Below, piece by piece: positions 1 to 64,000 of a stretch of DNA of 64,000 nucleotides (within the stretch, counting starts at the first letter, position 1; each line of letters starts with the position of its first letter). Made by a program: the position numbers and the translations under genes. The DNA comes from Anadara kagoshimensis (Eukaryota; Mollusca; Bivalvia; Arcoida; Arcidae): NCBI GenBank assembly GCA_021292105.1, contig CM037860.1, forward strand, positions 9,380,698 through 9,444,697, in the 5' to 3' direction. Below the pieces are notes generated by a model. The model was not told the origin of the DNA, did not search any database, and worked only from the letters and a program-made list of their open reading frames with translations.

Positions 1-331
1 GTAAGCTTTTTAAGATGTATATACTTTCTTTTTAAAATCCATTCAAAGTAGTGTTAGGATTTATATTCTTCCTTAAAACAATCCACGAGAAGTAACTTTA
101 AGTATTATATGATTTCTGAACCAAAAGCAGTCAATCATTAGTTAAGGTAAGCTTGTTAAGTTTTATATTTTTTCATTAAAAATCCATTAGAAGTACATGT
201 AGTATTAGGTTTTATATTATTTCTGAAAATAATCCATTAGAGATAAGCGTTAAGTCTTATATTCTTCCCTTAAATAATCCATTATAAGTAAGCTTTAAAT
301 TTTAAACTTTTTTTCAATAACAATCCATTTT
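1..331. repeat. Degenerate ~45-52 bp minisatellite
   Basis: About seven imperfect units follow one another. Each contains a version of 'aatccattagaagtaag' followed by 'gttaagttttatatt' and a T-rich run. The units have diverged and vary in length, so the array looks old. It starts at the window edge and may continue to the left. No coding potential is seen. Confidence 0.6.
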
Positions 332-3300
332 AAATATGTTAAGCTATAAGGATATTTTTTTAAACCTTGATGAAAATGGCTTTGACCAAAAGTTATTAGT
401 AATTTCAGCTTACGGCAGTGTGTGTGTGTGTGTGTGTTAAAAATCTGATGTGATATTTTGAATTCTTAGGGTCTGAAGACTAGAGTTTGATTATTACACA
501 TTTTTGTGTTAAATTTTGAAAACTTACCATACTTTAATTGCTATATCCTTATGACTCCTAACCTGTTTTTATGATCAAGTCTGTGGTACTTGGTTAATAT
601 TGGAAATCTGGCTGATGAGATTTCAGAACAACTTGCGACTATACCTCTGAGTGCTACACAAGTATGTTATTGCATTACTACTGTTACAGATTATTTAAAG
701 AACTTAATGAAATATTAAAGTAAATTTTAAAGGATTCTCTTCATCTTATTTTTAACATTAATGAGTTAGGTTTTATGACAAATTAAAAATCACAAAAAGC
801 TATCTTTGATGATTGTATTGTTTATAATACATTTTTTAATCCATTATAATGGTCTAGTATCAGTTGTTAAAACCCAGTATTTATGATAATCTCAATTAAT
901 TTTTACCCCGTTAAGTGTTGATGTCATAATGGTTTAGTATTTATCTATCACTATTTGCAGTTTTTGCACAAACTTGTTGTTTATAGTAGATCCCTATTTC
1001 AGGAAGATATTTTTCTCGAAATGAAACGAGAAATCTGATAAATTTATTACCAGTTTTTCATGCTATGGAATATCACAAATACTTTCTTTGTTAAATTGTT
1101 TTTTTTTTTTCTTAAAAGCAACTGTCATCAATTTATTTCTTGGTCTAATATGATTAAATTTTCAGGTGTTAGTTGCAGAATTATTTAAACTTTATTCTAG
1201 TTTTGACAGTTTTGTCCATTTGATTTTTATGGCACTTTTTCAGCATACTTATATACATGTAATTAATTGTTCTGTAATTTCAACTGCATTCAAATACCAA
1301 AGTTACTAGAAGAATAAAAAATAATTCTGTTTATTACAAAAAATTGGTCCCAAAAATATATTTTGATCGTAAATGAAAATTATGGATTTAACATGGAAAG
1401 CAATGTGAAAATCTTGTAATTTGAAATCTTACTGTGTATAGAATGCGACTTCATCTCACTCAATATAAAATACTCCACAAACAGAATGATTTTGTACATT
1501 TTAAAGTTTTAAGTGTGAGCATTCACATGTAAATATATTGAGAATTATTATGACATTTGTACCATAATCTATATTGTTTGGTTCCTCTTTATTTTCAGAC
1601 ACCTTAATTATATATTAAACACAAAATCTGACTTTTATCTGTAAAAGTACTGCTGAAACCTCACTGCTTATAGCGCTATTTTTGGTATTGGCATAACTAT
1701 ACAATATTTATCAGGATATTATATATAATATATAAAAATATGCCTTTTCTTGTGAGAAGTTATACATATGCAGAAGAAATCTCTTGTGAGATGTTATAAA
1801 TGCTTTTACTCAAGAGTTGAGAAATCTCATTATATTCTCCACATTACTGATTGTTCATATACATAACTATTAGTACCGTGTTTTCATTATTTGACATAAT
1901 ACTTATTATTTATATACAATGCTGATACTTTTATTTACAGATTATATATTATATATATCTATACATGCGCAGTAAAACCTGTATATATTTTGTGTAATAT
2001 TATAAATGCTGAAATATGCAGGTATAAATTATAATCAGAAATGTCTTACACTCATGTTTATGCAAGTAATTTTTAAACAACTTAATTTTGCCATAAAAAC
2101 TGGTGATATGTATTTAACTATTGATGGCTGAATATGCATATATGTTTTCGTAATTTCAAATTATTCTTAAATTGAGGTTTAATACAGATAGGTGAGACTG
2201 AGCAATAGTTTTATATATTTCACCATTTCTTATGATAAAATTTATCGTAGTTTAGTAATTCCAAGGAAATTCTAAGTGTAGATTAACATAATACATTGAT
2301 AATGGTTTAGTTGCAATCGGGCTTAAATTAAAAATGTTATCTTTATTCCTATTGTTTAAATGACTAGAAGGACAAAATAATAATTATATGCAAAACATAA
2401 AAATAATATAGTTCTATGGCAGCAAGGGGTACACCTTCGTCACTCCCCATTTGTAAAATGATAATGTGTAATTGTAAGTTTGAAGACCATTCATAGGAAG
2501 TAGAAAAACAAACTCTTATTTTTTTAAAAAGGTTTTTATTTTGATTTTCGATACTCATACATTACAATATTTGAAATATGAAGTATCTAAAAGGTCTTTA
2601 TAAACAGTTGGTCTTTATGAAAAGTTGGTCAATATAACTTTGCTGTAATAAAATTGCAGTATAAAGACCGTGATACTTGTAAGTTATTAAATTCCACTGG
2701 AAAATGTATGCTTAATATAGACTAATATACATTCATAAATAGCTTATGGTATCAGATTATCAACAGTTGTACAACAAAATGTATTAATTACTTGTCCTAA
2801 TAAGAAATTCAGAGAAAATTTAGCAATCATCATAACATACTAGTACATACAATTATCAGTATTAATCACTTTGATGATACTCTTCTTGATTTTATACTCT
2901 GATTATGATGAGATTTTTGTATACTGTAGTAGATTGTCTCCATCTATATTAACATTTAACATTTTCTGGCAAGTTTTACCTCACTCAATAAAACCATGAA
3001 AACACCCTGGTAACACTGTTTTGCTACAATCTGTTCAATCAAAAACTTTGTCAGTTTAAAGCTTAGGGTTTTAAATGAAATACAAGTTTTATGGATATTA
3101 ACTGAATTTTGTGGGTATCTTTTTTTCATTCCCATTTAAGTACTATGTAGTGGTATATTTATACATTCATGGATTAAACGTAAAAGAAAAAAATTTAATC
3201 AGTCTTGAAAATTTATGATTGTAAAAGGATGGTATTATTATACTTTTTGTTAGACAATCATGTTGAAGAAAAGTTGCTTATAATAAGACCAACAGTTCTT

Positions 3301-4160
3301 CAATTTTAGCATTGTTAGATATTTTCCATCATTGAAGCTACACAGTTCACATATCACAAAGCTTACTGCATAGCTTAAAAATGAAGCTCTAGTAATAATA
3401 GGTGTCTAATGCTCCTCTCAAACATGACTCTTCCAATCAATTTTTTATGACAGAAATTACCAAATTACTTTTGATTAGATATAAATTTCACTTGAAAGTT
3501 TCACTTGAAATAGTGTAATTTTTGGAGTTTTCCTATTTATAATGCACACGAACAGTTATAGATTTTGACTGTTTATTGAAATGTCTGTGATATTGGAAAT
3601 ATTTATTGTTGAACATGTATTTTCTATCATTCAAAAAGATATAATAAAATACAGATAGTTTATTGGAAACTATACAAAAAACTTAACTTTAAAATAAATT
3701 AAACATTGTATTTATACTAACAATACTTCCTCATCTGATTGTTTTTACTCTTAATGTTTACTTTGTAATGAAATTACCTTGTAATAAAACCAAATTAATA
3801 TGCAACTACCATATTTACCGGTATGTCTCACATCCATTACATGTATTTCTCTCGCTATATAAAAATATGGTATGCAATTTGTTGACTTATATAAAGGTTG
3901 TTAGAATAAGTATGTATTTTTACTGTCAGAAGTATTTGTATCACATAGATATTTTGACTTGGATGTGTTTTGACTATAAGTTATGTATAGTAAAACACAA
4001 TAGTAGCCTTGATATAATCTCACAAGTGTCTTTTCACAAATAAAATAGAAAAAAAATTGTGAATTTTGTGTTTATTCTTATAAGATGTTTGTTGGATGAA
4101 ATAAGATTATGGTATTATTATCATAAAAATTACAACTAATAATAATCATGAAAAAAACTT
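332..4160. other. Intergenic, no gene seen
   Basis: AT-rich DNA with stops in all frames. A (TG)n microsatellite lies at 418-437. Short open frames, such as the one at 3768-4043 on the plus strand, have no recognisable domain, codon bias or splice context. I see nothing else I can support. Confidence 0.5.
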
Positions 4161-4161
4161 G

Positions 4162-4290
4162 GACATACTAGTCTATGTTTAAATCACAATGCCAAAAGTG
4201 AAGTAAAAACTTTGAAAACTTGCTAGTTAAGTTAGACATATGGACTTTCACCAGGGAAGTGAGTCCAAGTGCTCCAGTGACAAAACTGAT
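4162..4290 (+). repeat. Interspersed repeat R1, copy 1 (truncated)
   Basis: This stretch shares a diagnostic series of short blocks with 11172-11399, 60851-61070 and 63824-63865. The blocks are 'catactagtc..atgt', 'aaatcacaat', 'aagtaaaaactttg' and 'ccagggaagtgag'. It is a dispersed family of unknown class, with no TIR or ORF visible. The copy stops just before a tRNA-like SINE head. Confidence 0.6.
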
Positions 4291-4360
4291 AACCAGATTA
4301 ATGTGTACTTTGAAATGTTTATCTACTGTTACTCACAAGCATGTCACAAGACATTATTTC

Positions 4361-4431
4361 AGTGGCTGAGTGGTCTAAAGCACACAAATCACAGTGCCTC
4401 TCACCACCTAGGTTCAAATCCCACTTGCCAA
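4361..4431 (+). repeat. tRNA-like SINE head
   Basis: A Pol III type A box (TGGCTGAGTGGTC) at about 4363 and a B box (GGTTCAAATCC) at 4411 are spaced as in a Leu/Ser-type tRNA. No complete cloverleaf forms, so this is a tRNA-derived SINE 5' end rather than a tRNA gene. The body appears to run on to about 4560 through 'ccttgatataagtgaaagaatctttgac', part of the tail shared with other SINEs in the window. Confidence 0.6.
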
Positions 4432-4559
4432 AGCTTTGTGGTTTTCTCCTGACACTCTGTTTTTCTGCACCATCCATATCTGGCCACCTTGATATAAGTG
4501 AAAGAATCTTTGACTTACTTGACTTAATTCCTTCTCTCCTGGTGGAGAATTGGGCCAAT

Positions 4560-6828
4560 TATCTTTCCTCTCCAGTCATCTATCTTACTTGCTAGTGTGG
4601 CTGCCTCTCCTCATGTCTTCATTCCTGGCTTTCTTTCCCTTACTATAGTCCTACGCCAGATTTCTTTTTCTCTTTCCTTCAGCTGGTTGCCATGTTGAAG
4701 CAATCCTTGGATGTTTGATGTTATTCATCTGCAATACATGACCCAACTATCTCCATCTTTGAAATAATGGAATGACAGCTTAACTAGGAGAAGGAAAACT
4801 CTTGATTTCAAAACTTGGAAGGTGAGCCTTGTTAGCCTTGGCAGGCAACTCGCCTAAGGATGGAAAACCTGATTAAAACCAACTGGCCCTCCTGGTTGGG
4901 GGTGTGACGTACACATATAATACAAATTATTCTACTCCGTAACAAAGAAGCTGGTTATGGAAACAAAAGGTCTTTCAGAGTGAATAGCATGTCATCTAGG
5001 GAACAGAACAGTGACTTGCCAAACTCCAAACAATGACTATTTGATTACTGGGGCATAAAACTCTAATTACTCAACTCATAACAATTACCAGGTGTTTGAT
5101 GTTTACGAAGCTTTTCAATGTGCCTGACGCCTATAGCAAAAAATTCTGAAATCACAAATCAAATATTGATGATGCATTATAATATGGCAGTGTTTAAAAT
5201 ACTGTGAAAGGCATGACTTACTTTTAAAACATTATTTAATAAGATCAGAAATTTGTTACTGAGAAAACCTATCAAGTGAGATTTTCCACACAAGAGGAAT
5301 AATCATTTGAATGATTAATCAAGCTTAATTAACTCATTGCAGACACATTTAGAGGAGATATAGGATTTGACCTACACTTGCATAAACATGTATGTTACAC
5401 TTATCATCACCCTCACAAATTCACAAAAAGTGTCATTGTTTACTTTCAATTGATCTATTTTCTCAACAGTGTAACAACTTTATTTATGAGCAAAATATCA
5501 CAAAACTTGATACAAGTATTAACTTTACTGGTAGTTATTTGCCCCTCGTTTTCATAACTTGCAATCCCATTTTTAGAGTTATTGCTCTTTGTTTATTTCA
5601 ATCAAATTGTTTTGTCAATGGTATGACATTATTCAAGAATAAAAGTTCACAAAACTGAATATATTAGGATTATTATGGCAATATTTCAGATGATTTCACA
5701 TCAAATAACCAGTTATACAGAATAAGTTTTCGGAAAAAGCCCATTAAAAAAAAAAATAATAATAATAAAATTAAAATAATGAATAAATAAATGATAATTA
5801 CAATAATAAAATCTTGTATACGGACTCATCAAACATCTTTCATTTTGAAAAAAATCTGCTCATTTTGTTCAGAAATGTGTTTAGAATTTTTAAGAAAGAT
5901 TTCATTTGTTGTAGAACTTGAAACCATTTTCTTTCTTTGTTTAGAATTATCTTTCATTATAACAAATTTTGATTTATCTTAAAAACTAACACGGTTCTAC
6001 ACATGAAAAGGTTTATTTTTAAATGTTGTAAAAAGTTCCCAAGTGCAGGTAGAAAGAAATCCGCGAAAAGCGTGGTCCATTTCGTTTTCATGACAACTTT
6101 TACTATGCTTTATAGCTTATGACAACGAAAATAAAAAAGATGAAATAAACTGATATAAAAAATAAACCACAAAACAAATTTCGTGATGAAAATATATTTT
6201 GTTTGCCAATAAAATGATATTTGTATCTAAGTTAAAATATAACGAAGATATTTACCAGAAAATACCTCTTATTTTCATTGTTTGGGGCGACATAAGGTAC
6301 TTGTAATGGTTGCTCCCATGCCACGTCAATTTTGACTGTTTGGATTGTTTTCATATGCACAAAACATGGCAAATTTTAGCAGTGAATTGCCATAATCAAA
6401 AATAGTCAGTAATCTTCTGTTTCACAGAATTTGAAAGACTCGTTTGATTTCCATTCTCCTTTTTTCATCAACATATGTTTTATTTCAGGAAAGTTTTTTG
6501 TAGGTTGCACTCCCATCACTGACCATCTTTCTTTGATATCACACAATCGTTTTTGAAACCGATGTAAACTTATTTTATGTATCCCCAAATTTTTATGTTT
6601 TCTATTCTCCGTTAAAAAAGTCTTGAAAAATAACTACAATTTTAGCTTAAGTGCCTGAAATATTCCCTGAAGAAAAAATTTATTGCATTGAATTTTTCAT
6701 AATTTTGATAAAATAGATTTATCTATAACTTTTCCATCTGAAAGTAGACCCAAAATAAAATGAATGTTAAACTCTGTATTGTTCGTGTATTGACTGTACA
6801 ATTAAAAAAACAAACTGGGCACTATTTA
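4560..6828. other. Intergenic, no gene seen
   Basis: AT-rich sequence with only short chance open frames (for example 5392-5658 plus and 5791-5982 plus). No splice-linked exons, repeats with clear ends or RNA genes were recognised. Confidence 0.4.
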
Positions 6829-7223
6829 CAGAGCTGCCAACCCTATTTTGAGCAATTGAAATATCAGTCTGATATCCATCCACGGTGCGTCACACACTGC
6901 TAGGCTGGCTGTACCACTCGGACCCAGGAAGAAAGATTAAAAATGGTGCACTGTTGTGTAATTCCAGAGAAATGTTTACTGTATATAATGTATATGTGCT
7001 TCACAATTTTGTGATTTTTCACCCGTTACCTGCACAAAATTAATCACGATTAGACCCTTAGTCTACCCATGTAATAACTTGAATACGATGTGATTACATG
7101 TGAATTTGAGTGGTAATGAATGAAAACTGCAAGTCCTCAAACTGTATGCTTAATTGCGGGTCAGTCCACTTTTTAGCCGGACAGCGGGAATTCACATAGA
7201 ATGCGGGTCAGTTGGCAGCTCTG
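6829..7223. mobile_element. PIF/Harbinger-like MITE, 395 bp
   Basis: Perfect 13-bp terminal inverted repeats (CAGAGCTGCCAAC at the left, its reverse complement at the right) are flanked on both sides by TTA. A 3-bp TWA target-site duplication is typical of PIF/Harbinger elements. There is no transposase ORF inside, so the copy is non-autonomous. Superfamily assignment rests on the TSD only. Confidence 0.65.
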
Positions 7224-8264
7224 TTACAGTTAAAAACTTGAATGTTATACCATAAGTGGGAGGTCTTGGGTTTGTTCTCTGGTCTGATCCAACATTTTTA
7301 CTCCTTCTTGTTCAAAGTATAGTGTTGGGGTATTTTCAACCATATTTTGATATCCCTTATTCTGTGTAAAAATGCTACACAACTATACACACATTTTAGG
7401 GTAGGGCTCCCTGAATTATATTTAACAGGAAAGGGAATAAATACAGAGTCTGACTAGGGATTAAAGGAGAAACTTCCTGCACTATAGGCACAAGTGCTTC
7501 ACCAACCTGGCTACCCAGATCATTACATGTATATAAATATGTACATATAAATGAAATATAACTTGTGATTGATCATGTCTAAAACCTAAAAAACGATGTT
7601 CCTAATGTATACATGAATTGCCAATGACCAGGAAACAAACCTGAAGTATCAGGCCTGATTAACATATTTTTGGCAAATAAATCATAGAAGTAAAATGAAG
7701 TTTACCAATAAATTGACACCCTGGTAAAATGTAGTGAGGTCTTTAAAAGTGGACATCTGTATCTGGATAATGTTTTTATTGGTCTTCATGCTCTTCAACT
7801 ACTTCCTCATTGAGTTGCCCTATAAAAGGTTCAAAATGTAAATGAAAAAAAATTAGTTTCCTTACTGAGACTTGAATGTGATACCTTTTATGTTCTAGCC
7901 TTTTGGACTGCCTTGTCCATATTGAGTCCTGTCTGCAACATTCCATCCTTCTAATAATTTGATTCAACTTCTTCAGGTTTGACTTCAGCACACATTTATT
8001 GTTGGCCACTTCCAAAAGTTGCTAAGCTCACCTAATATAACCATGAAAAATCTCCATGTCATGGGACAGAATTTGAATCAATATCCACAAACCTTGGAAA
8101 GCCATTGCCATACTATTGAACCATGAAAATCATTATTCACTGGTCTATATCTTGCTATCTGCTTTTCATAATATTCCTAGAATATTTCTAGAAAATGTAT
8201 TTTATCGTAATTAGATGTTAAATAAATTAACATTTTTACATAATCTCTGTAATTTCTATTTCAG
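7224..8264. other. Flank upstream of the SLC17 gene
   Basis: No conserved exon was found here. It must contain the promoter or the intron preceding the leader exon of the transporter gene. No TATA box or CpG-rich island could be singled out. A short minus-strand open frame at 7776-8015 is judged spurious. Confidence 0.35.
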
Positions 8265-8389
8265 ACTTGTGATTTTGGAGAATTCCACAAAATGTAGTTA
8301 TCAAGATATTACCTCTTCAAAAATGGAATCTCTCTTGTGTTTTATTTAAATATCTTCAAACTTGGTTCCGAGAAAACTATAATATTATC
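8265..8389 (+). promoter_or_regulatory. SLC17 5' leader exon with two uORFs
   Basis: A good 3' splice site (pyrimidine tract and CAG ending at 8264) opens this exon, implying an untranslated exon further upstream. The transporter frame meets a TGA at 8270-8272 and no ATG before 8390, which supports 8390 as the start. The leader holds two upstream ORFs: a minimal ATG-TAG at 8292-8297 and an eight-codon one (MESLLCFI) at 8323-8349. Both end before the main start. uORFs commonly dampen translation; that effect is inferred here. Confidence 0.55.
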
Positions 8390-11300
8390 ATGTTGAGCAG
8401 AACATCACAGACAATAGCATTATGCTCCATTGCCAACTTTATAAATTCAGCAGACAGAGTCATCATGCCAATAGCTGTTGTTCCTATGGCTGATCAGTTC
8501 AAGTGGGATCTACATGGCCAGGGATGGGTGCTTAGCTCATTTGCAGTAGGGTATATGAGTAGTCAGGTTAGTATTGTGTTGATGGGGAGGTTGAAATTTA
8601 TTTATGTCTGGTCAATATTATTTCACTCCTAGGTCGCCATCAGTTCTGAAATGGTCTAAAGAAGCTGTAGTACCCATTAGTAACCAACAGACTTTGACAA
8701 AATGTTGATTTTATTCTCACTTGCATCAAAATGTACAATGTTCTTACAGTAATTATGGTAAAACTTTAGGAGTCTTAAATCTTGTAACCAGTAATACTTG
8801 TAATTATAATTTGGTGATTCCAACTTTCTGGATTAATCCAATTTCATTTAAATTTTGAGCACTGAAAAGTATAGTATAGTATAGTACTATTAGCCTGCTA
8901 TGATATTGTGTAAGCTTAAGCTTCAATTAAACTGAATCTACAAAGTGGTTTTATTGTACAGATAGCATCAGTTTTCATTATGGCAATTTTCCTACATGGC
9001 ATACATGTGTCTTGTCATTAATGTTTGTAAGAGTGGTGAAACATAATAGTGACTACTAACCCTTGCATAAATATATCAATCGTATATGTAATTAATGACA
9101 TATTTATAAAATTTGACTTTGCCAATTGTTCATTTTGCAGGTTATTGGTGGTAGTGGTGCCAAGAAATATGGTGGAAAGACAATTCTAACACTTGCTGTT
9201 ATTTTATGGTCTGCCTCAACATTTTTTGTCCCATTCTTTGCACATTCTTTAAATGCATTGATGATTGCACGAGTGTTACTTGGATTAGGTGAAGGTTTAG
9301 GTAAATATATATCTTGAGACATTATTTTAATTTTTATAAGTAGGAAAAACCCAACATTGACTCATGTTGTGCTTACATAAAAAAAACTACAAGTTTGGAA
9401 AGTTTTAATATTTTTCAAAAGAATGTATATATGACCTGTTTTATATATTTCAACCTATTACAATTTTTAAATAGTCAGAACTACAAAAATAACATTGATT
9501 TTTGTATGTAATTTCTGATAATTTGCTTTTGTCTTTTTGAAGGTTTACCAACCATTTTCCACATATTTTCACACACGATACCTGGAGAAGAAAGGTCAAG
9601 AGCATTCGGGTATCTGGTAGCAGCTGGTTCTATTGGACAAACATTTGCTTCTCTGGTTTGTATCTTTGCTTTGTTTAAAATGCAAAGAATAGAGTTCATC
9701 TGGAAAAACAAAATTATTGCATGGATTATAATCGGTCACTATGATTGAAACTTTGATGACTATAACAGTAGTCCTTCAAACGATACCTTGAAACCCCAAT
9801 GTCACAGAAGCCACACAAAAAAGAACTTTCATTCTCAACAGTGCATTGCATTAGAAGTGTAACAATATACAAGTATACCATGATAAAAGTTTAAAATATT
9901 GTAATGTTCTGTACAGAAAAAATGTCCAAATGGGAATCAATGTTTGTTGGCACTTGAATGTCCACAATTAAGCCGTCAGTGTATGTTTGTTTTATTTGTT
10001 ATTTCAGCTATGTCCACATTTTAGCTGGCAATGAATGTTTGTTTTATTTGTTTTTTCAGCTATGTCCACATTTGAGCTGGCAGTGGATGTTTTATTTATT
10101 TGGTTTTATGGGTTTTATATGGGTGATATCATGGATGTTCCTATATAAAGAAGTCAGAGGTACAATGGAAGAAGAATTTGTTGATCCACCAAAAGTAAGT
10201 CTAGTCAAATCACAAAACTTTATAATTTGTAAAATTTACATTGAAATACATGTATTTACTAGATGTTTGACATACCTGTAGCATTATGTTTTAACATGTG
10301 TCGCTCTTGTTGTATGTCTATCTGTCTTATATTTTTTCATATCAGTGACATATAATAAAATCAGCTATAATGATAAAATACAGGCCAAGTTTGAATTTGA
10401 ATATATTTTGGTCAAGGTGATTGGAGTTGTTGTTTGTAAGTGAAAATTATTAATGAGACAAAAGATAATTTTCATGCACATAAATGCACTAGTTTGTCAG
10501 TGATGTTGTTGGTGATGCCATAGATGTCTACAGTATGTGCGTCATGCTAATTATACTTACATGTCATCAGTAAGTAACATTTGTAAATTTTTACGTAACC
10601 TCATATAGTCAGCTAATTTGAATTTACTATTTTATTTAATCTTGAATGTGAAGTTTAACACAGTTCTATGAATTGATTCCCACTTTGTGGAGATCCTATT
10701 GTGATAAAGTTATCAGTTATGTTGGTGAAGGTTTTTTTTTCCAGTTTTCTCCACCACCATTTAAGAACCGAATACCTTGTTAATGGTGAAATTATCTTGA
10801 CTGGTTTAAAACACCATGCCTAACCGACTCTGTTTTTGTAGCAGTATCTCTAATTGAATCCAATACAATGACAATCTTCATTTTCTTTTTCAGGTAAATA
10901 ATACAAATGTCACCTGGCGTGAGTTTTTATGTCACTGGCCTTTATGGTCCATATATCTGGCACATTTTAGTATGAACTGGTCTAATTATATAATTATGCA
11001 GTGGTTACCCACCTATTTAACACGTCATCTAGGGGCAGATAAAAGTCACATGATGTTTACTGCGATGCCTTATGTAATGAATTCAGTAGTTGGTGTTGGT
11101 AAGTATTGTTTTATGTATCAAAAACAGTTAAAAACTTCAGTAAAACTAGAGATTAAAATGTTATATCAATAAAAAACAAATATACCAGACCATGTTCAAA
11201 TCACAATCCCAAATACAAAGAAATAACTTCAAAAAGTGGCAAATTAAATGAACTCTCTGCAGGGAAAGGGAGGCTGTGTCCTCTGGAAAGGTAAGCACCT

Positions 11301-12039
11301 ACTGCCTAGCTAGCTACACCTGCTACATATAAAATAAAATTGAGAACAAAAGGAACATGGAACTATGGGACATCAAATACATGTACACGTATATCCAGTT
11401 ATAAATGAATAATTAATCCTGCCTTTTAACCTGATGTCTGTTATTCAATACAGCTATTCAGTTATGCAGTTTAACTTGTGTGGTATTTATATATAATATA
11501 TATAAATATGTATTTTGAAGTGTTTATTAAAACATAATTTATTACACCAGTACTAACAAAGTACTATTGATTATAGATTAACAAACTACTGTCTGCCTTT
11601 CTGAAAATGTGTGTTTATCATGTTTTTAAAACTTCTTGATTAGAGGCTATCTAATTTTGATTAGGAAATTTATATGCCATTTTGAACATGAGTACATATG
11701 GTCTCTGCAATAAACCCCAAGATGTTAGACATAGGATTCCTATAGAATTGTTGAATGTTAACTTTTCATTTTTTTTCATTATACCTCAGTATCAAGTGGG
11801 GTGCCTAAAGTTCAGTATAAAGTCTTCATTACTATTCACTTTCTGTAAGATTTAACTATTTGTTGTTTTAATTTCAGTCGCTGGACATTTTGCAGATTCT
11901 TTAATATCAAATCATAAATGGACAATCCTGTCTGTTAGAAGATTGATGACCAGTGTGGGACTGTTAGGTCCAGGATTATTTATTTTATTTTTCAGTGCTG
12001 TTAATAATATTCCATTAGCTGTCTTGTAAGTTATATTAA

Positions 12040-12099
<60 letters not shown>

Positions 12100-13413
12100 G
12101 ATATATTTACATCATATCATGACTTGAATATTTTGTTAATAAGTGACTGTGGGTGATTTTACCAGGTTTTATATCCCTAATTTATTTCATATATCAAGAC
12201 TTTACCAGCTTCTAGTGAAGTTGTAGTAATGCCTATGGGGTACATGTACACCTCTAATAATTTTATACAAAATTTTGGGGTATATAGGAATACCCTGTCC
12301 ATCTGATCTTCTGTCCATCTGTTTGTCCACCTCGGAGTCCATTTCAGAATCATGATTTCATTTGGAGAAAATAAAGGTTTTTATAGTATTAAAATGTGAG
12401 ATTTTTGAAACTTTGACTGATATTTAAGTGTGTGTTATTTAAATTTGACTAATTTATCTTTTCAGTTTTGTTTCCATATCATTAGGATTAAGTGCGTGTA
12501 ATTCATCAGGACATTTAAGTAATCATGCTGAAGTAGCACCTAATCATGCAGGCATTACTTTTGCAATATCAAACACACTGGTAAGTCTACAATTACAGTA
12601 TTCTGCAATCTACTGGCTGAATTATCTTTGTATGAAAGCCACTTGTTAATAAATGCCAGGATACTTCAAACTTTGTAATTTGAAGCCACTTTTAGAGGTT
12701 AATGTAGATAGCTGGAGGAACCTTGCCCTTTGACCCTGACTTTTTAAAGTGTTTATAATATGGCACTGATCATAACTAAACATAGTTACTTAGGATATTA
12801 ATAAATATGTTACATGGTTGCTAAGGGGATGACCCTTGACCTTGACAAGTAATGATTGCATACATAGCACCGATCACAAATAAAAAGGTTGGCAAGGATA
12901 TTTTTTACCTCTACCTTTTTAAGAGTTCCTGTACTTAACAACCCTGATCTCACAAAATTCATGTTATAACCATGTATGAATGAGTTTGATTGCTGTGCCA
13001 CATGATACCTTCTAACATTTGTGTGAAACTATTATTTCCATTGGATATGGAAATACATGTATATCACTTTACATTCTCCTGTAAAATCGACATAATTCTG
13101 AGAATCTGTGATGTAAATGTTTTCCAGAAAACCCTGTACAAATATTAAGAGGTATTGATCACATAGTACAGTGGAGAATCCTGTTGTTTTTACTTTATTA
13201 TGTTGATCTTCTGTAGTCTTTACATGTTTAAAAGTTGATATTTCTGTTTCTCTTTAGGCAACTATTCCTGGTGTCCTTTGTGGACCTTTAACAGCAGAGC
13301 TAGTGGTACAGAGTCATGGTCGGTGGTTCCCAGTATTCATCATTGCTGCTGGTGTTAACTTTGTTGGTGCTATTATCTATCTAAGTCAGAGTGCCGCCAG
13401 TCAAGTGTTGTAA
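8390..13413 (+). CDS. SLC17-family anion transporter (SLC17A9/PHT4-like), 8 exons
   Basis: Coding exons: 8390-8566, 9141-9300, 9543-9655, 10060-10194, 10894-11098, 11878-12025, 12466-12580 and 13258-13413. All junctions are GT-AG and phases agree, giving 402 aa. The product is a 12-TM major facilitator transporter of the SLC17 (anion/phosphate symporter) family. Visible hallmarks are NSADRVIMPIAV near residue 22 (the D-R motif after TM1), GWVLSSFAVGYMSSQ with GAKKYGGK (loop 2-3 motif, ~62-72), ARVLLGLGEGLGLPT (TM4, ~100-115), QWLPTYL, SVRRLM and HAGITFAISNTLATIPGVLCGP near the C terminus. The last two resemble vertebrate SLC17A9, the vesicular nucleotide transporter, and plant PHT4/ANTR proteins. 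Family membership is firm; nucleotide transport is only one possibility. The protein is about 30 residues shorter than human SLC17A9, mainly at the N-terminal tail. The exon 4 acceptor is duplicated (see 9983-10086). Confidence 0.9.
9983..10086 (+). repeat. 52-bp tandem duplication across the exon 4 acceptor
   Basis: Two near-identical 52-bp units each contain the polypyrimidine tract, CAG and the first codons of exon 4. The functional acceptor is the second (CAG 10057-10059). The first copy (CAG 10005-10007) is also a plausible acceptor. If used, it would read seven or eight familiar residues and then hit TGA at 10032-10034. Confidence 0.8.
11172..11399 (+). repeat. Interspersed repeat R1, copy 2
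   Basis: It lies in SLC17 intron 5. It matches 60851-61070 through ordered blocks including 'catgttcaaatcacaatcc', 'gggaa', 'ggtaagcacct', 'tagctagctacacc' and 'aaaggaacatggaactatg'. The length is about 225 bp. No TIR, poly(A) or ORF is visible and the class is unknown. Confidence 0.6.
12041..12097 (+). repeat. (CT)n microsatellite
   Basis: A nearly pure CT/TC run starts about 15 bp downstream of the exon 6 donor. It carries one G interruption. Confidence 0.9.
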
Positions 13414-14618
13414 TTAAAATCAAAATACAAATCTGTGGAACGGATCCAGTTTTCAAGACCTCAGTCAGACAGAAGTTTCAGGTTTTTAAAAGCAGTTCAA
13501 GGATATGTATAGAATTGACGAGGAAACCTGACTAAAATGTGTCTAGTCATTCAAATTATTAGCAGTATTTGCTCAAGTTGTGAATTTTTTAAAATAATTT
13601 AGAAAAACTTCACTGAGCCACTTGACCAATTTATAAAGGCCATATTAAACATAGTTGTCTCCATTTGTGCAGAAATAAATACCTTGTTTGTAAGTGATTA
13701 AATTGAAAGAACTATTGTTCTCAACAATAGAGTATAAATGTTAAAAGTTAAAAAGGAAACTAAATGTTATGGGTAAAATGTGCAGTTTGTTGTATCTGAT
13801 TGACTGATTGAATTCAGTATTCAGACTCTGGTTAAAACAGAGTTATCTCCCATAGGCATTATCTATTATAATTCCTGCCACATATCATCATCACATTTGT
13901 ATTGATAATAATAATCATGGAATGTAAATTGAATGTGAAAAATGGTTACAATTATGTTAAATTTTGTGATATTTTTTTCATTAATCATTTTTATTATCAT
14001 AATAAGAACAAATTTTGATTTGAACACTGTTATCTAGGTAATTGTTGTGTGTTTGGGTATGTTTGGTTTATTGTTCTTACAACATACAATAGTCACACAA
14101 TTTTTATTTATTCACATTCTTTCAATGCACCATGTTTATATTATATTTTAAATTTTCACATGTTAATTATTAGATCACTATAAGATTTATTGAGGCCACA
14201 CTTAATTCATTAAATGAATACATAGATCAAATTTAGCATATTTATATTTTATATCTGAAATGTTAATTTCCAAGAAAAAAGCAGACATGAGAAGTATCGT
14301 ATTTATAAATTCACAGCATAAATTGGCAATACCCATGACCTTTTACTTTCCTGGCTATAACATGGTGTTGATGTTGACATAAATTCATCAAATGTTGGTG
14401 TTTGTGAGACATTTCTCCAAGTACCATCAGTATAAAAATGTACATATAAGACCTTTATTATGAATTGTACAATTAATTAAGATATTTAACATTTCCCAAA
14501 ATAAGCACATCTTGTTACATTTAAAACTTTAAAAAACAAATTATTCTTTTTAAAAGACTTTAAAAAATTATTGTGCTGTGAAAATGATACATAAACAAAC
14601 GAAGTTTGCTGGGTCTTT

Positions 14619-14758
14619 TAAGTCTGTAAAAGGATGTAAAACTGTTACGATACCTGCAATTTGATGTCAAAGAAAAGGTGGTCTGTGTTAAGTCTGTAAA
14701 AGGATGTAAAACTGTTACGATACCTGCAATTTGATGTCAAAGAAAAGGTGGTGTGTTC
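14619..14758. repeat. 70-bp near-perfect tandem duplication
   Basis: Two adjacent copies of a 70-bp unit ('aagtctgtaaaaggatg...' to '...aaagaaaaggtggt') differ at very few positions near the junction. The low divergence points to a recent duplication. Confidence 0.85.
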
Positions 14759-16044
14759 CCGTTCCTAGTTGCCAAAATTGCCATTGACTACTAATTTCTG
14801 AGAAATTCTTTCTTTCTTTTTTGGCAAATTTGTGAAAACATACTTTAAAAAGTACTATATTGTCACAGAATTCAAAAATTTGGCTGTTAATAATTTTTAA
14901 TATGTGAAAAGTTAGGATACTGTCATCAGTTATGTCAAATACTGACATCATTTGACAAGGTTTTCAATTGTGCCTATTCATCTGAAAGAATTTTTAAGCC
15001 TCTAGTGTTTGTAAGAGAGGTGAATGAATGCATTACTGTATTATTATTTGTAAAGTGATAGATTGTGCTTTGTATGTTTTCAATGTGATTTAAAGTAATA
15101 AAGATCGAGTTATTTATAAATAATGGTATTGATACATTCTGAATGATATCTGTAAAAAAGGGGTTGTAACTCCAGATATGTGACTGTAATTTACAGACAA
15201 AACATGTTTCATCATGATCAATATGACATAAATGATTGTGTTTTTGGCTTCTAATTTCTCCTAAGAACATTAATATCAATAATAACGACAAGTTTCCAAT
15301 GTTTTTGTTATATAGAAAACTAGCATATTGTTTCACAAAAATGTCTTGTTCCTATATGTTTTAAATTAAGTGCAGTATTTTAAGAAATTTACATACTATA
15401 CATATATCTGTATGTTAAAATTCAAGTGTTAAATTGGGAGGGGGTGTTTCTTGAATTGTCATTGATATTGTATATGAATACATTTGTTACCTTTAATTAT
15501 GGTTAAAAACACATTTCCTTTGGAGTAATTTCATTGCAATCTTTTAGAAATGTTCTTTTTGGGCTAAGCCCAGATTGAATATACCAAGTAAAACCTCAGT
15601 TAATATTTGCTATTTGTTTGGTCAGATTTGGCATTATAAAGATGTTTGGTGAAAAATTTAGGAAACCTTATAAAGTAAAACACATAAGTGATAGACTATT
15701 GGGACTTCAAAATATAGCAAAGGTATTGAGGAGCATTATAACAAGGTTTTACTGTAGTTGGTAGATATATGGCTATACTCTTATACCTTTATGTGTAATT
15801 ATGGATGCATTGTAACATATACCTCATATTCCAAAAAGGATAATTGAAAGTAAGTTCTTGAGCTCAATTGATAATCAAAAGTGATTTTCCCCTTTTATCA
15901 GTTATGCAGAGTACAGAGAGTATATAGAGTCTCCTATTGGATGTCTCCATCACCAAGTTACTAGTAACTCTAAGAATCATTTATTTTTACCATCTGGTTA
16001 ATTGGAGAAAAGTGATTAAATTTCTTGCTCAAAAATGTAACACA

Positions 16045-16110
16045 CAACCTGACAGGGCTTGAACCCACAAACCTTGAATCATGAGTCTGTATGCTATACT
16101 TTTGGCCACA
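16045..16110 (-). repeat. tRNA-like SINE head remnant
   Basis: The reverse strand reads a B box (GGGTTCAAGCCC) preceded by sequence like the 5' half of a tRNA (TGGCCAAAAGTATAGCATAC). No clear acceptor stem forms. It is probably a decayed SINE. Confidence 0.4.
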
Positions 16111-16436
16111 TTTTCTATGTGGTACTTGCATAAAATTGAAAATTGATTCCAATAACATGTTAGATTGTTTTGATTTTTGATGTATAATTTATATGTGATA
16201 TATCTGTACAAAATAACATATTGATTTCAATATTTACCAGATGAGCAATAAAAGGCCTTCATGAACCTCACACTCAGACTAAAAAATCTCATCATGTTAT
16301 TATCGTATGACTGGTTTTCTATTTGTTTGTTGGATATTACAAAGTATTTGTTGTACAACCACAAATCTCTATTTTTCTCTACAAATCACTGATGCATTAG
16401 CAATATTAAAAAAATATTTTAGATATATGGACCCCA

Positions 16437-16438
<2 letters not shown>

Positions 16439-16481
<43 letters not shown>
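16439..16481 (+). repeat. (CA)n microsatellite
   Basis: Pure CA repeat of about 21 units. Confidence 0.9.
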
Positions 16482-16483
<2 letters not shown>

Positions 16484-18235
16484 TAAGAAACAGGTCAACT
16501 AGCCAAGAGAGAAGATCACACTTATGTCCAAAGTCATTGTTACAGGTCAAGCACTATATCGAACATTATTTCTATCCCAATAACAATTCTTTTAGAATCC
16601 CAGACACTAATGATATGTGTATGTATAACAAAGACTGATCATTGTACATTGTATTATGTATGTATAGGGAAAACAGTTCAACACTGTTTTGTAACTTTAA
16701 GATGACTTGGAGTCCTTGAAGTGTCTATAAGCACACAGTGAAACATGTTTATAATGAAGCTCTGGAAACTATTTTTTACTTCATTATAAAGCAACTTCGT
16801 TATATTGTTATACATGTATATGGAGTAATATAGAAAAACAGTCAGGCCCAATATTTGACTTTGTACTATCCATGTATTCAGTTTAAGCATGTTCGTTATA
16901 TTCGTGTTTTACTGTATATATTTAAGTACATGGATGAAAGATTGTATATTTCTGTTTTCTTAGATACTATCTCTGAGATGATTATAGAGACTTTAAAACA
17001 TACTATAATGTGCAATAAGCCCCTTTTATGTATCTTGAAGACATCTTTAGTGCCTGAAGAGGCTAAAGAATAAAAAATAAATTAAGATGTAGTGTTGTGT
17101 TTATGAAATTTACCAATTAGTTTGTCACACTTTTTTCCACCTGTATATTTTTATCATCAAAAGTTCAAAGTAACTAACTGTGATAGATGTACATGCACTG
17201 AACAATTCATTTTGCTTTATGAGATTATGTTATTGTTGTTTTTCTTTAATTTAAAACATGTCCACCTTTGTGTGTATGTAATCAATATGTACATTTATAA
17301 ATAAATATCCTCTTATTTTTAACTTATTGTTGCCATGCTTGCATGTACATGTCTTGAATTCATGATTTAATTTTTATGATTTAGTATCCTGACCACCCAG
17401 AGTCCCAGACATCCCTATTGAATTTTAAAGTCCTTGTTATTTGAATGATATCTGGTTTATGTTTTTTCTAGTGAAAGTTGAATTATTTCTATTGAAATTA
17501 GCCCTATTATGGAGATATCTTTTGATAAAAATTAACTTTCATCCAAAGTATTTCCTTCTAGGAGAAGTAAAATACACTATAAGGAGACTTCTGTCCTCAG
17601 TTCAACTATAGTTATCGTTTTCATGTGCAGATAGTGACAAGTTATCTCCCTTTTCATTTGGTTTTTGACTAAGTTGTCTCCCCTAGAGAACTGATGGAGA
17701 TAGATGTAACATTTTTTTTGGTTTTTCATTTAATCCTGTAGATATACTTGATTGTGAATTTAAAATAAAATTCTTCAAGGTGGTAAAAAAATATTTAGAA
17801 TATTCTTCTAGGTAGGCAAAAAAATATTGTAACTGTTATGCCAGGAACCTGGTCAAGGGAGGTAATTTGCAAGTGACTAGATTATGAATCTAGAACAATT
17901 AAAATTCTGCAAATTTGACTGTTCTAGTGGCACAGTATTGTGATTCATTATAGATATTATACATATATTATTTTGATGGAAAATTTATTTCTGCCATTTG
18001 TTGCCATGAGAGATTTATTTTCATATGTTTGTATCTATCTTGTTTCAAGAAAAAAAGTGTTTTTATCAAATAAGCCACTGTTATATATATTATGTTAATG
18101 TAGATTTTTTTAAATGCTATAAATATATATTGTATTTATTTTCAAAAGATCATGAGTAGAAACTTGTGATCAAATAATTAAAATTGCTTTTTTATATAAA
18201 TTTGTTAATAGTATTTCACTGCATTATTATTTACC

Positions 18236-18573
18236 ATTGGCAGCTCAGTTCAAAGTGCTCACTTCCTATTTTGGGAGTTTGTGGGTTTGAACCCCAGTCA
18301 GTCTGACCAAGACTTGAAAATAGGTAGTGAGTGTTCATTCGCCAAGTACTTAGCATTTAGAAATGAAAGTCACAGGGTCCTTTGTAGGAGTCTTAAAAAC
18401 CTATTTCCTGTGTCATGGCAGGTGTGACACATCAAAGAACCCTCCCTGTTTATTGCTATGAGCCTACTGCAGAGGTATGGAACATTTCTGCCACATCACC
18501 TATAGTTTTTGACCTTTCAATATAAATGAAATATTCTTGGCTTGGATGTAAAACACCATTCAATCAATCAATA
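18236..18573 (+). mobile_element. tRNA-derived SINE, near full length
   Basis: The 5' head has an A box (TGGCAGCTCAGTTC) and a B box (GGGTTTGAACCCC, ~18283). The body is followed by the tail 'aatgaaatattcttggcttggatgtaaaacaccattcaatcaatcaat'-type sequence. The same tail occurs in reverse at 29795-29840 and in fragments elsewhere. Structure and length (~335 bp) match a bivalve tRNA-SINE ending in a short tandem repeat. Confidence 0.7.
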
Positions 18574-18989
18574 ACTGCACAGTTAGTAGTTTGACATAAT
18601 ATATTAGTTTATGCCTTAGAAAGAGGGTCTGCAGTTGCTGATTAATTAAACAAAAGTGTCTCAACTCTGGAATCTACCCTCCTTTGACTGCCAGTGAGAA
18701 AAGGATTTTCCATGTCTTGGGTTGATGGTGCCAGTATAATTCACAGTGTTGTGTTATCTGTGGTATGGTTGGCAAGTGTACAAGAACTCTAAAGTTGGCC
18801 ATAAATGTGCAATTGAACAAAGCGGATCCGAAATACTTGCTCAAAACTCACACACCATATGCAAATGTGTGAAGATTAATTTTTGATTTTATATAGATCA
18901 ATTACTCAACCAGTAGACCTTAGATAGTTTGAAATGTCACTAGTATAAGCAGAGGTTCTACTTTCAAGGTATTGCTATAGGTCGGTGGT

Positions 18990-19083
18990 TTAATCAAGGC
19001 ACTCCGGTATTCCCCTACCATCTCAGGACTTGCTGCATCAATAGAAGTGAAATTATCTTGACTGGGACGTAAAATCCATTAAT
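18990..19083 (+). repeat. SINE 3'-end fragment
   Basis: It carries the shared SINE tail ('agaagtgaaattatcttgac', 'gggacgtaaaatccatt') without a tRNA head, so it is a 5'-truncated copy. A similar tail fragment lies at about 10779-10815 in SLC17 intron 4. Confidence 0.5.
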
Positions 19084-20028
19084 TCACTTATTTTAGAGAA
19101 CAGACGAGAGGTGCGCTTACACTGAACGGAGGCATTCCAGAAACTTGGAATTTTACCAATATTTTCGGGGAATTAAAGACTAGAGCCATTCAATCACCCC
19201 GACCTAAAAAATATGTATACAAACTATGTACTATAAACGCGGAGTTTCCAGGAACTAAAATAAAAGAATTTGACCAATAATGTTCAGTGGAGAATTAAAG
19301 ACTAGAGCCACTCAATCACACTAAAAAATGTTTGTATAATGTTTATATACAAGATATTTTGTCAGATAAACATATTACATTTATTTTCTAATTACCGGGG
19401 TAGATAAGTGTACGTAATCGATTTTAACGTTCTACCTGTCAATTATGATTGATTTCTTGTTGATCAAAAATCTTCCTGGAAAACACCAGCCAGTAACTAG
19501 CTAGCTAAGTAACTAACGGGACACTTCCTTGTTTCCTTATGTCTATAATACCATAACATATGTACATTGAATTAATTAATTTTTATTTCTACATTCCGGT
19601 TATTATTTCCACAATATAAACAACTGCAATTATATCTGTCATATACCATTTTTTAAATTTAATCATAAAATACACTTTCAAAAAATAGTATAAAATAGTT
19701 TATGAAAATACCATTTTTTTAAATAAATTTAAAAAAAAAGGTAAATGATATTTCAGTCCAGTATTGATAATAACAAACATGCTTTTAATTTCAAATTCAT
19801 ACACAGATTTTTAGCTTTATTAGCGAAAACGAACGCCGAATTTCCGCAAAAGAACAAATATTTTCGAGCTCAGAAATTCATATTTTACACTGTTTAATTG
19901 TCGTATTGTACCAAAGAATCGCTATCATGAAAATAATGCAATAATAAAAGTACACGCGAGAAATCAACACTCTTTTTGTATTTGTCTTTCGTTGCAAATA
20001 TTTTAAGTCCAGTCCAGACATCCAGGCT
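19084..20028. other. Intergenic, short direct repeat pair
   Basis: The block 'gaattaaagactagagcca' occurs at about 19170 and again at about 19290, with partly similar flanks, suggesting an old duplicated or mobile segment. No gene is seen. Confidence 0.4.
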
Positions 20029-20256
20029 CCGGTTTCAGAATCATTCATTAGCTAAGATTTTTCTTAATTTAAATTCAGGAAATTTTGTTAATGGTGATGA
20101 TTTTTGTCTAAACTAAATGCAAATGTTTTAATCTAGAAGTGATCTTAAAAATCACACCTTAAATTCCTGAATATCATAAAAAAACGAAAGTAGAAAGATT
20201 TGAAAATTTGTCAGATTTAAATTAAGGAAAATCTTAGCTAAGGAATGATTGTTGTC
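20029..20256 (-). mobile_element. Long-TIR MITE family M1, copy A (inverted)
   Basis: The termini are inverted copies of each other over roughly 40 bp ('tcattagctaagattt...cttaatttaaat' against '...atttaaattaaggaaaatcttagctaagga'). Its inside is the reverse complement of copies B (20255-20520) and C (37664-37922), including the 'gatattcaggaatttaag' block. There is no ORF. Confidence 0.65.
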
Positions 20257-20520
20257 CTACTCAATCATTTCTTAACTAAGATTTTCTTAACTTAAATATG
20301 GCCAGATTTGAAATTGTATTTATTATTATTATTTTATTTTTAAGACATTCAGGAATTTAAGATGCCATTTTCAAGATCGCTTCTAGCTTAAACGTTTGTA
20401 TTTATTTTTTCAGTTTTTTGTCAAAAATATTTGTTTGTAGTTCCAAAAAGATAACCAAAATTTTACTAAATTTAAGTTAGGGAAAAGTTTTAGTTTAGAA
20501 ATGATTGTGAAACTCGGGCC
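20255..20520 (+). mobile_element. Long-TIR MITE family M1, copy B
   Basis: It abuts copy A and faces the opposite way. The TIRs run from 'caatcatttcttaactaag' to 'tagtttagaaatgattgtg'. Its inside shares 'acattcaggaatttaagatg' and 'agttccaaaaa.gataacc' with copy C. Non-autonomous; superfamily not determined because no clear target-site duplication was found. Confidence 0.7.
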
Positions 20521-21250
20521 AGCACACTAACGAGGCGCTCATAAGAATAATCAGGTGAAATGAGAAAAATTACGTTGTAAGTTTCCGGTGATTGATTTCA
20601 CGATATCAACAACCCATAAAAATCAATCTATTCGCATTACAGGGGACATTGATGACGTCACGATCATTTTGATTGATGGATGTCCGTCAAACTTTGTTCT
20701 CTACCCGCTACAAACTTGTAAATTCGTTAACTATACATCACTAATGTGTCAACAATTAGGGAATGTTACAGATATTTTCATACCTAGATCTTGTCGATTA
20801 AAATATCCGCTATTTTTTTATCCATTGAACTCAATTCGTTTCGATGTCGAAAAATTATGTCACTGAAATTTCCGATGTGTCATATTTTTTTCTGAAAGAA
20901 TATCTCAAATATTTCAGTACTTATTTCAGAAAAATAAATTAAAATGTTTAAACTTAAACGGTAAATTATAAAATTTAACATGCATGCTATTTATAAATAG
21001 TGGAAGAGTTGCCAGATCTCTAAAACCCAATATTGTTACTTCTGGAAGTACTAAATAAGGCGTTATTAACATCTGATTTCCTTTCTCCATCAAACTGACA
21101 TCAAGTCCATTCTTACATAATAATTGATTCATGCTTCGAAATAGGAGCACTATGGATTGAAATGCATACTTGTAACTATTTAGCAAGTCACGGTATAACG
21201 TCAAAGAAATGACTTTTTTACAATCAATACAACATGATTGTACATGTGCT

Positions 21251-21326
21251 GATTTTGAATTTTTATTAAAATAATGCATTCAAAATCAGCATTTTGAATG
21301 CATTATATTAATAAAAATTCAAAATC
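21251..21326. repeat. 36-bp-arm hairpin
   Basis: The left arm 21251-21286 and right arm 21291-21326 are reverse complements with one mismatch in 36 positions, separated by a 4-bp loop (CAGC). Such a long young inverted repeat suggests a mobile-element or replication-slippage origin. No neighbouring gene explains it. Confidence 0.85.
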
Positions 21327-22122
21327 ATAACATGGCATTACTACACCTGTTTTAACGCCGCTACACAGCCGTTTTAGATTTAATAAATTATTGAGGAACA
21401 AAATGTATTTTACTGAATCCACTTTGAGGGTTTAAACATAGTTTAGAATAATTAAGTATCTCTTCTTCTAGAGTTACATTTCTATAATGCACCCGAAATA
21501 ACAGCACTTAAAACGCTTTCTAAAATAAAAAATACAACCATTTAGATGCACATCTTGAGAATGTTATTCGGATAAAAACACGCCATGTGCAACAACAAGC
21601 AGCAAAGCGCAAATGGACAAACTATTTTTTATTTTATTTATTGATTTATTATTATTATTATTTGCTGTTTACAGATATTTGATGAGCTATTGGTTTGAAT
21701 TATTTACCCAAAGAAAAAATTAGTTCACCATTTTCCAGAAAGGTACTAATTTCATTCATGAAATTCTGCCCTGAGGATGCAATGTTAACCGTAATATTAT
21801 TTACGCGTTAAAATTCTTTGGCCACAACGTCATAAGAAACGGACACAAGATTGTCCTTGTCGTCATATTTTTATAATATTTAGGAGTTTTCGGGTTGGTT
21901 TTCAGATATTTACGTTTCATTTTTTGCCTCAAGCGAACTTTGACATCAGAATGCCCATAATAGGAAGTCAAATATCCATGTGATTGAAAACAAGTGATCA
22001 CATTGGTCGAGATTCACACGGGGTTCGTCACCACATCCCTGTCTACAAATACATGTACAGAGGTTTTTAAGCCACAGTAAACAGGGAACATTCCAAGTGT
22101 AAAGTGACAGAATTCTGAAAAC
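21327..22122. promoter_or_regulatory. Upstream region of the SOD-like gene
   Basis: This must hold the promoter and 5' UTR of the secreted SOD-like gene. The ATG at 22123 follows 'gaaaac', and no nearby 3' splice site requires an upstream exon. No convincing TATA box or other element could be picked out. Confidence 0.3.
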
Positions 22123-25100
22123 ATGGATGTGAAATTAACTTTAATTTTAAATGCTTTTATTTTAATTTTTGGTTTGACTGCTGGTCAATTTCAAAATCAG
22201 CCAAATCCACCTAATAATAATTTATTAACAAATGGACAACCTTTCTTAGGAAATAATAACGCCGGTGGACAGTTTAACGGAGAACCATCATTTCCAGTAA
22301 ACAACAATTTTAATGGACAAACGAATCCAGTAAATAATAATTTCAACAATGGACAAGCGAATCCTATAAATGGACAATTTCCACCGAGGAACAATATTCC
22401 AGGACAACCTGGAAATCAAGGTATCAATCCAAACACACTTGGAATTAATACACCTATTAATAATCAGGTTCCAGGACCAGGAGGATTTCCACCAAACAAC
22501 AACAACATGGGAGCTTTTCCAGGAAACAATAATCCATCTGGAATAGCCTCATTCCAGCCTGGTGGATTTCAAACAGTTAATAATCAATTCCAGAATCCAT
22601 TCGTAGCTGGAAATAATTTTGGACCAGGATTTGGAGGACCAGGATTTGGAGGTCCAGGTAAGCTGTGTTTAATATTGTATAAATTACATTAACGATTTGA
22701 AATCATAAATATGTTTTCTTCAAATATTTTCATAAAACTTTTAATTGCAATTTACTGACTTTTCAGTGAATAACGCGGCTATTCCCCCTCTTTTTTGAGG
22801 TTTATTTTCGTTTTTGAAGAAATTTAAATGAAAGGATGCTTTCAATTGATATCCATTTACAAATAATACTACCATCATCAATAATAATAACAATAAGCCA
22901 CAGTAGATGTTGGTGAATTAAAATGTTAATGCCGAAATGTAGTATTTTATGTAATATAACTTTTATGTATATTATTTTTATTAAACTTTGAAACTTCCGA
23001 AAAGGGAGATATGTTAATTACAAAATTTTTCAATTTAGAAACAACAGAAATTCTCATGGCATGCCAACACGGTAAATTTGAATGCGGCGCACTTTTGTCG
23101 GTGCTACTTTAAATAGTACATGTGTATATTCATTCATCATTTATTTGATTTATCTTAAATTAAAGAAAATTCAATAAAAAGAAATAGATTATTTACCCTG
23201 AAGACAGCCCGTAACTTTTGAAGAAACCATAAAAAAATGTTCATAATTACTACAAAGTATAATTAGTTTTTGATTTGTACAATGTAATATTTTTTCGTTA
23301 TTAGGATTTGGTCCAGTCGGGCCAGGAGGACCAGGTGGCCCAGGTGGACCAGGGGGTCCAGGAGGTCCCGGAACACCAGGGGGGCAACTATTGATGAGTC
23401 TGTCACAGAACGTTAACAACTACAGATACGGAACATGTTACTTCAACGTTACTAGTGGAAGCAGTATCGTCGGACGAGCTGATTTAAGACAATTTGTAAG
23501 TACCAATATTTATTGAACTGAATTAAGCGACTTTCAAAGAAGGAAAGAAAAGAGAAAGACAGAAAAAACCACTCCATATACAATATGTATGTGTTTTTAT
23601 TAAAAATTATTTTAGAGACGATATCTAAATTTAAGTTTTCAGGCCATATTTAGAGGTACAATTTAAGGTTTTACTCGCCTTTTCGTTGGCAAATTCATTG
23701 TTTATTGAAGTGTCCGTGTTGACTGCATCAAGCATCCTCTGCATGTCTTGTTATTCCCGGAAATTCGACAGATTATCCGACTTTGCTGTTTCCTAAAATA
23801 TGAAACAATAGATTGAATTAGAATAAAAATTAAGATCTTCGTTTTTTTGTAGATTTTTGGTGAATGGCCAGTAGAAATCAGAATCCAGGTTGTTGGTCTG
23901 CCCACCTCTCCAGTAGACACCCAGAGAGGTATCCACATCCACGAGTATGGAGATACCGGTGGTAACTGTGCCCGTGTTGGTCCACATTTTAACCCAACAC
24001 TCACAAGACATGGTGGAAGAAATAACTATCCATTGTAAGTAACATTAAAATTTAATGAAAAAATAATATTTTAGATTCTTTCAATTAGTTCAGATACATA
24101 TTTTAGTATTTAAAAGTATTTACTTTAAAAAAAACCATTTTAGCTGCATATTAACCCATAGACACGATAAACAGCATTTTAAATGTAGCAATAAAATTGT
24201 GTAATGATGTTAAATTACTAATTAATAATAAAGCAAAGTTTTTAATTTTACAGAGGTGAAAAAATCTAGAACTGTAGTTTCAAGATATTAATTTCCATTA
24301 CATATTCGTGCTGTAATCAATATTTTAAAAAAATAACTTGAGTTGACATCAATGGTTTTATTAATGTAAATAAATAAATAAATAAATAAATAAATCTGTT
24401 TTGTTTTCAGTTTGAGACATGTTGGAGATTTAGGAAATATGTTACAGTCACCAAAAGGAGTAGCATCCACACAATTCAGAGATAACATCATATCTTTACA
24501 AGGACAAAACAGTGTTATTGGACGATCACTTGTGGTTAGTACTTACACATTGGTTCAGATACTTTTAATGTAATAGTTTAAATGATAATTCTTTTTAACT
24601 TGTCATTACAAAATTACAAAATAATTTTGACTGTATCTGAAGAAAGATATGGATTTAAAATATATAAAACAAACAGTTTTAGATGTCCTTTTTTGCAAAT
24701 TCTACATTACATTTGTATTTGTAATTTTTCTTTAGATAAATATTTTCTTCATATATGAATTTTTTTGTTGGTCTTTATTTTTGTAACCTTAAGCTTGTTT
24801 CTTTCCTTTTGACCAAAATTTCACTATTTACTTTACATTTAATTATTCAAGTTCCACATTCTATTCCATTTCCAGATCAAGTATGAGCGTGATGATGAGG
24901 GAACTGGTACCAACTCTAGAAGCCAGGTAGATGGAAATGCCAGAACTCCTGTAGCCTGTTGTACTATCGGTAGAGCTGGTCCTGGAAACTGGCAAGATCC
25001 ATACACAGAGGAAGAACTTATATCCATGTCTGGAGGAGTCTGGAACAATGGAGGTGGCTCCACTTTTGGAGGTAACACTCCAGTTCAGGGTGCAAATCAA

Positions 25101-27095
25101 ATGGATGGTGCCATGAAAAATACAAATTTTAATGCTGCCGGGAATAATCTAAATGATGGTTCCCAAAATATGGGATCTCTGAATGGAGACACCTTTAATA
25201 TGGGTGGTTCTCCAGTTGGAGGAGGTCCAATAGGTGGCAACATGGGTGGCAACATCCAACCAGGTGGTTTAAATGGAGAAACTCAACCTGCCGGAGGTAT
25301 TTCTTTTTTGATTTGAGTTTTAAATTGGCACAATGGTGACTGGTGTTGAACATTGGAATGGCTTTGACTGGCAAGCTTGATTGGTAGCTTCTGGTTGGCT
25401 TCTTAGCCACTGGTTTCATGCTGATCATGATCTGGTTTAAAATATCTATCCTATACAAAGGTGAAGGATATATGGTAACTGTCACACCCACAGATAGAAA
25501 GTGCTGACCTGACTGTCTGTACTTTTAAATGATTCCTTTCACCTTTAATGAAAACCCCATTTGAACACCAAGCTACAGCACATTTCTGGAGTTGAAATGG
25601 GTTAGGGGGAAGGAGTTGGCTTATTCCATTATGGTTCAAGGGATCATAGCATATTCCATTATGATTTAAGGGATGAAAAGGCTTACATTAGCCATATTGT
25701 CATTGTGCTTAAGAGCAGCTTCAACTTGGTGTTCAAATGTTATGCTTACCCTCCTTTACCCTTAAAACCATCACATTGTTTCTAAGAACCAATTGCTTAA
25801 CATGTCATTTTACTCACCTTAACCTTATTCCTTACCCCCACAGTGGTTTCGACATGCACAATTAAACTTGCAGAATTTTTTTCCATTTTTAAAAGAAAAA
25901 TTAAAACTCATTTATAATATTATTATTTTTTTTTCTTAAATAATTTAGGTTTCTATATCATGTAACTAATTCTATGCAAGTTTGGTTGTGCTGTGTCAAA
26001 ACCTAATTTAATTATTTGATGCATTTGTAAAGTCACTTTGCATAATGATAATAATGTTTAAGTCATGCAAAACAATGTATCCATTTTCATTTATACTTTA
26101 CATACATATGATTTGTATTTGAAGTTTCAAATATGCTAATTTTAATACTTTTTAAGAACAAACTTTCTAAAAAGAAATAATCTTATATTAAATAGTATAG
26201 AAAAGTAAAAAAAATACCTGATTAGAAAACTTTATAAAGGGGCATAATTTTAATTATCTCCCTTGGTAAATGATAACTCTCTTTCAGGAAAAGAACAGAT
26301 ACTTTTTTATTTGGTTTAACAATAACTATTTTTCTGATTTTTCATTTTTTACTTTACATACAATTTAACCACATTATTTATCTGTTTTTAGGATTAAACA
26401 CAAACAATGGATTCAATACAGCAAATAATAACAACAATAATAACAATGCTTTCTCATTTGGAACATCAGGTAATTAATAAGTCAAAGTTCTATAACAGAA
26501 GAAAGATATTCACAAATGAAACACATTTACTTAATGGCTTTATCCAACGCAACCAAGAACACAAGACAAATCAATGATAAAACGGCCAACAAAGCACTTC
26601 CACTTATCCTTGGACAGGCATTGGGGTAAATGTCCAGTGGTGTGGTTATATACTGTTGGAGCCCAATAAGTCTAAAATAAATTGATTTACTTTTGACCTA
26701 TTTTATATCCCTTGCAATATGACATGAAAGAAGAAATACTATCTTTATAGGTCAAATAAACAATTATATGAAATTACCTTGTACTTCCAAAGATAAGTCA
26801 CAACTTTTCTACTACAATAGATGCTTAACTTTTCATGGAACACAGACTTGCTGTAGTATAAATTTGAGTCTAATCACAAGACAGTCTCTAATATTTATTA
26901 TTATTCATTGATTTATTGATTTATTTTTTAGGCAACACAAATAACAACAACTTCAATACCAATCCAAATACAAATACCAACAACAACAACCCAGCCTTCA
27001 CATTTGGAAATACCAACCAAGGTGGCACAGGAACCCAGGGAGGTACTGGCTCAAACACAAATTCGTTTGGTTTCCTTGGCAATGGCAAGAAGTAG
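22123..27095 (+). CDS. Secreted Asn/Gly-rich protein with Cu/Zn-SOD-like domain, 7 exons
   Basis: Exons: 22123-22657, 23305-23495, 23853-24034, 24411-24534, 24876-25296, 26392-26469 and 26932-27095, all GT-AG with matching phases (564 aa). Order of parts: signal peptide (residues 1 to ~21), Asn/Gly/Pro/Gln-rich region (~22-178), Pro-Gly-Gly stretch (~182-204), SOD domain (~215-380), Gly/Asn-rich tail with poly-Asn. In the SOD domain the metal-site motifs are HIHEYG (270-275), GPHFNP (285-290), RHGG (294-297) and LRHVGDLGN (304-312), so five His ligands and the Asp remain. Both disulphide cysteines are present (281, 372 or 373). The last copper ligand, His in the usual 'GRT.VVHE' motif, is Lys346 (GRSLVIKYE), and the active-site Arg near 'RLAC' is Pro369. 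Dismutase activity is therefore doubtful. Bivalve relatives of this fold (pernin, dominin, cavortin) are abundant haemolymph proteins; the Asn-rich flanks also resemble shell-matrix proteins. The actual role is unknown. The final two exons are small phase-1 Asn-rich cassettes. Confidence 0.88.
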
Positions 27096-27720
27096 ACAAG
27101 GAGGAGCATGGCATAAAATCAACATTATCAACTGTATGAACCAGTGAAAAACAATATGGTTGGCACCGACAATCACCAATAGGACAATTATGACTCAAAT
27201 ACATGTTGTTTGTTTATCACTATGGAAACACAACCATTAAAATATCTTCACAAGAGACTATTACTATTTATATATGGAATGAATGTGTTCTTCATGGGTG
27301 TGTGTGTGTGTGTGTGTGTTGTTTTGTGTGTGTGTGTGAATGTATGTGTGTGTAAATGGGTATTTGAAGTGAAGATTGGGGTGGTTTCATATACCATGCA
27401 GAAAAACGTGGTATAAGAATGGGGGCAGGGTGGGTTTTTAAAATAAAAGGTCAAACAAAACTTGATTTGTTTGTACTAGGATACAGAGATAGAAAAACTT
27501 ACACTGAATAGTCTTTCTCTGTGTAATATTGTGTTGAAATGTTTATATATAGAATTATGTTGACCATCCATAAATGATGACTTTAATGAACATTTGAACA
27601 ATAAATCTTTTTTTATATATTGAAAAATGAAGCAATTTAAATGTTAAAACATATTTATGTGAATAAACTTATTTTTTACAAAACAGTTTACTCTTGAGCT
27701 TAATCTTTTAAATGGGTTTT
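27096..27720 (+). other. SOD-like gene 3' UTR with poly(A) signals
   Basis: Downstream of the TAG at 27093-27095 there are AATAAA hexamers at 27442-27447, 27600-27605 and 27662-27667. Any could define the 3' end. A (TG)n-rich stretch occupies about 27298-27352. Confidence 0.45.
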
Positions 27721-27999
27721 GAACCAGAGGGATGCAGCAAATGCCACTAGATAGGTATGGATGCATCATTTTGTAGCTAGCGTAACAGGAAGTGCCTACA
27801 CTTCCAGAGCACCTGGCGTCAATTACCTAATGGAAGTTCATGTGTTTCATTTCCAGTTTTCAGTTTTTATTTATCTTTGGGATTGTGATTTGGACATGGA
27901 TTGGTATGATTATTATTTATTTATAGAGGTTCAATACACATGGAAGTTTAAAGTTTATAAAAATTCAATTTTATATAGTGAAATTGATGGAGTATTTGT

Positions 28000-28110
28000 G
28001 TGTTAAATCCCAGTCAAGACTATTTCACTTATATTGAGGATGATGGAGGAAACCAGAGAAAACCACTGACCTTTGGCAAGCAAACTGTCAAACCATCTAA
28101 CACTATGATC
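28000..28110 (-). repeat. SINE 3'-end fragment
   Basis: The reverse complement of 'aaatcccagtcaagac' followed by 'tatttcacttatattga' matches the tail of the SINEs at 18236 and 29795. No tRNA head was found. Confidence 0.5.
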
Positions 28111-28587
28111 TAGTCAAGAAAATTTCTATCAAAGGCAGTTAGGTCCCCTTTCATTTCAAGACAAGTTGTTAAAAGGTTTTACTACTTCATCTTGCTGGGA
28201 ACTTGAACATAGATACTGTAAATTAGCCTTCCAAACTTGTTAGAAACATTTGTGTGTTGAAGAGTTTCTAGGCCTTTTGGTTAATGACAAGGTGTTTAAA
28301 GGTTTCACTTCTTCAGTTCACTGACTTTGAATGTGGAAAAGGTCAACCAGGTTTACACACTATGACGAACACTATGTCCTGATGCTTTATATATAGCTTA
28401 TGTGGACTTTCAAGTTCCTAGGCCTTTTGGTTCATGACAAAGTAAATCACCTTCACTCACATAATAGAGCTTCATGCCCTGATAAAATAGATTTAATGAT
28501 TCTGGAGAAAGTGGTTTAAGTATACAGACCATAGACAACAGATTAATCAGCATTTGAATAGCTGACATTGATTATTTGCTCATATGA
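28111..28587. other. Intergenic with local direct repeats
   Basis: The phrase 'ctaggccttttggtt.atgacaa' recurs at about 28270 and 28421. No gene is seen. Confidence 0.3.
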
Positions 28588-29658
28588 AGAACAAGAGGCC
28601 CATGGGCCTTAACGCTCACCTGAGGCTGAGTACATATCTCATGCAGAGATTCAATGGTCAATGACATTAATAATAGAGAATTTCAAAATTTTCAGCAGTA
28701 AGGGACAATTTTATGTAAGTATTTTTGCAAATTAATTATAAAAATTATTATATAAGAATGCTACATATAACATATCTAAATTCTAGCTACAATATATTGT
28801 TTATAAACAGCTAAACATCTATATATCAAAATGTTCATTAGGCCAATACCTACAATATTCTAATACATGTAATATACATGCCTACTAGTATACAAAAAAT
28901 TGACAGTTTTTGAGATAATTAACAATTTAAGTATTTGTTCGTGTCTATGACTTTGACCTTTGAACCTATGACCTTTATTTATATATCAAAATAAACGTTA
29001 GGCCAATACCTACAATATTCCATACATGCCTATGCAAAAAGTTTATAGTTTATCAAAATGAGCATTGTGCAAATGCCTACAATATTCTAATATACATGCC
29101 TATACAAAAAGTTTATAGTTTTTCAGATAATTAACAATTTAAGTATTCGTTTGCGTCTATGACCTTGACCTTTGAACCTATGACCTTCATTCATACATGT
29201 ATATCAAAATGATCGTTGTGCAAATGCCTACAATATTCTAATATTAATGCTTATACAAAAAGTTTATAGTTTTTGAGATATATTGACAAATACATTTATT
29301 TTAGCAATTTGCCCCTTAAGTACCTTGCCATTTCCCCATTTTGGCCCCCACAGTTACAATTTGTGCAAATCTGAAACTAGGTGCCCTAAGTATGTTTCAC
29401 ATGAAATATCTAAGTTATATCTCTTGTAGGTTCAGAGAAGATTCTTAAAGATTTTCACTATTTCCCCCTTTTTGGGGCCCCAAGGGGACATAACTAATTC
29501 ATTTGTGCAAATCTGGAAGGCCTTCACCTAGGCATTATGATCACTAAGTTTCATCAAATTCGGCTTGGTAGTTTTAGAGGAGATGATTACAATGTACAAA
29601 GGTAATGCACAACGCACAACCGACGGTGAACCATTGCAATAGCTCATCTGAGCTAAAA
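28588..29658 (+). mobile_element. Helentron/pearl-like bivalve element, short-core copy
   Basis: It opens with 'aacaagaggcccatgggcc', containing the perfect palindrome AGGCCCATGGGCCT (28596-28609), and ends in a near-palindrome TAGCTCATCTGAGCTA (29640-29655). The core (about 28845-29284) holds about four copies, one truncated, of the same satellite seen in the larger element at 38155-40932. The right arm shares 'agtttcat.aaa', 'gtagtttagaggaga'-type sequence with it. This arm-satellite-arm plan matches bivalve pearl/CvA-type elements, which have been linked to Helentrons. There is no Rep/helicase ORF, so it is non-autonomous. Confidence 0.65.
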
Positions 29659-29794
29659 ATGTAGAAAAGAACCTAGAAGTATATGCACAGATTTGTGAGA
29701 CAGAAAAAAATATCAGAAAAATATGTACATAAAAACGGAATACATGTATGCAGTTAAACAATAGGTATAACAGGGAGATCAGTTGAGTAGAATT

Positions 29795-30117
29795 GAGTAA
29801 TGGTGTTTAATGTCCCAGTCAAGAATATTTCACTTATATTGAGATGTCGCCAGCTATAGGCAAAGGTGCAGAAATTTTGCCTGTGCATTGGGCTGATGAC
29901 ATTATACAGCAAGGTTCTTTATCGTGCCGAGCCTACCTTGATATGGGACCTTGGTTATTTGAAGTTCCCATCAAAAAGAACCATGGTTTTTATTTTGTAA
30001 TGCAGAGTGCTTGGTGAAAGAACACTTTCAAGTCTTGGGTCAAACCCGGCAGGGGATCGAACCCCTAACCTCTCACTTACGGAGCAAGCACTCTACCAAC
30101 TGAGCTACCGCAGTGGT
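29795..30117 (-). mobile_element. tRNA-derived SINE with intact Pol III head
   Basis: On the minus strand the head (30116 down to 30045) reads like a tRNA: A box GCTCAGTTGGTAGAG, an anticodon-arm-like CTTGCTCCGTAAGTGAG, and B box GGGGTTCGATCCCC. The body then runs down to the tail 'aatataagtgaaatattc', 'ttgactgggacattaaacacc'. Of the SINEs in the window this has the best-preserved promoter and may be among the youngest. A flanking target-site duplication was not identified. Confidence 0.75.
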
Positions 30118-33100
30118 AACAAGGAGATCAGCCTATAAATGGTACAACAAAGAAATGACATGGAAGAAGAAACAAAATATGAAACAGACACAAAATATCA
30201 TTTGCTTGTAAATTTATTATTGGAATAAAACCAGCATTGATTTGACAATTTTTATACTCTTGCCTTGTTAATTAACAAGATAAAGTAATGAATTTATACA
30301 TCTATATTTCATAATTTATACACATATATTAACATTGCCAGCACATATTTCACATAAAACATAACAGTATAATTCACAACAAGTACAACCAGCATATCTA
30401 TAACACTTACATGATATGAAACTTGATTACTGAAATGTGATTCTAAGCGTTAATTTCATCAGCCACAATCCTTAATGAAATGATTATGAGTGCTTGTATA
30501 ATGAACTACAGTTTAACTTACATCATGTAAGTGCTGGAACTATGAGTTAGTTCACAAAATTGAGAACAATTTTTAACGATGTTCAAGTGATAAAAATCAC
30601 AAGGATGAAAAAGAAAAGCTATTATAATCATTATAAGTTATCTAAGGTGTTTCAGAAATTGACATACAAGTTATCAAAGTTCTTCTGTATAGTTTTCTGG
30701 ATAAACAAAAACTTTCAGATTTCTTTAATATTTTCATACTCAATAAATATACATATATAATGATAATTCAAAAAATGGATTTAAAATTTCTCAATCTTTT
30801 TTTCGTGAGTGTGTGTGTGGAGATAAAGCATGTCACAAATCAATACTAAATGTTGATTTTTCTATAATTGATATTCATGAAAATAACACACACACACACA
30901 CACACACGCACACACACACACACACACACACGCGCGTAAAAGAGAAGTTAGGAAACTAATATTCAATGGTTTGCCTAAAATTCAGAATAAGGGGAATAAC
31001 TCCAATAATAAAAGCGCAATTCTCATCACCTTTACACCTTGTATTTACCTTTAAATTTTCATTATCATTACATATTTTTGGGACATGTATTATACATATA
31101 TATTACAGTACTGGGCACTGTATTGAATTTGATATAGAAGGCTGGTGGCTATGTTGTAAATTTTAACTAACTAAATGACTAATTGACATTAGTTAATGTA
31201 TTTCTTCCCTTCTTCCTCTTTGGATCCTTAGAATATTGTTTGTGTTCATTCTTAATACATACATAGTAAAATAACATAACTGTTAAAATTAAATTTCAGA
31301 CAAATTTATTTATTTACACAAAGATATCCATCATCAATAAAATACATTCATAATTAATGAACAACAAATGCACCAATCACATCCAGCCACACATTCAATA
31401 TTGCGTAATACAGACCGATAAAATGGTTTATTTCTATACCACAAAATAGTTATTTACAATAGTTATCACAATACAAAAAGGGAAACACTCATTTTTTAAA
31501 TCATTATTCAGAATAGAGTTCATCCAAACGTACCTTGTGACACTTGATAATCATTGTGCAAGCTATTTTCCGCTGGTTATTGAAAATTGTACTAAACATA
31601 ATTTCCAGTATTTTCAAATAGTCATTTGTTAAAAAGAAACAGAAATCTGGTTTGATATTCAAGAGAAATATCACATTGAATACAACATGTTATTTAGTAC
31701 ATGGGCATTGATCCCATTGTTTTTTTTTGGGGGTTTTGAAAATAATATGATTGAGTTACTGAAGAAATGAAAATCACAAAATACATACTGATAATTTTTT
31801 AACCTTTTAATAATCAGTTTTAAAACAAACCACCAGGGTATACTTCTGTAATTGTTAAGTTTCCTTCTCAAAACGGAGAATTGATGCCCCTGTCCTCAAA
31901 ATATTTTACTTAAATATAATGTATATACATACTTACATTAGGAATGGATAGATTATTACAAAGTTCTGGTACAACATATAACTTTGTGTGAGAAACACGG
32001 AATTCCATTTAAAACATGAAATTTTCACCTCTGTAAAATTAAATGAATATATACAGCATTCTTGAGTATTTAACTTTTAAGTTATAGTTCTTCATAGATC
32101 TCTTTATAATTAAAATTGTCAACAAAACCACAAGTTATATAATAATTACATAATGTATTTAATAATATTAATGACAATGGGCACAACCACGTACCTTGCG
32201 ATAACCCTCAATCTGTGTTAATTTTGTTTTTGTTGTTGTTTGTTTTATGAGCTATTATACATTTTCCTATGAAATAATATGACATATTCCTTTAACAAAT
32301 ATATCAATAATGTGATATATACCTTATCACATCACGTACATTAGTATGGTACTTAGTACAATGGTAAACCCATCATTTTTAAAATGTGTTTAAAATTAAC
32401 TGGTCCCTTTCTTAAAACAATTCTGTGGTCAATTTTTAAATAAAGTGTAAAACAACTTTGAACTTCCTGTAATTTATTTAGTAATTACCGGTAAACATTC
32501 AATTTCAATGAATAAATTCTTTCTTCATATCTATAAATCTAGTTTTTATAATTATAAATTATTCTAGAAGACCTTGTCAAACATGACTTTATAACAACAA
32601 ATAATAACAATAGCTTTTAAAAAGAATTGTCCAAAAACATCTAATATCTGTAATCATGAATATGTAATTGAAACCTAAAATGCAACCCTTATCTTTTAAG
32701 ACCCATAAATTGGTTCTCATATCAAGACATACCGGTATTTAACACAACCATGGACCCTGGAGGCCATTTGTGATAAGTTTCACAAAATCCCTCAATAAGT
32801 TATTTCCTGAACATAATTTTAAACATACACTCTCCATGACCTTGGCCTATAAGATATGACCTTGGTTCAAGGGCAAAATACACTCATATACCGTGGAGAT
32901 AACTTGTTTTGAGTTTCAAAGAGTTATTGTCCGGACACATACATACATCCTTTTTGACATTGCCTGTTAAGATATGTAATACATCATTGGACCATGGAGA
33001 TCGTTTATGTTGAGTTTAATAAAAATTTTCCTGAAGTAGCCATGAGTTAGCAGTCATGAATCAACATGAACAGATACAGACAGACAACCCACTCAAACTC

Positions 33101-33841
33101 AATTTGTGGTGGATATAATAAGGATTAAATTCATTTTATAAAAATCTCCAGCTCCAATCCAATAGAAATTCCTGTACATTTTCATTTATAATAAAGATAG
33201 ACTGATGTATTTTCAGACTTTTCATCCATGTCAGTCCATTATAGTATGCTGGCTAAGAAAAGGCAAAGTTGATTTGATATACAATGGTTTACAGGTCATT
33301 TTTAAAAATCAATTAAAGTATAACAGAGTTTTTATGACACAATTGAAAATAAAATATTGACAGGTGGAAAATACCAAAACAGATGAAAATTAGAAAACAT
33401 TTCATCTTAAAAACTTGAAATAAATCTATGGATTGTACCTAATTCGGTTCTGTCTTTCTGTTCTAGCTTAACCAGTTGTTATAGAAAATTGAGTTCTTCT
33501 GTATGAACCAAAACATTTGAAATTGGTGTAACAGTATACACTTAGTTATTGGATTGATTGATTGATTGGAGTTTTACGTCCCATTCAATACAGTTACCAA
33601 AGAGAAGAAATTTACTTTGATAATGTTAAGTTTTCAATGTATATATGGTTAAGATAATGGATGTTTGAACAACCAGGTATCACTATCTGGATATTGCAAC
33701 ACATGTACATTACATGTAACTCCTTAATTAATATGTATTCCACTACAGCGGATAGTCCTAAAAATCTCAGCAACGATAAAAAGTGACACAAATCATGATA
33801 AAATATCTATAACATAGCTTTATATACATAATATATTAAAA
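30118..33841. other. Intergenic, ARFGAP1 3' side
   Basis: AT-rich. It contains a CA/CG-interrupted microsatellite (30886-30936), a minus-strand SINE tail scrap at about 33551-33590, and a region at 32740-33115 that resembles a decayed dispersed repeat ('atgaccttgg', 'acagacagacaaccc'). The ARFGAP1 3' UTR must lie just below 33842, but its poly(A) site cannot be fixed. No other gene was recognised. Confidence 0.4.
30886..30936 (+). repeat. (CA)n microsatellite
   Basis: CA repeat interrupted by CG dinucleotides and ending in CGCGCG. Confidence 0.9.
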
Positions 33842-36800
33842 TCATTTTAATTTACTACTTTCTGATGATCCTATATCTAAACTCTGCCACTCATCATCTT
33901 CATCAGCCCACACCTCATTGTCCCATCCTGAATTTCCATTGGCTGGTGTTGTGGTGTCTTCACTGAGGTCCACTAAATTACCAACCAATGGTTCATTTTG
34001 TTTATTAGGACTGGAGATTTTTTTATTACCCCAATCAACATCATTCCAGCCATCATTAGCATTAGAAGTCACTTTGGAAGACTTTTTCTGGTTGCTTTGA
34101 CTAGATTTTTTAGATTTTGTTTTCTTTTCAGGTTCATTCCAACTGTCCCATCCATCATTTTTGGAACTACCTTTTGAAGAATGTAGGGGTGTGTCATCAT
34201 TAAGCCACGCCTCTAATTCATCATCATTGCCAGTATCAAATGATTCTTCTTTCTTTGTAGGTTTTTTCTTCTCTGGAGTACTTCCAGGTGAGTCAGGGGA
34301 GTTGTTATCCTTCCAGTCATCTCCACCCCAGCCATCCCATGAATCATCATCCTCTGATAGAAGCCTGTTTTTGCTCGGATCTCTAAAAAAATTATGAAGA
34401 TTAAAGTACTGATAAGTCTTCTCACAACATTTTTTATTTTCCACCAGTTAAAACTTATGAACTGACTTTGCATTTTTTTAAATTTTTAAATACAAGCATT
34501 TATTCTCATGTTCCATTTGAATTTGTGAAAAAGTTGCTAAATTAAAAACATTGACATATTCTAATACTTATCAGATATGTTGTATAAAAATTTTGTTAAC
34601 TTAAAATATCAATAATTTGAAATTCCTCAACACCAATGTATTGTCTGTAATTCTGGTGACATCTTGATATAGATCAAATGTTACATTCCATATAAAAATC
34701 AATCAATCAATCAATCAATCAATCAACCACTGAATGAATCAACGAATGAATCATTGAATAAATCAGTGAATGAATGAATGAATGAATCAATCAATCAATG
34801 TCCAGATATGAGTAATAAATACACGTACTTGTGATCAGGTGAGCCCTTTCCTAACAGAAGTGATGATTTTTCTCCAGGACTTGTATCAACTGAAGATAAT
34901 GTAGTCTTTTGTTCTCCCCACAATGACTGAAAACCAGTCCAGCCTTTTGCGCTAGCGGCTGATATCTGAAAAATACAAAAATAGCTATTATATACACTTA
35001 TATGGCTAAAGTCGGAAATGTACATCTATATATTTACATTTGTGATGTTTTAATGTATTATACTCTGTTTAAGACCAAATGGCAATTATATAAATGTCAT
35101 TACTAATGTGATGTCACTCAGCTCTTGCTTATGCCTATCTATATGTGTGAGGTCATTAATTGGCTGTTCCAGTGATTGAAAATGCATGTCATACACAGCA
35201 GTGTTTTAAAGTTTTTAGAAGATTAAAAAAACAAAACGAAGATTGTCAAAAAATTTGAAAGATAAATATAACCATTGAACTGTCTAGTTTTTAGTTTATA
35301 GTTATAGTGCTATAACTTCCATTACTGCACAAAGGAAACTAATCATATCACTAGTTCACATTATTCAGTTTGCTTTGCATAGCAATGGAAGTTACAAGAC
35401 TATAACACCATTTCTAGATAGTTAAATGGTTAAATAAGACTATTCAGGAGGGTTTTATTACATGTTTCAGTGATGTGAAGAGATTAAGAGTGCAAGATTT
35501 TCCCTTGGAAAGGATACAAGTCTATTTCAACAAAGTTATTCCCCAGCATTTCAACCAGTAACCATTCAATTACTAGAGCAATGGGAAGGCCACAAAGTCA
35601 AATGAGATAGATTGACCAATGATATAGCCAATGACATTATCACATACTGTTCATAGGAATTTTTATTTTTAATGACATTTTGGAAGGAAAACTGTGTGTG
35701 TTTGTAATAGCAAAATCAATAATTTAACAAATTGCCCTCTGACATGACAATAAATTGTCTATTGAAGTAAAATGTCTCAATAATTCTGATTTATTGTTTT
35801 GTCATATATATGTCAATTACAAATTATTAAATTTCCATAATTAGGGATGGCACGATATATCGGTATACCGATATACCGTTCGATGGGCTACTCCCGACGA
35901 TAATCGATACTGATTTTTTAACTAGAAAATCCAAAACTTCAGAAAAACAATTAAAAGATCAATTATATAAAACAATGTCTTACTTGTTTTTATTTACATT
36001 TATTTAAACGAGCTCCAATTGTCATAACATGTGCATTTGTAGTATTTTGTATATACAGGTAAGTACGTCATCAATTCTTGGGTACCTCTGAAATGGTGCG
36101 AAATCCTTCAGATGCTTGAGCGCCCCTTATTACAGTAAGAAGTACTCCAAGTGTATGCATGATTAAGATATGCTTCAGTCTTTTAAGCCTCTAGTTTACG
36201 TTGTTAAGCACATGGTCATTCGAAAATGCTTCATATGACATGATTTTAGGGAGTTAGATCAATGTATCAAGACTTTTCTCCACAGATTATTTTTCCGATA
36301 TGTATCGATAGTTATCGGCATGAAAAGAATAATAATCGATATTAAATTTCAGCAGCGATAGCCAGCCCTATCCATAATAATGAAATTATCTGGGGTTTTT
36401 AAAAACCAGAATATTTTATTTGATGAAAGGATTCTAGGATTTGTAATGCAAAATATACAGTGCCCATCTAATCCAAACTGTCATTTACTGTAAGATTTAC
36501 ATAGTCAATATCCAGCAAGATAAGAGGCATTTGCAATAAGTACAGAGTGATATACAATGCTTAACAGAAAAACATAGAAGCAATGACATTTTTACTTTTG
36601 TAAAGTTTTGTAGTGTTACACAAACTTGTAGATGTATAGTCACATTTAATGGTTGAACTAAATAGCACATAAAATGGCCATAAATTATACAGATAACAGT
36701 TCAATATATAGAGGATCTTAGACGAGTGGGTGTTTAATATGAAATTTATTAAACAAGTTTAATAAATTTCATATTAAACCCTCACAAGTCTAAGATTCTA

Positions 36801-37236
36801 TATATCACATAACTCAAAATACCGAGACACAATGACATGTACATATTATTTGATGCCATATAGAAACAGCTTGTTCTATCTAGTCAGACAAAACACCTCC
36901 AAATTAACTGCGCGAGTAAGAATATAGTTCTATTTAGTTATAGTAAAAGTAAATTAATCACCTAAAATAAAAAAGACAAAACCTGTATGTAAGTTTAAAT
37001 TATGTTATATTTTTTCGAATGCATCAAAATTATTTTTCAAAGAATAGGAAAGTCTTTAAAAGTCTAAAAATAAACAACAGACCGACAGTTTTCAAATGAC
37101 GTCATTAGGTGCGATCAGAACTGTGAGAACTGATTACGTCACAATCAAGTGATATTACATGGGTACCTGTGTAATATGAAAAATATTACATCGTTTTATT
37201 CCATCAATAAACAGGAGGGTTATGTGATATATATAC

Positions 37237-37283
<47 letters not shown>

Positions 37284-40200
37284 ACATGGTGTACCATCTC
37301 TGGTAGATCCTAGTGTAAGAAATTTTGTAAGATTATTTGTAGAATATCATCTAAAGGTTCTCAACATAAATTGAGTCATGTTTACTCTGCAATACCAGAT
37401 CTGACTACCTAAATATGAGTGAAAGTATCTTGACTGAGGCATAAAACACCATTACCCCACTCAACTATACTCCTTTCTGGTGAACAAATACTTTGAATTT
37501 GATATGATAGGTTTGCAGGGTTAATTTTCCCTAGTAATTAGGTGGTTTCTATAAATCACATAAATTATCTTCTAATTGAAATTTCAGAAAACAGACTTCT
37601 TTTGAGATAATTTTGCCAAAAAAAATATTTTTTTAAAAATGCCAACAGAATTTTTAGGTAGCAGGTCCCAATTTCACAATCATTTCTTAGCTAAGATTTT
37701 CGTTAACTTAAATCTGGCAAAATTTAAAATCTACATAATTTTGTTGATTTTTAAGATATTCAGGAATTTAAGATGTCATTTTTAAGATCACTGCTAGATT
37801 TAATAATTTGCATTAAGTTGTGGCAAAAATATTCATCAGTAGTTCCAAAAATAGATAACCAAATTTTTCTAAATTTAAGTTAAGGAAAATCTTAGCTACG
37901 GAAGGATTGTGAAACCGTGGCCAGTAATAAATACACAGATTTAGTGTGTGATATTAACAGTAAATATTATACGAGTACTTACCTTTGAGGCAAATCCACT
38001 CATGGATGTACCAACGTCGTTAATTAATGTACCTTCCTTTACCTGTCAAAATAAATCGTAAATAAAATCATACATAGTTAATTGATTTATTTTTATTTAT
38101 AATATGTATCAATCAGTAACCGATAAATAATTTCACCATTAATCACAATAAGTTAAGAACAAGAGGCCCATGGGCCTGATACGCTCGCCTGATAACTAAT
38201 GGCTAGCTGATAGATTTAAAGAAAACATAAATACTAAACCCCAACAACTTTTTTTACATCATGATATCCGTTGTATCAATACCTACAACATTCTAGTATA
38301 CATGCCTATACAAAAAGTTTATAGTTTTCGAGATAATTAACCATTTCAGTATTGTTTCATATCTGTGACCTTGACCTCTGAACCCATGACCTTTTTCTAT
38401 ACATCAAAATGATCGTTGTATCAATACCTACAACATTCTAATATACATGCCTATACAAAAAGTTTATAGTTTTCAAGATAATTAACCATTTCGGTATTGT
38501 TTTGCATCTGTGACCTTGACCTTTGAACCCATGACCTTTTTCTATACATCAAAATGATCGTTGTATCAATACCTACAACATTCTAATATACATGCCTATA
38601 CAAAAAGTTTATAGTTTTCGAGATAATTAACCATTTCGGTATTGTTTCATATCTGTGACCTTGACCTCTGAACCCATGACCTTTTTCTATACATCAAAAT
38701 GATCGTTGTATCAATACCTACAACATTCTAATATACATGCCTATACAAAAAGTTTATAGTTTTCAAGATAATTAACCATTTCGGTATTATTTTGCATCTG
38801 TGACCTTGACCTTTGAACCCATGACCTTTTTCTATACATCAAAATGATCGTTGTATCAATACCTACAACATTCTAATATACATGCCTATACAAAAAGTTT
38901 ATAGTTTTCGAGATAATTAACCATTTCGGTATTGTTTCGCATCTGCGACCTTGACCTTTGAACCCATGATCTTTTTCTATACATCAAAATGATTGTTGTA
39001 TCAATACCTACAACATTCTAATATACATGCCTATACAAAAAGTTAATAGTTTTCAAGATAATTAACCATTTCTGTATTGTTTTGCATCTGTGACCTTGAC
39101 CTTTGAACCCATTATCTTTTTTTATACATCAAAATGATTGTTGTATCAATACCTACAACATTCTAATATACATGCCTATACAAAAAGTTTATAGTTTTCA
39201 AGATAATTAAAAATTTCAGTATTGTTTCGCATCTGTGACCTTGACCTTTAAACCCATGACCTTTTTCTATACATCAAAATGATCGTTGTATCAATACCTA
39301 CAACATTCTCATATACATGCCTATACAAAAAGTTTATAGTTTTCGAGATAATTATCCATTTCGGTATTGTTTCGCATCTGTGACCTTGACCTTTGAACCC
39401 ATGACCTTTTTCTATACATCAAAATGATCGTTATATCAATACCTACAACATTCTAATATACATGCCTATACAAAAAGTTTATAGTTTTCGAGATAATTAA
39501 CCATTTCGGTATTGTTTCATATCTGTGACCTTGACCTCTGAACCCATGACCTTTTTCTATACATCAAAATGATTGTTGTATCAATACCTACAACATTCTA
39601 ATATACATGCCTATACAAAAAGTTTATAGTTTTCAAGATAATTAAAAATTTCCGTATTGTTTTGCATCTGTGACCTTGACCTTTGAACCCATGACCTTTT
39701 TCTATACATCAAAATGATCGTTGTATCAATACCTACAACATTCTAATATACATGCCTATACAAAAAGTTTATAGTTTTCGAGATAATTAACCATTTCAGT
39801 ATTGTTTCGCATCTGTGACCTTGACCTTTGAACCCATGACCTTTTTCTATACATCAAAATGATCGTTGTATCAATACCTACAACATTCTAATATACATGC
39901 CTATACAAAATGTTTATAGTTTTCGAGATAATTAACCATTTCGGTATTGTTTCGCATCTGTGACCTTGACCTTTGAACCCATGACCTTTTTCTATACATC
40001 AAAATGATCGTTGTATCAATATCTACAACATTCTAATATACATGCCTATACAAAACGGTTATAGTTTTCGAGATAATTAACCATTTCAGTATTGTTTCAC
40101 ATCTGTGACCTTGACCTTTGAACCCATGACCTTTTTCTATACATCAAAATGATCGTTGTATCAATACCTACAACATTCTAATATACATGCCTACACAAAA

Positions 40201-43200
40201 TGTTTATAGTTTTTGAGATAATTAACCATTTCGTTATTGTTTCGCATCTGTGACCTTGACCTTTGAACCCATGACCTTTTTCTATACATCAAAATGATCG
40301 TTGTATCAATACCTACAACATTCTAATTTACATGACTATACAAAAAGTTTATAGTTTTCGAGATAATAATTAGAATCAGAGGTAAAAAAAATTAGGTCAC
40401 GACCTTCACAATTGACCTTGACCTCATTTTGAAGATACTAACAAGAAGATGTCAAAACCGCAAACCCCATGTCATTATCTGGTCAAATAGTCAAGTTATA
40501 ACAATTTGAAGCTATTTTACGATTTTTTCAAAATTAAACGCAAAAACGCGTAACCTACTTTTTATCCGAATTTTACAAAATGAACAAACTATAGGCTTAA
40601 GACACTAGAGAAGCCAAATATCACATCAGTTTTTTTCTCCAATCAGTACTTTTGGAGAAGAAGATTTTTTAAGATTTTTGCACCCCTAGGTCACCTTGAC
40701 CTAGTTTTGGTAGCCATGACAACGCCACGAACAAATCTGAATTGCACCGGCCCATATATACTTCTGACAAAGTTTCATTAAAAACTGTCCAGTAGTTTCA
40801 GAGGAGAAGTCGAAAATATGTGTTAACGACGCACGCACGCACGCACACACGCACGCACGCACGCACACACGCACATACACACGCTGCGCTATGCCATAAG
40901 CTCACATGACCTTTCGGTCAGGTGAGCTAAAAATCAATCTTTGATTACAGACTGACCGTTCAAAGGTGTTAAATGTACTGGTCAGCATAAACAGTATAGT
41001 CAATCAACACTGACCTGTTCGTTTGACCTTTAATTTAAATATTTGTCATAAACAAATTTATTTATGTATTGGGAAGGCACACATGTTGATTTCGTCTACA
41101 TAATGAATAACACTAACACAAGTCACAAACACTGTTCAGGTATGGACTGTAAATTCTAATACTACCTATGTAATGGGTGGATTCTCCTATATGAATTATC
41201 CTAATAAAGGGTCAAGCAGACAGGTCAATATTGTTTGACTATACATGTGTATGTATCATGTGTATTACCAGTATGTAAAATTTGATGAAAATAAGGGCAA
41301 ACTATCATCCGGCCAATCTGTACTTTAAGCAAATGTATGAGTGGATGCAATATAAACTTTGTTTTCTTATAAATGCATTTTAATTTGAATTTTACTGCAA
41401 ATATTTGTTGAATGCAAATTTTGTTTTCAAGTTTAATGAGGTTTTTGAATTTTAAAAAAAAAATTTTCAAATAAAGATATCAAGGGTAGTATAAAAATTA
41501 CACTCAAATTTCTATAGCAAATCTTTGGATTGATTGAATTGAATGAATGAGGGTTTATGTCCCAGTCAAGAATATTTTACTTGTATCAAAACATCACCAG
41601 CTGTAGGTGAAGTGGCAGAAACAAAACTTAAGTTAAGATTTCCTTATTCACAATACACTACTTCTAAAAATTAATGTTATAACACATTTTTAACTCAATT
41701 TCAATTGCATTATGACTTTGGTTCTATCTCTACTTTTAGTAATGACCTGATCACAACGTTTCCCCTTCAGCACATTATATACAGTAGAACTTCGATAACT
41801 CGAAGTGCACGGGACTTCGATAATGACTTCGAGTTATCGGGGTGTTCGAGTTTTCGAAGTTGAAGAATGACGTCACAATGTAACTTTCATTTCTTTGAGA
41901 GAAATGTTGGATGGTGTAAAACTGTTAACTGATACACTTGTGTAATATGTACCGGTATTACATAAAATAATAAATGAATTAAAATCAAATTATTAATTAT
42001 GTTTTTATAAGGACTGATGGCGACAACAAACGCATACATGAAATACACAAAATGTGTATTACCAATACATGACCGTAATGCATTCAAAGAACTGAATCAG
42101 ATAAACATATCCATGTACATTGTATGGTATAATAAACAAAACAAGGCGCACATTTTATAGAAATTATAAAACTAGTGTTCCTACCACGTGTTAGTCATTA
42201 AAACCCAGCTTAAATCACCTGAAAATTTATTGTTGTCGCCAGAGACACAAAACTCGGCTTCTACTGAGGGGGTACACGGTTACACTTCATCGACCATTAC
42301 GGCACAGAGTACTAATCCTTTAATTGATACTCATTAATACAGTAGCAAAACCTTTGATCTGTACCACCAATCATTAATCGGATTATACGGAAGTATTATA
42401 GCTAATTGTCGAATAATTACCGTGTTCTCACTGAAACGATCTATTGGTCACCCATTGTTAAAAATATTTCGAGTTTTAGAAGGTTGTTTTTCCTATAATT
42501 TTTAATTTTGCACCTTAAAATTACTTCGAGTTATCGGGGGTATTCGAGTTACAGGAGTTTGAGTTATCGAAGTTGTATTTATATATGTAGTTTATATAGA
42601 AAATCGGTCGGGACAAAATTATCACTTCGAGTTATCCTTGGTATTCGAGATATCGAAGTTCGAGTTATCGAAGTTCTACTGTAGACCACCTGTACTTTTA
42701 AAGCCATGCATTATACTATTGGTATATTTGAATTGAAATATCCTATATAGTTGATATAGATATATGTGGGTGTATATTGTATAAACATGCAATCAAACAA
42801 TAATATAACTTATAGCATGTACATTGAAATACCAAGCCCAACCCAACATAGAGCTACTGGAGGGGTGCAATCCCAACCCAACATAGAGCTACTGGAGGGG
42901 TGAATTCATTCCAGTGAGCTTGCTCCTCTATTTCCTGTTTCATGTATTGTATATACATGTATATGAAAGATTATAAGATGTATGAACTCGATCCTGCTCT
43001 GAACTCAAATTTTGTCTAAACAGACTGATTTTTTTATTTTTATTTATTTATTTATTTATTTTGAATTTTTATATCATTATGACATGTGAAAAGGGTAAAG
43101 TGGTCTAAAGTACAGGCTTATGGACCACAATTCCTTTCACTTCCTTGGTTTCAATCTCCATTCAGCAGAGTATCATGGAAAGTTTGTTAGTTAATTATAC

Positions 43201-45147
43201 AAGTCAGTGCTTTTCTCTTGGCAGCCTAATTTCATCCACATTCTCAGAACTGTCAACCAAAAACCTTTACTAAGGCCTAACATACAATTACTTCACTCTC
43301 TGCTGCTTGGATATCATCTCTCTCCTCTAAAAGGGTAGAATTAAGTGATTATAACCTCATACGACTACTAATTTCAGTATAATCATAGTCCATTGACATG
43401 TAAAAAAATACCAAAACAAATTGATTCTTCTTCAAATCACATTGACTACTTATACATCTAACTGTACCTATAGTAAATTTATCAAAATCCTCCAGCACTG
43501 ATCTTTTCAATTGTGTCATACCTTCAATTTACATTTCAAATTTTATTATGTAAATGTTTAAACTTTAAATCTTTAAATTAACTATCAAGATTAATTAAGA
43601 AATAAAAAGACTTTTTTTAATATGATGTGTGGAGCTTGGATTAAAATGTTACATAATATCTCAATAGTATTTTGGGTGAGGTTTTAGAAAACACTTAGGT
43701 TATTCTAATTTTAGATACTTTCTAGAATAATCTGTTTAGTGATTAATTTTTAAAATACAGAGAAAATGAGTTAATAGAATTTTACGATAGACATTTTATC
43801 AAAACATCACCAGATATAAATGAACTTATACATAAATTTTATGCTATGTGGTCTTTGACCTTAGATTCACCACAAACTAAGGTATTTTGATGATGTTTAA
43901 TTCATCAATTTTGTACCAGTAATTCATCTTTCAAGCTATGCAACAAAATCACATGTGAGGAAGGGGTGGGTGGGTGTATGGGTTATGGTAATTGTCTATT
44001 CCTTTATCATATTTGTTTTGCAGGAGGAAGGGTTTATTATTTCCTGGATAGGTCATATAGAAGAGAAGAACATCACAGTTCATCTCTTCTATCAGATTTG
44101 ATGCCAACCCAGACTCTCATAATGCCAATCCTGGCAATCATGCTAAATGAGTGTGATATAAACTGTTTATGTTTTGTGCTGATAAACTAAAGGAAAAATG
44201 TCTTTAAAATTGTCTTAAAGCATGTGCAAAAAGGCAATATAAACAAAACATGCTCTATCAACAGATATGTGAAAAATAAACTTTGGCTCTGAAAATTACA
44301 TTTACCAAAACTAATTTAATATTTTACAAAATGCAGGCAATGAAAAACCAACCCGAATACATAACAAAGGAAGACAAATTTAAGAGCCGTTGCCATGGTG
44401 ATACTTTACAATGTTCGCAAAAATAAAATTATACAGGAAACTTGGAATTTCTGACAAGGATGAGAGACAAACTCATTAAAATGCTACCACTAACAGTAAC
44501 AGTAATAAGGTTTCTCAATTTCCATTTTAAGTAAGCTGAAATTACAACTTACGCCCTGTGTATGATCTAAGTTTCAATGTACAGAATTAGTCTACTACAA
44601 AGGTAACAATGTAAGCAGATACTCATGTTTGTAAATTGCAATTTAAATTTCATATAAGATTTACATCTAAGCATGTTTTATGCTTTATTTTTGAAGTCTT
44701 TCATGATCAGATTATTACAAACATGCAATTTTTTTTATCAATATGCAAGTTTTATATTGGATAGTAGACAAGTGAACATTTCAGTTTGAACTTTTCCAGG
44801 AACAAGTGGAAAATTTTTCATATTTCCACATCCCTGGCATAAGTTTTAATGGTATTTTAATCAATAGTCGTTGAATAATTGAAGTTTTTCTATATCCATG
44901 GCAACTGCTCTTTGTTATGACATAAAATGGAGAGGTATGTTCATTAACTTACTTTACTGGCAAAGTTTGACATAGACGATGAAACGTCTTCGAAAAGCTT
45001 GCCTTCTGAAACCTACATACACCAAATAGGTACATGCACAATTAAAATAAAACAACATAATAAGAATGAAAAAGCCTTCACCATAAAAGAATTACAACAT
45101 CTACAGACTACTGGAAAATGTTAAAAATAAATAGTAGACTATGAAAG

Positions 45148-45193
<46 letters not shown>

Positions 45194-45980
45194 ACCTTTG
45201 TCTTTTTGCAAACATTGTATTCTTAACATGGCGTTTGATTACAAATATTCTCTCTCTCTCTCTCTCTTAGTTTTTCATAAACAAGTCTACTGGAACTATA
45301 CTAAAATAAACAACTACATTCATTCAAGCATGCGCGTCATTCAAGTGAAAAAAAAAAAATCTAAACTACACATAGTGCAAAATATATTGTTCACAACTCA
45401 AAAAAATGCCAGTCCACAGTATGCATACAAGTCAAAAACAGTAGTGTTACTGTTATGTGGTTATTCTAACTGTACTGGGCAATTGGCTGTATAAATGTAC
45501 TTTGTTTGGCTTGTAGATAGGTACAACTATTAACTGTGAGTCATGATTTTGTTGTAAAAGATTGACCAAACAGGGTTCACCAGCATAACATGTGATGAAT
45601 GTCCAATAATGTTTGTCAAATTTTGAGGAATATGTTTTCATTGCAAATTTCCAGCATAATATCACTTTCACCAGAAGACCTTAAGTCATTCCATATCCAA
45701 TTAAAATAATAGTTCTACACTAGCATTATTGTGCATCAAATGTTAACTGGTAAACCTTATGATTTCTAAAGAGCAAACCCCATGACAAAGAAAATTAATG
45801 TACTTTTAAATCTCTATCAAAAATATGTTATTTGTAAGTCACATGGTTTACAATGACAAGAGTTATTTCCCCTTTGATTAGAGTACCAACCTTTTCTTTT
45901 GTAGGTTTAATAACGGTTTCATTTACACTTTGTCCCAATTCTTTGGTTTTCTTTGAGGCTACTGTAGCTACTTTGGATGC
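33842..45980 (-). CDS. ARFGAP1: ARFGAP1, C-terminal half (5 exons, 5'-partial)
   Basis: Exons in transcript order: A 45980-45891, B 45012-44953, C 38042-37983, D 34965-34829, E 34382-33842 (stop TGA 33842-33844). Junctions are GT-AG and phases agree; with B and C both included this gives 295 aa. The protein activates GTP hydrolysis on Arf1 at Golgi and COPI membranes. Exon A ends KELGQSVNETVIKPTKEK, matching vertebrate ARFGAP1 'ASELGHSLNENVLKPAQEK'. B and C are two versions of the following segment (human VKEGKIFDDVSSGVSQLASK). D begins ISAASAKGWTGFQSLWG, matching 'GVGSKGWRDV'. A to C correspond roughly to ALPS2, the amphipathic helix that senses curved membrane. Exon E is acidic and rich in Trp motifs (DDSWDGWGGDDW, DGWDSWNEP, DGWNDVDWG, SGWDNEVWADEDDEW), as in ARFGAP1 tails that bind COPI/adaptor subunits. 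The N-terminal C4 zinc-finger GAP domain and ALPS1 are not in the window; the start must lie beyond 64000 or in exons I missed. Confidence 0.88.
34697..34800. repeat. (CAAT)n / (GAAT)n tetranucleotide tract
   Basis: CAAT units pass into GAAT-type units and back to CAAT. It lies in the intron between ARFGAP1 exons D and E, about 30 bp below the exon D donor. Confidence 0.85.
35842..36370. mobile_element. hAT-superfamily non-autonomous element, 529 bp
   Basis: Perfect 8-bp target-site duplications TCCATAAT lie at 35834-35841 and 36371-36378. Short imperfect TIRs begin TAGGGATGGC at the left and TAGGGCTGGC at the right (reverse strand). Subterminal 'atcgata/tatcggta' motifs are repeated at both ends. 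An 8-bp TSD with a TAGGG-type end is characteristic of hAT elements. No transposase ORF is present. It lies in the ARFGAP1 intron between exons C and D. Confidence 0.85.
36715..36796. repeat. Perfect 23-bp-arm inverted repeat with outer arms
   Basis: Arms 36732-36754 and 36757-36779 are exact reverse complements with a 2-bp spacer. After a few mismatches the pairing resumes in an outer ATCTTAGAC (36715-36723) / GTCTAAGAT (36788-36796). A second inverted pair, ATATCACATAAC at about 36802 and its complement at about 37219-37230, brackets the next 430 bp, which suggests a MITE with the hairpin at its edge. Confidence 0.8.
37241..37280 (+). repeat. (TA)n microsatellite
   Basis: About 20 AT/TA units just right of the 'gggttatgtgatata' inverted-repeat end. 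Confidence 0.9.
37664..37922 (+). mobile_element. Long-TIR MITE family M1, copy C
   Basis: Imperfect TIRs of about 50 bp run from 'atttcacaatcatttcttag' to 'ggaaggattgtgaaaccgtg'. The inside matches copy B (20255-20520) and, inverted, copy A (20029-20256). The copy ends only about 60 bp from ARFGAP1 exon C. Confidence 0.75.
38155..40932 (+). mobile_element. Helentron/pearl-like bivalve element with expanded satellite core
   Basis: The left arm (38155-38268) opens with 'aacaagaggcccatgggcc' including palindrome AGGCCCATGGGCCT (38164-38177). The core is a 145-bp satellite (38269-40367). The right arm (40368-40932) ends with an ACGC microsatellite (about 40829-40885) and a terminal hairpin: AGCTCACATGACC (40899-40911), loop TTTC, GGTCAGGTGAGCT (40916-40928), one mismatch. 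The plan matches 28588-29658. Terminal hairpins and satellite cores are features of Helentron-related bivalve elements. There is no transposase or helicase, so it is non-autonomous. It lies in the intron separating the duplicated ARFGAP1 exons B and C. Confidence 0.7.
38269..40367 (+). repeat. 145-bp satellite array, 14 full units plus a partial
   Basis: Unit starts fall at 38269 plus exact multiples of 145 up to 40299, with no indel over 14 units. Each begins (c/t)gttgtatcaatacctacaa and contains 'ctgtgaccttgacctttgaa'. On the minus strand this is GGTTCA-A-AGGTCA-AGGTCA: a DR1 arrangement plus a TCAAGGTCA extended half-site. Units 1-4 alternate between two variants, giving a 290-bp higher-order pattern. 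The unit length is close to one nucleosome core. Confidence 0.95.
41782..42681. mobile_element. Tc1/mariner (pogo/Tigger-like) non-autonomous element, 900 bp
   Basis: Perfect 23-bp TIRs beginning CAGTAGAACTTCGATAACTC are flanked by TA on both sides (41780-41781 and 42682-42683), the mariner-superfamily target duplication. Subterminal copies of 'ttcgagttatcg' repeat inside both ends. No long transposase ORF survives. It sits in the intron between ARFGAP1 exons B and C. Confidence 0.85.
42837..42906. repeat. 35-bp tandem duplication
   Basis: Two adjacent copies of 'ccaacccaacatagagctac' plus 'tggaggggtg' with a 35-bp period. Confidence 0.8.
43088..43330 (+). repeat. tRNA-like SINE, diverged
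   Basis: An A-box-like GGTAAAGTGGTCTAAAG (about 43092) and a B-box-like TTGGTTTCAATCTCC (about 43146) are spaced as in a tRNA-derived SINE head. The downstream body has no clear tail. Confidence 0.4.
45150..45191 (+). repeat. (TG)n microsatellite
   Basis: Pure TG run of about 21 units, about 140 bp on the intron side of the ARFGAP1 exon B acceptor. Confidence 0.9.
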
Positions 45981-46084
45981 CTATAAATACACAAACATAA
46001 CAAAAGATTAAACTACAAGTACATAGACATATATCATAATCACATTGTTGTAACTAGTTGTTAAATCACATACATATCAGTTAC

Positions 46085-46827
46085 TGCAGGGATCGATTTT
46101 CCCATTTTTTATCACTTGCTAAAAAAAAGCAAGTGCTGATTTTTTCTACTTGCTAAAACAAATTTTCACTTGCTAAATTTTTTATTATGTAATCAAACAA
46201 TTTGCATATATTCATGAACTACGATACCGATGCTTAACTCATGGCGTACTTAGCTCCTGCCCGTTTATTGATACTTTTTAAAATGATCACGACACCCAGT
46301 CCTTTTTATAATCAGTTAAATGTCAAAGCTTTTATTCTTTATTCTCGCAACTCTACAACATTTATAATTACGCCGCGATTTCAATCACACTGCAATATCT
46401 ATCAACAGTCTCGGAGGATAGACAGGATTTTCCCATATTCAAAATTAACATATTTTCATTTTTATAACAAAATCGTCTGTGAAAATTAAAACTGCTTTCA
46501 ACACTGATAGCTGTGAATATATTTGTGTTGATTATAAACTTTATTCAACTTAAAACGCTGTATAAAGAGCATATTTTGTGTTTATTTATCGATATCACTT
46601 GGCGTAAATTTAAAAATCCAATACGGTGGCAACTGTAAACAGCCACATGTAGGTCAAAAAGAAGAATGTGACAAGATCGTCTTTTTTATTGGGTTTTCTG
46701 AGGGGCTAATACTTAACGAAATTATATGATTTTTATCTTAAAATAATCGTAAAAAGGTGAAACTTGGTATTAAATTGAAATTCCACTCGCATTTAGCGAG
46801 TATTTCCACTAAAATTCGACCCCTGCA
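46085..46827. mobile_element. TIR element of unknown superfamily, ~740 bp
   Basis: The ends pair as an imperfect TIR of about 38 bp: TGCAGGGATCGATTTT at the left against TGCAGGGGTCGAATTTT read from the right, then 'acttgctaaa' against 'actcgctaaa'. The motif 'acttgctaaa' also repeats three times inside the left end. Flanking ACT on each side could be a 3-bp target duplication but is weak. No transposase ORF was found. Confidence 0.6.
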
Positions 46828-47480
46828 CTGGAACAAACAAAGCTGCACATACTGAAAGAAAACATGTGGCAAGTTTTAAAAGTGACTATAGTGTACAAAT
46901 CCTGAATAAATTATAAGAATCAGAATGCCTAAATGGTAAAAATAATAGTAAGTTGTTTTAAAATTTTACCACTTGATGAATTGAAATCAAAATGTGCTGT
47001 CTTAAGACATTTTAACTTGATCATTGTTAAGCCAATTCAACATAACCTTTCTATGCAAGTGAATTTAAAATCAATGGCATGTCTAAGTAAAATAATTCAG
47101 TTTAGACAGGTTTTTCAGTTTCTTCAAGGCTTTATTTTGACTTGATGTACGTGTATAATGGCAGTCTGGCAGCAAGAAAGAAAACATTTGAAATCCTACA
47201 GTGACTATAATGTTAGAGCCAGTTAAAATTCTCTTCATCATTAGAGAATCTGATTAGAAGCCATATGACATTGTGTGATTATATCTCGTGTATCTACAAG
47301 ATATTTTTTGTCTGGCATGACCATTTTCTCTTTGATAGATCAATTACAATCCCTAAAGAAATTGTCTACAGAACCACAATGTCAGTAGATACAGTCATTA
47401 TACTCAATTTACAACTCAATAAAAGTGTTCTCTATATTCCAGTCATGATGAAAAGAAAATGTTCTGACCAATTGTCAAGA

Positions 47481-48623
47481 TAAATGCGACTCCCTGAGGC
47501 CCAAGTAAAGGGATCCTACTGTCACAGCTGAATGTGGTTCCCTGAGGGCCAAGTAAGGGGATCCTACTGTCACAGCTGAATATGGATCGCCAAGGCCCAA
47601 GTAAGGGGATCCTCCTGTCACATCTGAATGTGGTTTCCTGAGGCCCAAGTAAGGGGATCCTACTGTCACAGCTGAATATGGATCGCCAAGGCCCAAGTAA
47701 GGGGATCCTCCTGTCACATCTGAATGTGGTTCCCTGAGGCCCAAATAAGGGGATCCTACTTTCACATCTGAATGTGGTTCTCTGAGGCCCAAGTAAGGGT
47801 ATCCTACTGTCACAGCTGAATGTGGTTCCCCAAGGCCTAAGTAAGGGGATCCTACTGTCACAGCTGAATGTGGTTCCCTGAGGGCCAAGTAAGGAGGTCC
47901 TACTGTTACAGTTGAACGCGGTTCCCTGAGGCCCAAGTAAGGGGATCCTACTGTCACAGCTGAATTTGCCTCTGAGAGTTCCAAGTAAGGGAATCCTACT
48001 GTCACAGCTGAATGTGAATCTCCAAGGCCCTAGTAAGGGGATCCTACTGTCACAGCTGAATGTGGTTCCCGAAAGCCCAAGTAAGGGAATCCTGCTGTCA
48101 CAGCTGAATGTGGTTCCCAGAGGTCCAAGTAAGGGGATCCTACTGTCACAGCTGAATGTGGTTCCCGGAGGTACAAGGGGATCCTACTGTCACAACTGAA
48201 TGTGGTTCCCTGAGGTCCAATTAAGGGGATCCTACTGTCATAGCTGAATTTGGTTCCCTCAGGCCCAAGTAGGAGAATCCTACTGTCACTGCTGAATGTG
48301 GATCTCCAAGGCCTAGGTAAGGGGATCTTACTGTCACAGCTGAATGTGGTTCCCCAAGACCCAAGTAGGGGATCCTACTGTCACTGCTGAATGTGGATCT
48401 CCAAGGCCTAGGTAAGGGGATCTTACTGTCACAGCTGAATGTGGTTCCCCAAGGCCCAAGTAGGGGGATCCTACTTGTCACTGCTGAATGTGGATCTCCA
48501 AGGCCTAGGTAAGGGGATCTTACTGTCACAGCTGAATGTGGTTCCCCAAGGCCCAAGTAGGGGGATCCTATTGTCACTGCTGAATGTGGATATCCAAGGT
48601 CCAAGTAAGGGGTCCTACAGTCA
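47481..48623. repeat. 48-bp minisatellite, about 24 units
   Basis: The unit is 'ggggatcctactgtcacagc' followed by 'tgaatgtggttccctgaggc' and 'ccaagtaa', 48 bp. Because 48 is a multiple of three, frames stay open on both strands, for example 47475-48005 and 48221-48604 on the minus strand, repeating VTVGSPYLGLREPHSA. Near the right end (about 48285-48590) two unit types alternate as a ~96-bp dimer. It lies upstream of ARFGAP1 exon A, probably in an intron. Confidence 0.95.
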
Positions 48624-50495
48624 TCTAATTCTAAATGTGCTGTGTTCTTAGGAAATGTTTTTAGTATATGTATTGTGTTATCATTTCTTTCGATATCGAG
48701 TTAAAGAAACCAAAAGGCCATTCTAAGTTCAAGATATTTCAAAGACATGCTAAATGGGAATATCTGGTCAATGTTCAAGGCTAGTCTCATTGACATGGGA
48801 TATTTGGATGGCCTGAATTATACAAAATAATAACTAGCAAAAATATACCTCTAGACCTTGTTTCATGAAAACAGGAATGTAAAAGTTTTCCCTTAAAATG
48901 TTGATTAAAATTCTTCTGAGAATATATGATAAATTCCTTGTGCCCTCACAAATACATGTATATACTAGTACAGATGGAATTATGTATGACATTTATGTTT
49001 TGCATGCCATGTCGTGTTGTTTCATGAGTTTTGGGGATAAAATATATATATTTGTATTCTCTAGTGACAGTGGCAGTATAGATCAATGAAAACAAAGGGC
49101 TGACTCCCAAACATTTGAATGTCAAGTAAGTCCCATAAGGCTCAGCTGTAACATTTAACATTGGATGGGGATATATTTTCATTATCAGCTGCTAAATTTT
49201 AAAGTAACTGCAGTTTTACACTTTTACACAAATGTCATGGCTTAATAAATGGTATGCTGGTTAACCAACCAATTCTAACCCCATTAAATATTTTTCAAAA
49301 TCCACATTTTGTATAAACAACATTGTTTGTTCTCTAAATTTTAACAACATTTGAGGTCACAGACAACAACAACAAAACGACATGACTTCTATCACATACA
49401 TTCTAGGTTACAATATTGACTGAATATTTAAACCACTGGAAAAAACAGTGACATGCATGATTCATAAAAACCTACCACTGCACATAAATGATTACTGAAA
49501 CAAAGAGCTCTCAGAAAAACAAGTGTAGTTTGTCCATTCATAAACAACCAAAAAAAAACTTAAACCAGAACATGCTGGTGTGAGAGGGAATGTGAGGATG
49601 CTGTAGGGGATGTGGTGACATAATCTCCTTTGATTCAACATTTGACAAAATTCTTAATGCTTTCACTAATCAAAGAGGGTAAAGCAATCTTGGTCAAGTT
49701 GCTACAGGTGATCTTAAAATGTGATTATTAATACAGCTTATTAAAATAAAAACATGCTTAAATTGTTTATGCCGTAATTTAAATGATCTTTAATCTTAAA
49801 ACGGAAAATTAACAACTCTAGCAAACATGATACATGTGCATGATAAAACATCACATTAGCTCATCAGTCATGGCATAATTTATTGAAATCTTAACAAGTA
49901 AACAACAGGAAATTACAAGGTTTTACTATGGAGGTATCATAATAATTTCCATAAAAGTTTATCCAGATCTATGCCAATTACGTAAATAATACCCCACTTT
50001 GGTGTCTGATATTTTTAAAACAAATTTTAGATGTAACAGTTTAAAATGTCAACACAAAATGTGACTATGAATCATTAAGGAAAAGAAAGTTTAAACCTTG
50101 TACATTTTACATAGGAGAATCAAATGTGATAAAAAAGTTCTTATATGTCAAAATGATTAATGTAAAATAACAGTTGTTAAACTCTTTTTGATTTTGTATG
50201 TGGATAATACTCCCATTGTTTGTCCAATTTTCATCAACTTAAAAAAACTTGATGTTGCAATTCCAAAAGCCAACAGATTTAGTATAGCTGTATGAGGGTA
50301 CAAGATTACGGCAACAAAAACAAAGAAATCTTTCAAAATATGTTCAAAACAAGACCAGGCAAAATACCCCATGACAAGGACAATCATCCAGAAAAACTAC
50401 ACCAAACACATAAACATAGCACTGTCGTGCTGTTGTACAGCGTACAGTAGTTGGGAAAATTGTGTTGTGGCAAAACAGAATATAACCGAAAATTC
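48624..50495. other. Presumed ARFGAP1 intron or upstream DNA, nothing recognised
   Basis: AT-rich, with stops in all frames. No exon matching ARFGAP1, no repeat with clear ends and no RNA gene were found. Confidence 0.35.
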
Positions 50496-50563
50496 GGGGG
50501 GGGGGGGGGGGGGTCGATCAATGCATAGTCCGACGGATGTTTTTTTTTTTTTTTTTTTTTTTT
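50496..50563. repeat. G18 and T24 homopolymer pair
   Basis: Eighteen consecutive G (50496-50513), 26 bp of unique sequence, then 24 T (50540-50563). The lengths may be affected by sequencing. The G run could form a G-quadruplex. Confidence 0.85.
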
Positions 50564-51993
50564 GAAAAAGAAACAATGTACCAAACCATGTATTGCTGAA
50601 TTAAATGGTAGAAAATAATAATTTCATAATGATATATGAAAAAGACAATCGGTAATTAAAATTTAAAAAAGTTGTACCCGATCGTTTTGTCATTTCGGAT
50701 AGAGAGAAAGAGTTTTGCAGATCCTACCGTCGCTATGAGGGGGTACATTCTATCGGTTGTATGTAACTGGATCATTTGCTGTTAATCTGGGTTTTAATTA
50801 ACTGCTGATTATCACTCACAATATTCCCGTTTCATGTTAATGGTGAAGTACAGTTGTTTTACCAGTTCCGAATTTTTACTACCGAATAATCTAACATTTC
50901 AATCCCGTTCAATTAAAGGAATCGCAAAATAACTTTCTAAATTTGCTTCTACTTGAATGTATGGGCATTAATTGTTTAAATAATATTAAACTTCAACCGC
51001 TTCCTAAAAGGTCGACAGATTGTTGGTGACCTAGTTTAACGATGTAAACAAATCGTGATCACGGAAATGCTTTTTTCAAGAAAACATACTACCACGTGTT
51101 TTTGAGGACAGGTGTCGATATTTTGGAATCAGTTAACATTTGTATTATTACACAACATAAATTTTATTTCCTCTGCTTGTGGACGACGTCTGCAGCAGCG
51201 CTTATATGAAACCCTGTTCGGAACTGGTAAAACGACTGTACACAACACTGTACGAATTATCTCCCTTTCACGAAAGTAAAATCTAATCGATAAACATTTT
51301 AAAATATGACACAATTGCCTCAACATCAAAATACGTTATCATAACCTTCAAAATAAATTTAAATTTCCGTAGATTTCGCGAAGAATTAATTAAACAACCT
51401 GCCGTTGCTTCATTTCATAAAAAGTTATGATTTTACATCGTAGGACGCAAACTTCTCGAACTACTTTTTATTGTAAACATGAGATCAGTTCGCCAAATTG
51501 CAGAAATTATTAGGTGCATCCCGTCGCAATATTTTACTAGATTCCGAAATGTATTCCGAAAATTTATTCCAAATGTGCATATGTAACCAAATGCATTACC
51601 CGTCTCAGAATACATATCTCACGATAAAACAGATATACTTCTTTCACGCTCATTTACCAGGCGCACTATTTCCAGGTGTACTCATATCTTATAATTTCAT
51701 AGCAAAGAAGCTCGATATCTTGGAAGAAAGTGACAACAATGTACGCGTTTTCACGCTGTACAAAAATTCAAACTCAACCTGTGTTTTATCTATACACATA
51801 TATATACTGCAGTAACAAAATATTGTTAAATCATGATGAAAACAAAAGTTACTTGAAAACTATTGAATATGGTGAATAGAATAACAGAAAGACTAAAGAA
51901 CGGAATTAATTAATGGACAAATTAGGAACAAAAGAACAGACAGATAGACTAATGAAATGACAAATAAAATTATGATAAAATCATCCTTAATTA
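50564..51993. other. Intron/intergenic, slightly richer in CpG
   Basis: About 50650-51500 has more CG dinucleotides than the surroundings, and phrases such as 'tgagggggtac' also occur inside the mariner-like element (about 42263). This may be an old mobile element or a promoter-like region, but neither can be supported. Open frames here are short and unassigned. Confidence 0.3.
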
Positions 51994-52180
51994 CAGTGTT
52001 CATTCTAGGATTTTCAGATGGGCCATTTTTTAAAAAACAAACGTTTTTCTTAAACACCATAACATCAGTATTTTTGTATTCATGTAATGTTAAATATGGT
52101 CCACTAAGGCCTTTACAAAATGATCATTTGGCAAAATAAGGGATGAATGGCCCTATGGCCGCATTCTAGAATGAACACTG
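51994..52180. mobile_element. Short MITE with 15-bp perfect TIRs, 187 bp
   Basis: It starts CAGTGTTCATTCTAG and ends with the exact reverse complement. Inner inverted matches (gggccat.../...atggccc) extend the symmetry. Flanks TTAATTA and TTCATTA could be a decayed 7-8 bp target duplication, which would suggest hAT; this is tentative. Confidence 0.65.
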
Positions 52181-53634
52181 TTCATTATCATCAAATTTAC
52201 CTTGAATGTACCAGCTAACTATGGCAAAATAGTAAACAACTTACAATGTTGATATGACACTCACTTTAAAATGTGACAAAAAATCCTCGAGGATAAGAAA
52301 AATGAGATACATGTATTGAGAAAGTAGATGAAAGATTTTGCATTATGGGAGAGACTTTTTTAAAATATGTAATTTAAACAGACATAAATTGCCATATGTT
52401 GCAGTGAATCATCAATACACTACAAACAATACCAGAAATATCAATTCATTGTATTATATACCTGTATCTTTGTAGTATATCTAGATCTTAACATACCTAT
52501 TCTTTGTTTGACTTGCTGATTAAGATTGTATGTTGTTGTATCAGCAAAATTTCCAAGGTATTTTGTGATATAATTTTGTTAACCTCAAGGATATATAGAA
52601 ATAAATGTTATCTGGTCTGCAAGCTTGTGCAAGGGAGTCTGCGTTGTACTAGATAAAGCAATCTACATTCATGTGGCTTTGATTTTAACCAGCTGCATGT
52701 GAGAAAGGTATCTGTCCTTGCCAATGATTGTAAATGGTTGGCTCAGTATTAGTACAATATGAGTTGTTTGTAATGTTAATCTGCTACATTGTGGCCCAGT
52801 GTGCTAGCACTATATAAGTGGTCATCAATTTACTCTAGTACAAAGCAGATCAGACAGTTAACTCACAAACACAAATTAACACATGTGAATTGGCTATGTT
52901 ATAAAATGTACAAATGTATCTTGTTAGTGATTACAAAATTTCAAATGTGGTCTACATAATCAAATAATCCAAATAAGGTCAATGTGACCTTAATGTCATG
53001 GTTGAATGACTATTTAACTTTTAATGAAATATTTGATCTACAGGTCCATTTGTACTTTATAATAAGATAGGGTACCCTAATCATTTTTCATGCATCATGA
53101 AAACATAAAGACAAACAGCACTGACCTGTTCACTTGACCTTTCTTTAGTTATATATTTATATAGAGTAATCCACCCAATATATGGATAATTTTTAGGATG
53201 ACACACAACTTTCTACACAATGCATGTTTTTTCTTGTAATATACTGTATATAAGTTAGTACTAACTGTTTTTCCTATAATTTAAACTAAAGGTCAGGCGG
53301 ACAGGTTAATGTTGTTTGCCTATATTTGCTAGGGTCAGCAATCAATGTTTCCTACCCTATTTGTTTTTTATTGGTCATGTGGATATAAAAAATGTTGACC
53401 TACATTACAATCTGATATTATAAACACTTGATACTCAACAGACATTGTGATATCCGCCTGACAGAAAAACAATAAGAAAATTTTATGTTCTAATGATTTC
53501 AATGCACGACTACAGAAATTTCAAAATATGGAAACTCTGCCTGTATGTGAAATTCACATTTTTAATATGCCTTTTTGATCACCTGTCTTTGAAATACTAA
53601 AATATCAACATTAAAACAAGATAAAAATACAGTA

Positions 53635-53638
<4 letters not shown>

Positions 53639-53687
<49 letters not shown>
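53639..53687 (+). repeat. (GA)n microsatellite
   Basis: Pure GA run of about 24 units. Confidence 0.9.
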
Positions 53688-53691
<4 letters not shown>

Positions 53692-55112
53692 CCCCCTATA
53701 AAACGTTCCAAAAAACAAACCTTTAATTACATGCTATAAAAGTTTTATCCTATGTTCATCTATCTGTGAATTTTATAGTTTGTAAGTCAATTTGAGATTT
53801 TAAAATCCATTAAAACAAAATGTAAATAAGTTATAAGGCTATATATGAGTAATGTCAACATAAGTCAAATTTGACAAGGGATATATACAGGTACAAGGTC
53901 AACTTTACACAAAATCTATCAATGTACTAATGGGTACATTGTTACATACATGAATTTACTCAGTACTACCGTAATCCTTATCTTTGGTCTCTCTGATGTA
54001 TGAAGTAGAGTAATAATGCTATACAGATATAGTCAAGTTGTTTTTACTTAAATTGATGTGGTCAGCTTTTGAAGAGTATCAAAAGACACCACCAACCTTT
54101 AGCAAAGTGTAATTGACAAGCTTTCTCATACATTAAGTTTATGAACCACTGTTGATGGTTGAGAACATCAATAATACCATAAGTACATCACTATATCTTA
54201 TTTTGTCTGCCAAATTCAGTGTCCATTCAAAGTCACTTACAATCAGTGGTCCCAACATTTGTTTCCCTTTACTCTTTCTTTCCTTGTTTGCCTTTGTTTA
54301 CCTTTTTATATTTCTGATAAACTTTTATTGTTTCATGTTCTTGGTTGTACTGGCTCTAGCCAATTACACATTTTTCAGTTACAAACTTTTTTTCTATTTC
54401 AAATGCCATATTCTTCACTGTCACATACATGAAATTCAAAACAGTGAACTCATATAATTAACCTTAAAATCTAACTTTCTGAAATTTCCCCAATGTATTT
54501 GTATGTGTCACATAATTCAGGATCATTAACCATTTAACCTTTAATTTTAACTTTCTAAAGCATCTATAATAAATGTGAGCAGTCAAGTCTACTGTTCACA
54601 CTCAACTGGAAATAGTTGCTGCCATAAAGTTCTACGGAATTCATTAAATATTGAAGAATCCTTACTTCAGTGACTAAGAGATACAATTGTCATTAAGTCA
54701 GAGACATAATTAGCATTGTAGGTATGAATAGTTAAAATTTTATGATTTTAAAATTTGTATAAAATTCTGTAAGATCAAAATTTCAGAATTTTACCTTTTT
54801 TTGTAATGACAGTATATCCCAAAATCGGTGACCTACCGAAGAAATGATTAAATACTAACTTACCACTCTGTAATGAAATAATCTTCAAGACATTTTATAT
54901 CCGACTCCAGTTATTGATAATACATATGTCTACTTCAATGATATATGTTGAATATAGCTCCATAGCTTTATCAATTTAGCTCAATAAAATCATTTTCAAT
55001 AATGCTCATCTACTTGAAAGCTTAAGGTTGGTTATAGCAATAAAATGTGTACATGTGTGTGTGTATGCACACAAATATATGAACAAAGAATCCAATTTTC
55101 ATGTCATTAAAA

Positions 55113-55141
55113 TGTGTGTGTGTGTGTGGGGGGGGGGGGGG
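55113..55141 (+). repeat. (GT)n plus poly-G tract
   Basis: Alternating TG units pass directly into an uninterrupted run of G. Confidence 0.85.
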
Positions 55142-57462
55142 TCATGAAAAACACACTTAATTTCATAATTTCCTAGTATTGAACATATATTTTACGTAAT
55201 GCATATTATGTGTACTCTGTAACGCTGTATGCATTTAGTGGTATGCTTGTGCATAATATACAAGTTTTTTCATGTAACATTGTATCTAAACTAATAGACA
55301 AATTTCATCATTTCTATCGAGATCAACCCATTAACAATAAAAATAAAAATCAACCACTTATTTTTTTTCAAAAAATCTATTTTGTTATCCAAGCAGATAG
55401 GCACATTTTATCAATCCTTATGAGATCAATACAATAAATACAAAAACTTAATAAAAATCGACCATACTTACTTTTTCAAAAAAATCTATTTTTTATCCTT
55501 TTATGATAATCCAAAAATAGTAGTAAAATCTACCATCTAATTAAATGTACAATGTGTTACATGGTTAAGTATTGACTCAATACCTCATAATAAAGCATGA
55601 TAACACACAAACGTAATGGTACATATATATAGACTTTTCTTTCACAGATGGCATATAAACAAAATTTGATGTAAATTTTACATTGTAAGTTTCAAGTTTC
55701 TAAAAAGTGAAAGATACTACATATACAAAGTTAATATAACAAAGGTATTAACTGAACTGCGGATATATTGACACTACAGGTACTGCGTATATACCAAAAT
55801 TAATCTACCTACATGTGTATCCGATGTACATTTAACACGTCAATTTTAGTGAAAATTTAATCAATAATATCCAGTACATATATATACATATGTATATATA
55901 TTACTTTTTTTACACAGAGAATTAACTTGGTAACTGATACCACACAGAAGAATACCTTTTGAAATCTGGTGTCCCTTTTTCGGAATAATTTAAATCTGCA
56001 GGTTGGTGAACACAAATAATGGCAATAGGAAAAGCACTGGTAAAATTAGATACCATATGAGTCATTTTAAAGCATAGCTGTATACTGCACAATGCCATAT
56101 GTGTTAAATAGCCGTTGAAGACCTACCCCCAAAAATGACCAATTTACATATAGTATTACTATCAATTAACAAACTGGGATAGTGCCCATCTTTTTTGTTT
56201 AAATTAGCATTCAAAATGTGAAATAGAGCTTTGATTTTATTTTAAAAACAAAGAAATCTATATTGGCATAGTCCAAACACATAAATCCATAAATCTATAA
56301 GATTTATTTCTGAAAGTCCAATTTTTTAATACAGGCTGCAGTATATGAGGTGGAGGAGGGGAGGGGGGCATTGTTTTAAGAATAATTTTTTATCATTCAG
56401 TGTGTGTGTGTGTGAAAAGGAGGTTTATTCAATTTTTAAGAACATATGAGTAATTTCATAAATTTAATCTTCATATGAATTACAACTGTGACAAATTTCT
56501 AACTTACCGGTAGATTCTGAGCATCAACTTTGATTTAGACCAGGTACATAGGTTATAAAAACATATAAATGTTGTTTTTTAAAACAAACGTATGTTTACC
56601 TATTCATTTTACACTAAGACACCTTTTAAACCCACACAATAAACTTTATACCCTTGACCATCCATGCATCTATTGACTTAAAATACATCAAGAACAAAGG
56701 ACCACTACTGCATGAAGAGGTAGTATTGATCTGTACAAGTCTATTTTGTATTGAAATCAGATCATATAGGGAGGGATTTATTAAGGCTTTCCATTACAAT
56801 GTGTAACATGTATTCTTTCTGAGAACAACCTCCAACATTTTAGCTATCAGTATTGCCACAGTTTTTTGGCAAAGTACGTGGACAGATTCACAGAATGACA
56901 CATATCATTATGTATTATAAGACTGCTTTTCAGGAACATGGAAATAAAAGACATAGTGTTGAACATTGAAAAATACACCAAATAGATGCCATGTGTGTAA
57001 TAATAATTACTTAGTGTGTACAGTATGCTATGTACATCCTGTGGAAAACCAAGAGTGTGCACATAGTGTTGGATATTCATTGCAAGAATGTTGCTTAATT
57101 TGTTTTTATTTGTAATATAAGTTCATGGTTAAACACAGACAATAAAATTAATATTTTAGTAAAATTCCCATTTAACAGTTCTTCAATATTTATTATTACA
57201 GCATAACTTATTCAAATTTCATCAAACAATTACCCGGTATGTTATGCATAGTTCCCTACTTACAATAGTATAGGACTACCATATTTTGTGATACACTAAC
57301 TACCATGTATTTCCAACTGTAATTCTTTGAAGTCCATAGGACTAACTTCCTTCTCTTGACTTTTTTGTCTGATGAAACTAATTAAGAAATACCATCAGAA
57401 CATGCCATATTGCACAATTTCCCTTTCTTCCAATGTTGTTTTTAGGATAGATACCTGAGCAC

Positions 57463-57590
57463 CATAACCCCTTTTCCTTGGTTGGTTGTAGCACCATAAC
57501 CCTTCTCCTTGGTTGGTTGTAGCACCATAACCCTTCTCCTTGGTTGGTTGTAGCACCATAACCCCTTTTCCTTGGTTGGTTGTGTGTGCT
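57463..57590. repeat. 31-32 bp minisatellite, about four units
   Basis: The unit 'cataacccttctccttggtt' followed by 'ggttgtagcac' starts at 57463, 57495, 57526 and 57557. Minus-strand frames read a repeated Asn-Gln-Pro phrase in several frames because 31 is not a multiple of three, so it is not a maintained coding repeat. Confidence 0.85.
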
Positions 57591-57734
57591 GTCAACTATT
57601 TCCAACCTTTTCAGGATGATAACATATACAACCTGACTATCCAGATGGATGATTTGGCATACATTACTGCTACTTTGATGCCAGTGTTTTACCTTATTAC
57701 GAGTATTATCTATCAAAATCACAAATTCTGCCAC

Positions 57735-57832
57735 TTCACCTATACACCTCGATATAAGTGAATTCTTCTTGACAGGGACATAATACTCCATTCAACAAAT
57801 AAATAAATAAATAAATAAATAAATAAATCAAT
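57735..57832 (+). repeat. SINE 3' end with (AAAT)n tail
   Basis: It carries 'atataagtgaattcttcttg' and 'acagggacataatactccattcaa', the tail shared with the SINEs at 18236 and 29795, followed by an AAAT repeat (57798-57827). No tRNA head is evident. Confidence 0.55.
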
Positions 57833-59210
57833 CAATTATTCTCAAAATCACAATTGTAGCAAAGGGAAATAACTCTGCAAATATTTATGCAACACATCTG
57901 TATTGGTCTAGGCTGATTCAATGTTGAATGGACAATTAACGATTTAATCAATACAAATTAAGGTAAACTTCGTCACTTCATTCATAAAACAGTGGGAATT
58001 GCAGATACAATATGGTGTGAATGATAGATAAGAACAAAAAACAACTTCAAAACTATATATATATATCAACCTTCACTGACAGAAAATGAGCATAATCTGC
58101 AAAATGCCAACAGTGAAGAATATGATTTGGTATTTTTAGTTCAATCTTTGTAAAAGCAGTTTTGTCGTTCAGATATTGGTAGATAATAAGATCTGTGACA
58201 AAAAGATAAGGAGCAAGTGTATAACTATATGTATATGTATTTTAAGCTGTACAAGCAGAAGACTTAACTATTTAGCCAGAAACTTAATTCTGTGGAAGTC
58301 ACTGATAAGAAGTAAAGGAAAGTATCAAACTATATACCAGTCTACCATATTCCAACCACAACAAAGTGTAAAAAAAAAACTACGGTACATTAAGCCAGAA
58401 GTCAAACATAAACTGTTATGAGAAGGTATTTTTGGTTACAGCTTTGATAACAATTTTAGGCTATTAGGTGGAGATAACTCACAAATCTTGCCCAAATCAG
58501 ATGAACAACAGTTCTGTAGACACAAAGTTTACAGATAAAACCAATGATTCCATTTTAAAAACTATCAGAAAATTCTGAAGAAAACTATCTTGGCCATAGT
58601 TAAATCTGTTAAGATTGTTGTTGTTGTTCTTACCATGCCAGCCAAAATTTACATATAAACTTTATGTATTGGGTACATATGTATCACACAATGTTAAGTG
58701 ATCCATCATAAAAACTATCATACTATTCCACAGTCAGTCTATTGTTAAAATTTATAAATAAAATTCTGATGGTTTTTTTAATTTAGTAAATGTTTCTGGT
58801 GCTATTTTATATGCAAAAAAAGGTGCTATCACCATCTCTCTAATTATATTTATAATAATGCAGCAATTTAATGAGGCTAGCAGCTACCTGATACCAAGTA
58901 TATCATAGCATTATCTAAATGTCTAGAGAATCCCAACTAAATGAACTGACAACAGACAAGATTAGATGTATAACAAGATAAAAAGCATTTTACATTACTA
59001 CAGTAAATCTCATTTAATTTCTATAAAATTCCACCAAGGCAGACAAGGTACAGAAAAAATTACCAGTATTCAAATTTAATAAACCTACAGCCATTATAGG
59101 TGCATTCATCCAGAAACTTACATGATAAAAAACAAAATTCAAAATCAATGTCTGGAGGTTTTTTTGTCTAATTCTACAGTAATGATGTGATTCTTCCCTT
59201 CAGCTATCTT
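57833..59210. other. Presumed intron/intergenic, nothing recognised
   Basis: No exon-like, repeat or RNA signal beyond short AT-rich tracts. Confidence 0.3.
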
Positions 59211-59780
59211 GTCTGGTCTTTGTAAGTGACATCATGTGACAATGTAGAGTTAGGCTAATCTGTGTATGTGAGTGCACATATGAAACATTGTTCAATAATT
59301 GTCTGGGGTACAATGGGGGTAAAAGTCTGGTCCTTGTGTGTGACATGATGTGACATTGTGGGGTTAGGCTAATCTATGTTTGTGAGTGCACATTTGAAAC
59401 ATTGTTCAATAATTGTCTGGGGTACAATGGGGGTTAAGGTCTGGTCTTTGTGTGTGACATGATGTGACATTGTGGGGTTAGGCTAATCTATGTTTGTGAG
59501 TGCACATTTGAAACATTGTTCAATAAGTGTCTGGGGTACAATGGGGGTTAAGGTCTGGTCTTTGTGTGTGACATGATGTGACATTGTAGAGTTACGCTAA
59601 TCTGTGTAAGTGAGTGCACATTTGAAACATTGATCAATAACTGTCTGGGGTACAATGGAGGTTAATGTCTGGTCTTTGTGTGTGACATGATGTGACATTG
59701 TAGAGTTACGCTAATCTGTGTAAGTGAGTGCACATTTGAAACATTGATCAATAATTGTCTGGGATACAATGGAGGTCCAT
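59211..59780. repeat. 114-bp tandem repeat, five units
   Basis: Units start at 59211, 59325, 59439, 59553 and 59667, exactly 114 bp apart. Each contains 'gtctggtctttgtgtgtgac' and 'tgtctggggtacaatgg'. Units 2-3 and units 4-5 are most alike in pairs. Confidence 0.95.
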
Positions 59781-59924
59781 TTTGTACATATTATAAAACT
59801 GCTACCTTATTAAAGTGGAATCTGTCTAAACTGAACACTTTCCACAATGAAGATTCTGTTCAGATTTGACAACTGACCTTCCACAAGGGAAAAGACAAAC
59901 ATTTTCACAATAGGATGTTTTGAG

Positions 59925-60003
59925 TGGGATTTGAACCTATGCATTTAGAGGCACTGTGATCCGTAAGTGTTCACTTTAAACCACTTAGCCACCACAACCA
60001 CTT
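59925..60003 (-). repeat. tRNA-like SINE head
   Basis: The minus strand reads an A box TGGCTAAGTGG and a B box GGTTCAAATCCC with tRNA-like spacing, similar to the head at 4361. The body would extend toward lower coordinates (about 59820). Confidence 0.55.
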
Positions 60004-60850
60004 GGTGTATCTTGACAGCCCTAACCATGACATAACAAAAGAAAGGGTCTATATCCAGTCCATTATTATAACTTACAGATTTGACAATAAATGACATCAT
60101 GGAACAATAGATCATTTGATATTGCCTTTAGCATAAGAAATTTCAAAAGAGCAAGAAATATAGTACACAGCGCTTCAGATGGACATTGTATACGCCCTCA
60201 CAGCATACAATGTTAATTCATGCTATATAGCTTCCACATCCACATAAAATCAAGAATGACATTTCCATCCTTTATGATCCAATATTTACTGAGTAGAAGA
60301 ATGTAATTTGGCATTAACCAACAGTTTAATTGTTGTTTTTGTTTCTTTACAGCCATATTGCCTTGTACAATATGGGCTGCCTAAACTATTACAGTTTTCA
60401 CATGCTTTAGTGAATTTAATATGGGGAATTGAAGACAGTAATTTGTTTGTTTACTCATGTGTTCTGACTGCTGATGGAGGCTTTAGTATTAAGAGTATCT
60501 GGGATTAAGTTTATAACCCACAATAGTACATGTATGTTGAAATATTTATAATTTGTTTTTACATTTATGCCAATGGGATTAAACAGGATACATTCAGAGA
60601 TTAACAATATCCTATATGATCTTAACAGCAAATCTATATGCCTGCTCATTTCTTTTATCAAACGGCTACCGCAGTGGGTTCCACTCATGTCAGCACACGT
60701 TTCCACAGCCATTCTCTTATCCATTCCATTTTGTACCAACCTTTCTAAAGTACCTCAGCCCTTCCCAATCACTTTCATTTCAGACTCTATGCTTCTTCTC
60801 CAAGTGACTTTGTATATTCCATATTTTATTTAGCCCCTATGGTATCTATC

Positions 60851-61070
60851 AAAAACAAACATACTAATCCATGTCCGAATCACAATCCAGAAGCAAAGTA
60901 AAAACTTTGGAACTGACAAGATAGGTTAGACACGTGAACTTCCACCAGGGAAGTGAAGCTGGGTGCTCCGGAAGGGTAAGCACCTCCTGTTTAGCTAGCT
61001 ACACCCACCACGTGTTAAATCAAAATTGTGTGAAAGGAACATGGAACTATGAGACGTCAAATATATCCAG
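60851..61070 (+). repeat. Interspersed repeat R1, copy 3
   Basis: It is collinear with 11172-11399: 'catactaatccatgtccgaa', 'agtaaaaactttgg', 'ccaccagggaagtgaagc', 'gggtaagcacctcc', 'tagctagctacaccc' and 'aaaggaacatggaactatg'. Class unknown. Confidence 0.65.
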
Positions 61071-62337
61071 GGCAATCCTGGACACAGAAACATCAAACTT
61101 ATCAACAATACTATGATGACGGCCATAAACTTTCTGAGGGCCTTGATAAGCCTAGGCTATCAGAGAGCTATCTATCAGAGAGCTGTTGCTGTCCAGCCTC
61201 AGACAGCACATGTCCTAATCACCTCTACCTTATGTATCGTATCAGAAATCAGTAGCCTATGGCAGTTCCAGCTATCAGGAACATGATCTTAGCTTAGTCG
61301 CCATACCTATGACAACCACATGTATATTGGTCTGGTTTACAATAGTTATCAGATATATACAACAGTTTGTGTAGACAATTATTGGTAATATTACTTAATT
61401 AGAACCATATAATTCATATGAAAATGGAAAATATAAAACATAAACAAATGTACACCAGTCTCTATATAACGCCCGGGAGACAGAATATTAATGAAATACT
61501 GCTCTCGTAGCAACATAGGACAGAAATATTTATCATCAAACATGTTCTCTTTGGGACTAATAATCAAATGAAAACAATGTGTTAATGTAATTAGTGTTAC
61601 ATGTTATTATCACCCTATATAATCATATTACAATGTCGATGCCTGCATGACCACTTTTTTGTCACATTCTTTTGTATTTTCCTGTCTTTGAACATGCAAT
61701 ATCTATTGCTTACTTTTGTTTTGATCTTTGTGGGGTATAATGTGATTTGTTTTACATGTTTTAGTTAATTGTAATGGAACGTCATCAGGGTTCCAACAAC
61801 CTCTTAGATAATTAAGAACTTTTGTGGCCAAGTGGTATTAAAGTGACAGCTACCTCTCAACAACTTAATTTGAGTATCAGTTGGGCAGGTGCTTGATAAC
61901 TTGTGTTTCAAAGGTTTAGTGGTTATCTCCATGAACTCCTGTTTTTTATCATTCCAATACAGGTCACATCAATATAATTGAAACAATCTTTTAAATGTTA
62001 CTAAAAATGTCATTCCATCCAACCTATCAAAATCTTAAATAATTACTGGTTCCGACACTACTGGCACTAACTACTGGTATATATCTATACATCTTAAAAT
62101 TTGCAAGCATCATTGAAACGTGTAACTCAGAAACAAAAGTACTAGTGCAAGAGACAGTTAGAAGGACAACCACTAGACAGTTAGAAGGACAATACACCAG
62201 AGCAGATGATGACAACAAAACACTCTTGCCATATAGAATTTCAGGAAATTGTAACAGCTATGTAAAATTGACCAATTAATTGTTTGAGTTGCTGTGTGCA
62301 CAAATTAAACAAAATACAATAAATTTGAAGACAAGAT
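61071..62337. other. Presumed intron/intergenic, nothing recognised
   Basis: No conserved exon or repeat with definable ends was seen. Confidence 0.3.
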
Positions 62338-62735
62338 TACCGGTATGGCCTAATGGATAAGACATCAGTCTTTAAATCCAGGGTCTCTCACCGCTGTGAG
62401 TCCGAGTCCCGCTTGGACCACGTGGGAAAGTAAATTTTCCTTGTGAAAGTGAGTATTCCTTGCCCTTGGCCTTTACCGATTCACATGGTATCAGTATAAT
62501 GGACTGTGGGAGTGGTACGCTTGTCTGCGGCGTACTGACTCTGTGAGCTAGCACGTTAAAGTCGCTCTGAGTGCGTGCTAGTACAAGGCAGACCATACAA
62601 CACACTCGCACTTCACATGCATACACAAAATTGTTCATAGATTAATCCATAGAGATTAATAAAATAGTTCTCATCGCTAATAGCTGAAAAATTGCTGATG
62701 CAACATTAAGCAACATTCAACCAACCAACCAATCA
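62338..62735 (+). mobile_element. tRNA-Arg-like SINE, second family
   Basis: The head has an A box TGGCCTAATGGATAAG and a B box GAGTCCGAGTCCC about 50 bp downstream. The body is relatively GC-rich ('ctgcggcgtactgactctgt', 'gctctgagtgcgtgctagta') and ends 'tgatgcaacattaagcaaca' then 'ttcaaccaaccaacc'. This differs in head, body and tail from the SINE at 18236, so at least two tRNA-SINE families are present. Confidence 0.65.
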
Positions 62736-64000
62736 TCATAGAAAGAAATGTAGTAAAACAATAACCATAATTGACTTTTGTTATTACAGTAAATATAGCT
62801 TCCTTATAATATACAACTTACAAGCTCCTGGATAATTTTAAACCAAATTTTGAATCTACCAATGAATTTGAGGAGATTGGACCACTACCCACTTTGGGTT
62901 TGACTGATTTTAACTACATGTTTATGTATTTACATTTACTGTGTGTTTTCTCCTTATCTTTGTAATTAAACATTCACATTATGTAGGTTTTAAAAAATTA
63001 TTAGCAGCAAAATTTCACAAACTTTGTGAAAATGTAGTCATTCTGAAAGTACTTTTTCACAAATTTGATGAAATAGATTAATTTTCGAAAGAATTTCTCA
63101 GAAATTAGTAGCAAATGGAGATTTTGGCTACTAGAAATGGAAACAAAATTATGTGACCATAATTACAATACATTGGGACCTGCAAATGTATGACATATAC
63201 AACACACCATGTCATGCCAACTCATAGCAACATGAGATAGTGTATAGTCCAAAGACATGGATGCAACATATTGTGGTGTCAAATAATTTTTTATGTTTAA
63301 GAAGAAAATCTGAAATTTAAAAGAGTGAATTTAACTGGTTGTTCAATTGGTTCTGGATCAATTTAACTGTAAATATAAATACAAGAACTAAATTGTTGAG
63401 ATTTGGTAATTTTGGTTGTATAACTACCGTTGGTATTTAAGACCAACTAATCATAGTACAATAATGTGGGTTATTCAATTCACCTGGAATAATCAGGCAG
63501 TTATTTGACCATAATAATTACATCTTGTTAGTTCAATAATTTTGAACATCCTCGATTTTTACCTAAAACAATCATACAGGTTGCTGTCTATGTTTCAACA
63601 TTTGCCAATCAAGAATAGTGTATTTATTGGTATTATCAGAAAATCTCTGGAAATCTACATTGTTGGTAATATAATCACAAAACTTCCAATTATTATCTTT
63701 ATGAGTCCAATTAAAACCTGTTTAGATATCTCTTTTGTTGAACAGAAACAGTCAATATTTTTGCCAAATTTTATTATGTCATCGATAAATAAATCAATAA
63801 CCCAAGATTTTATATTACCAATCAAACACAAACATACTTGTACTAGTCCATGTCCAAATCACAGGGATTTATCAGGATCTTTTGGGAAAAGGCCCTAAAC
63901 TAACAATTGGGAAAAACTATCAACTTTTTGCTCATTTTGGGAAAATTTTGACATCATTTTTATGCCATTAATGATTAAATCTAATGTGTTTAGTGTATTG
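62736..64000. other. Presumed intron/intergenic to window end
   Basis: No exon of the ARFGAP1 GAP domain was found. A short R1 fragment is at 63824-63865 ('aacatacttgtactagtcca', 'tgtccaaatcaca'). A plus-strand open frame at 63542-63898 has no recognised domain and overlaps that repeat. Confidence 0.3.

Follow-up and report, generated by a model that had tools for sequence, protein, structure and literature searches.

The question raised by this locus is whether a bivalve ARFGAP1 gene carries the first half of its curvature-sensing ALPS2 helix twice and, if so, whether a transcript takes one copy, the other or both. The window, by which we mean the whole 64-kb stretch of DNA analysed here, corresponds to C4:9380698-9444697 of the assembly searched (1,115,223,567 bases in 36 contigs). 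A preliminary description of this DNA proposed two exons of 60 bp and phase 0 at 44953-45012 and 37983-38042, and both are found, on the minus strand and with GT-AG splice sites:

Exon B, 44953..45012, minus strand: 60 bp, phase 0-0, encoding VSEGKLFEDVSSSMSNFASK, the N-terminal half of ALPS2 in its first copy
Exon C, 37983..38042, minus strand: 60 bp, phase 0-0, encoding VKEGTLINDVGTSMSGFASK, the N-terminal half of ALPS2 in its second copy

Read on the minus strand, exon B (45012-44953) is preceded by GTATGTAG, runs from GTT to AAA and is followed by the donor GTAAGT; exon C (38042-37983) is preceded by TTTTGACAG, runs from GTA to AAG and, in the window copy, has the same GTAAGT donor. The encoded peptides are identical at 13 of 20 residues and their BLOSUM62 score of 61 was equalled by none of 200,000 shuffles of C, the best of which reached 40, which bears out the proposal that the exon is duplicated. 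After this pair, the next best of the 369 AG-60-GT stretches in the window (82 of them open) scores 3 against B, and the next best of the 32,557 open 20-codon stretches scores 23. In a comparison of all 11 exons of the gene model with the 53.7-kb region of the gene (matches accepted up to E 1), a mutual match was obtained for B and C only (20/20 residues aligned, E about 5e-5), the remaining cross-matches, including an 11-residue likeness between exon 6 and exon A, having E values of 0.19 or weaker. Both exons make in-frame junctions with their neighbours in the gene model, and the expectation that skipping or swapping would be frame-neutral holds, each exon being 60 bp long and of phase 0. 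Neighbouring, significantly similar and equal in length and phase, B and C have the properties of tandemly duplicated exons. The duplicated ALPS2 exon is real and is probably functional. Relatives of the pair were found neither among 22 pattern matches in viral contigs nor among 85 in bacterial and archaeal genome contigs, as expected for an animal gene.

The gene was delineated by tblastn with a working human ARFGAP1 sequence, whose matches in the window are exons A, B, C and E, and exon D was read from the sequence between C and E by way of a KGW core:

Exon A, 45891..45980, minus strand: 90 bp, phase 0-0, encoding ASKVATVASKKTKELGQSVNETVIKPTKEK; between ALPS1 and ALPS2, placed by splice sites and phase (tblastn match to the working human ARFGAP1 sequence at 55% over 31 aa, E 2.7e-5)
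Exon D, 34829..34965, minus strand: 137 bp, phase 0-2, encoding ISAASAKGWTGFQSLWGEQ...; C-terminal half of ALPS2 and the following linker
Terminal exon E, 33842..34382, minus strand: 541 bp with the stop codon; Trp-rich acidic tail

The ArfGAP catalytic domain is absent from the 64-kb window, and a profile search of the assembly placed ArfGap-matching exons about 15 kb beyond the window end on the same strand. An 11-exon model was built by hand using the neighbouring 20 kb, the splice ends of exons 1-6 being hand-picked from tblastn matches without a gene predictor, so that a missed microexon is possible. The model stays open throughout, coding for 532 residues when B and C are both included and for 512 when only one of them is. 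Its Pfam ArfGap match is at 2.8e-33 and, in the PDB, it matches ARFGAP1 at 1.8e-63 and 1.1e-61 as against 1.2e-28 for ARFGAP3 and 1.4e-26 for ARFGAP2; its N-terminal ArfGap zinc-finger domain is closest to ARFGAP1, and the identification of the gene as ARFGAP1 stands. The A-D segment alone returned no Pfam family and two PDB rows only (E 0.28 and 1). C-terminal to the GAP domain the model has two putative ALPS-like segments, one in exon 6 (57 bp; ALPS1 core GWSSFTIGASKFASVASEK), with a best 18-residue moment of 0.38 compared with 0.46 in rat, and the other formed by B or C with D. Phase 0-0 is common to exons 6, A, B and C, each of which could therefore be omitted with the frame preserved. About 27.5 kb of intron separate exon 6 from exon A, and the introns that follow are 878 (A-B), 6,910 (B-C), 3,017 (C-D) and 446 nt (D-E) long. 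None of 15 ArfGap rows spans profile positions 15-112 (exons 2 and 3) in one piece, as a processed copy might, although this is weak evidence. The intron before exon A also contains a 48-bp tandem array (47497-48623, 23.6 copies) that is open in more than one minus-strand frame and is probably non-coding.

Against the working human ARFGAP1 sequence, the tblastn match of exon B covers residues 259-279 at 67% (E 0.002), and that of exon C covers residues 258-279 at 50% with an E value of 0.17 that is not significant alone. The homology of C to the vertebrate segment therefore rests on its likeness to B (E 6e-5), and the claim that both exons are homologous to that segment is sustained directly for B and for C by way of B only. 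We take human ARFGAP1 to have this segment once. The working human sequence also carries S284, T291 and T292 at the numbering given for ALPS2. In the cited excerpt, ALPS2 comprises residues 264-295 and includes these three residues (PMC13139335). Exons B and C align to residues 259-278, at the start of ALPS2, with the rest in exon D; about 15 of the 20 exon residues would therefore belong to its N-terminal half, in agreement with the earlier placement of the segment at or next to ALPS2.

The helix geometry was compared for the possible combinations of exons. The hydrophobic-moment angle between the two ALPS2 halves is 27 degrees in the working human sequence, 31 for B-D and 33 for C-D, with a shuffled mean of 89; at 11/3 geometry the same angles become 7, 3 and 2 degrees. 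Between B and C the angle is 162 degrees, and from B to D across C it is 129 degrees. The moment of the whole helix is 0.457 for B-D, 0.431 for C-D and 0.456 for the working human sequence, compared with 0.168 for B-C-D. Thus B or C alone is predicted to rebuild with D a continuous ALPS2 helix whose face is in register, and B-C-D is not, although the register argument is not independent, since a repeat of 20 residues is always turned by about 160 degrees simply through its length. With a hinge at V(K/S)EG, the helices could also be separate. Hydrophobicity is slightly higher in the C form (0.484) than in the B form (0.453), and the C form carries three charges to the four of the B form and the six of the working human sequence; the helix starts with two acidic residues in B (LFED) and one in C (LIND).

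Comparison of B with C at the nucleotide level gives 11, 14 and 6 identities out of 20 at the first, second and third codon positions, or 25/40 for the first two positions against 6/20 for the third (Fisher p 0.028). Different codons are used for 7 of the 13 shared residues, including two serines encoded as TCA versus AGT, and the 60 nt flanking the two exons match, ungapped, at 24/60 and 19/60. The duplication reads as old, with both copies retained as protein. An ancestral symmetric 60-bp exon encoding the N-terminal half of ALPS2 would thus have been duplicated long ago.

The whole window recurs in a collinear second copy at a distance of about 1.1 Mb, on the same contig and in the same orientation (C4 ~8.274-8.339 Mb). 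With alignments filtered at identities of at least 90% and lengths of at least 500 bp, 23 alignments extend with gaps from base 1 to base 64000 of the window at 91.8-99.1% identity. The exons differ at 0/90 (A), 0/60 (B), 1/60 (C) and 2/137 positions (D), and the proteins of C and D are unchanged. In the stretch made up of B and 600 nt on each side, 1,253 of 1,254 aligned bases are shared with the second copy; agreement is 569/597 over the 600 nt that follow C and 154/218 over the 220 nt that precede it, since the copies part there. The C donor is GTTAGT in the second copy and GTAAGT in the window. Two intact homologous exons, both constrained as protein, accordingly lie in a gene with an intact frame, and both are present in the second copy. 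The B-C intron of the window contains one further difference:

Tandem array, 38269..40367, plus strand: 145-bp unit repeated 14.5 times with 95% matches; towards the exon C end of the B-C intron

This array is absent from the second copy, where window positions 38159 and 40929 map to adjoining positions 4423 and 4422 of the second-copy stretch (L013). Exon E of the second copy is one base short near its 3' end (L013 ~1280), shifting the frame of the last ~35 residues, which could be an assembly error. No match reaching 500 bp at 90% was obtained with a probe placed 80 kb farther out, where the two stretches may no longer be in line. Elsewhere, ArfGap matches form same-strand pairs 0.9-1.0 Mb apart on C5 and on C11, as well as an opposite-strand pair 2.2 Mb apart on C9; from the same-strand pairing, the assembly may contain both haplotypes left in series.

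How the two exons are used can be approached from their splicing signals. Donor scores, computed with working frequencies, are 1.47 bits for A, 3.3 for B, 7.73 for C and 2.49 for D, and 2.95 for C in the second copy. B has the fewest pyrimidines before its acceptor (12/20, compared with 13-15 for A, C, D and E), a (CA)n tract occupies positions 144-178 nt upstream of it, and it is flanked by two copies of TGCATG, which we take to be an RBFOX-type motif:

TGCATG, 45033..45038, minus strand: starts 26 nt before exon B; only a lead
TGCATG, 44722..44727, minus strand: starts 226 nt after exon B; only a lead

The 300-nt flanks of A, C and D have no TGCATG. With 0.08 occurrences expected per 300 nt, or about 0.64 over the eight flanks, against two seen and with nine patterns tried, the motif is a lead and not a result.

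We favour, with a probability of roughly one half, a putative arrangement in which most transcripts would use either B or C. Two ALPS2 helices would result that match in length and register, and their acidic and hydrophobicity differences might allow binding to Golgi membranes to be tuned by splice choice. Alternative use of some form, whether one exon per transcript or an optional exon, is on balance the likelier condition of the gene, a leaning that comes from the helix register and the reported brain isoform altered in ALPS2; a strict one-or-other choice is a further step that we put forward weakly. Against exclusivity, both exons are multiples of three, so that double inclusion or skipping preserves the frame, and the intron between them is long. 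Devices enforcing mutual exclusion, namely a short intron, a U12 site (5' sites of the U12 type are lacking to a distance of 300 nt around exons A-D) and a frameshift on double inclusion, are all absent. Nor was a convincing competing RNA structure found in a search limited to ungapped pairing between six region pairs. Pairing of the B flanks with the C flanks is unremarkable (65-89 of 100 shuffles as good), and pairing across C, in a comparison with shuffles alone, was equalled by 6 of 100. A 17-nt pairing across B (45219-45203 with 44423-44407) was better than all 100 shuffles; as 16 of 247 placements of the same size at other sites in the window were as good, this candidate competing structure was dropped.

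The two exons could instead be constitutive and read in series, giving the 532-residue protein a longer helix-hinge-helix ALPS2, which we regard as possible but doubtful. The shared 0-0 phase of exons 6, A, B and C and the single open frame through B and C are consistent with it, as are the donors of the pair, that of C having a score matched by only 4 of 3,677 GT sites. A parallel is provided by GFP carrying the GMAP210 ALPS twice, which in the excerpt cited localized to the ER and partly to the Golgi, and from which its authors infer that two ALPS are needed for binding (PMC4569407). The opposed faces of B and C and the low moment of the continuous B-C-D helix argue against this arrangement unless VKEG forms a hinge. 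It is unlikely, in our estimate, that constitutive use of one exon is combined with optional, cassette-like inclusion of the other, with B as the regulated exon and one or two copies of the segment per protein. The stronger window donor of C, the pyrimidine-poor acceptor of B and the two TGCATG motifs, both retained in the second copy, would fit such a cassette. Yet the order of donor strength is not fixed, as the second-copy C donor is weaker than that of B, the two motifs stand against about 0.64 expected with nine patterns tried, and retention of TGCATG in the second copy says little because the sequence around B hardly differs there (1/1,254 bases). Finally, exon C might be a decaying relic that is not spliced in, being less vertebrate-like than B (50% versus 67%) and having a weaker donor in the second copy; this we hold to be very improbable, as both copies retain an intact frame, protein and splice-site dinucleotides, and B and C match less often at third positions (6/20) than at first and second positions (25/40).

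Tandem exon duplication itself is a well known phenomenon, of which the ARFGAP1 pair is a further case. Tandemly duplicated exons are present in about 10% of animal genes according to the excerpt of PMC9013439, and tandem duplicated exon substitution events, whose homologous exons are mutually exclusive, resemble the pair in that neighbouring homologous exons share length and phase (PMC9741552, PMC9013439, in the portions cited). The present pair, for which exclusive use is putative, differs from these in the 6.9-kb intron that separates its members and in that both are frame-neutral. The word 'ARFGAP' has no occurrence in the main text of PMC9741552. The nearest relative by gene is vertebrate ARFGAP1, in which the brain isoform has a deletion/insertion altering ALPS2 (PMC4944158, citing Levi 2008); a change of ALPS2 by splicing is thus reported in vertebrates in the text excerpted, in the same family and segment (264-295) as here, although there it is a deletion/insertion and here a homologous same-length exon pair. 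A duplicated exon 10 in the oyster AOX gene is claimed by its authors as the first mollusc case (PMC5589949, as excerpted), but concerns an unrelated gene, a terminal exon and an alternative 3' splice site, with one mRNA form containing both copies. The helix-2 exon of vertebrate COE/EBF is, like B and C, a small duplicated helix exon, and from the portion cited it follows that joint inclusion of duplicated exons is possible; it differs in that gnathostome transcripts include both copies and that its modelled origin is a non-symmetric exon (PMC2394523). A literature search, assessed mostly from listings, found no earlier report of an ARFGAP1 exon pair and no match for ARFGAP1 together with 'mutually exclusive exons'.

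If one exon is used per transcript, as we favour, a single gene would supply two natural equal-length curvature sensors, with which the dependence of Golgi binding and Arf1 GTP hydrolysis on ALPS sequence could be tested cleanly; if B and C are read in series, the gene would be a natural test of ALPS helix lengthening. It is conceivable, although quite improbable, that a tissue-specific RBFOX-type choice between register-matched ALPS2 half-helices sets the curvature sensitivity of this COPI-uncoating GAP, in which case it would constitute a lipid-packing-sensor splice switch that leaves helix length and phase unchanged.

Other features of the window lie away from the exon pair. On the plus strand, open stretches at 22108-22692 and 24843-25316 are rich in Asn, Gly, Pro and Gln and have no Pfam match at E up to 10; at a guess, they possibly encode a secreted matrix protein. 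Further plus-strand open stretches at 8273-8632 and 10858-11172 match Pfam MFS_1 (Major Facilitator Superfamily) weakly (~1e-4), below the curated cut-off. Downstream of the gene, a tRNA-like match to Rfam RF00005 at 30051-30107 on the minus strand (31.6 bits, gathering 29) looks like the head of a tRNA-derived SINE.
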